NCBI RefSeq assembly: GCF_008369915.1
Contig: NZ_VSRN01000001.1
Location: 4,150,501-4,214,500 of the forward strand
DNA: 64,000 bases
Reading direction: 5' to 3'
From: Dyadobacter sp. UC 10
Lineage (GTDB): Bacteria; Bacteroidota; Bacteroidia; Cytophagales; Spirosomataceae
Part shown: in pieces, positions 1 to 64,000 of the stretch
How positions within the stretch are numbered: position 1 is the stretch's first letter
Layout: every line of letters starts with the position of its first letter
The notes under the pieces: model-generated
What the model saw: only the letters and a program-made list of their open reading frames with translations
The model's database searches: none
What the model was told of the DNA's origin: nothing
Made by a program: the position numbers and the translations under genes

Positions 1-841
1 GGTATTTGTCCCGAATATCCTCCGGTGTATCTATATACGAGATGTCCGGAGTTTTGCTCATTGCCACAAAGGTATTGGTCACGAGGTCTTTGAATGTACG
101 TGCCTGCCCGCTTCCCAGGTTATATATTCCCGAATCTTTACGATGGTGCATAAAGAAAATGCAGACGTCTATCAGGTCTTTCACATAGATAAAATCACGC
201 ATTTGCTCTCCATCCTTGTATTCCGGATTATGCGACCGGAACAACTTCATCTTCTCTGTTTTTTTGATCTGATTGAATGCATGAAAAATGACAGAAGCCA
301 TTCTTCCCTTATGGTACTCATTTGGTCCGTAAACATTGAAAAATTTAAGCCCAACCCAGAAGAAAGGTTTCTTTTCCTGTTCCAGTGCCCAGATATCAAA
401 TTCATTCTTTGAATCTCCGTAAGGGTTCAAAGGTTTTAGTTGATTCAATGTAGATTCATTGTCGTCATAACCATTTTCCCCCAACCCGTAAGTAGCAGCC
501 GACGAAGCATATACCAGCGGAATCTGGTAGGCGACACATTTCTCCCAGATTGATTTCGAGTAGTTTACATTCAGCTCGTCGAATATCTCTTTGTCAAATT
601 CCGTCGTATCAGTTCGGGCGCCGATGTGGAAAATAAATTCGATATCCCGGCTGTTCGCGTCTATCCATTCAAATAACGCATCTCTCTCTACCTTCTCCTT
701 GATGGTCTTACCTTCCAGGTTGTCAGCTTTTTCGATTTTTGAAAAATCATCTACTGCTATAATGTTCTGAAATCCGTCCTGATTGAGGCGGCTGATCAAT
801 CCGCTGCCGATAAATCCGGCCGCACCTGTTACGATAATCAT
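1..841 (-). CDS. hldD: ADP-L-glycero-D-manno-heptose 6-epimerase (3' end outside window)
   Basis: Extended short-chain dehydrogenase that epimerises ADP-D-glycero-D-manno-heptose to the L form for the LPS inner core in the cytoplasm. The frame is open from an ATG at 839-841 to the window edge, about 280 codons, so the C-terminus is missing. The N-terminus begins MIIVTGAAGFIGSGL, the NAD(P)-binding GxxGxxG. A Y-x-x-x-K pair is present in NPYGDSK, and KFFNVYGPNEYHKGRMASV matches the substrate-lid region of HldD/RfaD. It is divergent from the pterin gene at 954. Other NDP-sugar epimerases are the alternative, but the FFNVYGPNEYHKGRM segment favours HldD. Confidence 0.87.
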   Translation of the reverse strand, partial: MIIVTGAAGFIGSGLISRLNQDGFQNIIAVDDFSKIEKADNLEGKTIKEKVERDALFEWIDANSRDIEFIFHIGARTDTTEFDKEIFDELNVNYSKSIWEKCVAYQIPLVYASSAATYGLGENGYDDNESTLNQLKPLNPYGDSKNEFDIWALEQEKKPFFWVGLKFFNVYGPNEYHKGRMASVIFHAFNQIKKTEKMKLFRSHNPEYKDGEQMRDFIYVKDLIDVCIFFMHHRKDSGIYNLGSGQARTFKDLVTNTFVAMSKTPDISYIDTPEDIRDKY

Positions 842-915
842 GGGAAGAATATATGGTTAAAAGGATTCTTTTTACTGATACGCTTGTTGAACTGCAAAAC
901 TACGGATACAAAATG

Positions 916-923
916 TAATTTTG
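916..923 (+). promoter_or_regulatory. candidate -7 promoter box
   Basis: TAATTTTG is an exact match to the Bacteroidota -7 consensus TAnnTTTG. It lies 31 nt before the ATG at 954, leaving a short leader. No good TTTG -33 box sits at the usual 19-21 nt spacing (the nearest TTG is at 887-889), so the call is tentative. Confidence 0.35.
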
Positions 924-953
924 CATCCGATTTCCCAAGTGCAAAGAAGTTTT

Positions 954-1373
954 ATGATTTACGTAACCAGAAAAGAGCATTTCAACGCAGCTCACCGGCT
1001 TTTTAATCCGGCATGGTCAGAAGAGAAGAACCAGGAAGTTTTTGGTCCCTGTGCAAATAATAATTGGCACGGGCACAATTTTGAGCTGATTGTCACTGTA
1101 AAAGGCAAACCCGACCCCGATACCGGGTTCGTCATCGACCTAAAAGTGCTGGGGGATATTATCAGGGAAAAAATCGTAGACAAAGTAGACCATAAGAACC
1201 TGAATCTCGACGTCGATTTTATGGCAGGTAAAATGGCTTCCTGCGAGATATTCGTACTTGAAATCTGGAATATACTGGCCCCGGCCATTCAAAACGCATC
1301 CCCCAACTCGAAGCTGCACTACATAAAACTGATCGAGACCCCCAAGAACTTCGTGGAGTATTACGGAGAATAA
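954..1373 (+). CDS. 6-pyruvoyl-tetrahydropterin synthase / QueD family
   Basis: Zinc-dependent T-fold enzyme acting on dihydroneopterin triphosphate. It is expected to make 6-carboxy-tetrahydropterin for queuosine synthesis, or 6-pyruvoyl-tetrahydropterin. The three zinc-ligand His are visible in FNAAHRL and NWHGHNF. The catalytic Cys sits in FGPCANNNWHGHNF, a C-x5-HGH spacing typical of PTPS-type enzymes rather than the C-x3-HGH of E. coli QueD. The late DHKNLN and C-terminal IETPKN motifs also fit. ATG 954 is preferred over an upstream TTG at 921 because the protein then starts MIYVTRKEHFNAAH, like the family, at 139 aa. lpxB follows after 40 nt, probably in the same transcript. Confidence 0.85.
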   Translation: MIYVTRKEHFNAAHRLFNPAWSEEKNQEVFGPCANNNWHGHNFELIVTVKGKPDPDTGFVIDLKVLGDIIREKIVDKVDHKNLNLDVDFMAGKMASCEIFVLEIWNILAPAIQNASPNSKLHYIKLIETPKNFVEYYGE

Positions 1374-1384
1374 TCGTAAAGGGA

Positions 1385-1406
1385 ATAGCTAAAAGCTAAC
1401 CGCTAA
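1385..1406. repeat. short AGCTAAAAGCTAACCGCTAA-type repeat
   Basis: The gap between the pterin gene and lpxB contains a run of imperfect 8-9-nt units of the form AGCTAAA/AGCTAAC/CGCTAAA. The same sequence family fills the gap at 22194-22388, so it is a dispersed intergenic element rather than chance. Confidence 0.5.
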
Positions 1407-1413
1407 AACCTGA

Positions 1414-2520
1414 ATGAAATACTACCTCATTGCCGGCGAGCGATCGGGCGATCTGCACGGTTCCAATCTGATAAAAGGAATTAAGGCAAACGATGAAAAT
1501 GCCGTTTTTCGTGGCTGGGGAGGTGATTTGATGTCGGCGGAAGGGCTGGATCTCGTTACCCATTACAAAGACACTGCTTTCATGGGTTTCCTGGAAGTGG
1601 CGATGAACATTCACAGGATTTCCGGTTTTTTGAAAAAATGCAAAGCTGATATTATCAATTACCAGCCCGACGCGCTGGTACTGATCGATTATCCCGGCTT
1701 TAATCTTCGCATTGCAGCTTTTGCTAAGAAAAAAGGAATCAAAGTCTTCTACTATATCTCGCCGAAAGTATGGGCCTGGAACCAAAAGCGAGCCTGGAAG
1801 ATCAAGCAAAACGTGGATCATATGTTCGTGATCTTCCCATTCGAAGTCGATTTTTATAAAAAATTTGATTACAAAGTAGATTACGTGGGCAACCCGCTGA
1901 TGGATGCGATCAGCAGCTTCAAACCCGATCCAGATTTCAGAAAAAAGAATAACCTCGACGAACATAAGCCGATCATTGCATTATTGCCCGGCAGCCGGCG
2001 GCAGGAGATTGTGAGCATGCTGGACATTATGCTCAAAGCCCAGCCGCATTTTCCGGAATATCAATTCGTAATAGCTGGTGTAAAAAACCTGTCCGAGTCG
2101 CTTTACGCCAGGGCGGATATTTCAGGGAAATCGGTGGTTGTGTATGAAAGTACTTACGATCTGCTGCATGTAGCTGCTGCTGCATTGGTTACTTCCGGCA
2201 CAGCTACATTAGAAACCGCCCTTTTTCAGGTACCCGAGGTAGTGTGTTACAAAACCAGCGGCTTTTCTTACGCGATCGCGAAGAGGCTGATCAAGGTTCC
2301 CTTTATTTCCCTGGTTAACCTGATCATGGAAAAAGAAGTGGTAAGGGAGCTTATTCAGGGCGATTTGAATGAAAAGATGCTCGTAGAAGAGCTGCGGTCG
2401 ATACTCCCGGGAGGGATAAAACATAAAGTCCAGCTTCAAAACTACTCGCATTTGAAAGAGCTGGTAGGAGGGCCTGGCGCTTCGGAATATGCCGGCAAGC
2501 TCATTGTTGGGTATATATAA
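1414..2520 (+). CDS. lpxB: lipid-A-disaccharide synthase
   Basis: Family GT19 glycosyltransferase that joins UDP-2,3-diacylglucosamine and lipid X to form the lipid A disaccharide at the inner membrane. The 368-aa length is normal. The N-terminus MKYYLIAGERSGDLHGSNLI carries the conserved GExSGD motif. The central PKVWAWNQKRAWKIK and LLPGSRRQEI and the late TSGTATLE are the usual LpxB blocks. It follows the pterin gene at close spacing. Another LPS gene, hldD, lies nearby on the other strand. Confidence 0.95.
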   Translation: MKYYLIAGERSGDLHGSNLIKGIKANDENAVFRGWGGDLMSAEGLDLVTHYKDTAFMGFLEVAMNIHRISGFLKKCKADIINYQPDALVLIDYPGFNLRIAAFAKKKGIKVFYYISPKVWAWNQKRAWKIKQNVDHMFVIFPFEVDFYKKFDYKVDYVGNPLMDAISSFKPDPDFRKKNNLDEHKPIIALLPGSRRQEIVSMLDIMLKAQPHFPEYQFVIAGVKNLSESLYARADISGKSVVVYESTYDLLHVAAAALVTSGTATLETALFQVPEVVCYKTSGFSYAIAKRLIKVPFISLVNLIMEKEVVRELIQGDLNEKMLVEELRSILPGGIKHKVQLQNYSHLKELVGGPGASEYAGKLIVGYI

Positions 2521-2523
2521 GTG

Positions 2524-3118
2524 TCAGCCAAATATCTCCTCCAGATCAATTTTAAGATCCGGGAAAATCGTGGAAGTCAGGGTGTTTACAGCGGGTTTCA
2601 ATCCAACGTACTGCCCTATTTCATTTAATACATAAACGAAAACGGCATTCTCCGCAGGCTCTACCAGCCAGTATTCACGCACGCCGCATTCTTCATAAAG
2701 CTCGAATTTGTTGTCCATTTCCTTTCGGGAATTGCCCGGAGAAAGGATTTCAACAATCAGGTCTGGTGCCCCGATGCAGCCGCGGTCGTCTAATTTGGAC
2801 TCATCGCAAATTATACAAAGGTCGGGCTGTACGACGGTGTATATTTTCCCGTCCGAAGTATTTTTGATTTTTTTTTGGAAGGCGAACGTCGAATGGTGCA
2901 AGAAAAACCTGACAATAGTGATTTTTGAAAAATGAGCCGATTGGTAAATGAAGATGTCCAAGAATTGTTTGATGTCTTCTGTTGGGGGCGGGTGGCATTT
3001 TGAAAATCTTGCCTTTAATCAGCTCCAAACGCTCTTCAAAACGCCAGAGCAAATAGTCGCCGTAAGTGTAGGTTCCATTAAGATCCAGCTGATTGATGTC
3101 TGTGATCGTCGCTCGCAT
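2524..3118 (-). pseudogene. Uma2 family (DUF820) endonuclease, frameshifted at an A9 tract
   Basis: Uma2 proteins are PD-(D/E)xK-fold nucleases of unknown biological role, often in many copies. The 5' part begins MRATITDINQLDLNG and runs through APFDVRLPKK. The 3' part, in another frame, continues with KIKNTSDGKIYTVVQPDLCI, then APDLIVEILSPGNSRKEMD and KFELYEECGVREYWLVEP, the catalytic core. The frames meet at a run of nine T on the + strand (2868-2876; A9 in the coding strand). Eight A would give one open frame of about 197 codons. Either this is a disabled gene, slippage restores the protein, or the base call is wrong. The start is ATG 3118; ATG 3136 is an alternative. Confidence 0.75.
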
Positions 3119-3172
3119 AGTATGTTGTTTCAACAAATCTAGTCAAATCCTTCAAAACCGAATTGATAACAT

Positions 3173-4426
3173 TCACGTTTTCCTTTTCTTCTTTCTCGCC
3201 GAAGGAAAAAGGATGTTGTTCAAAATCAGGCGGTAACCCGGCGAGTTGGGGTAAAGATTCAGATCTGTGGGCATTCTTCTGCCTCCACCTCCGCGCCCTT
3301 CCGGGTCGTGTCCACCGTAGAATGTCCACTGCCCGCGGCCGAGCTCTCCGTAAATGTAGCGGTCAGATGAATTGCTGGTTCCCATGACGAGCGAGCTGGG
3401 TTTGACGGTGTATTTTGAAAATGCGGTGGTTTGTCCAAAGAATTCCCGGATCAGATTTTCGTGGTTCTGGACCAGCATGGCAGGGATCACGTCCCATTTG
3501 GCCGAGAAATCAAAAAGCGAAAAGTAGACGTCGCTTTCACCCCAGCCGCGATATCTCCCCGCTGACGAATTAATATCGGAGAAATTCATCCCCTCATATT
3601 CGTCGAGCTGTAACTTGAAGTTATAGAATGCAAAGGTCTTTTCGAAATCCAGTTTGGATTGCGCATCCGGATCGATACCGTCGCCGTCGAGGTTATCTAC
3701 AATATCAATACCTTCTGCCGCCAGCGCAATATCGAAAGTTTCGGCGCCTGAGCACATTGCAAAAAGAAAGCCCCCGCCTGCACAGAATTCCTTGATTGCT
3801 TTGGCGACTGCCAGTTTCATTTGTGGCACTTTCGTATAGCCGAACCGGTTTGCAATTGCTTCCTGCGCCTTGATGTCCTCTTGCGAAGTGCGCCGCAGGT
3901 TTTTACCAAATTGTCCTGTGAAATCTTCGTGATGTAAATGCAGCCAGTCGTATTTCGGCAGCTCACCTTTCAGGATTTCTTCGTCGTAAATGATATCAAA
4001 GGGTATTTCGGCATACTTTAATACCAGAAGTACGGCGTCGGTATTTTCAAACTCGGAGGGGCTGATTTTAACAGGAGAATAGACCGCGATTTTGGCAGCC
4101 TTATGCAATTTGACCACATCCATATTTATATTCGGATTACTGATATCGCTGACCAGCTGCGCATTGGCAGCCTCCGAAATGATCTCGTAGGAAATCGCAC
4201 GCAGTTTGCATTCATTCTCGATTGATTTGCTGTATTGCACCTTAAAGCTGCCGCCACGATAATTGAGCAGCCAGTCCACGTCAATATCACCTTTTAACAA
4301 AATGTAAGCGAGGCCGTAAGCTTTCAGGTGGTTGGTCTGCGACTTGTCCATCGGGATCAGCAGCTGATTGGCCAGGGAAACGTGAGTAAAAAGGACCAGA
4401 AGTAGGATATAAGTCTTTTTCAACAT
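3173..4426 (-). CDS. secreted protein often labelled 'asparagine synthetase B'; function unknown
   Basis: A 417-aa protein with a clear signal peptide (MLKKTYILLLVLFTHVSLA). Automatic pipelines often call relatives in Bacteroidota asparagine synthetase B. I see no N-terminal catalytic Cys of a class II glutamine amidotransferase and no synthetase PP-loop, so that label looks unsafe. The middle has GGGFLFAMCSGAETFDIALA, which resembles the nucleophile elbow of class I glutamine amidotransferase-like folds (ThuA/DJ-1 type). The C-terminal third is rich in Gly/Arg (GHDPEGRGGGGRR). It is divergent from the Crp-type regulator at 4599. The role is unknown; a periplasmic location is inferred. Confidence 0.7.
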   Translation of the reverse strand: MLKKTYILLLVLFTHVSLANQLLIPMDKSQTNHLKAYGLAYILLKGDIDVDWLLNYRGGSFKVQYSKSIENECKLRAISYEIISEAANAQLVSDISNPNINMDVVKLHKAAKIAVYSPVKISPSEFENTDAVLLVLKYAEIPFDIIYDEEILKGELPKYDWLHLHHEDFTGQFGKNLRRTSQEDIKAQEAIANRFGYTKVPQMKLAVAKAIKEFCAGGGFLFAMCSGAETFDIALAAEGIDIVDNLDGDGIDPDAQSKLDFEKTFAFYNFKLQLDEYEGMNFSDINSSAGRYRGWGESDVYFSLFDFSAKWDVIPAMLVQNHENLIREFFGQTTAFSKYTVKPSSLVMGTSNSSDRYIYGELGRGQWTFYGGHDPEGRGGGGRRMPTDLNLYPNSPGYRLILNNILFPSARKKKRKT

Positions 4427-4482
4427 TGTGACAGACGTTTTGAATCCGGAACTTTAAGCAGGCAGGGAGGTAATCAAATTTA

Positions 4483-4494
4483 ACTAATATTAGT
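4483..4494. promoter_or_regulatory. 12-bp perfect palindrome between divergent genes
   Basis: ACTAATATTAGT is a perfect palindrome in the 172-nt gap between the secreted protein gene (start 4426, minus) and the Crp-type regulator (start 4599, plus). Its symmetry and place fit an operator for a dimeric regulator, possibly the neighbouring Crp-type protein. This is inference only. Confidence 0.35.
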
Positions 4495-4598
4495 CAGATA
4501 ACGTAACTGGCTTTCAGGTTTTTAGTAGTTATTTGTATTGTATAACAGCTTTCGTAATAAAAAGAAACTGAGGTTATGTCCTCCATCCTTAAAACAAT

Positions 4599-5186
4599 AT
4601 GTCGGAAATCGAATCATTGGGTCTTGCATTGAAATCCTTCGCAGGGATCGACGAAAAGGAATTTGCATTGTCGCTGCCTTACTGGCAGAAGAGGGAATAT
4701 GGCAAGGGTGAGTTTTACAATGAATACAAGAACGTTTGTAAACACCTTGGGTTTATCGTAGATGGTGTTTTCAGGACCTATTATGTGAATGATGAAACCG
4801 CCGAGGAAAAAAATGTATTCTTCTTTTCAAAGAACCAGGTAGTCGTTTCTTACAAAAGCTTTGTTACCCAGACTCCCTGCAACTATTACACGCAATCACT
4901 GGTCGATTCCAGCATTGTTTATATCCATATCAATCAGCTCACACAGCTTTATCAACAGTCTCATCAATGGGAACGTTTCGGGCGACTGGTGGCTGAGACT
5001 GCGTTTAATATCGCGATGACCAGAGCCGAGGCATTCATGTTCCTTACCCCGGAGCAGCGTTATTTAGACCTTATTTCCAGTCACCCTGATATATTTAATA
5101 GTGTTCCGCTGTACCATATTGCTTCCTACCTGGGCATTCAGGGGCCTTCTCTCAGCAGGATCCGAAAAAGAATGACAGGTAAATGA
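4599..5186 (+). CDS. Crp/Fnr family transcriptional regulator
   Basis: A 195-aa protein with an N-terminal cupin-like cNMP-binding fold (about residues 25-115) and a short C-terminal helix-turn-helix (YHIASYLGIQGPSLSRIRKR, about 170-190). This layout is common for Bacteroidota Crp/Fnr-like proteins that do not necessarily bind cAMP. No Cys cluster of the FNR type is seen. The stop codon overlaps an ATG by 4 nt at 5183, but the downstream hydrolase more likely starts at 5288. The two genes form a plausible regulator-hydrolase pair. Confidence 0.85.
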   Translation: MSEIESLGLALKSFAGIDEKEFALSLPYWQKREYGKGEFYNEYKNVCKHLGFIVDGVFRTYYVNDETAEEKNVFFFSKNQVVVSYKSFVTQTPCNYYTQSLVDSSIVYIHINQLTQLYQQSHQWERFGRLVAETAFNIAMTRAEAFMFLTPEQRYLDLISSHPDIFNSVPLYHIASYLGIQGPSLSRIRKRMTGK

Positions 5187-5287
5187 CGATTTTAACCCAG
5201 GTTAAAATTATTGTCCGTCCCAGTGCTGAATTTTGTCTTGTTCAAAACATTAAGCAGTTCAAAATCAGTATAAAACGGATAGAAATC

Positions 5288-6073
5288 ATGAAAACCAGTA
5301 GCACAAAAACAGTCGTATTCGTAACAGGCGCATTTGTTAGTAACAGTGGTTGGGACGAATGGAAAACGTATTTTGAAAGTAAAGGATATATTACCTACGC
5401 CCCAGCCTGGCCCCACAAAGATGCGCCAGCAGCGGAGCTCAGAAAAAGACAGCCAAATGACACAGATCTGGCGGCACTTACACTTTCGGAGCTGATCGAT
5501 CATTATGCGGATTTTATCAAAAGCCTGCCTGAAAAACCAATTATTGTAGGGCATTCACTGGGTGGTCTGATCACGCAGGTCTTGATAAACAGGGGTTTGG
5601 GCGCCGCCGGAGTAGCAATTCATTCAGTACCTCCTCAGGGTGTTTTTCCGTACGAATTCTCGTTTTTGAGAGCAGGCTGGAAGGCATTAGGGTTATTTAC
5701 TTCCCTCAAAAAAACATACTTAATGTCGCTCTCAGACTGGCAGTATGCTTTCACCAACGGAATGACCCTGGAAGAACAGAAAAAGACTTACGAAGAAAAT
5801 ACAATTCCTGAATCAAAAACGGTGGCCAGGGGCGGATTAAGTGCTGCGGCAAAAGTAGATTTCGCAAAACCGCACGTGCCCCTGCTGCTGACATCGGGCG
5901 ATAAGGACAATATCATTCCTGCCCATCTGAACAACCGAAATTTCAAAGCTTACAAACAAAACGGCTCCGTATTGGAATACAAAGAATTTTCAGGCCGCAA
6001 CCATTTTGTACTCGGGTTACCTACCTGGAAAGAAGATGCAGATTACATCCTGGAATGGCTGGATCGAAACTAG
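5288..6073 (+). CDS. alpha/beta hydrolase
   Basis: Serine hydrolase of unknown substrate, 262 aa from ATG 5288. The nucleophile elbow is VGHSLGGL with Ser at about residue 90; a late Asp (TSGDKDNIIP) and His (SGRNHFVLG) complete the triad. The early VFVTGAFVSNSGWDEW is typical of the RBBP9/lipase-like group. An upstream ATG at 5183 overlaps the regulator stop, but its 35 extra residues look unlike any hydrolase N-terminus, so I prefer 5288. It is probably cotranscribed with the Crp-type gene. Confidence 0.82.
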   Translation: MKTSSTKTVVFVTGAFVSNSGWDEWKTYFESKGYITYAPAWPHKDAPAAELRKRQPNDTDLAALTLSELIDHYADFIKSLPEKPIIVGHSLGGLITQVLINRGLGAAGVAIHSVPPQGVFPYEFSFLRAGWKALGLFTSLKKTYLMSLSDWQYAFTNGMTLEEQKKTYEENTIPESKTVARGGLSAAAKVDFAKPHVPLLLTSGDKDNIIPAHLNNRNFKAYKQNGSVLEYKEFSGRNHFVLGLPTWKEDADYILEWLDRN

Positions 6074-6091
6074 CTTACGAAGCCCGTCGCT

Positions 6092-7801
6092 TTATTGAAA
6101 CCGGATTACGTGCCTGAAAGGTGTAAAACCGGTTATAAAAACAGTTGGAGCTTCCATTATAGGCAATGCTCCCCTCAATGCAATGTTTTTGTGCAAAGCC
6201 ATTCCCGGGCCAAAAGAAATGGTGTCGTCGTTGAACTGATAGGTTCCTGTGCCTTCCTTGAGAAGCCAGGAATCTTTCGTGTTTTCAATTTTAGTTACTC
6301 CTTTCAGTTCTCCGCCCGGCCGGAATATCAGTTCAAGCGCGGCTGGCACGCGCTCGGTTCCGTTGGTGGTGATCTCTATCGCCATTCCGTCGGCCGTTTC
6401 CATAATAGTCACTTTGGTTTCCAGAAGCTGGATTTCACTTTGCGGGCGATAAGTCTTTGGCATTTTCTCCCAGTCGCCGTCGGGAGCAATGGATTCTTTC
6501 GGGTAAGGCTGGAAATAGGGGCCGTCGAGCTTTTGGATCAATTCCCACTTATCTCCATTCTGATTGATTTTTTCTGTTTGAAATTGGCCTTTTCCAAAAA
6601 AAGAAGACGCGAACCTTATCCCCTGCAATACTGCATTTCCTTTCATAAAAGTAAAAAACACGGGATTGTTCGCGATCAGCGTGCTATCACGGTTATTTCT
6701 CCTGATCCTTACCAGTCCGGAATTGGGAAATGTTTTTACATAACTCACCGGAAATGGCTTTTCGGCAGGCAGCTCAACCCAAAGCGAAGGGTCGGTCAGA
6801 AAGTAGTCGATGAAAGATCCTGTCTTAGGCCCTGCGGTTTTCTCGATCATTCTGCACATGGCAGCGTATTGCGGGTTGTTGTCTTTTATAGCGAGGTAAC
6901 GGTACGGATAGTAATAGTTTTCCATGGTGCCAATGATCGCCTTGTCCTGTCTGCCGGAAGCATCTGTGACCACTTCACCATTCGGATGCACGTAGTACAT
7001 CGTCATATTCAGGTTTTTGCGCACATTATCCAGCAGCTCAGGTTTTTTCATGCCCTTCGCGATGGTAATCAACAGTCTGTCGCTAAGTGATGAATAAATG
7101 AATGTGCTTTTTTCATTGAACTGACCATCTGCATCTATATCTATATGTTCGCCCAGCCATTGTTCGATGCGCGCTACATACTTTGGATTTGGCCAGAGTT
7201 CGTTTAGTTTGGTCAATGCAGCCGAAACTACCCAGCGGTGATTCGGTGTATGGATACCGCCTACGCTTAATGCATTTCCGCCACGTATCAGGAATGTCTT
7301 GAGATTATCCAGTACCTTCTCCACACCGGGAGTGCCCGAATTTTTCATCAATGCATAAGACATCGTGAGCCTTTTGACCAAAAACCCAGTGTCCGGTGTA
7401 GAGTGAAAGTTGGTGGAAAGCAGATCAATCGTTCCGTCTTCATGCTGCGTTTTAATCAGGTACAGTGCAGCCAGATTCATACTTTCCAGCAGCTCGGTCG
7501 ATCTGTAGTATTTTGAAGCCGGTGAAAAAAGGCCGGAAGCGCCATATTGGATCAGGGCCGAGGTACTGTGCGGATTCAGCAGGTCAAACCCATCCCTGAG
7601 CCCGCCCAGGTCACTACTATTTTTATCTCTGACCTGATAAGCAAGCAGGGACTCAATGCTTTTATCAGTTTGCGCAACCATAGCCAGCAGCCAGGCGGGC
7701 ATTTTATCGACTGTATTTTTTAATGAAATTAACGCCGGGGCGACTACCGGCATGGAACAAATAGCAAGCGCACTATTTTTGACAAACTTTCTTCTATCCA
7801 T
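6092..7801 (-). CDS. Tat-signal exported protein, lyase/heparinase-like
   Basis: A 569-aa protein starting MDRRKFVKNSALAICSMPVV, a twin-arginine signal. The N-terminal half is helical and contains repeated Trp/Tyr-rich turns (for example TPNHRWVVSAALTKL and MENYYYPYRYLAI). The C-terminal half is beta-rich. This two-part plan resembles polysaccharide lyases with an alpha/alpha toroid and a beta-sandwich (heparinase II/III and PL8 types). I cannot name catalytic residues with confidence. A role in cutting acidic polysaccharide is inference. It is convergent with the hydrolase at 5288-6073, 18 nt between stops, and lies downstream of the amidase gene on the same strand. Confidence 0.6.
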   Translation of the reverse strand: MDRRKFVKNSALAICSMPVVAPALISLKNTVDKMPAWLLAMVAQTDKSIESLLAYQVRDKNSSDLGGLRDGFDLLNPHSTSALIQYGASGLFSPASKYYRSTELLESMNLAALYLIKTQHEDGTIDLLSTNFHSTPDTGFLVKRLTMSYALMKNSGTPGVEKVLDNLKTFLIRGGNALSVGGIHTPNHRWVVSAALTKLNELWPNPKYVARIEQWLGEHIDIDADGQFNEKSTFIYSSLSDRLLITIAKGMKKPELLDNVRKNLNMTMYYVHPNGEVVTDASGRQDKAIIGTMENYYYPYRYLAIKDNNPQYAAMCRMIEKTAGPKTGSFIDYFLTDPSLWVELPAEKPFPVSYVKTFPNSGLVRIRRNNRDSTLIANNPVFFTFMKGNAVLQGIRFASSFFGKGQFQTEKINQNGDKWELIQKLDGPYFQPYPKESIAPDGDWEKMPKTYRPQSEIQLLETKVTIMETADGMAIEITTNGTERVPAALELIFRPGGELKGVTKIENTKDSWLLKEGTGTYQFNDDTISFGPGMALHKNIALRGALPIMEAPTVFITGFTPFRHVIRFQ

Positions 7802-7872
7802 GAAAATGATTGATTCTATTCTGGATAAAAGAACATTCAGTTAAACTGCTACTATCAAAGTGTGTACAATTG

Positions 7873-9477
7873 TCAGCTTTTGCCGACTGTCGGAAGAAAT
7901 TTCGGTGCCACCCGATGCTTCGAAACCTGTTCATAAGCATATGCGATGCCGATCAGTTCCGGTTCACCAAATGGTTTGCCAATAAATGATAAGCCGACCG
8001 GAAGATCATTCAGATTACCCATTGGAACAGTGATAGAAGGGAACCCGGAGATAGCGGCTGGTCCGTAGGAACCGTAACCTGTCCAGAAATCGCCATTAAC
8101 GGGATCAATGCACCAGGCCGCACCTGTGGCAGGTCCGCAAAGCGCATCCAGCTTATTATTTTCAAACTCGCGGTCAAGCAAATCGGCGACCTTATTGATC
8201 TTTTGAAGCGCAGCCTTATACTCCTTAGTGTCGAGACCGCCCCTGGCCTGGGAATTTTCAAACAGCTCCTGTTTGAAAAAGGGCATCACTTCCGCTTCGT
8301 TTGCCTTATTAAATTCGATAAGTGCTTCCAGTGATTTGACATTTGCATTGGAAGCGGTGAGGTACTTATTGATACCGTCTTTGAATTCAAATTGCAGTAA
8401 AGCAGATTCGGCGCCGTCCACCTCCTGCGATTTCATGAAATCAATCTCCACAATAATTGCTCCCTGGCTTCGCAAATGGTCCAGCGCATTTTTTATCAAA
8501 TTATCAACACCTTCGTGTCTGTCCAAGAATGATTTCTCCACACCGATCCTTTTTCCTTTTAACCCGTCAGCATTAAGAAATACGGTATAATCGGCAGGTA
8601 AGGAGTTTTCTGTCTTGTACCTTCCCGGGTCTGCCGGGTCGGTGCCTGCGAGCGTGCCAAGTAATGCAGCCGCGTCGCTTACAGTCCGGCCAAAGGGGCC
8701 GGCGGTATCCTGGGTTTTCGATATAGGAATGATGCCTGACCGGCTTACCAGCCCCACTGTCGGTTTGATTCCTACCACGCCGTTCATAGATGCGGGGCAT
8801 GCAATAGAACCATTGGTTTCGGTACCTACCGCAACTGCACAAAGATTGGCAGCGACGGCCACACCTGAGCCCGAGCTTGATCCACATGGCGACCGGTCGG
8901 TAACATAAGGGTTTTTTGTTTGTCCGCCCCTGCTGCTCCACCCGCTGGATGATCGGGAAGAACGGAAGTTGGCCCATTCGCTCAAATTAGTCTTACCGAG
9001 TATAACCGCCCCGGCATCCCGCAGTCTTTTCACGATGAAGGCGTCGGCAGGGGCAATATGCCCATTCAAAGCCAGGGAGCCGGCAGTAGTCTGCATTTTG
9101 TCTGCAGTATCGATATTGTCCTTGATAAGCACCGGAATGCCGTGCATGATTCCGCGGATTTTTCCGGCTTTACGGTCGCGGTCCATAGCGTCAGCGATGG
9201 CTAGTGCGTCGGGATTCAGCTCAATGACCGCTTTCAATGCCGGGCCATTCTCATCGATGGTTTTAATCTGGTCAAGGTAGAATTGGGTCAGCTTCCGGGC
9301 AGTAAGCTTTCCCTCCTTCATGCGCTTTTGCATTTCGGCTACTGTCATTTCTTCCAGGGCCGATCGCGACTTATCCTCTTCTGTTTCCTGCTCCCTAGGG
9401 GTGCATTCTATGAAGGACATGGAAATTGCGGCTATTCCGGCTGCGGATGCCAAATTGACAAAGGTTCTCCTCTTCAT
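7873..9477 (-). CDS. amidase-signature enzyme, exported
   Basis: Hydrolyses amide bonds with a Ser-cisSer-Lys triad; the true substrate is unknown (peptide amidase-like). Lys119 is in [10 protein letters not shown]. The Gly/Ser-rich loop CGSSSGSG holds the cis-Ser (about 200), and [10 protein letters not shown] holds the nucleophile Ser (about 224). The N-terminus [20 protein letters not shown] has a twin-arginine followed by Cys25 in SFIEC, so the protein may be Tat-exported and lipid-anchored. The 534-aa length fits secreted amidases rather than GatA; no gatB or gatC is near. It lies upstream of the Tat protein gene at 6092-7801 with 71 nt between, possibly one operon. Confidence 0.88.
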
Positions 9478-9782
9478 GACGGGGATGCAAAATTAGTATG
9501 GATGCAATATAGAAGTTTAAGGGGCCGGACAATGCTAATCAGAGAGCCAATTCGACACGGGCGACACCGGCGTCGGCCAAACCGCATTTAAGCAAATCTT
9601 GTATTATCCTTCACGGGCATTTGTACTACATCTTGTAAAATTTATGCTACTAGTTGACGTATTTGCTCAAATTACTTATTAGAATCTTCTTAAAATATGG
9701 CAAAATCGTACCAAATATTTCGATGGCATGATTATTTAATTTAACTTTAAAAAGGAAAAATAGCAAAATAAATATTGTGAGC
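9478..9782. other. gene-free stretch between divergent genes
   Basis: This 305-nt AT-rich region separates the amidase (minus) from the small membrane protein (plus) and must carry both promoters. I see no open frame, repeat or hairpin worth naming. A purine-rich AAAAAGGAAAAATAG at about 9750-9764 precedes the small gene. Confidence 0.5.
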
Positions 9783-9968
9783 ATGAGCATATTGTCAAAC
9801 ACCATATATTATTGCGGGAAGTTTTTCTTTGCAACCATTTTATTTATAGCGATGATCATTTCAACGATCATTTCCCTGCCGTTTATCGGAGCCGGGATGA
9901 TAAAGGACGCAATGAGTTCACATCATCAGCATGCAGACAGAAATAGTCTATTCGACTTCCATAGCTGA
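9783..9968 (+). CDS. small membrane protein, unknown function
   Basis: A 61-aa protein with one or two hydrophobic segments (YCGKFFFATILFIAMIISTI and ISLPFIGAGMI) and a short polar tail with HHQH. I do not recognise the family. ATG 9783 is chosen over GTG 9777. It is followed 22 nt later by a strong intrinsic terminator, which supports a real, monocistronic gene. Confidence 0.55.
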   Translation: MSILSNTIYYCGKFFFATILFIAMIISTIISLPFIGAGMIKDAMSSHHQHADRNSLFDFHS

Positions 9969-9989
9969 TTCATATACCGCAATAATAGG

Positions 9990-10028
9990 GAGGGGTTCGG
10001 GCCGGGAGGTTCGTACCCCTCTTTTTTT
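9990..10028 (+). terminator. intrinsic terminator of the small membrane protein gene
   Basis: Stem GAGGGGT (9990-9996) pairs with ACCCCTC (10015-10021), followed directly by seven T. Confidence 0.85.
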
Positions 10029-10107
10029 GCCTACATTTTCAGAGCAGATTTCGCTTGAAAAGATTGAAATCCCGTAATTTTCGCGTTAATTATTTACAGA
10101 TCTGTGC

Positions 10108-11088
10108 ATGAGAAACTTATTAATTACCGCTATTATACTGGTAATCAGTGTGCCTGTTCAATTATTCGGCCAGGTAAAACGGTATAGTTTTGAAAAAGGA
10201 TTGATGGGCTCGCCATTCAAGCTGGTATTTTATGCTGCAAGCGATTCAATTGCTGATGAAGCAGCTAAAAAAGCATTCGGGAGGGTAGAGGAGTTGAACG
10301 AGATCATGAGCGACTACCGCGACGGGAGTGAAATTAACCGGCTATCGGCCCAGTCGGGCAGCGGCAAATGGATTCGCGTCAGCAAAGATTTATTCGATAT
10401 TCTGGCGATCTCCCGCTCGGTGAGCGAAAAAACTGACGGAGTTTTTGATGTTACACTTGGGCCTGTGGTACAAATGTGGCGACATGCTACCCGGAAAAAT
10501 ATCTTTCCCAGCAGCGAAGAAATTGCAGCAGCAAGAAGCAAAACCGGCTTTTCGAAGATGAAACTTAACGCCAATACGAAAAGTGTCCTGCTTACGCAAA
10601 AAGGAATGCGGCTCGATATCGGTGGACTTGGAAAAGGATATGCAGCGGAAGAGGCTGTCAAAGAGTTGAAAAAGCTGGGCATTACTTCCGCAATGATGGA
10701 CGCGGGTGGAAAAATTGTCCTCACCAATCCCCCGCCGGGCTCCGATGGGTGGAATATAACCATTTCAAACGGCAGCGATTCCCTTAAAACGCTCAGGCTC
10801 TCCAATATCGCGCTGGCTACTTCCGGGCCAACATACCGATACATGGAGTACGAGGGAGTAAGGTACTCACACATTGTTGATCCCAAAACCGGGATCGGAC
10901 TGCTTTTCCATGTTCGTACCACCGCAATTTCCCCCGACGGTACGATTGCCGACGCGCTGGCAACAGCATTCAGTGTTGCAGGCGTCGAAAAGACAAAGAA
11001 GATCTTAAAGAACTTTCCCGGCAGCACGGTCTGGCTGGTTGAGAAAAGCGGCGACAAGCTTGCCGAATGGAATACACTCCGGCAATAA
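10108..11088 (+). CDS. apbE: FAD:protein FMN transferase
   Basis: ApbE-type Mg-dependent flavin transferase that attaches FMN covalently to Thr/Ser of exported proteins such as Nqr/Rnf subunits. It is 326 aa with an N-terminal signal segment (MRNLLITAIILVISVPVQLF) and no lipobox. Family blocks seen are LNEIMSDYRDGSEINRL, FDVTLGPVVQMW, LDIGGLGKGYAAE, MDAGGKI, YSHIVDPKTG and DALATAFSVAG, with metal-binding Asp/Thr near the last. No Nqr genes are in the window. A TetR gene follows after a large inverted repeat. Confidence 0.93.
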   Translation: MRNLLITAIILVISVPVQLFGQVKRYSFEKGLMGSPFKLVFYAASDSIADEAAKKAFGRVEELNEIMSDYRDGSEINRLSAQSGSGKWIRVSKDLFDILAISRSVSEKTDGVFDVTLGPVVQMWRHATRKNIFPSSEEIAAARSKTGFSKMKLNANTKSVLLTQKGMRLDIGGLGKGYAAEEAVKELKKLGITSAMMDAGGKIVLTNPPPGSDGWNITISNGSDSLKTLRLSNIALATSGPTYRYMEYEGVRYSHIVDPKTGIGLLFHVRTTAISPDGTIADALATAFSVAGVEKTKKILKNFPGSTVWLVEKSGDKLAEWNTLRQ

Positions 11089-11118
11089 TCATTTCTTGTA
11101 TTTTTTTACGAATTACTA

Positions 11119-11168
11119 CGTATGAAACGAATATTTTAAATGAATGTTTAAAATATTCGTTTCATACG
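11119..11168. repeat. perfect 22-bp inverted repeat with 6-nt centre
   Basis: The left arm 11119-11140 (begins CGTATGAAACGAATATT) is the exact reverse complement of the right arm 11147-11168; the centre is TGAATG. An outer pair ACGAATT (11108-11114) and AATTCGT (11176-11182) extends the symmetry after an internal loop. It lies between apbE and the TetR gene, 91 nt before the TetR start. It can be an operator for the TetR dimer or an RNA hairpin ending apbE; no U-run follows the stem, which favours the operator reading. Confidence 0.75.
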
Positions 11169-11258
11169 CTTGTACAATTCGTTTTTACTCCTGAAATTTG
11201 AAGCACATTCTTAGAAAAACTTTGTTTTGAACCATTTACAACCTAACTGTTCTACATT

Positions 11259-11873
11259 TTGAAGTGCGCGAGCGAAAAAAGCGAGGATAAAATTAGAGAG
11301 GCGGCCAAGCGGGTTTTCTTAAAGAAAGGTTTTGATGGGACAACCTCCCGCGATATTGCCAAAGAGGCGGATATGAATATTGCTTTAACCAACTATTACT
11401 TCAGAAGTAAGGAAAAGTTGTTTATGGAAATATTCAATGATCTGATGGGGCTATATTTCCAGAATGTAATCGACATCCTGAACAAGCCTATCGACATCAA
11501 AACCAAAATTTCGGAGGTGGTTGAAAACAACTACCAGATGATGAAAAAGGAGCCAGACCTGATCATTTTCATTATGAACGAAATTCATAAGGAACCGGAG
11601 CGGTTACTGGTAAAAACGGCGTTGTATCATCAGCTCAAATCAACGTTATTCAACCAGCAGCTCGACGAAGGTATTAAGGCAGGGAAGCTGCGGGAAATCC
11701 GTATTGAAAGTATCCTCCCGTTAATGACCAGTTGCGTGGAATTCCTGTTTTTGGGAAAAGAAATGCATCAGAAAGTTTTTAATATGTCGGAAGACGAGTT
11801 TGAGGCCTTTGGGGAAAGTCACAAAAACCATGTGAAAGAGATGATCTGTAATTATCTGATCCGGGAAGACTAA
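11259..11873 (+). CDS. TetR/AcrR family regulator
   Basis: A 204-aa protein with an N-terminal TetR helix-turn-helix (KIREAAKRVFLKKGFDGTTS, then RDIAKEADMNIALTNYYF) and a variable ligand domain. The start is TTG 11259; no in-frame ATG precedes the DNA-binding domain, so a rare start is forced. Ligand and targets are unknown. The perfect inverted repeat just upstream suggests autoregulation. The nearest genes are apbE upstream and, after a 658-nt gap, the sphingolipid genes. Confidence 0.9.
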   Translation: MKCASEKSEDKIREAAKRVFLKKGFDGTTSRDIAKEADMNIALTNYYFRSKEKLFMEIFNDLMGLYFQNVIDILNKPIDIKTKISEVVENNYQMMKKEPDLIIFIMNEIHKEPERLLVKTALYHQLKSTLFNQQLDEGIKAGKLREIRIESILPLMTSCVEFLFLGKEMHQKVFNMSEDEFEAFGESHKNHVKEMICNYLIRED

Positions 11874-14857
<2,984 letters not shown>

Positions 14858-14861
<4 letters not shown>

Positions 14862-15883
14862 AAGAAAAGGTATTCATAACTGGCGCAAGCGGATTTATCG
14901 GATATCATCTGGTTAAGGAGGCGCTGGGCAAAGGTATGGAAGTAGATGCCGCCGTGCGACCAACCAGTAACCTGGCGTTTTTGAAAAAACTCATCCATGA
15001 ACCAGGGACCGGCCAATCAGCTGCGCTGAAAATTGTGAATGCAGATTTCGGTTCCCGTGAAAGTTTGAAAAACTTGCTGGAAGCCGGCCACTATACATAC
15101 ATTATTCATGCGGCAGGAGTAACAAAGGAAAAAACGGCAGCAGCTTATAATCTGGTTAATGCCGAGTATTCCCTCAACCTGGCGCAGGCTGCGATGTCAG
15201 CGGATATTCCGTTAAAAAGATTTGTTTTTCTGAGCAGTCTGGCCGCAATAGGGCCAATCAGCTACTCGGAACAGCAACCGATTACGGAAACTACGCTGCC
15301 CGGGCCAGTTACTGAATATGGTAAAAGCAAGCTGCTGGCAGAACAATATCTGGAAAAGGTCAGCGGATTGCCCTTAACTATTATAAGACCCACGGCGGTT
15401 TACGGACCGGGCGAAAAGGATCTGTTTGTTTTATTCAAAACCCTGGCAGGCGGCCTGGATGCTTACATTGGCGACAAACCGCAGCGACTGAGTTTTGTGT
15501 ATGTAAAAGACCTGGTAGCCGCTACCCTGGCCGCACTCACTGAAAATAAGAAAGACGTAACAGTGTACAACATTTCAGATGGAAATGCTTACGACCGTTA
15601 CGCATTGGCTGACAGGTTCAAAGAGATCAGCGGGAAAAACGTTTTTCGGACGCATCTGCCCATTATTCTGGTAAAATGGCTGGCAGGTTTACTGGACATC
15701 ATTTATTCCTTTTCCTCCAAAACACCTGTCTTAAACAGAGAGAAGCTAAAAGAGCTTACGGCTTCTAACTGGAACTGTAGTATAGACGCAGCCAGGAACA
15801 ATCTGGACTACCAGCCGCAATATGACCTGCGACAAGGACTTGCGGAAACATTAAGCTGGTACAAAGAGAATAAGTGGCTTTAA
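14858..15883 (+). CDS. NAD-dependent epimerase/dehydratase family, candidate ceramide reductase
   Basis: A 341-aa extended SDR. VFITGASGFIGYHLVKEAL is the NAD(P)-binding Rossmann start; EYGKSKLLAEQYL holds the catalytic Tyr and Lys; HAAGVTKEKT and RPTAVYGPGEKD are further family blocks. Most members act on nucleotide sugars, but position directly after spt and the GNAT gene matches CerR, the NAD-dependent epimerase-type reductase that reduces the 3-keto group in bacterial ceramide synthesis. Assignment to CerR is inferred from operon context. Its start overlaps the GNAT stop by 4 nt. Confidence 0.8.
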
Positions 15884-15994
15884 TTATTGCACCTGATTTG
15901 ATCTGGTATCGAATCTAATAATCGCAACTACGGCCTCTGGCATCGGTAGTCGGGCGGTTGTGAACGGGTAGCTCATGCATTAGGATCATCAAAA

Positions 15995-18565
15995 ATGAAA
16001 ACGATAATTAAGTCGGTATGGTTAAAAATTGCTCTGGTGGCCTGTATGGTACAGGTTATTTCAGGAGCGGCCATAGCGCAAAATACGACAACGATTAAAG
16101 GTACCGTTACCGACGCAAAAACAGGAGAAACCCTCCCGTTTGTGTCTATTTTGATCCCCGGAACCACCATGGGGACTGCTTCCGATGCAGATGGCCGCTA
16201 CGCACTGACTTTGCGTGAAGATCATGCAAAGATCCGGTTTACTTATGTAGGTTATCTGAGTGTTGACAAACCGATTACCGCCGGTATTTCGCAGGTCATC
16301 GATATTAAAATGTCGGTGGATGCATCGATGCTCAAAGAGGTAACTGTGAAAGGAAGAGGACGTTACCGTAACAAGGACAACCCGGCTGTGCAGCTGATCC
16401 GCGAGGTAATTGCGCATAAGGATGAAAACAAAATGGCTGGTAATGACTACGTGGAGTACGAGCAGTACGAAAAGATTTCGCTTGCGCTGAGTAACCTTTC
16501 TGACGATTTTAAAGATAAAAGGATCTTCAAGAACTACCAGTTTTTGTTCAAACAGCAGGATTCAGCGTCTATGGGCGGCAAGAATATGTTGCCGGCCTAT
16601 ATTCAGGAAAAGCTTTCCCAGGTGTATTTCCGTAAAAACCCGCATACTAAAAAGCAGCTGGTGCTCGCTAACCGTCGTGCGGAGTTTGATTCTAAATTCA
16701 TTGATAATGAGGGGTTAAGTTCCTATTTCAACAGGTTGTACGAGGATATTAATATCTACGATAACGATATTTCCATTGCGACCAACCTATTGCTGAGCCC
16801 GATCGCAAACACGGCACCTACATTCTATAAATTCTTTATCAGGGATACCATTAAAACCAATGAACCCTGGCTGATCGAAGTAGGTTTTGTGCCGAGAAAT
16901 AAAACCGATATGCTTTTCGAGGGTAAACTTTACGTGACTCTCGACGGGAAATATGGCGTGCAGAATGCATATCTGACTGTCAATAAAAGTATTAACCTCA
17001 ATTTCATGCGCGACCTAGAGGCGAGCCTTGAATTTGAGAAAAGCGCCGACGGCCGATATCATCCCTCCAAAACTACCCTGGCGATGGAATTTGCACTGGG
17101 TGAAAAAAGCGCCGGATTATATGGTCAGCGGGTTGTAAACTTTAAGAACTACACCATTAACGAGAGCCGGGCGGACAGTATCTACAAAGGCCCGAATGAA
17201 GAAATAGCCTACAACCCGGATGTAAAAATAGGGGAGTCCTTTTGGGGAAGTGCCCGGCATATTCCGCTTGAATCGATAGAACTGGACATTTACAAGAATA
17301 TAGATACCCTGCAAACGATCCCTTCGTTCCGGCGTACCATGGACATTGCGACGCTATTCCTGGCTGGTTACAAATCGTTTGGGAAAGTGGAGATCGGGCC
17401 GTTCAATACCTTTTACAGTTTCAATCCCGTGGAAGGTTTCAGGCTGCGGTTTGGTGGAAGAACGACACAGGAACTGAGCAAGCGCGTGTATTTCGAAACT
17501 TATGCGGCCTATGGTTTCAAGGACGAAAAATGGAAATATTTCGTAGCAGGTACCTATTCGATCAATAACAAATCGGTATATCATTTTCCGCTGAACTATA
17601 TCCGCGCGAGTTACCAGCGCGATACCAAGATCCCGGGACAGGAATTGCAGTTTGTGCAGGAAGATAACCTGCTGCTTTCCTTCAAGCGGGGCGACAATAA
17701 CCGGTGGTTATACAATGATATTTACAAACTCGAATATGTGAGGGAATTTGAGAACCACTTCTCTTATAAAATCGGCTTTAATCAATGGAGCCAGCGCGCG
17801 GCGGGAATTCTGAAATACCAGAGTCTCGACAGCGACGGAGCATTGAGCGACCAGGGTGTGCTGAACAATACCGAGGCGAATCTTGAACTGCGCTATGCGC
17901 CGCATGAGCAGTTTTACCAGGGGAAATTGTATCGCACGCCGATCATTAATCGCTACCCGGTATTTACTGTTCGCTATAATGCAGGTATCAAAGGCGTTTT
18001 CGCCGGACAAAACCGTTATCACAACCTTTCCGGAAATGTGGCTAAAAGGTTTTACCTGTCACAGTTTGGTTACGCCGATATAACGGCGGAAGGTGGTTAT
18101 ATTTTTGGTAAAAATGTGCTGTTCCCGCTGCTGACCATTCACCGCGCGAACCAATCCTACGCTTACCAGCTGAATTCATTCAACCTCATGAACTTCCTGG
18201 AATTTGTGAGTGATCATTACGCCAGTCTGGACGTACAGTATTATCTCAATGGATTTGTATTCAACAAAATACCCTTGCTTAAAAAGCTAAAACTGCGTGA
18301 GGTAGTGAGTTTTAAAGGCTTAATGGGAGGTTTGAGGGATGAAAACAATCCGGCATTGCATCCGTCGCTCTACCGGTTCCCGACCGACGAGCAGGGCAAA
18401 TCGATCAGCTATACTTTATCCCGCGCACCTTATATCGAAGGCAGCATCGGGGTTGCGAATATATTCAAGCTATTGCGCGTGGACCTGGTGAAAAGGTTTA
18501 CTTATCTCGACAACCCAACCGTTTCCGAGTGGGGGGTGAGAGCGCGGTTCAAACTTGATTTTTAA
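15995..18565 (+). CDS. outer membrane protein, carboxypeptidase-like regulatory domain plus DUF5686
   Basis: An 856-aa protein with a signal peptide (about 1-28), then a Carboxypeptidase-D-like beta-sandwich (IKGTVTDAKTGETLPFVSIL to about 110), then a long DUF5686 region predicted as a beta-barrel, ending in the aromatic-final pattern GVRARFKLDF. Proteins of this build are common in Bacteroidota; the function is unknown. Placed between the ceramide genes and the head-group genes, it could serve envelope lipid placement, but that is a guess from position. It is 111 nt downstream of the reductase gene and 24 nt upstream of the nucleotidyltransferase. Confidence 0.8.
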   Translation: MKTIIKSVWLKIALVACMVQVISGAAIAQNTTTIKGTVTDAKTGETLPFVSILIPGTTMGTASDADGRYALTLREDHAKIRFTYVGYLSVDKPITAGISQVIDIKMSVDASMLKEVTVKGRGRYRNKDNPAVQLIREVIAHKDENKMAGNDYVEYEQYEKISLALSNLSDDFKDKRIFKNYQFLFKQQDSASMGGKNMLPAYIQEKLSQVYFRKNPHTKKQLVLANRRAEFDSKFIDNEGLSSYFNRLYEDINIYDNDISIATNLLLSPIANTAPTFYKFFIRDTIKTNEPWLIEVGFVPRNKTDMLFEGKLYVTLDGKYGVQNAYLTVNKSINLNFMRDLEASLEFEKSADGRYHPSKTTLAMEFALGEKSAGLYGQRVVNFKNYTINESRADSIYKGPNEEIAYNPDVKIGESFWGSARHIPLESIELDIYKNIDTLQTIPSFRRTMDIATLFLAGYKSFGKVEIGPFNTFYSFNPVEGFRLRFGGRTTQELSKRVYFETYAAYGFKDEKWKYFVAGTYSINNKSVYHFPLNYIRASYQRDTKIPGQELQFVQEDNLLLSFKRGDNNRWLYNDIYKLEYVREFENHFSYKIGFNQWSQRAAGILKYQSLDSDGALSDQGVLNNTEANLELRYAPHEQFYQGKLYRTPIINRYPVFTVRYNAGIKGVFAGQNRYHNLSGNVAKRFYLSQFGYADITAEGGYIFGKNVLFPLLTIHRANQSYAYQLNSFNLMNFLEFVSDHYASLDVQYYLNGFVFNKIPLLKKLKLREVVSFKGLMGGLRDENNPALHPSLYRFPTDEQGKSISYTLSRAPYIEGSIGVANIFKLLRVDLVKRFTYLDNPTVSEWGVRARFKLDF

Positions 18566-18589
18566 AATAGAAAGTAAACGACACCAATT

Positions 18590-19303
18590 ATGAAATATGC
18601 GATCATAGCAGCAGGAGAGGGTTCGCGCCTGGCAAAGGAGGGCTTTCAGCTTCCTAAGCCGATGGTTACCCTGTGCGGGGAAATGATGATCGACAGGCTG
18701 ATAGGCATTTTTATGCGAAACAGGGCAGAGCGGATATTGATCATAATCAATGAAAATTCCCCCGAGCTTGAAGCACATTTGACTGAGCTAAGCAAGACTT
18801 TGCCACTTGATATGCTGATTAAATCAACCCCCAGCTCGCTGCACAGCGCATTTGAACTTTTAAATCAATATCCTGAAACAGAGGCAGTTTGTCTTACTAC
18901 CACGGATACGGTTTTTAAAGAAGAAGAATTCGGTGCGTTCATTGATGCATTTGAAAACAATAGGGAGCTGGAAGGACAAATGGCGGTTACCGCATTCGTC
19001 GATGATGAAAGCCCGCTGTTTGTAAGTGCCGACACAAACGGAAAAATTACGGCATTTACGGATTCAAGAGAGCCGGCAACCGCATTCGTTTCAGGAGGTA
19101 TTTATTGTTTGCGTAAAAAAGCGATTGATACGCTGGGTAAGTCCGTCAAAAGCGGGACTTCGCGGATGCGGAATTTTCAGCGCGAGCTGCTTTCAGAAGG
19201 TATTGAATTACAGGCTTATCCATTTTCTAAAATTGTAGACGTGGACCATATCAGCGATATACAAACTGCTGAACTGTTTTTAAATCAGGAAAATCTGGTT
19301 TAA
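18590..19303 (+). CDS. sugar/polyol-phosphate nucleotidyltransferase
   Basis: A 237-aa NTP-transferase. The N-terminus KYAIIAAGEGSRLAKEGFQL followed by PKPMVTLCG is the GxGxRL...PKP nucleotide-binding signature; TTTDTVFKEEEF and IVDVDHISDIQTAE fill the places of the metal-binding Asp. It would transfer a nucleotide to a phosphorylated alcohol or sugar. Archaea join such a domain to a CDP-alcohol transferase to make CDP-inositol and its products; here the CDP-alcohol transferase is two genes downstream, so CDP-polyol formation is the favoured idea. The exact substrate cannot be read from sequence. Confidence 0.8.
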   Translation: MKYAIIAAGEGSRLAKEGFQLPKPMVTLCGEMMIDRLIGIFMRNRAERILIIINENSPELEAHLTELSKTLPLDMLIKSTPSSLHSAFELLNQYPETEAVCLTTTDTVFKEEEFGAFIDAFENNRELEGQMAVTAFVDDESPLFVSADTNGKITAFTDSREPATAFVSGGIYCLRKKAIDTLGKSVKSGTSRMRNFQRELLSEGIELQAYPFSKIVDVDHISDIQTAELFLNQENLV

Positions 19304-19360
19304 AAACGCATTACAAACTGACACCAATTATTTAAAGACCGGGGCGTTTTCCGGCAGCGT

Positions 19361-20230
19361 ATGAATGAAATTGAAATACTCGGCGTACACCGTAACAAAA
19401 AATTTTCACCGAATCACATTGGCAACGACGACGCGATTTTTTCGCTGACGGCCAAAGCACTTGAAAAATTGGGCTGCCGCGTCACGATCTGTTGTGAAGA
19501 TGATTTTTTGGCGATGCAGGAAGTGCGACAGTCAAAAATCTTTACAATGGCAAGGCAAAAAGAAGTGGTGGCGAAATTGCAAAAGCTCGAAAAGGAGGGA
19601 ATTCAGGTCGTTAACTCGGCATTTGGAATAGAAAAATGCTTTCGCACCAACCTGACCAATGCATTGAACGAAAACAATATCCCCGTCGCGGAAAGTTACA
19701 TTGTCCCGACCGGTTATCAGGAAGAAACAGTTTTTGACAACATTAAAGGCAAAGGTTACTGGATCAAGCGGGGTGATTTTCACGCGATCCACAAAGAGGA
19801 CGTTTCATTTGCCGCGTCGCGGGAAGAAGCCAAGGAGATTTTGCGCGAATATGCATTGCGCGATATTCCCGATGCAGTGATTTCCGAGCATTTGGTGGGC
19901 GATTTGGTGAAATTTTACGGCGTGCGCGGCACGGACTTTTTCTTTTGGTTTTATCCTTACGACAACAATCACCATAAATACACCCAATATCAGGAAGTCA
20001 ACGGCAGCTCGGCTTACTATGCTTTCGATGCCGGAAATTTGCAGCAAGTAGCAACCGACGCGGCCCTGGCAGTCGGGATCGATATTTATGGCGGGGATGC
20101 CATTGTAGGCAAAGACGGGCAGTTCCGCATTATCGACCTGAACGACTGGCCCAGCTTTGCACCCTGCCGCGACCAGGCAGCCGGACATATTGCAAACAGG
20201 ATATTCGAAGTATTTACAAACCATAATTAA
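19361..20230 (+). CDS. ATP-grasp protein resembling inositol-phosphate kinase (ITPK) / RimK
   Basis: A 289-aa protein. A Rossmann-like N-terminal part (MNEIEILGVHRNKKFSPNHI) precedes an ATP-grasp-like core: GYWIKRGDFHAI and DAVISEHLVGDLVKFYGV for nucleotide contact, then GIDIYGGDAIVGKDGQFRII followed by DLNDWPSFAPC, the metal-binding D...D-x-N segment. The last part looks like ITPK-type inositol phosphate kinases (pattern ...DxNxFPxY) and like RimK/glutathione synthase ligases. The substrate is unknown. Its stop overlaps the start of the CDP-alcohol transferase by 1 nt (TAATG), so the products probably act together. Confidence 0.65.
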   Translation: MNEIEILGVHRNKKFSPNHIGNDDAIFSLTAKALEKLGCRVTICCEDDFLAMQEVRQSKIFTMARQKEVVAKLQKLEKEGIQVVNSAFGIEKCFRTNLTNALNENNIPVAESYIVPTGYQEETVFDNIKGKGYWIKRGDFHAIHKEDVSFAASREEAKEILREYALRDIPDAVISEHLVGDLVKFYGVRGTDFFFWFYPYDNNHHKYTQYQEVNGSSAYYAFDAGNLQQVATDAALAVGIDIYGGDAIVGKDGQFRIIDLNDWPSFAPCRDQAAGHIANRIFEVFTNHN

Positions 20231-21201
20231 TGGCAACCACCACTACCGAAAAATCTGAAATAAAAGAGGAAACCAGCAATTCTGCTTTTCAAAACTCACT
20301 GAAATCACGGGATACCGAGGAGCAGCTGGACATTTGGTTTTACCGGCCGATTGGTTATCAGATCGCATTGTTTTGTGCCAAAGTGGGCATCCGTCCCAAC
20401 CCGGTCACAATCGTCAGTATTTTCTTCGGCGTCGCTGCTGGTATCCTTTTCTATTACCAGGAGCTGTGGATCAATGTGATAGGAATGCTTTTACTGGTTT
20501 TTGCTAATTCTCTCGATAGCGCCGACGGTCAGCTGGCCAGGATGACAAACGATAAGAGCCGGCTGGGAAGGATCTTAGACGGAGCAGCGGGCGATTTCTG
20601 GTTTATTGCAATTCACGTCGCATTGTGCCTTCGTGGTATTGATGAAGGCTGGTCGGGCTGGATCTGGGTTTGGGGAAGTTTGGCTGGCGCCTCGCACGTG
20701 GTACAGTCGGCGATGGCGGACTATTACCGGAATGTGCATTTGTTTTTTATCAAAGGAACCTCGGGTAGTGAGCTGGATAACAGCCGCGAGTTGCAAGCCG
20801 AATACGACAGACTTACCTGGACTTCGAATTTTGGGATGAAATTCGTGGCGCGGTTTTACCTGAATTATACCAAAATGCAGGAGCAGTTTTCGCCCAATCT
20901 GCAAAAGTTGCTCTGGCTGGTGAGGGACCGGTTTAAAAATGGTCTGCCTGAAAACCTGGTAACCGATTTCAGGGCGAAGAACAGGCCTTTGATGAAGTAT
21001 ACCAATATCGTTCAGTTCAACACACGCGTATTGTTCCTGTTTCTGTGGCTCTTTATCGACCAGTCGTGGATTTATTTCTTCTTCGATATGTTCGTTCTGA
21101 ACCCGATCCTGATTTATATGATTGTAAACCAGGAGAAAGTGAGCAAATATTTTTACGAAAAGCTTACGAACGGAAAAAATAATGAATACCAAAATATATA
21201 A
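20230..21201 (+). CDS. CDP-alcohol phosphatidyltransferase family membrane enzyme
   Basis: A 323-aa integral membrane protein that transfers a phospho-alcohol from a CDP-alcohol to an acceptor alcohol. The motif begins D96-SAD99-G-QLAR, then G, then D117. The canonical last Asp would be residue 121; here residue 121 is Gly and Asp122 follows (LDGAAGD), a one-residue shift. Several transmembrane helices flank it (for example VNIGM-like 75-95, WIYFFFDMFVLNPILIYMIV near the end). In this operon dihydroceramide would be a fitting acceptor and a CDP-polyol a fitting donor. It overlaps the next gene by 20 nt. Confidence 0.85.
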   Translation: MATTTTEKSEIKEETSNSAFQNSLKSRDTEEQLDIWFYRPIGYQIALFCAKVGIRPNPVTIVSIFFGVAAGILFYYQELWINVIGMLLLVFANSLDSADGQLARMTNDKSRLGRILDGAAGDFWFIAIHVALCLRGIDEGWSGWIWVWGSLAGASHVVQSAMADYYRNVHLFFIKGTSGSELDNSRELQAEYDRLTWTSNFGMKFVARFYLNYTKMQEQFSPNLQKLLWLVRDRFKNGLPENLVTDFRAKNRPLMKYTNIVQFNTRVLFLFLWLFIDQSWIYFFFDMFVLNPILIYMIVNQEKVSKYFYEKLTNGKNNEYQNI

Positions 21202-22201
21202 GGCACTTTTCCTGGCAATCGGCGTCATTTCTCTTGGCTATATGATCTATGGCACCGGAGTTGGCGTGATCTGGGAAAATATCCGGCTGACCGGCGTCTG
21301 GTTTATACCAGTGATAGGTAGCTGGCTGCTGATCTATATTTTGAATGCATTTGCGTTCCGGGCGATCATCCGCGAGCCCCGGCTGCCCGAAAGCAACCTG
21401 TCATTCTGGTCAGTTTTAAGACTTACTATTTCGGGCTATGCGATCAATTACATTACACCATTCGTCGCATTAGGCGGGGAACCTTACCGGATCCTCGAAC
21501 TGAAACCGGCGCTGGGGATGAAAAAAGCGACTTCTTCCGTGCTGCTTTACAGCATGATGCACATGTTTTCGCACGTGCTTTTCTGGCTGGCGAGCATTGT
21601 GCTGATCGTGGCCGTCGTTCCGTTGAGTGATGTAATGCTTGCGGGCTGCGGGATTTTGCTGGTGGTCGGTTTGATATTGGGATACTGGTTTATCAATGTA
21701 TATAAAAAGGGTTTTCTGGTCAGTACGTTCCGGGTACTTGAAAAGCTGCCTTTTGTAGGAAATAAGGCGCGTGAATTTGCGCTTAAAAATGCTGAAAACC
21801 TGTATGAGGTCGACGATCAGATCAGGATATTATATGCGCAGAGGCGCGGCGTTTTTTACGCTTCGCTGGTTTACGAATTCATAGCACGGGTAATAGGCTG
21901 TCTCGAAATCTACTTTACCGCCCACGCGATCGGCATGGAAATGACACTTTCGCAATCGCTGATCGTCAGCTCGGGTTCATCCCTTTTTGCCAACCTGATA
22001 TTTTTCTTCCCGATGCAGCTTGGCACGCGTGAAGGCGGGTTAATTCTCGCATTACGCAGTATAGGTCTTTCTGCCACGCCCGGACTTTTCATCGGTATCG
22101 TCATGCGGATCAGGGAGATCGTCTGGATTGTGATCGGGCTGGCATTGGTGAGCGGAAAAAAAGAGATGAAGGAGGAATTGGTGGAAAGTGTTAAGCTGTG
22201 A
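21182..22201 (+). CDS. UPF0104 / lysylphosphatidylglycerol synthase-type membrane protein
   Basis: A 339-aa polytopic membrane protein of the MprF-N/UPF0104 group (also AglD-like), with about eight hydrophobic segments. FVALGGEPYRILEL and FFFPMQLGTREGGLILAL are the conserved GGE-P and P-x-G-x-x-E motifs. Members act as lipid flippases or accompany lipid modification. It has no aminoacyl-transfer domain. Overlap by 20 nt with the CDP-alcohol transferase suggests it moves that enzyme's lipid product across the inner membrane; this is inference from context. Confidence 0.82.
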   Translation: MNTKIYKALFLAIGVISLGYMIYGTGVGVIWENIRLTGVWFIPVIGSWLLIYILNAFAFRAIIREPRLPESNLSFWSVLRLTISGYAINYITPFVALGGEPYRILELKPALGMKKATSSVLLYSMMHMFSHVLFWLASIVLIVAVVPLSDVMLAGCGILLVVGLILGYWFINVYKKGFLVSTFRVLEKLPFVGNKAREFALKNAENLYEVDDQIRILYAQRRGVFYASLVYEFIARVIGCLEIYFTAHAIGMEMTLSQSLIVSSGSSLFANLIFFFPMQLGTREGGLILALRSIGLSATPGLFIGIVMRIREIVWIVIGLALVSGKKEMKEELVESVKL

Positions 22202-22388
22202 GCTGTTGGCTATTAGCTGTTAGCCTTTTTTGGTGTAGGCTTTCTCGGTATATCGGATTTTGTAATGAAATAGAATTAAGACAGCTGGGCAAATAGACTA
22301 AGGCGCAAACGATATGGCACAAGGCCTAAGGCTTAAAGCCAACCGCCAACCGCTAATAGCCAAAAGCTAACAGCCAATAGCCAAAAGC
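22194..22388. repeat. intergenic array of AGCTATTAGC/GCCAATAGCC-type units in inverted orientation
   Basis: The left block 22194-22225 reads as repeats of AGCTGT(T)GGCTATTAGC and overlaps the stop of the upstream gene. The right block 22331-22388 contains AACCGCTAATAGCCAAAAGC and AACAGCCAATAGCCAAAAGC, close to the reverse complement of the left block. A shorter copy is at 1385-1406. The middle 105 nt shows nothing coding. It could fold as RNA or be a dispersed repeat. Confidence 0.7.
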
Positions 22389-22393
22389 AAAAA

Positions 22394-23104
22394 ATGATCA
22401 AAGGAATACTATTCGATTACGGTGGTACGATTGATACCAACGGCCTCCATTGGGCGCATGTTTTGTGGGAAGCTTACCAGCGTAACCACGTCAATGTGAG
22501 TAAGGATGCTTTCAGTGAAGCGTATAAATATGGAGAAAGGGCGCTTGCGATCAAGCCGCTTGTGCAGCCGCAACACGTTTTTTACGATGTGCTTTTTCTC
22601 AAACTGACTGAACAGTTTAGTTTTTTGAAACGAAATGGACATTCGGTCGACGATTCGGCTATTGAAGTTATTGCAAGGGAATGTAATGAGTTCGCACACA
22701 CCACTGTAACGAATGCAAAACAGGTTCTGGAAGAGCTGGCACTCGAATATCCGCTCGTGATGGTTTCCAATTTTTACGGAAACATCAATAATATCCTGGC
22801 TGATTTTGGCATCGCCGGTTGTTTTCAGAATGTGATCGAATCTGCCGTGGTAGGTGTCCGGAAACCCGATCCGCGGATTTATCAGCTTGGAATCGACGCG
22901 CTGGGTTTCCAACCCGGGGAATGTGTAGTGGTTGGAGATTCTTTTTCAAAGGATATCCAGCCTGCTCGACAGCTCGGCTGCCCGGCGGTCTGGCTGAATG
23001 TAGCTGGTTGGGAAGAAACCAGCCCGAAGTTGGCAACACCGGAAGGTGTGACCGAGATCACGGATTTTGCACACATTACGAAAGTTTTAAAGAGTTTGGG
23101 TTAG
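22394..23104 (+). CDS. HAD superfamily hydrolase
   Basis: A 236-aa HAD-IA protein. Motif I is LFDYGGTIDT with nucleophile Asp8; the second Asp of the phosphatase DxDxT motif is replaced by Gly. Motif II is the SNF of MVSNFYGN; motif III is VRKPDPRIY; motif IV is VVGDSFSKDIQPARQLG. A lost general acid would slow phosphatase activity or point to another reaction. Context suggests it acts on a phosphorylated head-group intermediate or lipid. It is preceded by the AGC repeat region, so it may start its own transcript. Confidence 0.82.
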   Translation: MIKGILFDYGGTIDTNGLHWAHVLWEAYQRNHVNVSKDAFSEAYKYGERALAIKPLVQPQHVFYDVLFLKLTEQFSFLKRNGHSVDDSAIEVIARECNEFAHTTVTNAKQVLEELALEYPLVMVSNFYGNINNILADFGIAGCFQNVIESAVVGVRKPDPRIYQLGIDALGFQPGECVVVGDSFSKDIQPARQLGCPAVWLNVAGWEETSPKLATPEGVTEITDFAHITKVLKSLG

Positions 23105-23159
23105 TTGTAAAACTTTTGTCAGGCACGAGAGCGACCTGATGAAATTAAATGAAATTATC

Positions 23160-24065
23160 ATGTACGACATATGTACGATCGGCCACATTACCCTCGATAA
23201 GGTAGTTACGACCCAGTCTGTCAACTACATGCCTGGTGGAACCTCGTTCTACTTTTCAAAGGCATTGCGGCAGTTTGATATCAATTATATGCTGGTGACG
23301 GCGCTTGCGGAGCAGGAAAGCCACATCCTGGCGGCTTTGCGGGAAGAAAATATAGAGATATTCTCTCATACAAGTCCTTACACCGTTTACTTCGAAAATA
23401 TTTACAGCGCCAACCAGGATCACCGCGAGCAGAATGTACTGCACAAAGCGGCGCCCTTTACGATGGGGCAAATGCCGGATATCAAAGCCCGCATTTTCCA
23501 CCTCGGCCCGTTGCTTTCCGATGATATTCAGATCGATCTGCTGAAAAGCCTGGCAGCGAAAGGAGAAGTTTCGCTGGATATTCAGGGTTATCTGAGATAT
23601 GTAAAAGATAAAAAGGTGTACTACACCGACTGGGCTGATAAAAAGGAAGCCTTGCCGTTTGTCTCTATTTTGAAAGCGAATGAATTCGAAATGGAAGTGG
23701 TAACCGGAACCAGCGACGTACGTGAAGGCGCCAAAATCCTGGCCGGCATGGGGGTGAAAGAAGTGATCATTACCCTGGGCAGCAAGGGCTCGCTGGTTTA
23801 CAAAGACGATCATTTTTATCAGATCCCGGCATATACCCCAACCGCTGTCATTGATGCGACCGGCTGCGGCGATACTTATATGGCGGGGTATTTGAGTAAA
23901 AAAGTGAGAGGGGCGGATGTGCAGGAAGCCGGGGAGTTCGGTGCGGCCATGGCAACCCTAAAAATTCAGTCCTCCGGGCCGTTTTCCGGAAACCAGGAGG
24001 CTGTTAATCATGTTGTTCTTCATGGCGAATGTGATCGCGAAATGATCGCCCAGGCCATTTATTGA
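23160..24065 (+). CDS. PfkB family sugar/polyol kinase
   Basis: A 301-aa ribokinase-fold kinase. MYDICTIGHITLDKVVT starts the fold, GGTSFYFSKALRQF is the substrate-side GG loop, and IDATGCGDTYMAGYLSK is the PfkB signature with the catalytic Asp in CGD (usually AGD). The plant myo-inositol 3-kinase belongs to the same family, and the GG-(T/A)-SF pattern here is compatible, but sequence alone cannot fix the substrate. ATG 23160 gives a family-like N-terminus; ATG 23139 would add seven residues. Together with the nucleotidyltransferase it would make and activate a polyol phosphate. Confidence 0.82.
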   Translation: MYDICTIGHITLDKVVTTQSVNYMPGGTSFYFSKALRQFDINYMLVTALAEQESHILAALREENIEIFSHTSPYTVYFENIYSANQDHREQNVLHKAAPFTMGQMPDIKARIFHLGPLLSDDIQIDLLKSLAAKGEVSLDIQGYLRYVKDKKVYYTDWADKKEALPFVSILKANEFEMEVVTGTSDVREGAKILAGMGVKEVIITLGSKGSLVYKDDHFYQIPAYTPTAVIDATGCGDTYMAGYLSKKVRGADVQEAGEFGAAMATLKIQSSGPFSGNQEAVNHVVLHGECDREMIAQAIY

Positions 24066-24079
24066 AACAAATATCAACG

Positions 24080-24655
24080 ATGAAATACGTGATGAAGCTG
24101 TTGATGGTCACAGTTGGCCTGATACTTTCTTCGTATTCAGGGACATACTCAACAGTTGAAGAGCCAAACAGCAAATTCACCGACCCAGACGAATTTCCTG
24201 TTCCCAGAAATGTCCCGGGCCTGCTGTTTTACATTCAGCGCGACCCGAACGAGAATACGATCTGCTACCAGCTTAACCTCGACAGGCAGGGGAAGTTAAG
24301 CACGAAGGATCCTGTCAATATGTTCTGGATACGCTACACCGACGGCGGTGTCCGGAGAGAGCTGAACTACATTCAGCGCAAGTTTGCCTACGGAATCAAT
24401 GTAAAGGAAAAGGGTGACTCGTCATACGAGCTGCGGTCTGTTGCTTACAATAAGCTGCCGCTGTCACTGCGGAAAGATCCCCGCAACGAATACCACGTTT
24501 ACACCCATATCAACAAAAAGGAATGTATTCTCAGCCGGGTTTTTATCCGCATCGACGGCGGTACTTTCTGGTCTCCGAATGTTGTTTTTATAGAATTGAA
24601 AGGTACTGAGATAGCAACGGGGAAGACCATAACACAGCGGATCAAACCTTCCTGA
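24080..24655 (+). CDS. DUF4833 exported protein
   Basis: A 191-aa protein with a signal peptide (MKYVMKLLMVTVGLILSS). The body shows FYIQRDPNENTICYQLN, MFWIRYTDGGVRRELNYIQR and HVYTHINKKECILSRVFIRI, which I recognise as DUF4833. The function is unknown. It is probably periplasmic or membrane-associated. ATG 24080 is chosen because it opens the signal peptide; a TTG at 24062 overlaps the kinase stop. Its place at the end of the head-group genes suggests a role with the final lipid. Confidence 0.75.
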   Translation: MKYVMKLLMVTVGLILSSYSGTYSTVEEPNSKFTDPDEFPVPRNVPGLLFYIQRDPNENTICYQLNLDRQGKLSTKDPVNMFWIRYTDGGVRRELNYIQRKFAYGINVKEKGDSSYELRSVAYNKLPLSLRKDPRNEYHVYTHINKKECILSRVFIRIDGGTFWSPNVVFIELKGTEIATGKTITQRIKPS

Positions 24656-24809
24656 AGGGGTTGTGTGCCAATTTTTCGTGCAGGTTGTTAGCAGGATTAT
24701 GCAGCTCGTTAGTAAAGTTTAGGGAGTAAGTTCTGATATTTGGGTTAGATTTTTATTAAAAAATGTGCTTGCCCAAACAAATCTAAACGCAATCTAACAT
24801 TACTGACAA

Positions 24810-25562
24810 ATGGAGAATATTGGAAACACCAATCAGGATCAGGTCTTTAAGGATGAGATAACCAAAGCTTCCGACTTCAAATTCGGGACTACGGTTGTGA
24901 AAGTCTTCGATGACATGGTCAGCAGATCGGTTCCTTTTTACAATGAAACCCAGCGCATGCTTGCCGAAATTGCTGCTGATCACGTGAAAGAAGGTTCTTA
25001 TCTGTACGATCTGGGATGCTCTACCGGCACCACACTGATTGAGGTAGACAAATTAATACCCTCCGATATTAAATTCATCGGCATTGACGAATCGCCGGAA
25101 ATGCTCGAAAAATGTGATCTGAAATTCAAGGAAGCTGGTTTTGTCCGTCCGTACGACCTCCGTGCAGCAGACTTACAGCAGGAAGATTTGCCGATCTCGA
25201 ACGCCTCTGTCGTTATACTTTGTTTGACCATGCAATTTGTCCGTCCGCTGTACCGTGAGCGGCTTTTGCGTAATATCTATGAGGGTTTGAATCCTGGTGG
25301 AGTTCTTTTGTTGGTCGAAAAAGTACTTTCCGAAAGCTCGGTGTTCAATCGCGACTTCATTAAATATTACTATAATTACAAAAGGCGCAACCATTACAGC
25401 GAACTCGAGATCTCGCAGAAAAGAGAGGCGCTCGAAAACGTTCTGATCCCATATAAGTTATCTGAAAACATGCTCCTGTTGAAGGAGGCCGGTTTCGCGG
25501 ATTGCGAAATATTCTTTAAATGGTATAATTTTTCAGGAATGATAGCTTATAAAAAATCATGA
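24810..25562 (+). CDS. cmoA: CmoA-like carboxy-S-adenosylmethionine synthase
   Basis: A 250-aa class I methyltransferase fold. YDLGCSTGTT is the SAM site, and ASVVILCLTMQFVRPLYRER, NIYEGLNPGGVLLLVEK and HYSELEISQKREALENVLIP match E. coli CmoA block by block, including the SQKR arginine expected to hold the carboxylate of carboxy-SAM from prephenate. CmoA normally supplies CmoB for cmo5U34 in tRNA. No cmoB is in the window; the next gene, overlapping by 4 nt, is an ICMT-like membrane methyltransferase. The product may be used elsewhere or for another modification. Confidence 0.82.
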   Translation: MENIGNTNQDQVFKDEITKASDFKFGTTVVKVFDDMVSRSVPFYNETQRMLAEIAADHVKEGSYLYDLGCSTGTTLIEVDKLIPSDIKFIGIDESPEMLEKCDLKFKEAGFVRPYDLRAADLQQEDLPISNASVVILCLTMQFVRPLYRERLLRNIYEGLNPGGVLLLVEKVLSESSVFNRDFIKYYYNYKRRNHYSELEISQKREALENVLIPYKLSENMLLLKEAGFADCEIFFKWYNFSGMIAYKKS

Positions 25563-26287
25563 TCGCAATCGGTAACTTCTTTTTCAAATACAGGAATAAT
25601 CTTTTCATTTTCCTTTATCTCTTACTTTTCGTTCCCTCTCCGATGCTTTTCAAACCGGAGCATTTCGGGGAAAATTACTATTTGTTTCCTATCATAATTG
25701 GCCTGATTGTAACCTTCGCCGGGGAAATTATCCGTGGTATCACGATCGGTCTGGCCTATATTATCCGGGGCGGTAAGGACAAGAAAGTGTATGCCGAGAA
25801 ACTCGTAACAGAAGGTATATTCAACCATTGCCGCAACCCTTTGTATGTTGGGAATATCCTGATGCTGCTGGGTGTGGGCATACTTTCTAATTCTCTGTTT
25901 TATGTAGGAGTGGTTATGCCGCTTTTCCTGTTTATTTATCAGGCCATCGTATTGGCGGAGGAAAACTTTTTGCGGAACAAGTTCGGCGCCCAGTTCGACG
26001 CTTATTGCAGTCGTGTGAATCGCTGGCTGATCAATTTCAATGGTATTTCAAATGCTTTCAATGGAATGCAGTTCAATTACAAGCGCTGGGTTTTAAAGGA
26101 ATATAACACCCTGCTGGTCTGGCTGTTGGGTATTTTTGCGATACTTATTTTTAGATATCCCCAAGTCATCCCGGATGAAGATGCAAGGATCCCGGCTTTT
26201 ATAGTCGTAATTGTAATCCTGGGCGCAACCTATGGTTATATTCGCTACCTTAAAAAGTCGGGCAAAATGACAGACTCTGTCGCCTGA
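25559..26287 (+). CDS. isoprenylcysteine carboxyl methyltransferase-like membrane protein
   Basis: A 242-aa polytopic membrane protein. HCRNPLYVGNILMLLGVGIL and the later EENFLRNKFGAQFDAYCSRV form the ICMT/PEMT SAM-binding C-terminal signature (RNPxYxG...EE..L...FG..Y). Family members methylate isoprenylcysteine, phospholipids or other lipids at the membrane. Two extra hydrophobic stretches follow the core. It overlaps the CmoA-like gene by 4 nt. A lipid target is plausible in this neighbourhood but unproven. Confidence 0.8.
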   Translation: MIAIGNFFFKYRNNLFIFLYLLLFVPSPMLFKPEHFGENYYLFPIIIGLIVTFAGEIIRGITIGLAYIIRGGKDKKVYAEKLVTEGIFNHCRNPLYVGNILMLLGVGILSNSLFYVGVVMPLFLFIYQAIVLAEENFLRNKFGAQFDAYCSRVNRWLINFNGISNAFNGMQFNYKRWVLKEYNTLLVWLLGIFAILIFRYPQVIPDEDARIPAFIVVIVILGATYGYIRYLKKSGKMTDSVA

Positions 26288-26382
26288 TTTGCCTTGGCAT
26301 GCTATTTGGCATATATAAAGCGTTGAAGCTCTCCTAAACCTGAATTATTAAAATCATAACCCCCGATCTAATAACAGGACAT

Positions 26383-27675
26383 ATGAGAATTGTAATTATA
26401 GGAGGAGGATTCGCAGGTGTAAACCTGGCGCTGGATCTTGCCAAAGACAAAAATTTTGAAGTAACCCTGGTGGACAAGAATAACTACAACTTCTTTCCAC
26501 CACTGATCTACCAGGTTGCTACGGCTTTTTTAGAACCTTCAAGCATCAGTTATCCGTTTAGAAAATTATTTGCAGGAAAGAAAAACCTGCAGTTCCGGCT
26601 GGGCGAATTGCTGAAAGTGGTTCCCGAGAATAACAGGATTATACTTTCAAATGGCGAACTGGAATATGATCAGCTCGTTTTCGCGACCGGCGCGGAGAGT
26701 AATTTCTTTGGAATGGAAAATGTAAAACGCAATTCCACTCCAATGAAAACGCTCGAAGATGCTATTGGAATGCGCAATAAGTTGCTGCTCCAAATGGAAA
26801 AGGCTACGATCTGCGATGATCCGGCCGAGGTAAAAAAGCTGCTCACAGTAGTGATCGCAGGTGGCGGCCCAACCGGGGTCGAAATCTCGGGAATGTTTGC
26901 CGAAATGCGCAATGGTATCCTGCGAAAAGAATATCCGCAGCTGGCCGGAAAAGGCAGCGAAATTTACCTGGTCGACGGAGGTGACGCATTACTTTCTCCG
27001 ATGAGCGTGGCGTCGCAGCAGGATACTTATAATGAACTCAGCAAATTGGGTGTGAAGATCAAGCTGAACACCCACGTGGTTGATTTCACCGACGATAAAG
27101 TTTTCTTTACTGAAGGCGATTTTATTGAAGCGAAAACGCTGATCTGGGCAGCCGGTGTTACCGGCATCGTTTTCGAAGGTATCCCGGCAGAAGCTTACGG
27201 CCGCGGCCGCAGAATGCTGGTCGACGCTTATAATTTGGTGAACAGTACCCACAATATTTACGCAATAGGCGATGCCAGCCTGCAACTGTCAGACAGTAAT
27301 TTCCCCCAGGGGCACCCGCAGGTAGCGCAGGTAGCGATTCAGCAGGGTAAAACCCTGGCTCGTAACTTCAAAGCACAAGTGGAAAAGCGGCCGCTGAAAC
27401 CATTTGCTTACCATGATAAGGGTTCAATGGCGATTATAGGCCGTGCAAAGGCGGTGGTGGATATGCCTTCTCCCAAGCTGCATTTCAAAGGTGTGATCGC
27501 CTGGCTGGCCTGGTTGTTTATACATCTCATTTCTCTTATCAATCACAGGAACAGGATCAAAACGCTTTATAACTGGATGGTAGCTTATTTCACCAAAGAC
27601 CAGTCCCTGCGGATGATCATCAAACCTGCCGAAAAAGAAGAAAACGTCGAAACCTATCAGGTAACCGGCCAGTAA
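26383..27675 (+). CDS. ndh: type II NADH dehydrogenase (NDH-2)
   Basis: A 430-aa flavoprotein passing electrons from NADH to quinone without proton pumping. The FAD site is VIIGGGFAGVNLALDLAKD and the NADH site is VVIAGGGPTGVEISGMFAEM; AQVAIQQGKTLARNF is the quinone-side A-x-Q-x-A-x-Q-G motif. The C-terminal hydrophobic/amphipathic region (GVIAWLAWLFIHLISLINHR) anchors it to the membrane. It starts 95 nt after the ICMT-like gene and has its own likely promoter. Confidence 0.92.
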   Translation: MRIVIIGGGFAGVNLALDLAKDKNFEVTLVDKNNYNFFPPLIYQVATAFLEPSSISYPFRKLFAGKKNLQFRLGELLKVVPENNRIILSNGELEYDQLVFATGAESNFFGMENVKRNSTPMKTLEDAIGMRNKLLLQMEKATICDDPAEVKKLLTVVIAGGGPTGVEISGMFAEMRNGILRKEYPQLAGKGSEIYLVDGGDALLSPMSVASQQDTYNELSKLGVKIKLNTHVVDFTDDKVFFTEGDFIEAKTLIWAAGVTGIVFEGIPAEAYGRGRRMLVDAYNLVNSTHNIYAIGDASLQLSDSNFPQGHPQVAQVAIQQGKTLARNFKAQVEKRPLKPFAYHDKGSMAIIGRAKAVVDMPSPKLHFKGVIAWLAWLFIHLISLINHRNRIKTLYNWMVAYFTKDQSLRMIIKPAEKEENVETYQVTGQ

Positions 27676-27690
27676 CTATCGATATTTGAT

Positions 27691-28239
27691 ATGGAATCTT
27701 CAACCTATGCTTACGACTCACCGGGAACGGTTTCAGCCGTATTTCTTACCCGGGGCGATGCTGACAAAGCATACCACGCGCTTTTAAAACGAGGCTATTC
27801 CGAAGATGAAATATCAGTTCTGATGTCAGACGAAACGCTGAACAAGCATCTGAGCGACGCGAATGATCATTCTGAGCCGGAGTCGACTCCGGGTACTGAG
27901 GAAGAGCGTGGCAAAACGATAGGAGTTACTACCGGTGCGGTGACCGGCTTGTTTGTCTCTCTTAGCCTCGTGGCTATTCCCGGACTCGGCATTTCAATTG
28001 CCGGTCCGGTATTTGCGGGCATTGCGGGGGCATTAACAGGCCGGACGCTTGGAGGAATTATCGGCTCCAAAATTCCTGCGACGCACACGGATACTTTCGA
28101 GGAAGGCGTGAAGGAAGGTGGGATCATCATCAGTGTAGACCCTAAGAACCGTGCGGAATTGGAATACATTGTCCAGGAATTTCAGCAGCACAATGGCAGG
28201 GATATCTTAACAAATGACGGCTACTCGCATTTAAGCTGA
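27691..28239 (+). CDS. general stress protein-like, glycine-zipper membrane segment
   Basis: A 182-aa protein. The N-terminal ferredoxin-like part (VFLTRGDADKAYHALLKRGY) resembles the YflT/GsP17M heat-induced stress domain. A long Gly/Ala/Pro-rich hydrophobic segment (about 75-130, GLGISIAGPVFAGIAGALTG) follows. The function is unknown. It lies 15 nt after ndh and is convergent with, and directly adjacent to, a second protein of the same N-terminal style at 28240. Confidence 0.65.
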   Translation: MESSTYAYDSPGTVSAVFLTRGDADKAYHALLKRGYSEDEISVLMSDETLNKHLSDANDHSEPESTPGTEEERGKTIGVTTGAVTGLFVSLSLVAIPGLGISIAGPVFAGIAGALTGRTLGGIIGSKIPATHTDTFEEGVKEGGIIISVDPKNRAELEYIVQEFQQHNGRDILTNDGYSHLS

Positions 28240-28557
28240 TCAGTCAGGCGTAGATCTGGAAAATTCGTTTACGTCCATCGCTCCGTGATCGTTGAGAATG
28301 TCAGTTGCGAGGTTCATGCCTTCTGCATCCGAAACTTGCACCGTTAGTATAGCGCCCTGCTTTTCAGTATTTTGCGGGTACTCCGTTTTCTCGGTCGTGT
28401 CGGTCATCTGTCCGTCAGTTACCAGTTCATCCACCGTGTCTACGTGGGTGTCGAGTTCTATCGATCGGTCTTCAAATCCATTTGCCAGCAATGCCGCCCG
28501 GGCATTTTCAGCCTCTTCACTGGTTTCGAAAATACCGATAATCGTTTGCGGTGTCAT
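28240..28557 (-). CDS. small stress-protein-like, unknown function
   Basis: A 105-aa acidic protein from ATG 28557: TIIGIFETSEEAENARAALL and NGFEDRSIEL form the same beta-alpha repeat seen in the protein encoded at 27691, so both belong to the general stress 17M-like group. The stop codons of the two genes abut (28239/28240). An upstream start at 28638 would add 27 unconvincing residues. Confidence 0.6.
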   Translation of the reverse strand: MTPQTIIGIFETSEEAENARAALLANGFEDRSIELDTHVDTVDELVTDGQMTDTTEKTEYPQNTEKQGAILTVQVSDAEGMNLATDILNDHGAMDVNEFSRSTPD

Positions 28558-28668
28558 AGCGTTCGTGTTGTTGATAATGTCGATTTTTCGGAACTCAATG
28601 TAAAATCCTGTACCAGCGTGGCGATAGCCCGTCATCAATCCCTTGCAATTCGCCTGCTTTCCGGTTGC

Positions 28669-29190
28669 TCAATTCAGGGAATCACTCAGCGCGCGGGCCT
28701 GATCCAGGTATTGGCGCAGATCGGGCAGCCTGCTCTCGATCCATTTTTTTAACTCCGGATCGGTAACCGAGCCTGCCTGCGATTCAAAGTATACAATGGT
28801 TTCGGCATGGGTAGTCTCCACAGCCGCTGCATAAACCGTATCCAGCTCCATTCCTTTTCTGCCCGACAGTGTATCCAGCCGTTGTTGCCTTTTGTCCGAC
28901 AATGTTGTGGGAATATCCAGGTCATTTGATGTTGCAAAAATTTGAAGCTGCTGATTAGAGGCCGTATATGCGTCGATCATCAATTGTCCGAAGCCAGCAT
29001 ATTCCGCCGACGCACCGTTGTTTAACGCAACTTGTCCCGCACTGATTTGAAAAAGTCCCTCATCGGCCGCATTCAGAACAAATTCCCGATCCATATTGGT
29101 GATCAGGCTGCGCGTAGCCGTACCATCGTCGCGGCAGGAAACCGCGACACAAAAGATAAACAGGTAAAGCATTGACAATGACTTTCTCAT
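28669..29190 (-). CDS. DUF4142 lipoprotein
   Basis: A 173-aa protein with a lipoprotein signal (MRKSLSMLYLFIFCVAVSC, lipid Cys19). The mature part is a predicted four-helix bundle: EFVLNAADEGLFQISAGQVA, YAGFGQLMIDAYTASNQQLQ and AAVETTHAETIVYFESQA are the DUF4142 pattern, related to ferritin-like folds. The function is unknown; such genes often sit beside stress genes, as here. Confidence 0.82.
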   Translation of the reverse strand: MRKSLSMLYLFIFCVAVSCRDDGTATRSLITNMDREFVLNAADEGLFQISAGQVALNNGASAEYAGFGQLMIDAYTASNQQLQIFATSNDLDIPTTLSDKRQQRLDTLSGRKGMELDTVYAAAVETTHAETIVYFESQAGSVTDPELKKWIESRLPDLRQYLDQARALSDSLN

Positions 29191-29267
29191 AATGCCGGCA
29201 GCTGGTTGGTTGTCGCTATCCGGATTAATACTGTGCCAGGCGGGCGGAGAAAAATTTGATAGTTGAA

Positions 29268-31244
29268 TTACAGGGATTTGTCTTTGCGATAGGAAGCTAT
29301 TTTAGAATACAGCTCGGCAGGTGTAAAAGGTTTGCTGATATAATCGTTCATTCCGACGGTGAATGCAATGTCTTTAATATCCATCATGGCGGATGCGGTA
29401 AGTGCGATGATCGCCGGCAGCTGGCGAATCTTTAAAGTAGCTTCGTATCCGTCCATCTCGGGCATTTGTAAATCCATCAAAACAAGGTCGTAATCGGTTA
29501 TTTGCACTTTTTCGAGTGCTACCAGCCCATTTTCAGCCACATCGTACGTTACATTCCACTGTTTCATGAAATTCCGCATCAACAGTACATTGATCGCATT
29601 GTCCTCCACGATGAGAAGCCGCATTCCTTCCAGGCTGAATTTGTTGGAAGTACTACCATTGTTTTGTTCTGAAAAATGCTTTTCGCTGACTTTGAACGAA
29701 AGACTGAAATAGAAAACCGAGCCTTTTCCCTGCTCGCTTTCAACAAAAATTTTGCTTTGCTGCAATTCAAGGAGCCGCTTGGTAATGGTCAGGCCAAGTC
29801 CGGAGCCTCCGTATTTTCTGGTCGTGTCGGAAGTGGCCTGGGTAAAGCTGTCGAATATGTTTTCGATTTTTTCAGGGGGGATACCGATGCCGGTATCTTC
29901 TACTTTAAAATCCAGGGTAATCCGGTCGCCTTCGCGCCGGGTAACTTCCGCTGAAATGATGACTTTACCGGTTTCTGTAAATTTTACGGCATTGCTGACA
30001 AGGTTGGTCAATATTTGCCCCAACCGCACGGGATCGCCGACCACCGTCACATTCACAGGATTGCTCACTTTCAATTTAAGCATGATCCCTTTTTCATTGG
30101 CCTTCTGAAGGATGCCGGAGCGGATATTTTCCAGGAGCGAAAGTACATTGAAATCCACTTCCTCAAATTCGATTTTTCCGGCTTCTATCTTGCTGAAATC
30201 GAGTATATCATTGATCAGGACCAGTAAATTTTCAGCCGAGAATTTGAGGATATTGAGATATTCCATTTGCTCGGGGCGGGGATTCTGCTGCAGAAGCAAA
30301 TGGGTGAAGCCGATCACCGCATTCATCGGTGTCCGGATCTCATGGCTCATGGTCGACAGGAACTGGGATTTGGCAATGGCCGCCATTTCGGCCATTTCCT
30401 TTGCGTGGATCAGTTCCTGCTCCGTTTTCTTCTGGTTGTCAATGTCCATGATCGCGCCGTAAAGCTTGACGACCTTCCCGGTTGCGTCCGAAAATGGTTT
30501 ACCGATCGCGTGGATAAATTTGATCTTGCCATCGGGCAGGATGATCCGCAGGTCGAAGCTGGCGGGCGACAATTTGTTGATGGCCTCCCAGATGTGCGTT
30601 TTGTAAAGGTGCAGATCGTCAGGGTGGATCATTTTTGAAAAAACATCCGTGTCTGGCCCGGCACTGTCGGGTTCCAGTCCGAAGATACGGAAAGCTTCGG
30701 CCGACCAGTAATTTTGCCCGGTCACCAGGTCGGCTTCCCAGCTGCCGCTATGGGTCAGCTGCTGCGACTCACTGAGCATTGCCTCACTGCGACGGATCGA
30801 TTCCTCTGCTTTTTTTCGATCCGAAATGTCGTGCCACACGACCAGCAGCACCTTTTTGTTATTAATAGGGACCGGGTTCAACGTAACCTCCACCGGAAAT
30901 TCTTTTCCGTCTATTTTTTTGTGAATCCATTCAAAACGGTTGTAGCCACTTTCATAAGCAAGCCGGTCCATTTCACGCGCTTTATCAGCTGACCTTTGTC
31001 CGTCGGGCTGGAATTCGGGGGAGAATATGGCGGGGTGAAAAGACAGGAGTTGACTCTTATCCTGACAGCCCAGCATTTTTACAGCTGCCTGGTTACAATC
31101 GATAATGCCATCTTCGTCAAACAGCAAATGTGCATCCGTAGAGTACTGAAAGATAACGCTCAGCTTTTCCTGCAAAAGCTCACGATCATCGTCGTCCTGT
31201 GAAGTATTGCGCCTGAAAATTTCATCCCCTCTTGATTCGTCCAT
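29268..31244 (-). CDS. hybrid sensor histidine kinase (PAS-PAS-HisKA-HATPase-REC)
   Basis: A 658-aa cytoplasmic hybrid kinase without membrane segments. Two PAS domains (about 25-140 and 150-275) precede HisKA with His301 in STMSHEIRTPMNAVIGFT. The ATPase N, G1 and G2 boxes are LVSNAVKF, DTGIGIP and GGSGLGLTI. A C-terminal receiver (about 540-655) has phospho-Asp591 in LVLMDLQMP. There is no HPt domain, so phosphate must pass to a separate HPt or serve autoregulation. The receiver is slightly short between KIRQLP and AIIALTASA. It is monocistronic; the signal is unknown. Confidence 0.92.
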   Translation of the reverse strand: MDESRGDEIFRRNTSQDDDDRELLQEKLSVIFQYSTDAHLLFDEDGIIDCNQAAVKMLGCQDKSQLLSFHPAIFSPEFQPDGQRSADKAREMDRLAYESGYNRFEWIHKKIDGKEFPVEVTLNPVPINNKKVLLVVWHDISDRKKAEESIRRSEAMLSESQQLTHSGSWEADLVTGQNYWSAEAFRIFGLEPDSAGPDTDVFSKMIHPDDLHLYKTHIWEAINKLSPASFDLRIILPDGKIKFIHAIGKPFSDATGKVVKLYGAIMDIDNQKKTEQELIHAKEMAEMAAIAKSQFLSTMSHEIRTPMNAVIGFTHLLLQQNPRPEQMEYLNILKFSAENLLVLINDILDFSKIEAGKIEFEEVDFNVLSLLENIRSGILQKANEKGIMLKLKVSNPVNVTVVGDPVRLGQILTNLVSNAVKFTETGKVIISAEVTRREGDRITLDFKVEDTGIGIPPEKIENIFDSFTQATSDTTRKYGGSGLGLTITKRLLELQQSKIFVESEQGKGSVFYFSLSFKVSEKHFSEQNNGSTSNKFSLEGMRLLIVEDNAINVLLMRNFMKQWNVTYDVAENGLVALEKVQITDYDLVLMDLQMPEMDGYEATLKIRQLPAIIALTASAMMDIKDIAFTVGMNDYISKPFTPAELYSKIASYRKDKSL

Positions 31245-31321
31245 GCCGGTATTGTGAAAACATCTGATTCGAATTTAGTAACTATTGTATTTTTATTCAA
31301 GATCAGGCCGTGCCGTAAAGT

Positions 31322-31357
31322 AAAAACCCTTCCGGATGAAGGCGGGAAGGGTTTTTC
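31322..31357 (-). terminator. bidirectional-looking intrinsic terminator
   Basis: AAAAACCCTTCC (31322-31333) pairs with GGAAGGGTTTTT (31345-31356). It lies just after the stop of the aldehyde dehydrogenase gene on the minus strand and gives a U-run on either strand. Confidence 0.85.
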
Positions 31358-31377
31358 TGTGATATAAAAAGAACGTC

Positions 31378-33003
31378 TTAGAAGATAAACTTGGTACTCA
31401 GAAAGTTAGAGGTATCCTCGTGCACGATCTCATTAATAAGCTGCTTGTTAGTCTCATTCATTTTGAAGGCGACCAGCGAACGGATCGAAAATGCGCGGAT
31501 CGCATCGGCTACCGACAACGTACCTTCCGCACTGTCTTTGCGGCCGGTAAATGGAAATACATCGGGTCCCCGCTGACATTGCGTGTTGATATTCACCCGG
31601 CTCACCTGGTTTACGAGCGGGTCGATGAGTGCAGCAACTTCGTCCGCGTCATTACTGAAAATACTGACCTGCTGCCCGTGAGTCGACTCGATCAGGAACT
31701 CGATCGTTTCTTCCAGGTCTTCAAATGGCACAACAGGAACGATCGGGCCGAATTGTTCTTCGTGGTAAAGCTTCATTTTGCTATTGACCGGATAAACCAC
31801 AGCCGGATAGAAAAACGCACCCTCCGACTTTCCACCATTTTCATTTACCACCGATGCTCCGTGCTCGATGGCGTCGGAAATACAATCGTTAAGGTATTCG
31901 ATCTTGTTGGTTTCAGGCAGCGGTGTCAGCGAAACACCCTTTTCCCACGGCATACCGAATTTGAGCTGGGCAACTGCGGCACTAAACTGTTGCAGGAACT
32001 GGTCGGCAATGCTTTTATGTACCCAGATGATCTTCAATGCCGTACAGCGCTGTCCGTTGAAGGAGAGCGAGCCGGTGATGATTTCCTTTACAGCCAGATC
32101 AATATCCGCGTTAGGTGTAACTATTGCAGCGTTTTTAGCATCCAGCCCCAGTACTGCGCGCAGCCTGTTGACTTTCGGGTGTTGTTTTTTCAATTCGTTG
32201 GCCACTTTGCTCGACCCGATGAGCGTAAGCACATTGATCTTGCCGGAGTGCATCAAGCCAGGCACGATCGTGTTTCCTCTTCCGTAAATGATATTGACAA
32301 CCCCTTTTGGGAAACAGTCCCTGAAAGCTTCCTGCAATGGATAATGCAGCAGCGTACCGAATTTCGGAGGTTTAAAAAGAATAGTATTGCCCATGATCAG
32401 GGCAGGTATCAGCGTTGTAAAAGTTTCGTTAAGGGGATAATTGAAAGGGCCCATGCAAAGCACAACTCCCAGCGGCGAGCGCCTTACCTGTGCGGCAATA
32501 CCGTCGACAATATCGAAACCTGACGAATCCCTGTCAAGGTTTTTGAGGGAGTCGATGGTTGCATAAATGTATTCAACGGTCCGGTCAAATTCTTTCACGG
32601 AGTCGGCAAAAGACTTACCGATCTCCCACATGATCAGTTTCACAATAATATCCTTCTGCTCGATCATTTTGCCGGTAAACTGCTCCACGCAATGGATTCT
32701 TTCCGCAACTCCCATGGTAGGCCATTCTCCCCGTCCGTTGTTGTAAGCTGCTACTGCGGCATTGAGGGATTCTTCCGCTTCGACAGCCGTGCAAACCGGA
32801 TAGCTGCCGATCAGTTTTCGTTGCAGCCCGTTTTCTGTTTTAATACAAACAGGCGAATACACTTCGTGGACAGGACCATTCCAGGGTTTCATGATACCAT
32901 TGCTGAGGTATTCGCGCTGGTGAACGAGCTCGGGCAGGCTGAACTCATGCGGAACGTCTTTCTCTTCGACGAAGATGTTTTTTAATGCGGCGTTGAAATC
33001 CAT
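31378..33003 (-). CDS. NADP-dependent glyceraldehyde-3-phosphate dehydrogenase-like aldehyde dehydrogenase
   Basis: A 541-aa ALDH from ATG 33003 (an upstream start at 33099 adds 32 poor residues). VLCMGPFNYPLNETFTTLIP, FKPPKFGTLLHYP and LTLIGSSKVANELKKQHPK fit the non-phosphorylating GapN-like group found in algae and bacteria. The catalytic Cys is in FNGQRCTALKIIW. The usual ELGGK general-base segment reads VLGLDAKNAAIV, without the Glu in its normal place. The reaction would oxidise an aldehyde, probably glyceraldehyde-3-phosphate, with NADP. It is monocistronic with its own terminator. Confidence 0.82.
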   Translation of the reverse strand: MDFNAALKNIFVEEKDVPHEFSLPELVHQREYLSNGIMKPWNGPVHEVYSPVCIKTENGLQRKLIGSYPVCTAVEAEESLNAAVAAYNNGRGEWPTMGVAERIHCVEQFTGKMIEQKDIIVKLIMWEIGKSFADSVKEFDRTVEYIYATIDSLKNLDRDSSGFDIVDGIAAQVRRSPLGVVLCMGPFNYPLNETFTTLIPALIMGNTILFKPPKFGTLLHYPLQEAFRDCFPKGVVNIIYGRGNTIVPGLMHSGKINVLTLIGSSKVANELKKQHPKVNRLRAVLGLDAKNAAIVTPNADIDLAVKEIITGSLSFNGQRCTALKIIWVHKSIADQFLQQFSAAVAQLKFGMPWEKGVSLTPLPETNKIEYLNDCISDAIEHGASVVNENGGKSEGAFFYPAVVYPVNSKMKLYHEEQFGPIVPVVPFEDLEETIEFLIESTHGQQVSIFSNDADEVAALIDPLVNQVSRVNINTQCQRGPDVFPFTGRKDSAEGTLSVADAIRAFSIRSLVAFKMNETNKQLINEIVHEDTSNFLSTKFIF

Positions 33004-33145
33004 TTGTGCTGGCTGAAAATAATGTGATGGTCTTGGTTGAATAATGATTAAAAACAACGGATCGTTCCCGTCAAAATGACTTGACGAGTGATATTGCAAC
33101 CTAACCTTACCCCAGTTCAGTATTTCGCCGACTGCGCTGCATTGC

Positions 33146-34489
33146 TCAGGCCGGCGCAGTGGCCAGTGTGTTCTTTCTGCCCATTTTAAGGAAGCGGGTG
33201 ATCAGGAAGCCGGAAGCCAGGGTAAGGCCCAGGATTAATCCGAGCCACATGCCAGAGGCACCCATATTAAAGTGAAATGCAAGCAGATACCCGACAGGTA
33301 TACCGATGACCCAATATGCAATTCCGATCAGCACGGTGGGTGTTTTTACATCTTTGATCCCGCGCAGCAATCCTGCACTGATCGCCTGGGTACTGTCTGA
33401 TATTTGAAATACTGCGGCAAAAAGCAATAGCAGCGCTGCCAGTTCCACCACTTGCGGCTCCTGGTTGAATGCAACCGGCAATACGTTCCGGAAGATGACA
33501 AACAGTGTTGCGCAGATGGTACCGTAGATAAGGGCGGTCAGGATCGTACTTTTTCCGATTACGATGATCTTGAACCAGTCTGTGCGGCCGAGCGCGTTAC
33601 TTACCCGTATCGAACCTGCCTGCGCAAGGCCCATGGATACCATGAAAGTGAAAGAGGCGCAGTTAAGCGCTATCTGGTGTGCGGCCTGCGAAACGGCGCC
33701 CAGGGTACCAATGATAATGCCCGAAACAGCGAATGCGCCGGCTTCCATACCGATCTGCATACTGCTGGGTACGCCTATATGCAGCAGCTCTCGCAAAGTT
33801 TTGGTTTTGAGTTTCCACTGGTTTTGACGCACTGCGATGTACCTGGCAAAGGTTTTATGGCTGAGTACCACATAACCCAAAGCAAGGAACATGCAACTGC
33901 GCGTGATCAGCGTTGCCCAGCCTGCGCCTTCCAGCTCAAGCCGGGGAAAACCCCAGTTGCCGTAGATCAGCAGCCAGTTCAGCACGATGTTCAGCGGCAT
34001 TCCGGCCAGGGAGAAGATCATTGCCGTGCGGGTGTATTCAAGCCCATCGGCAAACTGCTTCAAGGTCATGAAAAGCAGCATCGGAATAATCGAAAGACCC
34101 ATTAACTTCATAAATGGAAGCGCAAGTTCGACTACATAGGGATCCTGGCCCAGGTGATACAGTACATTTTTACCAGATACCAGTGAAAATGAAATCAACA
34201 GCGCGGTAACCGTGCACAGTATGAAGCCGTTATACAGATAGTGCGATACCTGCTGGGCATCCTGCTTTCCGTTGGCGAGCGATACCATTTGTGACACGGA
34301 GATCGTCATGCCGATCCCGATTACGAAGGGAATGTTCATCGCATTGATAACGAGTGCGGCGGCTGCCAGGTGCTTGTAGCTGATCGCACCCACCATCGCA
34401 CTGTCGATCAGGTGAAGCGCCATTTGCGCCAGCTCACCGATAATAATTGGAAATGCTAATCTTAAAGTTTGTGATGCTTCTTCTTTCAT
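33146..34489 (-). CDS. MATE family efflux transporter
   Basis: A 447-aa, twelve-helix drug/metabolite:Na+ or H+ antiporter of the NorM/MatE group. FPIIIGELAQMALHLIDSAM near the start, GMTISVSQMVSLANGKQD and the internally repeated second half (GVPSSMQIGMEAGAFAVSGI) show the two MatE units. The substrate is unknown. It is divergent from the outer membrane receptor at 34659. Confidence 0.92.
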   Translation of the reverse strand: MKEEASQTLRLAFPIIIGELAQMALHLIDSAMVGAISYKHLAAAALVINAMNIPFVIGIGMTISVSQMVSLANGKQDAQQVSHYLYNGFILCTVTALLISFSLVSGKNVLYHLGQDPYVVELALPFMKLMGLSIIPMLLFMTLKQFADGLEYTRTAMIFSLAGMPLNIVLNWLLIYGNWGFPRLELEGAGWATLITRSCMFLALGYVVLSHKTFARYIAVRQNQWKLKTKTLRELLHIGVPSSMQIGMEAGAFAVSGIIIGTLGAVSQAAHQIALNCASFTFMVSMGLAQAGSIRVSNALGRTDWFKIIVIGKSTILTALIYGTICATLFVIFRNVLPVAFNQEPQVVELAALLLLFAAVFQISDSTQAISAGLLRGIKDVKTPTVLIGIAYWVIGIPVGYLLAFHFNMGASGMWLGLILGLTLASGFLITRFLKMGRKNTLATAPA

Positions 34490-34556
34490 GGCTTTTGTGG
34501 ATACGCTAAAAAGGTTGCAAAGTTACGAATTAAGAGTTCAGAGTGAGGGATATTTG

Positions 34557-34581
34557 ACTCTAATATCTGCCCGGTTAGAGT
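34557..34581. promoter_or_regulatory. inverted repeat ACTCTAA-N11-TTAGAGT
   Basis: Seven-base arms at 34557-34563 and 34575-34581 lie in the gap between the divergent MATE and outer membrane receptor genes. The size and spacing suit a dimeric regulator. No regulator gene is adjacent, so the meaning is open. Confidence 0.3.
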
Positions 34582-34658
34582 AAATCAGCCCGGCAAAACG
34601 GTTTCTATTGATAGCAAAATCAGGGCAATTATCTATTGAAAAATATTACAAAAACAGA

Positions 34659-37088
34659 ATGAGTATCAGGAGAAGTTTAGCGGCAGGGATTTTAATTTTC
34701 CTGATTTCGGGTGCGAATATGGTATCTGCGCAGCGTGGAGGGAAATTGAAGGTTGTTGGTAAAATTATTGACAGTCAGAGTAACAGCCCGCTGGGGTATG
34801 CCAGTATCAGGCTCTTTAAGACGGCTGATAGTTCTTTTGTGAGCGGCGCGATCACAGACGAGACAGGCGGATTTATCGTAGATATCGCGGCAGGTAACTA
34901 TTATGCGCTGTCCGAATTTATCGGTTACAAAGCACAGGTTACGCCGGGTATCACACTGAACGCTTCCAATTCTCCCATGGATTTAGGATTAATCAAAGTA
35001 AGCGCGTCTGCGCGGACACTTGATGAAGTGACTGTCCAGGCGGAGAAAAGCTCGATGGAGTTGTCGTTGGACAAAAAGGTATTCAATGTGGGTAAAGACC
35101 TGGCAAATGCAGGTGGGACGGCGGTGGATATCCTCACAAATGTGCCTTCCGTGGCTGTGGACGTGGAAGGGAATGTGAGTCTGCGCGGAAGCGGGAATGT
35201 ACGTATACTGATTGACGGTAAGCCTTCGGGATTGGTGAGCATCAAGGGCGCAAGCGGCTTGCAGCAGTTGCAGGGTAGCATGATCGAGCGGGTGGAAATT
35301 ATAACAAATCCATCAGCGCGCTACGAAGCTGAAGGGATGGGCGGGGTTATTAATATTGTTTTAAAGAAAGAACGGAAAGAGGGGATCAATGGGTCTTTTG
35401 ATATAATCACAGGTCACCCTACCAACTATGGCGCTGCTGCCAATGTAAATTACCGGCGTAAAAACCTGAACTTTTTCATCAATTACACGATGTCTTACCG
35501 CAATACACCCGGAAAGAACTTCGTGTACCAGGAGCTGTACCGCAACGATTCCACATTTATTATGGAGCGGGATATGAAGAGCAATCTCAAAGGTATGGCC
35601 AATAGCGCCAGGGGAGGAATTGATTTTTATTTTAACCCCAAAAATATCCTGACAGGGGCCTATACATGGCGTACGAGCAAGGGGAAGCGATTTTCGACGC
35701 TCAATTACAGGGATTATATCGGCAGTACCAACAATCTGACCAGTTACACGGTTCGAACCCAGGATGAAACAGAAACCGAACCAAACTCAGAATATTCAAT
35801 CACATATAAGAAAACATTTGACAGGAAAGGACAGGAATTTACCGCTGATGTGCGCTACCTCGATAACTGGGAGAATTCGGATCAGTATTACAATGAAAAT
35901 GTATTCGACCCGGACGGAAGTCCCTCCGGGATCCCTCCGCTTTTACAGCGGGCTGTGAACTATGAAACGGAGAAGCAGCTGCTTTTCCAGGCCGATTACG
36001 TGCATCCCTTTGCCAAAGACGGTAAGTTTGAAGCAGGTGCACGAAGCAGCTCGCGGGACATGACCAATGATTATGCCGTGACGCAGCGGGCCGAGGATGG
36101 CGGCTGGATCATGCTGCCGAACCTTACCAACGATTTTCTTTATGAAGAGAACATCAATGCGGTGTATGGGATTGTTGGTAACAAAACCGGGAAATTTTCT
36201 TACCAGGCCGGTTTGCGGGCGGAGTGGACGGGTGTTACCACGGAATTGAAGCAGACCAGCGAAGTGAATAAAAGACGCTATGCCAACCTTTTTCCCAGCG
36301 TACATGTGACTTATGACTTTGCCAAGCAGAATGCATTTCAGCTCAGTTTCAGCCGCCGCGTACGTCGCCCGCAGTACAATGACCTCAGCCCGTTTGCGAC
36401 TTACAGCGACAACAGGAACTACTGGAGCGGTAACCCCGATCTCAATCCGGAATTTACGAATGCATTCGAACTGGGGCACATTAAATACATGTCGAAAGGC
36501 TCGCTGACATCCTCCTTGTATTACCGGCATACGAACGGGAAAATTACGAGTATCAGGAATGTCCAGGAAGACGGGAGCTCCTACACCCGGCCTGAAAACC
36601 TGGGCACGGAAGATGCATACGGGGCTGAATTTACGAGCTCTTTTAATCCTTATACCTGGTGGAAGATAGATAACAGCGTGAATTTTTTCAGGGCAATCAC
36701 AGATGGTGCGAATGTGGACCAGACTTTCCAAAGTGACACGTACAGCTGGTTTGTAAGAATGATGTCCAGGTTTACATTATGGAAGACAACGGACGTGCAA
36801 TTCAGAGGGAATTATGAGGCGCCCCAGCAAACACCGCAGGGGAGGAGAAAGGCGCTCGCTACACTGGACCTGGCGGCTACCCGGGACATTCTGAAAAACA
36901 ATGCTACGCTGACACTCAGTGTGATAGATGTGTTCAACTCACGCCGGTTCCGGTCTGTCACGGAAGGGTTTAACTTTTATGCTAGAAACAGTTCGCAGGG
37001 AAGGTTACGCCAGGTAAACCTTACTTTAAACTACCGTTTGCACCAGGCCAAAAAGAAACCAAAGGAGTCACTGGAAGGGGAATTTTAG
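34659..37088 (+). CDS. TonB-dependent receptor-like outer membrane beta-barrel protein
   Basis: An 809-aa protein from ATG 34659 with a signal peptide ending near SGANMVSAQ. It has a Carboxypeptidase-D-like domain (KVVGKIIDSQSNSPLGYASI, about 30-110), a plug-like domain (VDILTNVPSVAVDVEGNVSL, then RGSGNVRILIDGKPSGL), and a barrel of the 'outer membrane beta-barrel family' type (about 230-790). The ligand is unknown and there is no SusD partner nearby. An upstream TTG at 34608 would hide the signal peptide. Confidence 0.87.
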   Translation: MSIRRSLAAGILIFLISGANMVSAQRGGKLKVVGKIIDSQSNSPLGYASIRLFKTADSSFVSGAITDETGGFIVDIAAGNYYALSEFIGYKAQVTPGITLNASNSPMDLGLIKVSASARTLDEVTVQAEKSSMELSLDKKVFNVGKDLANAGGTAVDILTNVPSVAVDVEGNVSLRGSGNVRILIDGKPSGLVSIKGASGLQQLQGSMIERVEIITNPSARYEAEGMGGVINIVLKKERKEGINGSFDIITGHPTNYGAAANVNYRRKNLNFFINYTMSYRNTPGKNFVYQELYRNDSTFIMERDMKSNLKGMANSARGGIDFYFNPKNILTGAYTWRTSKGKRFSTLNYRDYIGSTNNLTSYTVRTQDETETEPNSEYSITYKKTFDRKGQEFTADVRYLDNWENSDQYYNENVFDPDGSPSGIPPLLQRAVNYETEKQLLFQADYVHPFAKDGKFEAGARSSSRDMTNDYAVTQRAEDGGWIMLPNLTNDFLYEENINAVYGIVGNKTGKFSYQAGLRAEWTGVTTELKQTSEVNKRRYANLFPSVHVTYDFAKQNAFQLSFSRRVRRPQYNDLSPFATYSDNRNYWSGNPDLNPEFTNAFELGHIKYMSKGSLTSSLYYRHTNGKITSIRNVQEDGSSYTRPENLGTEDAYGAEFTSSFNPYTWWKIDNSVNFFRAITDGANVDQTFQSDTYSWFVRMMSRFTLWKTTDVQFRGNYEAPQQTPQGRRKALATLDLAATRDILKNNATLTLSVIDVFNSRRFRSVTEGFNFYARNSSQGRLRQVNLTLNYRLHQAKKKPKESLEGEF

Positions 37089-37227
37089 AGGGGTGTGTTT
37101 CATTTGAAAGCTTTATTTGACTAACTTGTATGTGATTCAGAGATTGTTAGCCTGATGATCAAAGCCTGTTTTGGGGAATGTGTTGAGCAACGATTATGTT
37201 ATCTGTAATAATCCTTAATTTTGAACT

Positions 37228-37677
37228 ATGAGCGCAAAAGCAAATAAATCAATATTTCTGGCAGATGACGATGCAGACGATTGCATGCTGTTTGAGGATG
37301 CACTGAGAGAGGTAAGCAATTCGACAGAACTGTTTACTGCCAATGATGGCGTTGAACTGATCAATCTCATGGAAACGACCGTTCCGCCTCCGCCGGACGT
37401 CATATTCCTGGACCTGAATATGCCCAGGAAAAATGGTTTCGAGTGTTTAGAGCAGATCAGGAAAACCAAGGCCTGGGAGTCAATACCCGTCGTTATTTTC
37501 TCGACAACAGGACAGGAAGAGATGGTCAGAAGGGTCTATCAGGGTGGTGCAAATTTTTTCATCAGGAAACCTGGCTCTTTTCCCAAACTGAAACAGGCCA
37601 TCAAGCAGGTTCTCGATATCGACTGGAATAAGCACAACTGGAAGCTGGTTCCTGAGAATTTTCACTATCAATATTAA
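37228..37677 (+). CDS. single-domain response regulator
   Basis: A 149-aa stand-alone receiver of the CheY-like type common beside PAS kinases in Bacteroidota. The acidic pocket is LADDDADD (13-17), phospho-Asp62 is in VIFLDLNMP, the Thr of FSTTGQ and Lys of IRKPGSF complete the site. No output domain. It lies 52 nt before a multi-PAS histidine kinase, probably its partner. Confidence 0.92.
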   Translation: MSAKANKSIFLADDDADDCMLFEDALREVSNSTELFTANDGVELINLMETTVPPPPDVIFLDLNMPRKNGFECLEQIRKTKAWESIPVVIFSTTGQEEMVRRVYQGGANFFIRKPGSFPKLKQAIKQVLDIDWNKHNWKLVPENFHYQY

Positions 37678-37729
37678 TCCACTCCGTTTGTTCACTGTTT
37701 AAATTTGTAAAATACATCTTCGGACAAAA

Positions 37730-40129
37730 TTGGTGAACAATTCAAGCGAACCTTCAAACTCCGGCAATAAAAATCTTGACAGCCGGGAGAATGGGAACAA
37801 GCAATCAGACCATAGCGAAAGCCGGTTCAGAGATACCATGAAGCAGGCTCCGGTAGGAATAACAATCCTGCGCGGAAAAACTTTTTTGGTTGAAATGGCC
37901 AATGATTCGTACCTGAACATAGTCGCACGCTCCGAAGACGAACTGGTCGGAAAGCTTCTTTTCGACGCCCTGCCTGAAGTGCAGGAATACGTGGAGCCTA
38001 TCCTTAATAACGTACTAGAAACAGGAGAACCCTTTCATGGCGATGAGTTCGAAGTAACGCTCCGGCGACTCGGCAAGACAGAGCAATGCTATTTCAATTT
38101 CATATACAAGCCCCTGGTTGAGCCCTCTGGTGAAATTTCGGGTATTATCGTGGTGGCTACGGAGGTAACCCAGCAGGTTCTGTCAAAACAAAAACTGCAA
38201 AGGAGCGAAAATCAGTTCCGAAACCTGGTAACCCAGTCCCAGTTTGCCAAGGCGATTTTCAAAGGCAAGGATTTCGTGATCAGTATCGCGAATGAAACGA
38301 TGTTGAAGGATTTGTGGAGACGGGCGGAGAAGGACGTAGTCGGCCGAAAATTGTTCGATGTATTTCCGGAACTGGAACAACAGAAGTTTGGCGCGGCACT
38401 GAAAAACGTATTTGAAACCGGTAAGATCTACAGAGAAAATGAAGCCGTCGCTTTCGTAGACGGGCCGGATGGAACGCGGACCTTTTATCTCGATTACCAA
38501 TATGCCCCGATATTCGAGCTAGACGGGAAAGTGGGCGCAATTATGGTATCAGCTAATGATGTGACGGAAAAGGTGAAATTTCGTCAGCAGATTTCAGACG
38601 CGGCTGACCGGCTTTCCCTGGCGACCGATGGTACCAAGCTAGCTACCTGGGATCTGAACCTGCAAACGAAAGACATTATCTATTCCGGTCGCCTGGCTAC
38701 CTTATTCGGGTATGATGAGTATAAACTGCTGACCCACGCGGAATTGAGGGACCACGTGCATCCCGACGACAGGTTTTCCATTGTTGAAAAAGCGTTTGAG
38801 CAAGCTCTGAAAACAGGCAGTTACTATTACGAAGCCAGGGTAATTCACCCGGATAAATCTATTCACTGGATCAGAACGCAAGGGAAGGTACTTTATCAGG
38901 ACAACCATATTCCCCATCGCATGCTGGGTACCATGATGGACATTACCGACCGCAAAGAGTCGGAACTCGCGCTGAAAACCAGTGAGGGCAAATTCAGGAC
39001 ACTGGCAGATTCGATGCCCCAGTTTGTCTGGACCGGTGACCGGGAGGGAAATCTAAATTACTTTAATAAATCTGTCTACGACTATACCGGGCTTACCCCT
39101 GCCGAAATGCACAAGCATTTATGGCGGCATATTGTGCATCCCGACGATCTGAAAGAAAACACACGCCTTTGGAACATTTCTATCGAAAATGGGACTGATT
39201 TTGTGCGGGAGCATCGTTTGAGAAGGTTTGACGGTGAATTCAGATGGAAGTTGAGCCGGGCGATCCCTCAAAGAAATCCGGATGGAACCATTATGATGTG
39301 GGTCGGTACGAGCACGGATATTCATGAGAGCAAGCTTTTTATAGATCAACTTGAAACTAAGGTCCAGCAGCGTACCAAAGAATTGACGGTTGCCAATAAC
39401 GAACTGATCAAGACGAACATGGAGCTTGCCCAGTTTGCCTACGTAGCAAGTCACGATTTACAGGAGCCGCTCCGGAAAATCCAGACTTTTGCTACGCGTA
39501 TCCTGGAAACGGAGCTGGGGAATCTGTCCGAAAAAGGAAGGGATTACTTCAACAGAATGCAGGCATCATCGGCCCGCATGCAGCAGCTGATCGTAGATCT
39601 CCTGGCGTTTTCACGTGCCAATGCGATTGAAAAGCATTTTGAAAAAACTGATTTAAACGAAGTGCTGAAAATTGCACAGGAACAACTTGCGGAGGTAATC
39701 CTGCAAAAGAACGCAGTAATAAAGAGTGACGTCTTGCCCCACCAAAATGTGATCGTGTACCAGTTCGAGCAGCTTTTTACCAACATTATTGCCAATGCGC
39801 TGAAATTTGTAAGACCGGGGGAAAGGCCAATTATAGAGATCAAAACCGGACAGATCGCGGGGCATCTGATTCCACTTTCTGAGGCAGACTCAGGTCTGAA
39901 TTACACATACATTTCGTTTTCCGACAATGGCATCGGGTTTGATCAGCAATTCAAGGACCGCATTTTTCAGGTATTCCAGCGATTGCATGGCAGAAGTTCT
40001 TATGACGGGACGGGCATTGGTCTGGCGATTTGTAAGAAGATTGTTGAAAACCATAAAGGTCTGCTCGACGCCATAGGGAAACCTGGTATTGGGGCTACCT
40101 TCATCATTTATCTACCGGAAGCGCATTAA
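37730..40129 (+). CDS. multi-PAS sensor histidine kinase
   Basis: A 799-aa cytoplasmic kinase with four PAS/PAC units (about 36-150, 165-285, 290-410, 420-540), a short coiled coil (LETKVQQRTKELTVANNELI), HisKA with His575 in VASHDLQEPLRKIQTF, and an ATPase domain (SFSDNGIGFDQQ, then GTGIGLAICKKIVENH). The HDLQEPLRKI form is the phytochrome-like kinase type. The start is GTG 37730; ATG 37838 would remove 36 low-complexity residues. The partner is likely the receiver encoded just upstream. Its stop overlaps the stop of the convergent EamA gene. Confidence 0.9.
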   Translation: MVNNSSEPSNSGNKNLDSRENGNKQSDHSESRFRDTMKQAPVGITILRGKTFLVEMANDSYLNIVARSEDELVGKLLFDALPEVQEYVEPILNNVLETGEPFHGDEFEVTLRRLGKTEQCYFNFIYKPLVEPSGEISGIIVVATEVTQQVLSKQKLQRSENQFRNLVTQSQFAKAIFKGKDFVISIANETMLKDLWRRAEKDVVGRKLFDVFPELEQQKFGAALKNVFETGKIYRENEAVAFVDGPDGTRTFYLDYQYAPIFELDGKVGAIMVSANDVTEKVKFRQQISDAADRLSLATDGTKLATWDLNLQTKDIIYSGRLATLFGYDEYKLLTHAELRDHVHPDDRFSIVEKAFEQALKTGSYYYEARVIHPDKSIHWIRTQGKVLYQDNHIPHRMLGTMMDITDRKESELALKTSEGKFRTLADSMPQFVWTGDREGNLNYFNKSVYDYTGLTPAEMHKHLWRHIVHPDDLKENTRLWNISIENGTDFVREHRLRRFDGEFRWKLSRAIPQRNPDGTIMMWVGTSTDIHESKLFIDQLETKVQQRTKELTVANNELIKTNMELAQFAYVASHDLQEPLRKIQTFATRILETELGNLSEKGRDYFNRMQASSARMQQLIVDLLAFSRANAIEKHFEKTDLNEVLKIAQEQLAEVILQKNAVIKSDVLPHQNVIVYQFEQLFTNIIANALKFVRPGERPIIEIKTGQIAGHLIPLSEADSGLNYTYISFSDNGIGFDQQFKDRIFQVFQRLHGRSSYDGTGIGLAICKKIVENHKGLLDAIGKPGIGATFIIYLPEAH

Positions 40130-41013
40130 GTATCCTTATCTGTGTTTTCAATGACTCCTATTTGCTTTTTGTTTTGGTAGGTAATTGCAATGCCCACCAG
40201 GATCACGACCCCGCCGATTATCATTTGCAGTGTAATTTTTTCGCCAATAAATATCCAGGCAAACAACCCGCTCACAACCGCCTGACTTAGCAGGCTGAGT
40301 GACACCCGCTTGGCATCCATTTTCTGTACTGCATAATTGAGAGCCAGCCACCCGATCAGCTGGCAAATCAGTCCTTGTATTACGAAAATACTCCATATTT
40401 CTGGTTCGAAACCGGAGATTGGCTGTCCGAAGAAAATACAGATCAGAAAAAGATAAATACTTGAAGCGGCCATATTGACCGTCATAAAAGTCACGATATC
40501 CACTTTGTCGAGCACTGATTTGCTTAAAATCATGTACGCCGCATACAGCACACCCGACAGCATTGCCAGGCCAAATCCGGCATCCAGTTTCATTTCCAGA
40601 AAATGATCAAACCCGATCAGGATGACAATACCTGCCAGGGCTACGACCGTTCCTGCCCAAAAAGTAGCTCTTGGTTTATCCGGCAGGAACAGGAATGACC
40701 AGACGCCTACCCAAACAGGGGAAAGATTGGCGAGCAAAGTGGCTTGTGTTACATTGGAAAGTGTTATCGATAAATTCCAGACTGCTATATCGGAGGCAAA
40801 AATGATCCCGCAAAGAATGATCGGCAGCCAGAGCGCACGGGCAGGCCAGGTGAATTTTTTTGTAAAAAAGACGTAGGGAAGTATCAGTAAAAAACCGAAA
40901 AACATGCGATAGAAGGCAGAGGTAATACCGGATACCGGTGCCCATTTCACGAGAACAGGGAAAATACTGATGCTGATCAGGCCTACGATAAGTGCTACTC
41001 TGGGATTCAACAT
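40126..41013 (-). CDS. EamA/DMT family transporter
   Basis: A 295-aa, ten-helix drug/metabolite transporter with two EamA repeats (about 5-140 and 150-285). SAFYRMFFGFLLILPYVF and LANLSPVWVGVWSFLFLPDK mark the first, FVIQGLICQLIGWLALNYAV and ALLSQAVV-like stretch GEKITLQMIIGGVVILVGIA mark the second. The substrate is unknown. The start codon is only 2 nt from the start of a divergent gene. Confidence 0.9.
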   Translation of the reverse strand: MLNPRVALIVGLISISIFPVLVKWAPVSGITSAFYRMFFGFLLILPYVFFTKKFTWPARALWLPIILCGIIFASDIAVWNLSITLSNVTQATLLANLSPVWVGVWSFLFLPDKPRATFWAGTVVALAGIVILIGFDHFLEMKLDAGFGLAMLSGVLYAAYMILSKSVLDKVDIVTFMTVNMAASSIYLFLICIFFGQPISGFEPEIWSIFVIQGLICQLIGWLALNYAVQKMDAKRVSLSLLSQAVVSGLFAWIFIGEKITLQMIIGGVVILVGIAITYQNKKQIGVIENTDKDT

Positions 41014-41015
41014 AA

Positions 41016-41402
41016 ATGAATAAATTCACACCAAAGATAAACAATCGTAAACCTGTGGTATTAAGGGATATTGACCGATTTTTCTGGGAGAAGCCTGAAC
41101 CGGCAAAAAGTTGTTTAAATGCACTCAGGCATTACATTCTCGCATTTGATCCCGAGATCACGGAGGTATGGAGATATAGCATGCCGTTTTACCTGCTGCG
41201 TGGAAAAAGGATCTGCTATATCTGGACCGAAAAAAGGACGGGCAGGCCGTATCTGGGAATAGTGGACGGCAAATTGGTGGACCATCCGCAGCTACTCGCA
41301 GAAAAACGATCGCGTATGAAGATCTTTCTGATCGAACCCGCCGAAGACCTGCCCGTGGATACGCTACGTGAGATTTTACAAATGGCGATCTCGCTCCGGT
41401 AG
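41016..41402 (+). CDS. DUF1801 domain protein
   Basis: A 128-aa protein with the DUF1801/YdhG-like pattern: DRFFWEKPEPAKSCLNALRH, ITEVWRYSMPFYLLRGKRIC and YLGIVDGKL. It is related to a small iron-chaperone-like fold (frataxin-like), but the function is not established. The ATG lies 2 nt from the divergent EamA start, so its promoter must sit inside the EamA coding sequence. Confidence 0.78.
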   Translation: MNKFTPKINNRKPVVLRDIDRFFWEKPEPAKSCLNALRHYILAFDPEITEVWRYSMPFYLLRGKRICYIWTEKRTGRPYLGIVDGKLVDHPQLLAEKRSRMKIFLIEPAEDLPVDTLREILQMAISLR

Positions 41403-41405
41403 TTT

Positions 41406-42506
41406 TTAATGCTGACTGCGTGCCTCGGACTTTGACGTCGCGGGCTTGGCGCGATCATATTGAATAGGCCAGGTAATGTCTTCACCCAGTTCATGCGCAG
41501 CGTGCAGTGGAAAATAGGGGTCACGCAAGAGCTCACGGGCCATAACAATCAGGTCAGCCTCGTTGTTCTGTAATATTTCCTCTGCCTGCGCAGCTTCTGT
41601 AATCAGTCCGACGGCACCAGTGATAGCACCGGTCTCTCTTTTTATTTTGGCTGAAAATGGTACCTGGTAAGACGGCCCAATCGGTATTTTCGCATTTGAT
41701 ACCAAACCGCCGGACGAAACATCAATCAGTGCCACGCCTTTTTCTTTCAATATCGCAGACAGCCTGGTCGATTGCGCCTCATCCCAGCCATTTTCCGCCC
41801 AGTCTGTCGCTGATATCCGCACAAAAATGGGCAGGTCTTGCGGCCATACCTTTTGCACTGATTCCAGAATTTCCAACAAAAAGCGTATCCTATTCTCGAA
41901 GCCGCCACCATATTGATCGTTCCGCTGGTTACTAAGCGGGGAAAGGAATTGATGGACAAGGTATCCGTGCGCCGCATGGATCTCAATGACTTTGAATCCT
42001 GCTTTTAAAGCGCGTTGCGCTGCTTCTGCAAAATCGGAGATTACCTTATTTATTCCGGGCTGGTCGAGTTCAAGCGGGGCGTCTTCGTTGGCATGAAACG
42101 CAATAGGAGAGGCACTCAGCGTTTTCCAGCCGCCCTGGTCCAGTGGTACTTGTCCGCGGCCTTTCCAGGCCGGATAGGTGCTGGCTTTCCGGCCCGCGTG
42201 GGCAAGTTGTACACCCGGTACCGTGCCCTGGGCTGAAATAAAATCCGTAATCTGCTTTAACTTTTCAATGTGAGCATCTTTCCAGATGCCCAAATCTTCG
42301 GGCGAAATTCTTCCTTCGGCAGAAACTGCGGTAGCCTCAGCGATAATCAATGCTGCACCGCCGACCGCGCGGCTTCCCAGGTGAACCAGGTGCCAGTCAT
42401 TTGCAAACCCGTCGACGGAAGAGTATTGGCACATCGGGGAGACCACAATGCGGTTTTTTAATTCAATGCTTTTTAATGTTATCGGCGTAAAAAGGAGTGA
42501 TGACAT
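41406..42506 (-). CDS. NADH:flavin oxidoreductase, Old Yellow Enzyme (YqjM/NamA-like)
   Basis: A 366-aa FMN TIM-barrel reducing activated alkenes. LFTPITLKSIELKNRIVVSP and MCQYSSVDGFANDWHLVHLG give the class III OYE start with the flavin-tuning Cys. GVQLAHAGRKASTYP and EIHAAHGYLVHQFLSPLSNQ (the H-x-x-H substrate pair) and the late LIVMARELLRDPYFP complete it. The 41403 boundary shows a convergent, nearly touching DUF1801 gene. The physiological substrate is unknown. Confidence 0.93.
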   Translation of the reverse strand: MSSLLFTPITLKSIELKNRIVVSPMCQYSSVDGFANDWHLVHLGSRAVGGAALIIAEATAVSAEGRISPEDLGIWKDAHIEKLKQITDFISAQGTVPGVQLAHAGRKASTYPAWKGRGQVPLDQGGWKTLSASPIAFHANEDAPLELDQPGINKVISDFAEAAQRALKAGFKVIEIHAAHGYLVHQFLSPLSNQRNDQYGGGFENRIRFLLEILESVQKVWPQDLPIFVRISATDWAENGWDEAQSTRLSAILKEKGVALIDVSSGGLVSNAKIPIGPSYQVPFSAKIKRETGAITGAVGLITEAAQAEEILQNNEADLIVMARELLRDPYFPLHAAHELGEDITWPIQYDRAKPATSKSEARSQH

Positions 42507-42525
42507 GATGATGTGTTGAACGTAC

Positions 42526-42726
42526 CTATTTAATGATTTTAACGCGGCCTATTTCGCCGCTTTCGAGCCGGACTTTGATACCATGCGTATGAACGGGAGC
42601 TTTGGTCAGGATATCCCTGACAATCCCGTGTGTTAATGTCCCGCTGCGCTGGTCCTTTTTCAAAACGATCGCAACCGAAATGCCGGGTTTGATATTCTTT
42701 CTTTCTGTTCCTGATAATCCTTCCAT
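42526..42726 (-). CDS. ywbE: YwbE family protein
   Basis: A 66-aa protein matching YwbE (DUF2196): RKNIKPGISVAIVLKKDQRS and HGIVRDILTKAPVHTHGIKV span nearly all of it. It has an SH3-like/KOW-like composition and unknown function. ATG 42726 gives a 1-nt gap to the upstream FUSC gene stop at 42728; GTG 42735 would overlap it. It is probably cotranscribed with the FUSC gene. Confidence 0.85.
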   Translation of the reverse strand: MEGLSGTERKNIKPGISVAIVLKKDQRSGTLTHGIVRDILTKAPVHTHGIKVRLESGEIGRVKIIK

Positions 42727-42727
42727 T

Positions 42728-44965
42728 TCAAACACTGGCTGCCTTTATTTTTTGTAAAATTTTAATTTCGTCTATCGTAATCGTGCTGATCAATTCGAAA
42801 AGTCCGTTGATGGTTTTCAAATCAGATAACCTTTTCCTCGACGGCGATTGATCTGCCTTTTCAATACCCAGCTCTTTAATTTCCTTTTTCCGCTGCGCAA
42901 GCAGCTCGATCAGCTTCTGGTTCTGCGGCAGTGACTCCCTTGCGATTTCGAAGCTGTTGCTTGCTTTGCCTTCTATCACATCTGCTGCGGCAAGCAGCTG
43001 TCTGTCTATCTGCCTGATCATCAGTTCAAATTCCATTGAAAATTCGGAATAATCCAGCATCTGCGCATAAGTTGACAGGGACGCGATATAGGATGTAAGC
43101 ATGTGGCTGGTGGCCACAAACTGGTGGTACTCCTCCATATTCAACTGCTGTCTCTTGGGTTCGGAAAGCATTTTCTGAAAATTGTCGGAAAGGTTGGCCA
43201 TCGCGATAATGGCATCTTTCCGGCTGATTTTCAGATCATTGATATTGAGTTGCTTGCCGGTAAATTTGGCGGCGACAAGGTCAAAATACCTGCGGTTCGC
43301 ATCCAGCGCATCTTTTATATACTGATTGATCTGCGAATGTTCCCAAACCGGCAATACGTAAGAAGAAATCACGTAGGCGATCACTGATCCGATAATAGTG
43401 TCGATTACCCGATCTTCCAGTACGGATTGAATATGGTTTGGATTCAAAAAATTGAAAGAAAGTATGACGTAAAGCGTAATGGAAGTTGAGGCGATGAAAT
43501 AGTTGATTTTCAAAAAACTATAAGCCAAGATCATGGCAAGCATCATGAAGATAAAAAGCGCAGTACTGTCCTTGATCAGATATAGCATCAGAAAGCCGGT
43601 CGCTACTCCGAGCAACGTACCTCCGATCCTGTGAATGTTCCGCTTTTTGGTGATACTGAATGCAGGTTTCAATATCACAACAATGGTCAGCAATATCCAG
43701 TAACCATGTCCGAGCTCGAAAAAAAGAGAGGCTATATATCCGACCAGTAATCCAAGTGTGACCCGTACCGCATGCCGGAAATGACTTGATTTGAGCGAAA
43801 GGTTATCAAGTAAAATCCGCGGATGGTATTCCTGTTTGGGGATAAAATTATCTCCCTCGACATTCAAAGAATATCCTTTTCCTACCTCCGCATCGTAGGT
43901 AGTGGCGCGGTGCATTTTCTTCACGCGCTCGGTCACGTCCTGTAAGCTGTTGAGGATCTGACGCAGCATGATAAAATCCTCCATATTTTCATGCGTCATT
44001 TTGTATTCACGCATCCGCTCAAATGCTTTCTGACATTTGTTGAATGCTTCGTCCAGATCTCGGCGCGGGTGGGAGGCGAAGCCGCTTTGAACTGCTATTC
44101 CAATCGTCTGGATCTCTTCCGCCAGCCAGGTAATATATGTTCCGAAAAGCCGGAGCACTTTGGTGTCGTCAAATGCCCGGTGCAGGTTCGAATAGTTTTG
44201 CTGAGAATTGAGTATGCGTTCAAAAAGGTCAATGCTGTCAAGGAACATCAGCATCAGGATCCGACTTTTATTGGTCGATTCTGTTACTATCTCACGGGTT
44301 TTAAAAAGTATCTCTCTCAGATTTTCATGATTCTCTCTCAAAAGAACCTGCTGGCGTACCATTCTGTTAAACAGTTCGTCATAATCGGGGTTCGCGAAAT
44401 AATAGTCGGCTTTAATGGACAGCAATTTGCCCAGCTCAATAAAATTTTCTCCCAAAAGCTGCTGGATCAGTTTGTAGGGCAGCAGTTTTTGAAGGATCAT
44501 AAAAAGTGCGAAATACCATATCCCGCCAGCTGCGAATATCGCAGCAGTACGCAGGACCATATTACCACTGAGGTGATCGTCGATATTAAATACGAACACG
44601 AGCAAGGCGATCAATCCAATGCTGTTCACCCGGTTACCGTACACGCCGACCAGGGAGAAAAGCATTCCAAAAACGATGATTTCAATGAAGATGACGAAGT
44701 GCAGGTGTCGCAGAAACCCGGTAATGCAGGCGACTACAAAACAGGTAGCAATCGCAACGAGCAATGCATTACGCCTGCGATGATAGGGGCCGGGATTATC
44801 CGTCGCCCCGATGATCAGCGTTCCCAGCGGAAATGCAATCATGTCGCTGAGGATGCCGTAATGTTGGAAGATTAGACTTGGTATGATCGCGCCCAGGGTC
44901 AGGCGCACTCCCGTCGACAGGTTATGACTAAAAATGAATTTTTTAAATTCGTCGAGGTAATTCAT
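42728..44965 (-). CDS. FUSC family inner membrane transporter (YccS-like)
   Basis: A 745-aa protein with two bundles of transmembrane helices (about 15-150 and 400-530), each followed by a helical cytoplasmic part, the usual plan of YccS/YhfK and aromatic acid efflux (FUSC) proteins. VRVTLGLLVGYIASLFFELG and GHGYWILLTIVVILKPAFSI, then KRNIHRIGGTLLGVATG, match the second FUSC block. The substrate is unknown. A 23-kb sequence context gives no clue beyond the small YwbE partner. Confidence 0.88.
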   Translation of the reverse strand: MNYLDEFKKFIFSHNLSTGVRLTLGAIIPSLIFQHYGILSDMIAFPLGTLIIGATDNPGPYHRRRNALLVAIATCFVVACITGFLRHLHFVIFIEIIVFGMLFSLVGVYGNRVNSIGLIALLVFVFNIDDHLSGNMVLRTAAIFAAGGIWYFALFMILQKLLPYKLIQQLLGENFIELGKLLSIKADYYFANPDYDELFNRMVRQQVLLRENHENLREILFKTREIVTESTNKSRILMLMFLDSIDLFERILNSQQNYSNLHRAFDDTKVLRLFGTYITWLAEEIQTIGIAVQSGFASHPRRDLDEAFNKCQKAFERMREYKMTHENMEDFIMLRQILNSLQDVTERVKKMHRATTYDAEVGKGYSLNVEGDNFIPKQEYHPRILLDNLSLKSSHFRHAVRVTLGLLVGYIASLFFELGHGYWILLTIVVILKPAFSITKKRNIHRIGGTLLGVATGFLMLYLIKDSTALFIFMMLAMILAYSFLKINYFIASTSITLYVILSFNFLNPNHIQSVLEDRVIDTIIGSVIAYVISSYVLPVWEHSQINQYIKDALDANRRYFDLVAAKFTGKQLNINDLKISRKDAIIAMANLSDNFQKMLSEPKRQQLNMEEYHQFVATSHMLTSYIASLSTYAQMLDYSEFSMEFELMIRQIDRQLLAAADVIEGKASNSFEIARESLPQNQKLIELLAQRKKEIKELGIEKADQSPSRKRLSDLKTINGLFELISTITIDEIKILQKIKAASV

Positions 44966-45054
44966 ATTATTCTATAAAAATGCCCTTATCGTTAACTGAG
45001 GCATATTTTAATTGACTATTGATGAAGTGTTGCAATTAATTTAACAATGATTCT

Positions 45055-45258
45055 TTATTTTTTACCGCAGTATTTTTTAGCAACATAGACCTGCTTATTT
45101 GTACTTGGATCAACCCAAAAACATTTTCCGAGCTTCGTCTGGTAATACATATTGCCGTTAATGGCCATTCCTGTTGCTTTCGCCCGCTTAAACGGATCGT
45201 TCGGTTCGCACCCGGTCAATATACCGACAAGTACAAGAAGTAAAAGTTTCGTTTGCAT
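45055..45258 (-). CDS. small lipoprotein, unknown function
   Basis: A 67-aa protein with a lipoprotein signal: MQTKLLLLVLVGILTGC, lipid Cys17. The mature part (about 50 aa) has two Cys (GKCFWVDPSTNKQVYVAKKYC) that could form a disulfide. I do not recognise the family. An upstream start at 45282 adds eight residues before the signal and is less likely. Confidence 0.6.
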   Translation of the reverse strand: MQTKLLLLVLVGILTGCEPNDPFKRAKATGMAINGNMYYQTKLGKCFWVDPSTNKQVYVAKKYCGKK

Positions 45259-45354
45259 TACCTTATAGGGTCTGTCTAGCAATTACAGCAACAATATCAA
45301 AAAATATGGCAACAGGTGAAAATCCATTCGATTTATTGCTAATTGCCATCTACG

Positions 45355-45376
45355 AAAAAAGGGGCTTTTGGCCCCT
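45355..45376 (-). terminator. intrinsic terminator of the T9SS cargo gene
   Basis: On the minus strand AGGGGC pairs with GCCCCT (45360-45365 and 45371-45376, loop of five) followed by six U. It lies about 170 nt after the stop at 45547. Confidence 0.7.
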
Positions 45377-45546
45377 GATCTCCACTTTACTTTTCTGTTG
45401 ATTAAAACATGGCAATTTGAAATCTGATCCGTTTTGTAGTTGCAACCCATTTGCTTGCCCGGCAGGTCGGTAACTTCTCCTGCGCCCGCAGTTTGTCTCA
45501 GCTCATTAAAGAATCACCTGGCCCACACTTTTGATAGTCTCCGCCA

Positions 45547-47085
45547 TTACTCGACAACCAGGCGGTGCTCTCGCAATAGTCCCCGTTCTTCAACGGTAAT
45601 GATGTAAACACCCGCCGGTAGTTGGGCTCTCGTTTTCAGCAGCAGGTTACCGCCCTGAACGCCCTTCTTTTGCAAGGGAAAAGAGCCACCGTCCACATGA
45701 TAGAAGCCCACCTTCGCCGTTTCAGGTTCGTCCAGGCGAAGCGTAAACTCATCACCGCCAACCACCGGGTTGGGGTATACCCCATAGGGTTCATCGCGGA
45801 TGACCACTGATATGGCCGGGTATACCGTCTTCTTGCCGCTCAGGTCAGTCTGAGTAAGCCGGTAGTAGCTGGTGCCCTGGTAAGGCAACTGGTCGATGAG
45901 CTGGTAATCCTTGCGGGTGCTGCTGTTGGCCGATAGCTCCCCCACCTGGCCCACTTTTTCAAACGCGCGCAGGTCCTTACTGCGCTCAATGAGAAACCCG
46001 CCGTTGTCCGATTCAATGGCGGTGGACCAGTTCAGGATCACCTTACGGTTGGGCTGGGCCTTGGCCGTAAAGGAAATCAGGCTGACCGGCAGTGGATCAG
46101 CACTGCACACCGATAACCCGCCCGCGGTAGCGACATAAATCATTTGGCCCATCACGTTCACGTCATACACATAATTATTCCTTAGCCCATTGGCGGTAGT
46201 CATATTGGTAAAGCTGTTGCCCCCGTCGGTCGAAATCGATAACCCGTTAGCGGTAGCTGCATACACCGTTGACCCCATCACGTACACTGCATTCACATAA
46301 TCATCCCCCAGCTCATTGGCGGTAGTCCTGTTGGTAAAGCTGTTGCCCCCGTCGGTCGAAATCGATAACCCGTTAGCGGTAGCTGCATACACCGTTGACC
46401 CCATCACGTACACTGCATTCACATAATCATCCCCCAGCCCATTGGCGGTAGTCCTGTTGGTAAAGCTGTTGCCCCCGTTGGTCGAAATCGATAACCCGCC
46501 AGCGGTAGCTGCGTACACCGTTGACCCCATCACGTACACGGCATTCACACCATCATCCCCCAGCCCATTGGCGGTAGTCCTGTTGGTAAAGCTGTTGCCC
46601 CCGTCTGTCGAAATCGATAACCCGCCAGCGGTAGCGGCATACACCGTTGACCCCACCACGTATACTGCACTCACATACTCATGCCCCAGCCCACTGGCGG
46701 TAGTCCTGTAGGTAAAGTTGCTGCCCCCGTCGGTCGAAATATATAACCCAAACCCATCTTGGGTTCCGGCATATATCGTCTGGCCCACCGCGTACAAGCC
46801 ATTCGCATTAAAACCCCCATATCCTGGAATCATTGCGACAAAGTTATTGCGCCCCTCGGGCGAAATATATAAACCGTCATTGGTCCCCGCATACACCGTT
46901 TGGTCCTGCGTGTACAAGGAATATATAGTCTGACCCATCATCCCCCCATTGCCGAAGGTGCGAAAGGCATCACAGAAAGGGCCATCTTGCGCGGTAACAC
47001 GCTGGGGCGAAAGACCCATAACCAGGCTTAGCAAAAGCAGCCAATGCCATTTGTTTAAACGTAGTAAAGTTTGGTTTATAAGCAT
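45547..47085 (-). CDS. secreted repeat protein with T9SS C-terminal sorting domain
   Basis: A 512-aa protein with a signal peptide (about 1-32). The body is a set of BNR/sialidase-like beta-propeller units; five of about 42 aa are nearly identical (VYVMGSTVYAATANGLSIST, then DGGNSFTNRTTANGLGDDY). Next comes a fibronectin-like stretch (LPVSLISFTAKAQPNRKVIL), then a type A sorting domain (about 435-512: YGVYPNPVVGGDEFTLRL and LPAGVYIITV). The type IX secretion system would export it to the surface. The function is unknown; the repeats suggest binding or display. Confidence 0.85.
   Translation of the reverse strand: MLINQTLLRLNKWHWLLLLSLVMGLSPQRVTAQDGPFCDAFRTFGNGGMMGQTIYSLYTQDQTVYAGTNDGLYISPEGRNNFVAMIPGYGGFNANGLYAVGQTIYAGTQDGFGLYISTDGGSNFTYRTTASGLGHEYVSAVYVVGSTVYAATAGGLSISTDGGNSFTNRTTANGLGDDGVNAVYVMGSTVYAATAGGLSISTNGGNSFTNRTTANGLGDDYVNAVYVMGSTVYAATANGLSISTDGGNSFTNRTTANELGDDYVNAVYVMGSTVYAATANGLSISTDGGNSFTNMTTANGLRNNYVYDVNVMGQMIYVATAGGLSVCSADPLPVSLISFTAKAQPNRKVILNWSTAIESDNGGFLIERSKDLRAFEKVGQVGELSANSSTRKDYQLIDQLPYQGTSYYRLTQTDLSGKKTVYPAISVVIRDEPYGVYPNPVVGGDEFTLRLDEPETAKVGFYHVDGGSFPLQKKGVQGGNLLLKTRAQLPAGVYIITVEERGLLREHRLVVE
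46140..46745. repeat. 126-bp tandem repeats, about five units
   Basis: The segment TTGGTAAAGCTGTTGCCCCC recurs with exactly 126-nt spacing at about 46205, 46331, 46457 and 46583, and a diverged copy is at 46709. The inner units are almost identical at DNA level. The unit equals 42 codons, so copy number can change without breaking the frame of the secreted protein. Confidence 0.92.
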
Positions 47086-47194
47086 AATGGTTTGTAAAAC
47101 AGTTAAAAATAGTACCTTCTAACAAATGTGTCCTGGATTTAATAACGTATGAGGATCGAATGATTTTTGTGGTGACTAAACCTTGAAAAATTGA

Positions 47195-47542
47195 TCAAAC
47201 AGTATAGTTATTGGTAAGCTTTATTTTGAAGTTGTTTGCGTCTTTCAATACATATGCATTATTCTGCGAAATATTTATGTGCTCGGCAGTTATGGTGATT
47301 TCAAATTCCTCGGTTAGTGCAGGAGTTGTTGCAGACGTACCAATCGAAAACTTAATAGGATTAAATTTTGGAGCAACTGCGAAATCAGAATGACCGGCGG
47401 TAATTAATAATAGGCCGCGTAAAAAAGTAAATGTTTGTTTATTGAAAATACAAGTTAAGAGAGACTCTATGATATTAACAATCCTTGAAGCTGGATTTTT
47501 ATCGTCGAGGTTTTGCGACAATGTACGATAAATAATTCTCAC
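47195..47542 (-). pseudogene. possible remnant of a surface or secreted protein domain
   Basis: A 115-codon open frame. The N-terminal half looks random. The second half (FSIGTSATTPALTEEFEITI, TAEHINISQNNAYVLKDANN) reads like one beta-sandwich domain of a cell-surface protein, without signal peptide or sorting domain. It lies upstream of the T9SS cargo on the same strand. I think it is a decayed piece rather than a working gene; a short real protein is possible. Confidence 0.3.
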
Positions 47543-47683
47543 CTAACAATGACATTAATCAACCTGTTTTTTGTCGGATAAAACTAACTTGGCGGCTTGA
47601 CTTTGAGAGAGTGTCGGGATTCCAGTCTGCCTCCGTCCTATTTTAATCCCAGAAGAAACAAAGACGTACGATTTTCAAGCCGC

Positions 47684-47721
47684 ATAAAAACAAGAGGCTG
47701 CCTCTTTGCAGAAGCAGCCTC
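47684..47721 (-). terminator. intrinsic terminator of the ferritin gene
   Basis: GAGGCTGC (47694-47701) pairs with GCAGCCTC (47714-47721). On the minus strand the hairpin is followed by TTGTTTTTAT. It lies 22 nt after the ferritin stop. Confidence 0.85.
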
Positions 47722-47743
47722 AGACTGATAATTTCTAATCTTT

Positions 47744-48268
47744 TTAATCTTCGTGTCCGATTTTACCAACTGCTTTGTCGATAAAATACTGGCCTGTACC
47801 TTCCTCGCCGATCACATCGAAAAGTTCAAGGGCATGACGAGCATTGTCTTCCTCTTCTGTCTGCTCTTTTACAAACCACTGAAGGAAGTTTTCAGTTGCA
47901 TAATCTTCTTCTTTGCGGCTTTGCGTTACAATGCGGTTGATAGATTGCGTAACCGCGATTTCGCTTTGTAAGGCTGCTTCAAAGACACTTTTAAAAGTAG
48001 GATATTCTTGTCTTACAGCTGATACTTCGGGAGAAATTGCGTTTCCGCCTACAAACATCAGGTAATTGAAGATCTTCACCATGTGTTCTCTTTCTTCCTC
48101 AGACTGCTTCATAAAATATTTAGCGCTGTATCTGAATCCGTTGCGATCGCACCATGCAGCCATTGCCATATACTTGGCAGAAGCTTCGGCTTCCATCTTA
48201 ACCTGGTTGTTTAAAAGTATCTCTATTTCCTCTTTCAGGGAAGTCCGTTGTCTCAATAAATCTCTCAT
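47744..48268 (-). CDS. ftnA: ferritin
   Basis: A 174-aa non-haem ferritin that oxidises Fe(II) and stores it as mineral in a 24-mer. EAEASAKYMAMAAWCDRNGF, KQSEEEREHMVKIFNYL, EIAVTQSINRIVTQSRKEED and FLQWFVKEQTEEEDNARHAL supply the four helices and ferroxidase Glu/His. The ATG at 48268 gives the family start MRDLLRQRTSLKEEIEILLN. A Bacteroidota-type promoter lies just upstream, and a terminator follows, so it is monocistronic. Confidence 0.95.
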   Translation of the reverse strand: MRDLLRQRTSLKEEIEILLNNQVKMEAEASAKYMAMAAWCDRNGFRYSAKYFMKQSEEEREHMVKIFNYLMFVGGNAISPEVSAVRQEYPTFKSVFEAALQSEIAVTQSINRIVTQSRKEEDYATENFLQWFVKEQTEEEDNARHALELFDVIGEEGTGQYFIDKAVGKIGHED

Positions 48269-48300
48269 GGTTTACTTTCAGTTATTTGTTATTACAAGTA

Positions 48301-48331
48301 CAAATATCATGCGAAAGTTCATCAATCCAAA
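48301..48331 (-). promoter_or_regulatory. candidate promoter of ferritin
   Basis: On the minus strand a TTTG -33 box (48328-48331) and GATATTTG (48301-48308, one mismatch to TAnnTTTG) are 19 nt apart. The ATG follows 32 nt after the -7 box. Confidence 0.45.
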
Positions 48332-48378
48332 TCGAATTTGATATTTGGAATTGGTCTAAGATGATAAGAATGAGCTAT

Positions 48379-48735
48379 TTAGACTGATTCTGTTTCTAAA
48401 AAGAGTAGTTGGTGGAGGAGTGAATTGAGCTCGATCGCGAAGTGCGTACCATTCACCAGCTCACGCAATTGGATAAGTTCGCAAAGCGTCAGTTTGTGGT
48501 AAATGTTCAGTTGCGGAGCCTCAACAAACTCGTAGTCAGATTCGTCGGAGAGATCAAAAATTTTGCTTCTAATGTCTATGCTGTTGATAAACCGGCGAAA
48601 TGCAAGAAAATCGCGGAGTTTAAAAGAAGCTTGAATTTCGCCGAAATGAAGTTGGATTCTGGAAGTAAGATCACATTGTACGCAAAAGCCTTTCGCAGTA
48701 CTGAACAATTCATTGGGGGTATTCACTGACAGCAA
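48379..48735 (-). CDS. conserved small protein, unknown function
   Basis: A 118-aa protein that I do not recognise with confidence. It has no signal peptide or membrane segment. KGFCVQCDLTSRIQLHFGEI holds a CxxC, and the remainder is helical with alternating charged and leucine-rich stretches (KLTLCELIQLRELVNGTHFA). A very good promoter lies upstream, which argues for a real gene. It lies upstream of the ferritin gene on the same strand; a link to metal handling is only a guess. Confidence 0.6.
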   Translation of the reverse strand: MLSVNTPNELFSTAKGFCVQCDLTSRIQLHFGEIQASFKLRDFLAFRRFINSIDIRSKIFDLSDESDYEFVEAPQLNIYHKLTLCELIQLRELVNGTHFAIELNSLLHQLLFLETESV

Positions 48736-48761
48736 AGTATTTGATCGTGGAAATTGTTACA

Positions 48762-48793
48762 CAAATATAAGATCAAACTTCGTGTCAAACAAG
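48762..48793 (-). promoter_or_regulatory. near-consensus Bacteroidota promoter
   Basis: On the minus strand CTTG (48790-48793), 20 nt, then TATATTTG (48762-48769), an exact TAnnTTTG. It is about 27 nt before the ATG at 48735. Confidence 0.6.
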
Positions 48794-48844
48794 ATTATTT
48801 GTAAACAATCTAATTAAATACCCCCAAAAGGAACCTGACCAATT

Positions 48845-50518
48845 TTACTTCTCCGCCGCTTTCGCCCAGTTGTCTCTCAACGTAACCGTACGGTTGAAAA
48901 CCAATGCGCCGGGTTGGCTGTCGGGATCTTTCACGAAATAGCCTTTGCGCAGGAACTGGAAAGATTCACCTTCCTGGGCATCAATTAAAGCGGGTTCGGC
49001 GTAACCTGTGACGATATGCAAAGATTCCGGGTTGATGTAGTCTTTGAAATCACCTTCCTCGGAAGAAACATCCTCAACTGAAAACAAACGGTCATACAAC
49101 CTGATCTCGGTCGGGACAGCATGCGACGCGGATACCCAGTGCAAAGTACCTTTTACATTAATGCCGGTCGTATCGTGACCACTTTTGCTATTCTCAATAT
49201 AGCTGCAATGCACCTCAGTGATCTCGCCGTTCTCGTCTTTTACAAAATCGTCACATTGAATAATGTAGGCACTTTTCAAACGGACCATTTTGCCAGGGGC
49301 AAGGCGGAAATACTTTTTGGAAGGATTTTCCATAAAATCCTCTTTCTCAATATATATCTCCCTCGTAAACGGAATTTCCCTATCTCCTGTGGAAACGTCC
49401 TCCGGATTATTTTCGCTATGGCAGATCTCTGTTTCGCCTTCCGGAAAGTTAGTGATGACGACTTTCAGAGGGTCCAGCACAACCATTCTGCGCAATGCTT
49501 TTTTATTCAAATCTTCCCGCACACAAAATTCCAGCAGACCCACATCGATCATATTTTCACGACGCGCCACGCCGATCCGGTCGCAGAAGTCGCGGATACT
49601 CTCAGGCGTGAAGCCTCGGCGACGCAAGCCGCTGATCGTTGGCATTCTCGGATCATCCCAGCCGCTAACATGTTTTTCCTGAACAAGTTGCAGAAGCTTT
49701 CGCTTACTGGTAACGGTGTAGTTGAGGTTCCGGCGCGCGAATTCGTACTGATGTGAAGGGTATATACTCAATTGTCCGATCAGCCAGTCATACAATTCCC
49801 TGTGGGGTGCAAATTCGAGCGTACAAATAGAATGTGTTACTGTTTCTATTGAATCGCTTTGACCGTGCGCGAAGTCGTACATGGGATAAATGCACCATTT
49901 ATCGCCTGTCCGGTGGTGTTTGGCGTGTTTGATCCGGTATAATATGGGGTCTCGCATGAGCATATTGATGTGCGCCATGTCTATTTTCGCACGAAGCGTG
50001 CGGCTGCCGTCAGGGAAGTCGCCGTTTTTCATTTGTTCGAAAAGTGCAAGATTTTCCTCAACGCTGCGGTCACGGTAAGGACTGTTTTTGCCGGGTTCGA
50101 TCGGCGTCCCTTTCAGCGCAGCGATTTCCTCAGATGTAGAATCGTCCACATAAGCCAGGCCTTTCCTGATCAGAGAAGTCGCAAAATCATACAAAGTATC
50201 GAAATAATCGGAAGCGTATAGCTCGTTTTCCCACTCGAATCCCATCCACCGAATGTCTCTCTTGATGCTTTCAACATACTCAGTATCTTCCGTTACCGGG
50301 TTGGTATCGTCAAAACGCAGGTTGGTATAGCCGGGAAATTTGTTGGTTAATCCAAAGTTGAGGCAAATACTCGAAGCATGCCCTATGTGCAGGTACCCAT
50401 TAGGTTCCGGCGGGAAACGGGTTATGATCTGGGTATATTTTCCTGCTTGTAAATCAGCCTCTACGATCTCCTCAATAAAATTCAGGCTTTTCTCTTCCTT
50501 TTTATCTTCCGTAATCAT
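48845..50518 (-). CDS. glnS: glutaminyl-tRNA synthetase
   Basis: A 557-aa class I aminoacyl-tRNA synthetase charging tRNA-Gln. TRFPPEPNGYLHIGHASSIC carries the HIGH motif, NLRFDDTNP and RFA-type CTLEFAPHRELYDWLIGQL follow, and TSKRKLLQLV stands for KMSKS. The DDPRMPTISGLRRRGFTPES segment and the C-terminal beta-barrel (to VFNRTVTLRDNWAK) distinguish GlnRS from GluRS. Presence means that Gln-tRNA can be made directly. It is divergent from truA at 50624. Confidence 0.96.
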   Translation of the reverse strand: MITEDKKEEKSLNFIEEIVEADLQAGKYTQIITRFPPEPNGYLHIGHASSICLNFGLTNKFPGYTNLRFDDTNPVTEDTEYVESIKRDIRWMGFEWENELYASDYFDTLYDFATSLIRKGLAYVDDSTSEEIAALKGTPIEPGKNSPYRDRSVEENLALFEQMKNGDFPDGSRTLRAKIDMAHINMLMRDPILYRIKHAKHHRTGDKWCIYPMYDFAHGQSDSIETVTHSICTLEFAPHRELYDWLIGQLSIYPSHQYEFARRNLNYTVTSKRKLLQLVQEKHVSGWDDPRMPTISGLRRRGFTPESIRDFCDRIGVARRENMIDVGLLEFCVREDLNKKALRRMVVLDPLKVVITNFPEGETEICHSENNPEDVSTGDREIPFTREIYIEKEDFMENPSKKYFRLAPGKMVRLKSAYIIQCDDFVKDENGEITEVHCSYIENSKSGHDTTGINVKGTLHWVSASHAVPTEIRLYDRLFSVEDVSSEEGDFKDYINPESLHIVTGYAEPALIDAQEGESFQFLRKGYFVKDPDSQPGALVFNRTVTLRDNWAKAAEK

Positions 50519-50623
50519 ACAATAATGAAATTATCCAATTCTCAAAGTTAACCTTCTTCCCAACAAATTCCGCAATTCGGAATGTAAATCGCAAATCTCT
50601 GCCGTTTGCCTTACTTTTGCATT

Positions 50624-51376
50624 ATGCGCTATTTTCTCGAATTTTCTTATCTCGGAACAGCTTATAATGGCTGGCAAAAGCAAAATAACGCGCTCGGCGT
50701 TCAACAGGTACTCGAAGAAGCCCTCGCGAAACTCCTGCGTACAGTTGTTGAGCTGACCGGCAGCAGCCGCACGGATACCGGCGTACATGCAGAACAACAA
50801 TTCGCGCATTTTGATTTGAATAATCCCATTACCGACTTCGATTTATTCATTTATAAACTAAATGGGCTGATCCCGAGAGATATTGCTGTCAGGAATTTGT
50901 ATCTGGTGGAAGATGAACTCAATTCCCGGTTTGCTGCGACTTACCGTAAATATGAATACCGCATTACCAAACGGAAAAATCCATTTTTGTTCGGTCAATC
51001 TTGTTTGTTAAAAGCCGATCTGGATCTGCGGCTGATGAACGAAGCAGCAGGTCTGCTTTTGAAGTACAGTGATTTTGAAAGTTTCAGTAAGGTCCATACC
51101 AATGTCAATAATTTCAGATGTACGATCACAGAAGCGACCTGGACGGAAACGGAAGATATGCTCGTTTTTCATATTCAGGCAAACCGGTTTTTACGTGGAA
51201 TGGTACGGGCTGTCGTAGGTACTTTGCTGGAAGTCGGTAAAGGAAGAAAAACGGTAGCTGATTTCGAAAAGGTTATCATCTCAAAAAACAGAAAAAATGC
51301 CGGAGCGCAGGCCCCGGCAGAAGGTTTGTTTTTAACCAAGGTAGGTTATCCCGAATCTTTGCTGAGGAATCACTGA
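50624..51376 (+). CDS. truA: tRNA pseudouridine(38-40) synthase
   Basis: A 250-aa enzyme converting uridines 38-40 of the tRNA anticodon arm. Catalytic Asp51 is in ELTGSSRTDTGVHAEQQFA; YKYEYRI-like RKYEYRITKR and RFLRGMVRAVVGTLLEVGKG are the other family blocks. ATG 50624 starts MRYFLEFSYLGTAYNGWQKQ as in homologues; an upstream TTG/ATG at 50606 is less likely. Its 3' end overlaps the convergent aldehyde dehydrogenase by 7 nt. Confidence 0.95.
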   Translation: MRYFLEFSYLGTAYNGWQKQNNALGVQQVLEEALAKLLRTVVELTGSSRTDTGVHAEQQFAHFDLNNPITDFDLFIYKLNGLIPRDIAVRNLYLVEDELNSRFAATYRKYEYRITKRKNPFLFGQSCLLKADLDLRLMNEAAGLLLKYSDFESFSKVHTNVNNFRCTITEATWTETEDMLVFHIQANRFLRGMVRAVVGTLLEVGKGRKTVADFEKVIISKNRKNAGAQAPAEGLFLTKVGYPESLLRNH

Positions 51377-52965
51377 TCCAGTGTATCGTTGGTCAGAATG
51401 TTATTTACCAGTCTGCTTATTTTCAAAGGATTACTATTTTTTAGCTCTTCTGGTAAAAGTGAATCCGGCCAGTTCTGGAAAGATTGCGGGCGCACAAAAC
51501 GCAAGATGGAATGGCGGCCGACGGATGTAAACTTCGAATCTACAGTAGCCGGAAAAGGGCCTCCGTGGTGCATAGAGGGACATACTTCCACACCTGTGGG
51601 CACTCCGTTCATGATAAACCTGCCCGAAATTTTAGCCAGTTGCCGCAGCACCGCAGGGTAGGAGGCAGCCTCGGCTTCGTCCGCCATTAAAGTGGCGGTC
51701 AGTTGTCCTTTCAAATGTGAAACAGCATTCAAAAGTTCATCTGCGTTCTCACAAATGACCAGCAGCGAAAACGGACCGAAAACTTCTTCGTGCAGTTTTG
51801 GATTTGCTATAAAATCTGCTCCTGAAACCTCCGCTATGGAAGCTTGCGCCTCATTTCTACCTTCATTTTTATTTTCTGAAACAACAAGTTTTACCACGTT
51901 TGGTTGCCCGAGCGCTTCATCCCTGAGCCGGTAAAAGTTTTTGCAAATACCTGCGGTCAGCATGGTCGCCGATGCTGTACCGGCGATCCCTTTTTTATAT
52001 GATTCCTTGAAATCATCAATCCCTTCGGACCGGGTTATAAACACAAGTCCGGGATTGGTGCAAAACTGCCCTGCGCCCAGGCTGACCGAGCCTGCGATGG
52101 TTTTTCCAAGGTCTTCCGTGTGATCTTTAAGGTATTTCGGCAGTATAACTATTGGGTTTACGCTTCCCATTTCGGCAAAGACAGGAATGGGGTTTTCACG
52201 TTCCTGGGCTAGCTTATGAAGTGCCATTCCGCCTTTAAACGATCCCGTAAAGCCTACTGCGGCAGTTACAGGATGTTTCACTAAGGCAGTGCCTACTTCG
52301 AACCCTTCATCATAAAGCATGGAGAATACACCGTCAGGCATTCCTGTTCTTTTTGCCGCTGCAACGATTGCCTGGGCAGTCAGGTCGCTGACGCCCGGGT
52401 GCGCCGGATGCGCTTTCACGATCACCGGGTTTCCCGCTGCAAGCGCGGGGGCCACATCTACTCCTGCCACTGAATAGGCAAAAGGAAAATTGCTCGACCC
52501 GAACACGACAACTGGCCCGATCGGAACCAGCATTTTACGAATGTCCGGCTTGGGAACAGGTTCACGGAATGGCAGTGCCGTGTCAATAGAAGCCTCCACC
52601 CAGGAGCCTTCGCGGAGCAGTTCTGCAAATTGCGTAAGCTGGTTGATGGTCCGTGCACGTTCTCCCTGCAATCTGGCAGCTGGTAAGCCCGTTTCCCGAT
52701 TTGCCCTTTCAAGCAGCTCGTCCCCGATGGCCAGCATTTCTTCGGTGATCGCGATCAGGAAATCGGCCCGGCGGCTTGCTGGAATGCGTGCGTATTTCTC
52801 AAATGCGTTTTCAGCGAGCCGCATGGTCTGCGCTACTTCTTCTTCCGTGGCAGTGTAAAATTTCTCTGGAAGAAAAACATCTTTTTCCGGAACGTAAGAC
52901 TGAAAAGTGCGGTCGCTTTCAGCCGATAATGCGTAGCCGATATAATTTTTACCTTGAATAACCAT
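51370..52965 (-). CDS. NADP-dependent aldehyde dehydrogenase, ketoglutarate-semialdehyde type
   Basis: A 531-aa ALDH from ATG 52965 (a start at 53076 would add 37 poor residues). VGPVVVFGSSNFPFAYSVAG, PVIVKAHPAHPGVSDLTAQA and FTGSFKGGMALHKLAQERE, the general-base Glu in FAEMGSVNPIVI, and the catalytic Cys in GQFCTNPGLV are in place. This composition fits 2,5-dioxovalerate (alpha-ketoglutarate semialdehyde) dehydrogenases, which end sugar-acid or hydroxyproline breakdown. Other pathway genes are absent, so the substrate is inferred from the family. Confidence 0.87.
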   Translation of the reverse strand: MVIQGKNYIGYALSAESDRTFQSYVPEKDVFLPEKFYTATEEEVAQTMRLAENAFEKYARIPASRRADFLIAITEEMLAIGDELLERANRETGLPAARLQGERARTINQLTQFAELLREGSWVEASIDTALPFREPVPKPDIRKMLVPIGPVVVFGSSNFPFAYSVAGVDVAPALAAGNPVIVKAHPAHPGVSDLTAQAIVAAAKRTGMPDGVFSMLYDEGFEVGTALVKHPVTAAVGFTGSFKGGMALHKLAQERENPIPVFAEMGSVNPIVILPKYLKDHTEDLGKTIAGSVSLGAGQFCTNPGLVFITRSEGIDDFKESYKKGIAGTASATMLTAGICKNFYRLRDEALGQPNVVKLVVSENKNEGRNEAQASIAEVSGADFIANPKLHEEVFGPFSLLVICENADELLNAVSHLKGQLTATLMADEAEAASYPAVLRQLAKISGRFIMNGVPTGVEVCPSMHHGGPFPATVDSKFTSVGRHSILRFVRPQSFQNWPDSLLPEELKNSNPLKISRLVNNILTNDTLDQ

Positions 52966-53000
52966 TTGAAAAGCTTTGATTGATATATCCCTCAAACAAA

Positions 53001-53030
53001 AAAATGTGCAAATCCCGGACTTGCACATTT
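53001..53030 (-). terminator. intrinsic terminator of moxR
   Basis: AAATGTGCAA (53002-53011) pairs with TTGCACATTT (53021-53030); on the minus strand seven or eight U follow. It lies 21 nt after the stop at 53051. Confidence 0.85.
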
Positions 53031-53050
53031 TATACTTAGTATTTAATATT

Positions 53051-54013
53051 TTAGACCAGTCTGCCGATAATATCATCGACAGAAATTCCTTCCGCTTCGG
53101 CTTTGAAATTACGGATAATACGGTGGCGGAGTACAGGTAACGCTACCGCTTTAACATCTTCAATATCAGGCGAGTACTTTCCTGATAACAATGCATTGCA
53201 TTTCGCCGCCAATATCAATGCCTGAGAAGCCCTCGGACCTGCGCCCCATTCGAGATAGTCGTTTGTGTCTTTTACAGCTAATCCTGCTACCGGCCTTGTT
53301 TTATGAACCAGTTTAACAGCGTATTCAATCACGTGATCGGTGACCGGTACGCGGCGTACCAAATGCTGAAAATCCTTGATCTCCTCTGCACTGATCACTT
53401 TTTGAACCTCGTAACGATTATCGCTGGTCGTGTTTTTCACAATGTTGACTTCCTCTGCATATGAAGGATAATCGAGCTGGATCATGAACATGAACCGGTC
53501 GAGCTGAGCCTCTGGCAGGGGATAAGTGCCTTCCTGCTCAATCGGGTTTTGGGTAGCCAGCACAAAAAACGGTCTGTCCAGCGAGTGTTTTGCTCCCGCG
53601 ATCGTCACCGAATATTCCTGCATTGCTTCCAGCAGCGCTGATTGGGTCTTGGGAGGCGTCCTGTTGATTTCATCGGCAAGGATAATATTTGCGAAAACAG
53701 GCCCTTTAATGAATTTAAAATTTCTGTTCTGATCGAGCGTTTCTGATCCCAGAATATCAGAAGGCATTAAATCGGGCGTAAACTGGATACGGTTGAAATT
53801 AAGGTCCAGTGATGAAGCGATGGTCTGGATCAGCAAGGTTTTTGCCAGCCCCGGAACACCCACCAGCAGGCAATGTCCCTGGCAGAATATGGCGGTAAGC
53901 AGCTTTTTAACAACCTCGTCCTGACCAATAATCACATTACCAATCTCACTGCGGATCTTTTCGTAAGCTACTTTCATAGCTTCGGCAGCTTCTACGTCCG
54001 ATGAATACTTCAC
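53051..54013 (-). CDS. MoxR family AAA+ ATPase
   Basis: A 320-aa AAA+ ATPase. Walker A is GVPGLAKT, Walker B is IILADEINRTPPKTQSALLE, sensor 1 is FVLATQNPIEQEGTYPLPEA, and the lid holds RASQALILAAKC. MoxR proteins act with von Willebrand A-domain partners in cofactor insertion and envelope stress. The usual DUF58/VWA partners are not in the window. It lies 51 nt downstream of the SurA-like gene on the same strand. Confidence 0.93.
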   Translation of the reverse strand: MKYSSDVEAAEAMKVAYEKIRSEIGNVIIGQDEVVKKLLTAIFCQGHCLLVGVPGLAKTLLIQTIASSLDLNFNRIQFTPDLMPSDILGSETLDQNRNFKFIKGPVFANIILADEINRTPPKTQSALLEAMQEYSVTIAGAKHSLDRPFFVLATQNPIEQEGTYPLPEAQLDRFMFMIQLDYPSYAEEVNIVKNTTSDNRYEVQKVISAEEIKDFQHLVRRVPVTDHVIEYAVKLVHKTRPVAGLAVKDTNDYLEWGAGPRASQALILAAKCNALLSGKYSPDIEDVKAVALPVLRHRIIRNFKAEAEGISVDDIIGRLV

Positions 54014-54064
54014 AATATGGTGGGTTAGATTTAGGTTTCTGCTTTAAAGATGATTACATCAGCG

Positions 54065-55438
54065 CTAAATATCGTTACCGGTTGCTGCCAAACCAAGAAC
54101 CTGGCAATTTTTATACTCAGGCTCGATACTTATAAAAACGTCACCCTGTGCTTTTTTAAACCATTCTTCAAGCGCATTATTCCGCTTATTGCTTAACACG
54201 ATCTGTGCCAGCTTTTCATAATCGTCACGTAAGTTGGCGGTGTGTGGCTCGGATTTGCTTTTGTACCAAAGTATCCTCATCGCGCTGCTCCCGTCTTCAG
54301 TACGATAGGATATGGGCGGGCTCATTTCTCCTACTTTCATGGTATCAATCGCAAAATAAAGCGCAGGGTCCATGGAAGCATCAAGCGTAAGTTTTGACAA
54401 GCCAGTATTTCTGTCCTGGATCAAACCGCCCGATTCAGCCGTCATCTTATCATCTGAATTGTCCAAAGCTGCTTTCGCGAATTTCAGCGTATCAATTTCA
54501 ATTAATTTTTTCAAACTGTCCAGAGAGCGGGTCGCCTGGGACATATCCGTTCCCTTGTTATAATCGGGACGCAACAGAATGTGCCTGGCATGATATTCCG
54601 CACCGCGGGTTTCAACCAGCTTGATCAGGTGAAAACCGAACTGCGATTCGACAGGGTCGGACATTTCTCCTGGTTTCAGTGCGAGTGCGGTGCCTTCAAA
54701 TTCAGGTACCATGGCCCCTCTCTTGGCAAAACCCAGGTCGCCGCCATTTTTAGCAGAGCCAAGGTCTTCCGAGTAGATCTGCGCCAGTGTAGCGAAGTCC
54801 TCGCCTTTTTCGGCGCGCTGTTTCAGTTCTATCAGTTGCTGGCGTAGCTTGTCTTTTTGTTCGCGGGTAACCGTTCCGAGCTTGACAATATGACCTATCT
54901 CCACCTCCGAAGGAATGTAGGGTAAGCTGTCTTTGGGAATGGCATTGAAGAATTTGCGGACCTCACTCGGCGTGATTTTTACATTACCAGAAATGGTACG
55001 CTGCATTTTCTCGACGATCTTCTGATCTTTTACCTGCTGTCTCAACTCTGCTTTCAGGTTGTCGATGCTTTTTCCGTAAGCTTCGACGATATTCTTTTCA
55101 GAACCGAACCTTTGGACCATATAACCCATTTTGGCATCCAGCTCACCGTCTACTTCTTTGTCTTCCACCAAAACAGAATCTATCTCAGCTTTGGCCAGCA
55201 GCATTTTGTTGATGATCAGAGATTCGAGCAGCTGGCATTTTTCCGGGGCGGTTCTGCCCTCTGCCTTGTACTGGTTGTACATTTCTTCTAGCTCGGAATT
55301 CAAGATATAGTGGTTATCTACCCTTGCGATGATTTTATCGAGTGTCACACCTTGCTGGCCCTGTCCGTTGCTTTTCAGGCTGACAAACAGCGCTAGGATC
55401 ATCAGCAACTGGGCAGCAATCAATTTGTTTATTTTCAT
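54065..55438 (-). CDS. SurA-like periplasmic peptidyl-prolyl isomerase
   Basis: A 457-aa protein from ATG 55438 with a signal peptide (MKINKLIAAQLLMILALFVS). An N-terminal SurA_N-like chaperone region (VTLDKIIARVDNHYILNSEL to about 170) is followed by two parvulin-like domains (about 175-285: GDLGFAKRGAMVPEFEGTAL, FGFHLIKLV; about 290-420: HARHILLRPDYN, GGLIQDRNTG). The second is divergent. It should chaperone outer membrane proteins in the periplasm. It is 69 nt downstream of another parvulin gene, in one operon with moxR. Confidence 0.9.
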   Translation of the reverse strand: MKINKLIAAQLLMILALFVSLKSNGQGQQGVTLDKIIARVDNHYILNSELEEMYNQYKAEGRTAPEKCQLLESLIINKMLLAKAEIDSVLVEDKEVDGELDAKMGYMVQRFGSEKNIVEAYGKSIDNLKAELRQQVKDQKIVEKMQRTISGNVKITPSEVRKFFNAIPKDSLPYIPSEVEIGHIVKLGTVTREQKDKLRQQLIELKQRAEKGEDFATLAQIYSEDLGSAKNGGDLGFAKRGAMVPEFEGTALALKPGEMSDPVESQFGFHLIKLVETRGAEYHARHILLRPDYNKGTDMSQATRSLDSLKKLIEIDTLKFAKAALDNSDDKMTAESGGLIQDRNTGLSKLTLDASMDPALYFAIDTMKVGEMSPPISYRTEDGSSAMRILWYKSKSEPHTANLRDDYEKLAQIVLSNKRNNALEEWFKKAQGDVFISIEPEYKNCQVLGLAATGNDI

Positions 55439-55507
55439 ATGATTATTAATTCCGATTTTAAACACCTGCGGGTTTCTCATTAAATATTTGACAATGCTAA
55501 AATACAC

Positions 55508-57814
55508 CTAACGCTTAATTTTTTCTAATTCTTCTGCATTGACTTTCACCGGGAATTGTTGCTGCAAACGGTTTACCCATTGTTTTTCCAGCTCCTTTTG
55601 GTAATCGTTAATGACACTGCCACGCGCTTCCTGAAAAGTTTTCGGCCGGGGCGGCTCAATTTTCCGGATATTAATCCACGCCACGCTTCCTGGTTCTTCT
55701 GCAAGTTGCTCGCCCGTGGCCCACTTCGCTTTCGCCAACAAACGGTTTTCGCGGGTGAAATAGCCGTCCTCGATGACAACGGAAGCCATTGCATCCGAAT
55801 TATATACTTTTTCCACGTCTTTGATCGACTGACTGTAAAACTGGAAGGCTACCCTGCGATTACGATCGGCCTCTGCCGATTGCCTGAAAGAACCATAGTC
55901 TTTTTCTATAATACGCAGAATAGGGATGTTTTGTTTATTTAAATATTTAATAACGTTCCTGATACGCGAGGCAGAAGCCATTTCCGGTTCATCAGCAGAA
56001 CGGTATCCTGCTATTTCCACAATGTAATCCGGGTTTTTCTGCATAATAATCGCAAGATCTTCCAGAGCGGCTGACTCTGCCTGGCTAATTTCCGTGGAAC
56101 CGTTGTCAAAAAGTATTTCCCTCGATTTACGTTCCAGCTTGTAAGGGTTAACAGCTAGTATTTTTCTGATCGAATTGATCGTTTGCGTGTCTTTGGCAGA
56201 GATAATGGTGGCCAGTGCACGCTCCGGATAATTGTACCGGCTCTTATTTTGTTCGTAGAAACGCTGCTGGCCGGTAGAGTCAGACAAGGATCTTTGCCAG
56301 ACATTTTCTTCCATTACCTGCGAAAATAGTACGCCCTCTTTAATTTCGTTCAGCAAGCTTTTGAACTCGGGATTAGTTTCTTCAAGATGATCCCGCTCGT
56401 ATTGGAAGAGGCATTCGGAAAGATATTCATTGTAGTACCGTCTGAATATCACTGTCGGGGAGGAATCTTTCGGCCTGCGCTGCTGGCGCCTTTTCACATA
56501 ATTCAAAAACGATAATGCATCGTAGGATTGCTGCTCGATTTTGAACAAAGTACTCGAAGACCAATCTTTGGTAACAGCCCGCAGGTAATCCCATTTGCCG
56601 GTGATCAGGCTGCTGTCCTGCAATCCCGCCATTTCCTGCCACTGATCTGCAAATTCCTGTACATGATATTTGCTTCTGAGTTGTTTCGCTCTGGAAGCTT
56701 CAATTATCTTTCCACGCGAGTCAGTCACTACTTTTTTACGAAGCGACGGCGCCATCAGAGCAAAAGTTTCAATGGGTCTCTTTTGCATGAGTTTGATAAT
56801 ATGCCAGCCATATATCGTTTGAATGGGTTTCGAGTAATCATTTGTTTTGCTCAACGCATAAGCTGCCTCCTCTATTTCGGGAACCATTTCTCCGATCCCA
56901 AACAGCGGGAGAGTACCATCGTTCCTTTTGGATTGTTTGTCATCTGAATAGTTTGCAACAACGTCCCCCCAACTTTCTCCTTCCTGCAAAAGTTTGTAGG
57001 CCTCATCAATTTTAGTTTTTGCTGATTGTTTTTGGGCTGCGGCAGCCGTAGTATCCATTTGGACCATGATATGTGCAACCTGGATCATTCCTCGGTTAGC
57101 TCGTCGATCAGACACTTTGATGAGGTGATAGCCGGTTTTGCTTCGAACAGGCTGAGAAATTTTCCCTATGGCAAGGTTGTAAGCTGCCGTTTCGATAGGA
57201 TACAATGTTTGGAACGCGGTGAAATAGCCGAGGTCACCTTTATTCTTTTTGGCTGATGGGTCTTTAGAGAAACGCGCAGCAATCTCGCCAAAATCAGACC
57301 CTTCGTCCAGTCTGCCCTTTAAGGCAATCGCCGCACGGTGTGCTTCCAGAGTATCGGCCGGTGAAGCGTCTTCCGATACGGCAATCAGGATATGGGAAGC
57401 TTTTACTTCCAATTTCAAACGATTATAGGCCTCAGTGGTCAGTTTTTCCACGAGCGCTTTGTCGACAAGGTGGTTTTTGGCCAGCTGATCCCGGTAGGAA
57501 GCGATTTCTTCTTTGTAAGCCAGGGTTGTATCCCTGCCATCTTGTTTCGCCTGTAAGACCTTAATTTTTAAGTCGGTATATTGTTCCAGGTATTCTCCTG
57601 GCGTTAATTCTTTGGTGGAATCCGAAGCAAACTTGTTCTTGTTATATGCACTCTGGTATTCATCAATTGAAAATTTTTCGTTACCGATTTCCAGCAGCGG
57701 TTTATCCTCTGCGACCGTTTGCTGAGGTGGCGCAGCTGTTTTACAAGATATAATCGTAAGAAGGGAAGTAAATAAAATAAAGGAAGTTGCTCTGAGCATA
57801 TTTTTAAATTTCAA
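55508..57814 (-). CDS. lipoprotein parvulin-type isomerase with embedded OmpA-like domain
   Basis: A 768-aa protein with a lipoprotein signal (SFILFTSLLTIISC, lipid Cys24). Two parvulin domains (about 138-235: VKASHILIAVSEDASPAD, GDLGYFTAF; about 244-346: GMIQVAHIMVQMD, FGIGEMVPEIEEAA, YGWHIIKLM) are followed by a helical region. Then, at about 563-660, there is an OmpA-C-like segment (REILFDNGSTEISQAESAAL, DYIVEIAGYRSADE, RNRRVAFQF), which in other proteins binds peptidoglycan. A short C-terminal part follows. It is probably an anchored periplasmic foldase. The operon continues with the SurA-like gene and moxR. Confidence 0.87.
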   Translation of the reverse strand: MKFKNMLRATSFILFTSLLTIISCKTAAPPQQTVAEDKPLLEIGNEKFSIDEYQSAYNKNKFASDSTKELTPGEYLEQYTDLKIKVLQAKQDGRDTTLAYKEEIASYRDQLAKNHLVDKALVEKLTTEAYNRLKLEVKASHILIAVSEDASPADTLEAHRAAIALKGRLDEGSDFGEIAARFSKDPSAKKNKGDLGYFTAFQTLYPIETAAYNLAIGKISQPVRSKTGYHLIKVSDRRANRGMIQVAHIMVQMDTTAAAAQKQSAKTKIDEAYKLLQEGESWGDVVANYSDDKQSKRNDGTLPLFGIGEMVPEIEEAAYALSKTNDYSKPIQTIYGWHIIKLMQKRPIETFALMAPSLRKKVVTDSRGKIIEASRAKQLRSKYHVQEFADQWQEMAGLQDSSLITGKWDYLRAVTKDWSSSTLFKIEQQSYDALSFLNYVKRRQQRRPKDSSPTVIFRRYYNEYLSECLFQYERDHLEETNPEFKSLLNEIKEGVLFSQVMEENVWQRSLSDSTGQQRFYEQNKSRYNYPERALATIISAKDTQTINSIRKILAVNPYKLERKSREILFDNGSTEISQAESAALEDLAIIMQKNPDYIVEIAGYRSADEPEMASASRIRNVIKYLNKQNIPILRIIEKDYGSFRQSAEADRNRRVAFQFYSQSIKDVEKVYNSDAMASVVIEDGYFTRENRLLAKAKWATGEQLAEEPGSVAWINIRKIEPPRPKTFQEARGSVINDYQKELEKQWVNRLQQQFPVKVNAEELEKIKR

Positions 57815-58146
57815 ATGGGCACTGCAAAAGATGCTGTTTTATTTAACCCCGATTGCATTCAAATATTGTTAAGCCGGCAAAGTTAGGTGCTTTCGGTTCA
57901 GGACAAAAATATCAGATCGGGTATGTGATTTGGTCCCGGTATTTTCCCCAAAAGCTGAGACCGTTATGGCGAATTCGCCCCAGCTTATATCCCGGTTCAA
58001 AACCTGTCGAACCGGCGAATTTTTTTTATTGCAGGCTTTTTTGCATTTACGCTGGAATTGTTGTTTTGATAATCATAAGGCATCTCAGTTTGACTCATCA
58101 GGCACACATTTTTTGCAAAGGTGGGCACGGTCAAAATTTGAGGGTT
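57815..58146. other. gap with nested hairpin and U-run
   Basis: This 332-nt gap lies between the divergent PPIase lipoprotein gene and the DUF2383 gene. No coding sequence is convincing. Its main feature is a terminator-like structure at 57972-58027, about 120 nt before the DUF2383 start. Confidence 0.6.
57972..58027 (+). terminator. orphan terminator-like structure, possible sRNA end or attenuator
   Basis: CCGGTTC (57992-57998) pairs with GAACCGG (58009-58015), and AATTCGCC (57972-57979) can pair with GGCGAATT (58014-58021), so inner and outer stems compete for two bases. A run of eight T (58020-58027) follows. No + strand gene precedes it, so it would end a short upstream transcript or attenuate the DUF2383 gene. 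Confidence 0.55.
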
Positions 58147-58629
58147 ATGGAGAATGTCAGAAGCAACAACTTTGTTCCAATTATCAGGGCATTGTGGAAT
58201 GAGCAAAAAAACCGGGAGCTACTTTACCTGGAAGCTCTAAAGAAGGACAGTATGGGATCATTTCGTAGATTGTTAAGCCAGGGACACGTAAGTGCTGTCC
58301 TGTTTCAAAAGGAGATACGATCGATTTACGATTATTTCAAATGTTTTCTGACAGACAAAGAGCTCAGCGAAACCAACCAGATCGCCTCTCTTGCTTGCTT
58401 GCAGCTTTTAGAAAATGCCAAGGCACCTTCTGAGGTAGCGGCCTGCCTGAAAAAGATCGAAGGCGCAACGCTACAGTTATATAAATCCCTTAGAACGTAT
58501 ATGGATCGGGAGATAGAGGCTTGCCGCATTTTGGATGAGCATCTAAGCCGTATTAGCGAGTTTTATGAAGTTTTGAGTAAACTTGAAGGCAATAGAAAGA
58601 ACTCCATCTCTTACACCGCCGCGGCCTGA
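58147..58629 (+). CDS. DUF2383, ferritin-like four-helix protein
   Basis: A 160-aa helical protein, start ATG 58147. FQKEIRSIYDYFKCFLTDKE and LYKSLRTYMDREIEACRILD, and the general pattern of four long helices, fit the DUF2383/PA2169 family. The function is unknown; a stress or storage role is sometimes assumed. A longer frame from 57853 contains a hydrophobic but incoherent 98-residue extension and is rejected. A terminator-like element sits about 120 nt upstream. Confidence 0.65.
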   Translation: MENVRSNNFVPIIRALWNEQKNRELLYLEALKKDSMGSFRRLLSQGHVSAVLFQKEIRSIYDYFKCFLTDKELSETNQIASLACLQLLENAKAPSEVAACLKKIEGATLQLYKSLRTYMDREIEACRILDEHLSRISEFYEVLSKLEGNRKNSISYTAAA

Positions 58630-58639
58630 TTCACACTAT

Positions 58640-59029
58640 TCACACCTCATATAGTTCGATGGGGAGATGGTCGGGGTCAGCGAAGAATGTAAATTTTTTG
58701 CCGGTGTACTGGTCAACCCTAACCGGCTCAGGGGAGATTCCTTTGGTGTTGAGTGCATAGACCGCCTCTTCAATATTTTCCACCTGAAAGGCGATATGCC
58801 GCAATCCACAAGCTTCGGGCCTGGAAACGCGCTCAGGCGGAGAAGGGAATGAAAAAAGCTCTATACAATATTGGCCGTTCAAAGAAAGATCGAGCTTATA
58901 CGATTCCCGCTCCGCACGCAAAACCTCCCTGTCTATTTTAAATCCCAATATGTTGGTATAAAACGCTTTGGATTTCTCATAATCTGAACAAATGATCGCA
59001 ATATGATGGATTGCATTAAGTTTTAGCAT
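58640..59029 (-). CDS. VOC family protein (glyoxalase-like)
   Basis: A 129-aa metal-binding beta-alpha-beta protein. IHHIAIICSDYEKSKAFYTN, CIELFSFPSPPERVSRPEAC and GLRHIAFQVENIEEAVYAL hold the His/Glu ligands in the order H-E-H-E (the last in LPIELYEV). It resembles the SMU1112c/YaeR-type lactoylglutathione lyase-like proteins. The substrate is unknown. It is convergent with DUF2383, 10 nt between stops. Confidence 0.88.
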   Translation of the reverse strand: MLKLNAIHHIAIICSDYEKSKAFYTNILGFKIDREVLRAERESYKLDLSLNGQYCIELFSFPSPPERVSRPEACGLRHIAFQVENIEEAVYALNTKGISPEPVRVDQYTGKKFTFFADPDHLPIELYEV

Positions 59030-59060
59030 TGCCGGATTGTCTGTAAAGTCAAAGATAGGG

Positions 59061-60251
59061 TCAGATCTTGATGAAAATTTTCTTCTTGTACATCCAGTAC
59101 AGAATCCACCATTCGATCAGCAGGATCACACTTCCGCTTACAAGTGATTTTAATCCGGGGCCAAATATCACATCATAATTTCGGTTGATATTGATCCGGA
59201 ACGATTCATCTATAAAGCTGTCAATAGTATGCGCAAAAATATAGGCGGCAATAGAATTAGTACCAATTACTATCAAAAACAGGAAGAAAGATCTTTTGTT
59301 CTTCACATCCACCAGGTAATAAAACGCTGCAAGCAATAAAAAGCACCATCCGCCGCTAAAAAGCGTCCAGGCTGGCGTCCATATTTTTTTCACGATCGGA
59401 TTAACTCCCGTTAGGTTCAACACGATCGCCATCGCGAATAAAATCGCGGCAGTGATAACACAGCGTTTGATCAGCCAGTTATAAGATGGTGCTGATTTCA
59501 GCCATTTACCAGCAATAAGACCTAAAAGCATCGTACCCAGGGTAGGAATGAAACTTAAGGTGGCATAACCGCCTCCATTGAACAGGAAAGGCTTTTGCCT
59601 TGGGAAAAGATTTAAAAACCATCTGTCGAACGCCCAGGCGATGTTCGTATTCTTATTCCAGTGAGCTGCAAATCCCTTCAAGTTGTGTTCCCAGTCTGCA
59701 GTAGTGCCGGTTTGAGACCAGTCGAAGAAAGGACCGGGGGTAGGGTAGAAGGCGAATGCCAGGAAATAAGCAAATAATATGATAACTAATGCACCCCACT
59801 GGACACGCTCTGTCACGAAAGCCAGCGCAAAGAGAAACGGGTATCCGAGGCCTATTTGTGTCAGTGTGTCTTCAAATGTAAAATTGGTTTGAGTAGCATG
59901 CGTCGAACGAAGGAAGATGCCTAACAAGATCAGGATGAGCGATCGCCGGAGCGTATGGTACCACATGACCGAGGTGCTCTGGTTTTTGCTCGCCCGGCTC
60001 GCCATAGAGTAAGGTAATGCAACGCCAACCAGGAACGAGAATGAAGGCTGGATCAGATCATGTAGAGAGCAGCCCACCCAGGGTACGTGGCTCTGATGAA
60101 ATGCGAGGAAAGACCAGAATGCACTGTCGGGAAATGACTCAGAGATTTGTTCAAGCCGCAAAACTTCGGCCATCATGAGGAACATTACGAAGCCTCGGTA
60201 GGCGTCAACGGAGGAAACACGTTGTATCGGAGCCAGAGGAGTGTCTTTCAA
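59061..60251 (-). CDS. DUF5009 / heparan-glucosaminide N-acetyltransferase-like membrane acyltransferase
   Basis: A 396-aa polytopic membrane protein with about ten hydrophobic segments. RVSSVDAYRGFVMFLMMAEV is the start of the DUF5009/HGSNAT-like family, and VPWVGCSLHDLIQPSFSFLV holds the conserved D-L-I-x-P-x-F segment. Related human HGSNAT moves an acetyl group across the lysosomal membrane to a sugar; a similar acetylation of a cell-envelope sugar is inferred. It is downstream of the GMC gene, with a terminator between. Confidence 0.85.
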   Translation of the reverse strand: MKDTPLAPIQRVSSVDAYRGFVMFLMMAEVLRLEQISESFPDSAFWSFLAFHQSHVPWVGCSLHDLIQPSFSFLVGVALPYSMASRASKNQSTSVMWYHTLRRSLILILLGIFLRSTHATQTNFTFEDTLTQIGLGYPFLFALAFVTERVQWGALVIILFAYFLAFAFYPTPGPFFDWSQTGTTADWEHNLKGFAAHWNKNTNIAWAFDRWFLNLFPRQKPFLFNGGGYATLSFIPTLGTMLLGLIAGKWLKSAPSYNWLIKRCVITAAILFAMAIVLNLTGVNPIVKKIWTPAWTLFSGGWCFLLLAAFYYLVDVKNKRSFFLFLIVIGTNSIAAYIFAHTIDSFIDESFRININRNYDVIFGPGLKSLVSGSVILLIEWWILYWMYKKKIFIKI

Positions 60252-60283
60252 ATCAATGCCGGTTTAGGTTGAAGTATAAAGAA

Positions 60284-60316
60284 AAAACCCCGCCGGATTT
60301 ACCTGGCAGGGCTTTC
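60284..60316 (-). terminator. intrinsic terminator of the GMC oxidoreductase gene
   Basis: AACCCCGCC (60287-60295) pairs with GGCAGGGCT (60305-60313) with one mismatch; on the minus strand the hairpin is followed by six U. It separates the GMC and DUF5009 genes. Confidence 0.75.
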
Positions 60317-60335
60317 TAATTGTATTTCGATTTCT

Positions 60336-62054
60336 TTAGACGTTCATTTTCTTTAACTCTTTTACTGCATGATCGGCTGCTCTTGCAGTCATGGCCATAT
60401 AGGTAAGAGAGGGGTTTACACAGGAAGCGGAGGTCATGAATGCGCCATCGGTCACATATACATTTTCTGCTCCCCAAACCTGGTTGTGCTTGTTAAGCAC
60501 CGAAGTCTTCGGATCGTTGCCCATGCGCGCCGTACCCATTTCATGGATACCGATACCCGGATGTTTCGACTCGTCGTTATAAGAAACCACATTTTTCAGA
60601 CCGGCAGCTTCTAGCATTTCCGCTGCGTCGTTCATCATATCAATGCGCATTTTCTTCTCGTTTTCGCCGTAAGCTGCATCAAAAACGACAAGTGGAAGTC
60701 CCCATTTGTCTTTCTTTGTCGGGTGCAAAGTGAATCTGTTTTTCTCGTCCGGTATCATTTCACCAAATCCACCGAGGTTCATGCTCCATCCGCCCGGCTG
60801 CGAGATCTGCTTTTTGAAATCTGCTCCGAAACCGTCGGTATTCACTCCACGTCCCCAGCTGTCGCGACTCGCTCCGCCCTGGTATCCGAACCCTCTCACG
60901 TAATCGCGCTTGTCGGTTCCCCAGTTGCGGTAGCGTGGTACATAGATGCCGTTTGCACGCCGGCCAAAATAGTATTTGTCATCGTATCCGGGCATATCTC
61001 CACGGGCACCTACTGCGAGGTGATGGTCCATGATATTGCGGCCCAGCTGGTCGCTGTCATTGCCGAGCCCGTTCGGAAAACGTTTTGATTTAGAGTTCAT
61101 CAAAATGGAAGCCGAAGCGATCGCTGATGCATTCATGAAAATGATCTTTGCGAAATATTCCATCGTTTCAAGTGAATTCTGGTTGATCACCCGAACGCCC
61201 GTCACCTTATTCTGCTTGTCATCAAAAATTACTTCCGAAACAATTGAATCGGGTACAAGGGTAAGGTTGCCGGTTTTTTGTGCAGCAGGAAGCGTTGCTG
61301 ACTGTGTGCTGAAATAAGCACCGTAAGGGCAACCTCTCATACACATATTACGGAACTGACACGCTGCACGGCCAAGTTCCGTGTGGAAATTCTGAGGCTG
61401 GGTAAGGTGAGCGGCACGCCCCATAATGATATGGCGACCTGCAAATTTCTTTTCCACTTCACCTTTCACATGCTTCTCAACGCAATTCATTTGCATTGGG
61501 GGAAGGAAATTTCCGTCCGGCAAGACATCTAATCCGTCCTTCGCGCCGCTGATACCGGCAAATTTCTCAACGTAATCATACCAGGGCGCTATATCAGAAT
61601 AGCGGATCGGCCAGTCGACTCCTATGCCTTCTTTCCCATTCGCTTCGAAGTCCATCGGGTTGAGGCGGTAGCTCTGGCGTCCCCAGAGCAGTGACCGGCC
61701 GCCCACGTGATAGGCACGAATCCAGTCGAATTTGCGTGTTTCTTCGTAAGGGTTCTCGCTGTCGTTTTCAAACAAGTACCGATGCTCTTCATTGGCGGTA
61801 TACCCGGTTCTCATTCCGGCCCAGTATTCCTCTTTTGCGACTGTGGTAACCCGTCCTCTGTGTTCAAGTTCCCAGGGAGCGAGGGTAGCGGTTTTATAGT
61901 CTGTAATATGTTTGATATCACGGCCTCTTTCCAGCATAAGGACTTTCAATCCTTTTTCTGTCAGTTCCTTCGCTGCCCAGCCTCCGCTGATACCGGAACC
62001 TACCACGATCGCATCGTAAGTAGCTTGTTTTGTTGCTTTTAAATTGAGATTCAT
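60336..62054 (-). CDS. GMC oxidoreductase, gluconate/glucose dehydrogenase large-subunit type
   Basis: A 572-aa FAD enzyme. VVGSGISGGWAAKELTEKGL is the FAD site; GGRSLLWGRQSYRLNPMDF is the GMC signature; HEMGTARMGNDPKTSVLNKH holds the active-site His region; CQFRNMCMRGCPYG is a Cys-rich motif like that ligating an iron-sulfur cluster in FAD-glucose dehydrogenase. It has no signal peptide; the adjacent Tat-bearing subunit 3 gene suggests hitch-hiker export. It would oxidise a sugar or sugar acid in the periplasm. The sugar is unknown. Confidence 0.9.
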   Translation of the reverse strand: MNLNLKATKQATYDAIVVGSGISGGWAAKELTEKGLKVLMLERGRDIKHITDYKTATLAPWELEHRGRVTTVAKEEYWAGMRTGYTANEEHRYLFENDSENPYEETRKFDWIRAYHVGGRSLLWGRQSYRLNPMDFEANGKEGIGVDWPIRYSDIAPWYDYVEKFAGISGAKDGLDVLPDGNFLPPMQMNCVEKHVKGEVEKKFAGRHIIMGRAAHLTQPQNFHTELGRAACQFRNMCMRGCPYGAYFSTQSATLPAAQKTGNLTLVPDSIVSEVIFDDKQNKVTGVRVINQNSLETMEYFAKIIFMNASAIASASILMNSKSKRFPNGLGNDSDQLGRNIMDHHLAVGARGDMPGYDDKYYFGRRANGIYVPRYRNWGTDKRDYVRGFGYQGGASRDSWGRGVNTDGFGADFKKQISQPGGWSMNLGGFGEMIPDEKNRFTLHPTKKDKWGLPLVVFDAAYGENEKKMRIDMMNDAAEMLEAAGLKNVVSYNDESKHPGIGIHEMGTARMGNDPKTSVLNKHNQVWGAENVYVTDGAFMTSASCVNPSLTYMAMTARAADHAVKELKKMNV

Positions 62055-62111
62055 AGTGAATAATATCGATTTTATGAAAATGGGTCAGTGACCCTGATTC
62101 GCCTGATTTTT

Positions 62112-62735
62112 TTACATTGCCCAGGCTTTCTGCCCTGGTTTGAGATCAATGCAGCCGTCGTATCTTCCGGGAACCGGTACATATTCCAGCGCCTGGGTGG
62201 CGCCGACTTCAGACGTAAAATAGCCCAGCAAAGTCAGCTCTTTCATAAGCCTGAAAAATGGAACACCCGCGTCGCTGTATTCCTTGCCGGCCTCAGTGTA
62301 TTTCTTCTTATCTTCTTCTGCTCTGGCTTTTTTCTCGGTCGCAGCTTTTAGCATTTCATTTTTTGCTGTCGTTTCCATTTCTTTCAGGATGGTCGTCTGT
62401 TCAGCAGGAGAAGATTTCATAAAATCCTTCTTTTCCAACATTTCCAAACCCTTCTTGAAGCTGTCCTGATCTTTCTCAGCATAGCAGTCTTTCAGCATTT
62501 TTTCGATAAACTCACCAACTTTCGCATCTTTTGCGCCAGGTGTGTCGGTCTTTGGAATGATTATTTCGGCAACTTCTGACACTAATGCCTTGCGTTCGGG
62601 GGAAAAGGAGAAAGAAGTAGCGGAAGTCGTATCAGTAGTGGATTTACAACCTTCCAGAAAAGCCAGCATTGTTGGGGCGGAAAGGGTTCCTCCCATCAAA
62701 AGCGCCACTCGGCCAAGGGCATCACGTCTTTTCAT
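62112..62735 (-). CDS. gluconate 2-dehydrogenase subunit 3 family protein
   Basis: A 207-aa protein from ATG 62735 starting MKRRDALGRVALLMGGTLSA, a twin-arginine signal with a possible lipid Cys30. The mature part (LVSEVAEIIIPKTDTPGAKD, AKVGEFIEKMLKD) is the gluconate dehydrogenase subunit 3 pattern. It forms the pair of the GMC subunit encoded 57 nt downstream, likely carrying it through the Tat system. A start at 62807 would mask the signal. No cytochrome subunit gene is visible. Confidence 0.9.
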   Translation of the reverse strand: MKRRDALGRVALLMGGTLSAPTMLAFLEGCKSTTDTTSATSFSFSPERKALVSEVAEIIIPKTDTPGAKDAKVGEFIEKMLKDCYAEKDQDSFKKGLEMLEKKDFMKSSPAEQTTILKEMETTAKNEMLKAATEKKARAEEDKKKYTEAGKEYSDAGVPFFRLMKELTLLGYFTSEVGATQALEYVPVPGRYDGCIDLKPGQKAWAM

Positions 62736-62766
62736 TATGATATAGGTATGATATTGGTTAACAATC

Positions 62767-62797
62767 CAAAATGTAATAATACATTCGATTAATACAA
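62767..62797 (-). promoter_or_regulatory. candidate promoter of the GMC operon
   Basis: On the minus strand TTG (62795-62797), 19 nt, then TACATTTTG (62767-62775), close to TAnnTTTG with one extra T. It is 31 nt before the ATG at 62735. Confidence 0.4.
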
Positions 62798-62825
62798 TTT
62801 TAAACAATCCGACTAAATTATGAAA

Positions 62826-62851
62826 TATTCTAAATCGAATTCGTTAGAATA
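62826..62851. promoter_or_regulatory. inverted repeat TATTCTAA-N10-TTAGAATA
   Basis: Eight-base perfect arms at 62826-62833 and 62844-62851 lie upstream of the candidate GMC promoter. The spacing suits a dimeric regulator, but no regulator gene is next to it. Confidence 0.35.
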
Positions 62852-62969
62852 ATTCTATATAAAGAAAGTTGCGGATAGTGCCCTGATTCCCAATCAGCTC
62901 GAATTGATTAAAATCGCATTAAAGTTCTCGCTGTTGTCCCGGATGAGATAATAATGGAGGTAAAACGCC

Positions 62970-64000
62970 TTAGAGTATCATTAAATTGCAACCGCGGATA
63001 TCAGAATTGTCGAATCTGCCCATCACATAAAAGCTTCCGTTGCTATTGCCGAAACGGCCCAGGTCCTGCGTTTCGATAAATGAACAGGTATCAAGATTCG
63101 CCAGGTCGATCACATTGATACCTCCGGTTTTTGAGCCACTGATGTTGTGGTCATATACCGATAACGGATCATTGATATCGCGTAAAAAGATCCGCATCGT
63201 CCTGCCTGGTGTAAAGAGCCCCGCCCCACCTGAATATCCCTGGGAAAGCAACTCTGTCATGCCATACTCGGAGTGGATATGGTCCACACCAAATGCATGG
63301 ATAAGTATATCATGAACTTCTTCCCTCAGCATTTCCCGCCTGCGTCCCTTCATTCCACCCGTATCCATGATCATCAGGTTGCGGTTTTCCTGCAAAAACC
63401 GGAGGTCATAGTCGCTCTCAGCAAGGTCCAGCAGGGCGAACGTAACACCGATCAGAAGAATTTTCCTGCCATCTGGTTTGCTGGTCAGATTTTCAAGACT
63501 TTTCAGCATTTCAGAAGTGTTATGCAAATAAAAGCCTGAAAAAGGGGAGCCGCTTTCCTCAATAAAATGTTGCAGCATATACACGAGCGAAGAGTTGTTT
63601 CGTTCAAGGTATGACGGCAGTAGGGCTAGGATATGGAAGTTGCCGAGGGCTCCGTATTTTTCTTCGAATATCTGAGTTGAAACAGCACGGTACAGTGCAG
63701 GATCATAGAGATTGTGGTGACTGGTTTGCTGTCCTGTGGTACCACTGCTTTGAAAAGTGACTTCGCCTTTTGAGATGCTGCCGGTTGTTATGGTGTGCGT
63801 TTTGAAAAACTGAATGGGTAGAAAAGGAATATCCGTAAGGCATGTAATATGCTCAGTGTTGATGTTCAGATGGTTAATGAACTGGTTATAGATCAGATTA
63901 TGTTCGGCCTGGTAACGGAATATTTGTAGCGCCAGCTCGTCGAAATCGGAGGGATCAAATGTCAGGACCTGGTTTCTGAGGCGCTGCCTGAGTTCAGTAG
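62970..64000 (-). CDS. LuxE-like acyl-protein synthetase / acyltransferase (5' end outside window)
   Basis: The frame is open from the window edge (first full codons T E L R Q R) to the stop at 62970, about 343 codons, so only the N-terminus is cut. LTDIPFLPIQFFKTHTITTG, then TFQSSGTTGQQTSHHNLYDP, is the adenylate-forming P-loop-like SSGTTG motif; EYGMTELLSQGYS and the C-terminal GRFDNSDIRGCNLMIL are typical of the LuxE/acyl-protein synthetase group. It would activate an acyl group as adenylate. Phenylacetate-CoA-ligase-like enzymes are the alternative. The partner pathway lies outside the window. Confidence 0.85.
   Translation of the reverse strand, partial: TELRQRLRNQVLTFDPSDFDELALQIFRYQAEHNLIYNQFINHLNINTEHITCLTDIPFLPIQFFKTHTITTGSISKGEVTFQSSGTTGQQTSHHNLYDPALYRAVSTQIFEEKYGALGNFHILALLPSYLERNNSSLVYMLQHFIEESGSPFSGFYLHNTSEMLKSLENLTSKPDGRKILLIGVTFALLDLAESDYDLRFLQENRNLMIMDTGGMKGRRREMLREEVHDILIHAFGVDHIHSEYGMTELLSQGYSGGAGLFTPGRTMRIFLRDINDPLSVYDHNISGSKTGGINVIDLANLDTCSFIETQDLGRFGNSNGSFYVMGRFDNSDIRGCNLMIL

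Follow-up and report, generated by a model that had tools for sequence, protein, structure and literature searches.

Inositol lipids of Bacteroidota have been associated with two types of gene cluster, and a homolog of BT_1527 lies near both of them (Heaver et al. 2022, PMC9246714). In the "alternative inositol lipid cluster" of B. vulgatus and Prevotella described in that work, an NTP transferase, a CDP-alcohol transferase, and an HAD protein were proposed to form a CDP-inositol route, which is unproven. Both B. vulgatus and P. veroralis have no BT genes and carry the alternative cluster, and PI-DHC was found in them by mass spectrometry; the same work uses m/z 241 as a phosphoinositol fragment (PMC9246714). 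The same paper cites ceramide phosphoryl-myo-inositol in Sphingobacterium spiritivorum and reports that inositol in the medium does not rescue B. thetaiotaomicron deficient in inositol synthesis. In three further papers, inositol phosphoceramide is only a possible anionic species among Sphingobacterium detergens sphingolipids (PMC12724326), dihydroceramide inositol is found in P. copri (PMC10865984), and Heaver et al. are cited in a review (PMC12482443); ATP-grasp appears in none of the three, and PfkB in neither of the two searched for it.

The window, by which we mean the whole 64,000-nucleotide stretch of Dyadobacter sp. UC 10 DNA that was analyzed, carries a block of genes that is likely, judging from the encoded sequences, to be an operon for ceramide phosphoinositol synthesis via a CDP-inositol (Kennedy-like) route fed by salvaged inositol (Table 1). 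All seven module genes named in the original prediction are present as closely spaced open reading frames on one strand, and six of their products match Pfam families. The ceramide genes upstream of the module are real, in that the serine palmitoyltransferase (SPT) exceeds the cut-off of the Bacteroidota NCBIfam model and is followed by genes for a GNAT-family protein and an SDR protein, which we take to be the probable bacterial ceramide synthase and the probable sphingolipid reductase, respectively. This gene content supports the predicted CDP-activated polyol head-group module beside a ceramide operon. The DUF5686 protein is probably located in the outer membrane and is likely the counterpart of the BT_1527 homolog; its own homologs were seen in both alternative and BT-type clusters. 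Two starts may lie downstream of those listed: PfkB homologs begin at an internal MYDIC or MYEIC near position 23160, which is probably the true start, and an in-frame ATG at 24080 is the likelier start of DUF4833.

Table 1. Ceramide genes, DUF5686 gene, and putative head-group module in the window
Feature	Position	Strand	Evidence
Serine palmitoyltransferase (SPT), first ceramide-synthesis enzyme	12532..13743	+	NF047600, 711 bits (cut-off 640)
GNAT-family protein	13740..14861	+	PF00583, weak; accompanies SPT
SDR/epimerase-type reductase	14858..15883	+	PF01370, 2e-33; accompanies SPT
DUF5686 protein with carboxypeptidase-regulatory-like domain	15995..18565	+	PF18939, 179 bits; PF13715, 68 bits
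Nucleotidyltransferase (NTase), proposed inositol-phosphate cytidylyltransferase	18590..19303	+	PF00483, 4e-13
ATP-grasp protein, proposed inositol-phosphate-kinase-like enzyme	19361..20230	+	AlphaFold2 model and profile matches
CDP-alcohol phosphotransferase, proposed phosphoinositol transfer to dihydroceramide	20230..21201	+	PF01066, 1e-10
LPG_synthase_TM/UPF0104 membrane protein, proposed lipid translocase (by inference)	21182..22201	+	PF03706, 5e-25
HAD-family protein, DYGGT in place of DxDGT	22394..23104	+	PF00702, 4e-19
PfkB-family kinase, proposed ATP-dependent myo-inositol kinase	23139..24065	+	PF00294, 7e-28
DUF4833 protein, apparently exported, proposed inositol-lipid accessory	24062..24655	+	PF16117, 1e-52

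In the pathway that we propose, the ceramide genes would supply dihydroceramide, and the PfkB kinase would stand in for myo-inositol-phosphate synthase (MIPS) by phosphorylating free myo-inositol, with ATP as the probable donor. The nucleotidyltransferase would then form CDP-inositol from inositol phosphate and CTP, and the CDP-alcohol transferase would place phosphoinositol onto dihydroceramide. The ATP-grasp protein would most likely add a second phosphate to the inositol unit, the LPG-synthase-type protein may translocate the lipid, and DUF4833 and DUF5686 may act on the finished lipid outside the cytoplasm. Note that we infer every enzymatic activity, the order of the steps, the use of ceramide over diacylglycerol as acceptor, and the export roles.

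Genes for the nucleotidyltransferase, ATP-grasp protein, CDP-alcohol transferase, and HAD protein form a core that is conserved across Bacteroidota, distant families included, often with MIPS nearby. Because this core reaches distant families and all 14 full-length named Dyadobacter/Runella/Rhabdobacter loci have the whole gene set, the grouping is not due to chance. SPT is present in these 14 loci and in that of Parapedobacter, and the module sits directly in the ceramide operon in the Dyadobacter group. Among 80 named module loci, 79 have the nucleotidyltransferase, whose AAGEGSRL...PKP region is conserved, and 71 have the HAD gene, a number of those loci being truncated. Besides Parapedobacter, the module occurs in 12 named Sphingobacteriaceae loci; Sphingobacterium spiritivorum itself is not among them. 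A gene order limited to close relatives would have counted against the original prediction, but the core is conserved beyond them. Most Bacteroidales loci lack the membrane protein (present in 1 of 51), and PfkB and DUF4833 are restricted, among the 80 named loci, to close relatives and one Parapedobacter.

The conservation of the core across Bacteroidota, often with MIPS nearby, makes inositol very probably the polyol. In a phylum sample of 395 genomes, MIPS was found in all 13 genomes outside the host's family that have the ATP-grasp gene (for 10 of them, within the stretch retrieved around the module) and in 49 of the 380 genomes without it, which supports inositol, the first guess. A search of the 99.98%-complete host genome with PF01658 gave no match for MIPS (control positive in 6 of 14), and within a family sample of 121 genomes MIPS was not found in 15 of the 21 that carry the ATP-grasp gene. 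The remaining six have MIPS elsewhere in the genome, four of them in a divergent form (~85 bits), so PfkB is not a strict MIPS replacement. The missing MIPS would also fit a polyol other than inositol, for example phosphoglycerate as in Caulobacter ceramide diphosphoglycerate, where the nucleotidyltransferase CpgD of the CpgA–D pathway makes CDP-glycerate for sphingolipid synthesis (PMC12275187). That pathway resembles ours, by description rather than by sequence, in having a cytidylyltransferase that provides a sphingolipid with a CDP-linked head group, but it differs in its phosphoglycerate substrate and its ceramide kinase step. The presence of MIPS in every one of the 13 module-bearing genomes outside the family, an inositol site kept by PfkB (see below), and the occurrence of DUF4833 in BT-type inositol operons argue against a non-inositol polyol, which we consider very improbable.

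How inositol supply may have changed is suggested by Parapedobacter luteus, whose locus reads SPT-GNAT-SDR-MIPS-DUF5686-NTase-ATPgrasp-CDPOH-LPGS-HAD-PfkB-DUF4833. The window has the same gene order minus MIPS, and the Parapedobacter locus looks like an intermediate. Neither MIPS nor PfkB lies within ~10 kb in 7 of 25 full-length loci of a mainly Bacteroidales group. The best PDB match of the window PfkB is the PPi-dependent Thermotoga kinase TM0415 (5e-31; 28% identity over 268 positions), which has been demonstrated to phosphorylate myo-inositol (PMC5931981). All 17 aligned cluster kinases, the window protein included, retain the four TM0415 inositol contacts (D11, N78, Q141, and R145), and the D.QG..R motif occurs in none of the nine other PfkB proteins of the Dyadobacter sp. 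UC 10 genome. Because the kinase resembles TM0415 and keeps these contacts, and because MIPS was not found, inositol is probably salvaged rather than made in the host, in agreement with the earlier suggestion of polyol uptake. TM0415 has a high Km for inositol (12 mM), and the authors of that study mention that its natural acceptor may be a different one (PMC5931981). The window protein also carries S89Q relative to TM0415; in one homolog that was tested, S89Q and I76C went along with a product that was not Ins(1)P. A PPi-dependent kinase was rejected, though the proposed next step releases PPi: within the TM0415 PPi signature, K171 is kept and the other four of five residues are changed (F221Y, R229A, R232C, and M266I), and ATP is therefore the likelier donor.

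Since PfkB enzymes often differ in substrate, the kinase might instead serve inositol catabolism or act on another sugar, its operon position being incidental and inositol phosphate coming from elsewhere, such as phytate breakdown. The host genome does contain a phytase-family gene (PF02333, 161 bits), and MIPS and PfkB are both present in the six MIPS-retaining relatives. Nevertheless, we judge this improbable, as PfkB (E ≤ 1e-60) is located in 21 of 21 ATP-grasp-bearing family genomes at a near-constant 3.6 to 3.9 kb from the ATP-grasp gene, start to start. Furthermore, a kinase of the same kind adjoins MIPS in one genome (G351), and in another (G249) the same kinase occurs where MIPS was not found and where the other inositol-lipid chemistry is present, with a PIP synthase of BT type and a match to the BT_1522-type synthase.

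The BT-type pathway was rejected for the host genome. Its cluster, BT_1522–BT_1526, shares with the window the proposed end product, phosphoinositol dihydroceramide, a DUF5686-type neighbor, and, in clusters seen here, DUF4833, but unlike the window it uses MIPS, a CDP-DAG-dependent PIP synthase, a PgpA-type phosphatase, and an AUR1-like synthase. Against the BT_1523-type PIP synthase model NF052561 (cut-off 350), the transferase of the window reaches only 22.6 bits. No match to the phosphoinositol dihydroceramide synthase model (BT_1522-type, NF052609) was found in three of three ATP-grasp-type genomes (G000, G190, and G238), the host included, whereas four of four BT-type genomes match it at 313 to 332 bits, below its cut-off of 480, and named control genomes give none. 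This distribution suggests that the CDP-alcohol transferase itself acts on ceramide. Membership in the archaeal IPCT/DIPPS family, to which the original prediction had drawn a parallel, was likewise rejected: the kinship is distant (NF041135, 23.4 and 26.7 bits, cut-off 580), and the genes are separate.

The alternative acceptor would be diacylglycerol: PI-DAG would be the transferase product, from which the HAD protein would pass phosphoinositol on to ceramide. Heaver et al. proposed this route and also report a transferase-HAD fusion in P. veroralis (PMC9246714). The frequent presence of HAD in the named loci would fit this route, which we nonetheless regard as rather unlikely for the window, where the module sits directly in the ceramide operon as in the rest of the Dyadobacter group. 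In addition, HAD phosphatases are defined by DxD in motif I, and the second Asp is absent here, with DxGGT in 87 of 87 aligned homologs, while motifs II to IV are kept in 86 or 87 of them. An ordinary phosphatase is therefore rejected, and ordinary phosphoryl chemistry is doubtful. The transferase keeps D..DG..AR...G...D, but at the fourth motif Asp the window protein has Gly followed by Asp, and this position is Gly in 94 of 97 aligned homologs.

The original prediction gave the ATP-grasp protein no role. A Pfam search with this protein yields no match at 0.001, but its AlphaFold2 model is confident (mean pLDDT 90.9), and we assign it a predicted ATP-grasp fold, the 50 best-listed PDB matches from Foldseek all being ATP-grasp enzymes. 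The fold does not separate kinase from ligase. Indeed, the top Foldseek matches are D-Ala ligases and LysX/ArgX, with ITPKs at ranks 43 and 46 among the matches listed, and the only NCBIfam matches of the window protein are weak ones to glutamate-ligase models. The Pfam model Ins134_P3_kin gives no match for the window protein and weak ones for 2 of 18 relatives (best E 0.0048). Sequence profiles searched against PDB are divided, as an 18-row profile puts ITPK4 first (3.2e-6), ahead of the graspetide ligase PsnB (3.2e-5) and alpha-L-glutamate ligase (1.0), with ITPKs comprising six of the seven matches under 0.01, whereas a 72-row profile places PsnB (1.3e-5) slightly ahead of ITPK (1.8e-5). 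Overall similarity to ITPKs is low (E 3e-6 to 7e-3), although an ITPK is the first or second profile match. A stretch of the IDxNxxPSF type, IDxNxWPSF, is invariant in 72 ATP-grasp sequences; its D-x-N, presumably a metal site, is shared with aligned ITPKs, whereas PsnB has E-x-N. Collectively, the sequence favors inositol-phosphate kinases, though not decisively. A peptide or amide ligase, in which case an amino acid or an acylated amino-inositol would take the place of the extra phosphate in the head group, is a less likely alternative. One flavobacterial-type cluster (L064) has an extra aminotransferase and a Gfo/Idh oxidoreductase that could make amino-inositol, but by Pfam the window module contains neither gene and still keeps the ATP-grasp gene. 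An extended kinase reading, which we hold only tentatively, would make the protein an ITPK-kind bacterial inositol-phosphate kinase that belongs to the core of the alternative route across Bacteroidota. Inositol bisphosphate would then be activated, the transferase active site that lost its fourth Asp would be adapted to it, the finished or intermediate lipid would be a phosphoinositide-like sphingolipid with an extra ring phosphate, and the whole head group would derive from salvaged inositol in the host lineage.

DUF4833 matches PF16117 at 178 bits (cut-off 23.1), and its structure model (pLDDT 85.7) retrieves no solved fold at E ≤ 0.001, the best being 0.024. The lipid trimming once predicted for the module thus finds no backing in either DUF4833 or the HAD protein. 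DUF4833 is found in some BT-type inositol-lipid operons, or fused to their transferase, and lies beside or fused to BT_1523-type PIP synthases above the NCBIfam cut-off in four of four tested; 12 of 20 fetched DUF4833 regions have no MIPS, CDP-alcohol transferase, or PfkB match nearby. The term DUF4833 occurs in no paper among the open-license PMC papers searched, and the family would here gain a first functional context in inositol sphingolipids.

The original prediction presented the system as undescribed, but its core idea has already been published for gut bacteria, as the core matches the alternative cluster of Heaver et al. 2022 (PMC9246714). We did not find the kinase swap, the ATP-grasp core member, or DUF4833 discussed there: "ATP-grasp" and "PfkB" have no occurrences in its main text, and none of the open-license PMC titles and abstract openings listed deals with PfkB or ATP-grasp proteins in bacterial inositol-lipid clusters. 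The B. vulgatus transferase was located with a GX3DX3D pattern (PMC9246714), and the full alternative-cluster motif, DX2DGX2AR...GX3DX3D, is not fitted by the window transferase; the B. vulgatus genes may therefore belong to a different subtype. The printed B. vulgatus locus tags would leave space for a single gene between NTP and Ptrans. An ATP-grasp enzyme would be an addition to the core of this route, which is predicted but unproven in gut bacteria, and the host lineage offers a natural experiment: because MIPS was not found and an inositol-kinase homolog lies in the operon, labeled inositol fed to Dyadobacter should reach sphingolipids. Such a kinase would explain the use of medium inositol by other Bacteroidota, unlike B. 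thetaiotaomicron. The window and the alternative cluster thus have in common an NTP transferase, a CDP-alcohol transferase, and an HAD protein, CDP-inositol logic, and LPG-synthase-type and carboxypeptidase-regulatory neighbors, whereas the window differs in a genome where MIPS was not found, in ceramide genes that lie in the same block, and in the addition of DUF4833 and a PfkB inositol-kinase homolog.

All seven genes that the original prediction had assembled into a polyol head-group module were found in place; they encode a nucleotidyltransferase (NTase), an ATP-grasp protein, a CDP-alcohol transferase, an LPG-synthase-type (UPF0104) protein, a HAD protein, a PfkB kinase, and a DUF4833 protein. 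Upstream lies a Bacteroidota-type serine palmitoyltransferase (SPT) gene (711 bits against a cut-off of 640), followed by GNAT and SDR genes with 4-base overlaps and then by a DUF5686 gene, with these ceramide genes, the DUF5686 gene, and the module all on the plus strand. Pfam yielded clear assignments for six of the seven module genes and none for the ATP-grasp gene. The block is a real, conserved operon and represents a kinase-fed variant, without myo-inositol-phosphate synthase (MIPS), of a predicted alternative inositol-sphingolipid route, the chemistry itself being predicted. Between the LPG-synthase-type and HAD genes is an imperfect inverted repeat, with arms of 27-30 nt that are 87-89% complementary and spaced by 120-133 nt. 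Its motif occurs three times in the window, three times in the related locus L072, and once in L083, is absent from the remaining 16 of the 18 related loci that were compared, and looks like a mobile intergenic element.

Locations of the features discussed, in window coordinates unless a locus (L) is named
Feature	Location	Strand
SPT gene	12532-13743	+
Seven-gene module	18590-24655	+
ATP-grasp gene	19361-20230	+
Inverted repeat	22195-22388	
Transporter, aminotransferase, and oxidoreductase block	L064:3970-11402	
PIP synthase-DUF4833 fusion, genome G383	L187:11050-12396	
PIP synthase-DUF4833 fusion, genome G249	L198:9724-11031	
PfkB gene adjoining MIPS, genome G351	L179:8955-11415	
Phytase-family gene, genome of the window (G000)	L201 (G000:C1:28989-29960)	

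Among proteins of solved structure, the one closest to the PfkB protein is TM0415 (5e-31; 28% identity over 268 aligned positions), a Thermotoga kinase that phosphorylates myo-inositol using PPi (Nagata et al., PMC5931981). The four residues described there as contacting inositol (D11, N78, Q141, and R145) are retained in all 17 aligned cluster kinases, that of the window included, and the D.QG..R motif is found in none of the nine other PfkB proteins of the genome. At the PPi signature of TM0415 (K171, F221, R229, R232, and M266) the window kinase reads K, Y, A, C, and I, so that ATP would be the likelier phosphate donor. In addition, S89 of TM0415 is Gln in the window kinase; a TM0415 homologue with I76C and S89Q is reported to make a different inositol phosphate from Ins(1)P, and TM0415 has a high Km for inositol, its natural acceptor being left open by the authors (PMC5931981).

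A search of the window's genome (99.98% complete) with the MIPS model PF01658 returned no match, and the same model matched 6 of 14 control genomes. Using the ATP-grasp gene as the marker of the module, we found it in 15 of 395 genomes spread over the phylum; the NTase gene is present in all 15 fetched regions, and the CDP-alcohol transferase, LPG-synthase-type, HAD, and MIPS genes each occur in most of them. All 13 ATP-grasp-positive genomes outside the family encode MIPS, which lies inside the fetched module region in 10, alongside a second portion of the module in G394, and elsewhere in G351 and G128. Within the family, by which we mean a group of the genome collection and not the NCBI family, 21 of 121 genomes carry the ATP-grasp gene, and all 21 have a PfkB gene (E<=1e-60) at a distance of 3.6-3.9 kb. 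MIPS was found in 6 of these 21, and four of the six (in G442, G455, G495, and G511, all of the window's genus) are divergent (~85 bits) and occur besides the kinase operon. Four further genomes of one genus have PfkB and no ATP-grasp gene; among them, G249 combines the kinase with a BT_1522-type synthase match and a PIP synthase fusion described below, and MIPS was not found there. Replacement of MIPS by the PfkB kinase, as predicted from co-occurrence and conserved residues, is well supported, and the context argues strongly that the polyol is inositol. G351 has a PfkB of this type (51% identity) directly beside MIPS, separate from the other module genes. The window's genome also holds a phytase-family gene (PF02333), a possible source of inositol phosphate. 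A Dyadobacter species description includes a table with myo-inositol positive in two of four strains and reports unidentified polar lipids (PMC12584681).

Conservation of the gene order across Bacteroidota, which the original prediction had set as a check, held for the core. Among the best 80 of at least 570 confirmed stretches from named genomes, many on partial contigs, NTase and CDP-alcohol transferase genes are each present in 79, HAD in 71, and MIPS in 49, but the LPG-synthase-type gene was recognised in just 1 of 51 loci of the mainly Bacteroidales group and therefore falls outside the universal core. L137, one of these loci, carries a Lachnospiraceae label and is perhaps a wrongly named MAG. 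Counting full-length loci (at least 20 kb), we found PfkB, DUF4833, and the ceramide genes in 14/14 loci of Dyadobacter and Runella (Spirosomataceae in the NCBI taxonomy) and Rhabdobacter (Cytophagaceae), with MIPS in 0/14. MIPS is present in 9/9 and PfkB in 0/9 loci of Sphingobacteriaceae without Parapedobacter, the values for the remaining, mainly Bacteroidales loci being 18/25 and 0/25. The nearest ATP-grasp proteins among the named loci listed are those of Dyadobacter, MAGs included (71-85% identity). In Parapedobacter luteus (L097) all of the genes stand together, with MIPS between SDR and DUF5686; the simplest history would be loss of MIPS from an operon already holding the kinase. The ATP-grasp tree groups L097 with Sphingobacteriaceae and the Dyadobacter group at a weak node (support 0.35). 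Loci L161 and L162 represent a further cluster type, ordered CDP-alcohol transferase-MIPS-NTase, in which neither ATP-grasp nor HAD was recognised.

The AlphaFold2 model of the ATP-grasp protein (18-row alignment, mean pLDDT 90.9, confident) has a predicted ATP-grasp fold. A PDB search with an 18-row profile is led by the inositol phosphate kinase (ITPK) ITPK4 (3.2e-6), followed by the graspetide ligase PsnB (3.2e-5) and then further ITPKs, with alpha-L-glutamate ligase at 1.0. A 72-row profile places PsnB first (1.3e-5), the ITPK 1z2n second (1.8e-5), and ArgX at 0.014, and Foldseek ranks D-Ala ligases and LysX/ArgX on top, with ITPKs at 43 and 46. The invariant D246...D259-x-N261 includes an Asp that is shared with the aligned ITPKs and absent in PsnB. 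On balance we favour a predicted kinase, at about an even chance, with a ligase as the less likely candidate. Two ATP-grasp genes occur in L064, as in L057, L058, and L065; together with its MlaE-ABC-MlaD transporter, class-III aminotransferase, and Gfo/Idh/MocA oxidoreductase, this suggests a modified inositol in L064, possibly in an amino-inositol lipid served by a dedicated transport system.

Among homologues aligned at E<1e-25, the CDP-alcohol transferase motif keeps its first three Asp residues but carries Gly in place of the fourth in 94 of 97; across the set, the residue that follows is Asp in 78 and Asn in 18. The three with the usual fourth Asp come from L068, L069, and L070, regions with no ATP-grasp gene seen, and the L161 and L162 transferases also have it. 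HAD motif I reads DxGGT in 87/87 homologues, with the second phosphatase Asp missing and the other motifs kept. A profile search of the window's genome for a BT_1522-type ceramide phosphoinositol synthase found none; the same search found it in 4/4 genomes of the BT_1522-BT_1526 inositol lipid type, at scores under the curated cut-off.

DUF4833 occurs in 28/395 phylum genomes and 0/14 named control genomes, and none of the solved folds matches its model significantly. We examined 20 further regions from 30 matches listed. In seven (L181-L187), DUF4833 lies 4.5-5.3 kb from MIPS in the order SPT, GNAT, (SDR), MIPS, (PgpA), GtrA, DUF5686, PIP synthase, DUF4833, fatty-acid hydroxylase, PAP2_3, as assigned by Pfam in L182 and L187 and by homology elsewhere, the set of genes scanned varying between loci. 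PgpA was seen in L187, whose MIPS has no SPT or GNAT match nearby. In G383 and G249, DUF4833 is fused to a BT_1523-type PIP synthase, which ties this domain to inositol lipids, and all four neighbouring or fused PIP synthases tested exceed the cut-off of NF052561, the model for this type. The link is true of a subset only, because 12 of the 20 regions have no MIPS, CDP-alcohol transferase, or PfkB match within ~7.5 kb.

For B. vulgatus and Prevotella, Heaver et al. (2022; PMC9246714) predicted that an NTP transferase, a CDP-alcohol transferase, and a HAD protein lead through CDP-inositol to PI lipids; PI-DHC was detected in two species with this alternative cluster, and the route was termed unconfirmed. 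The words PfkB, ATP-grasp, and Dyadobacter are absent from the main text of that report. The cytidylyltransferase logic predicted for this operon is related to that of Caulobacter CpgD, which differs in that its substrate is phosphoglycerate (PMC12275187).
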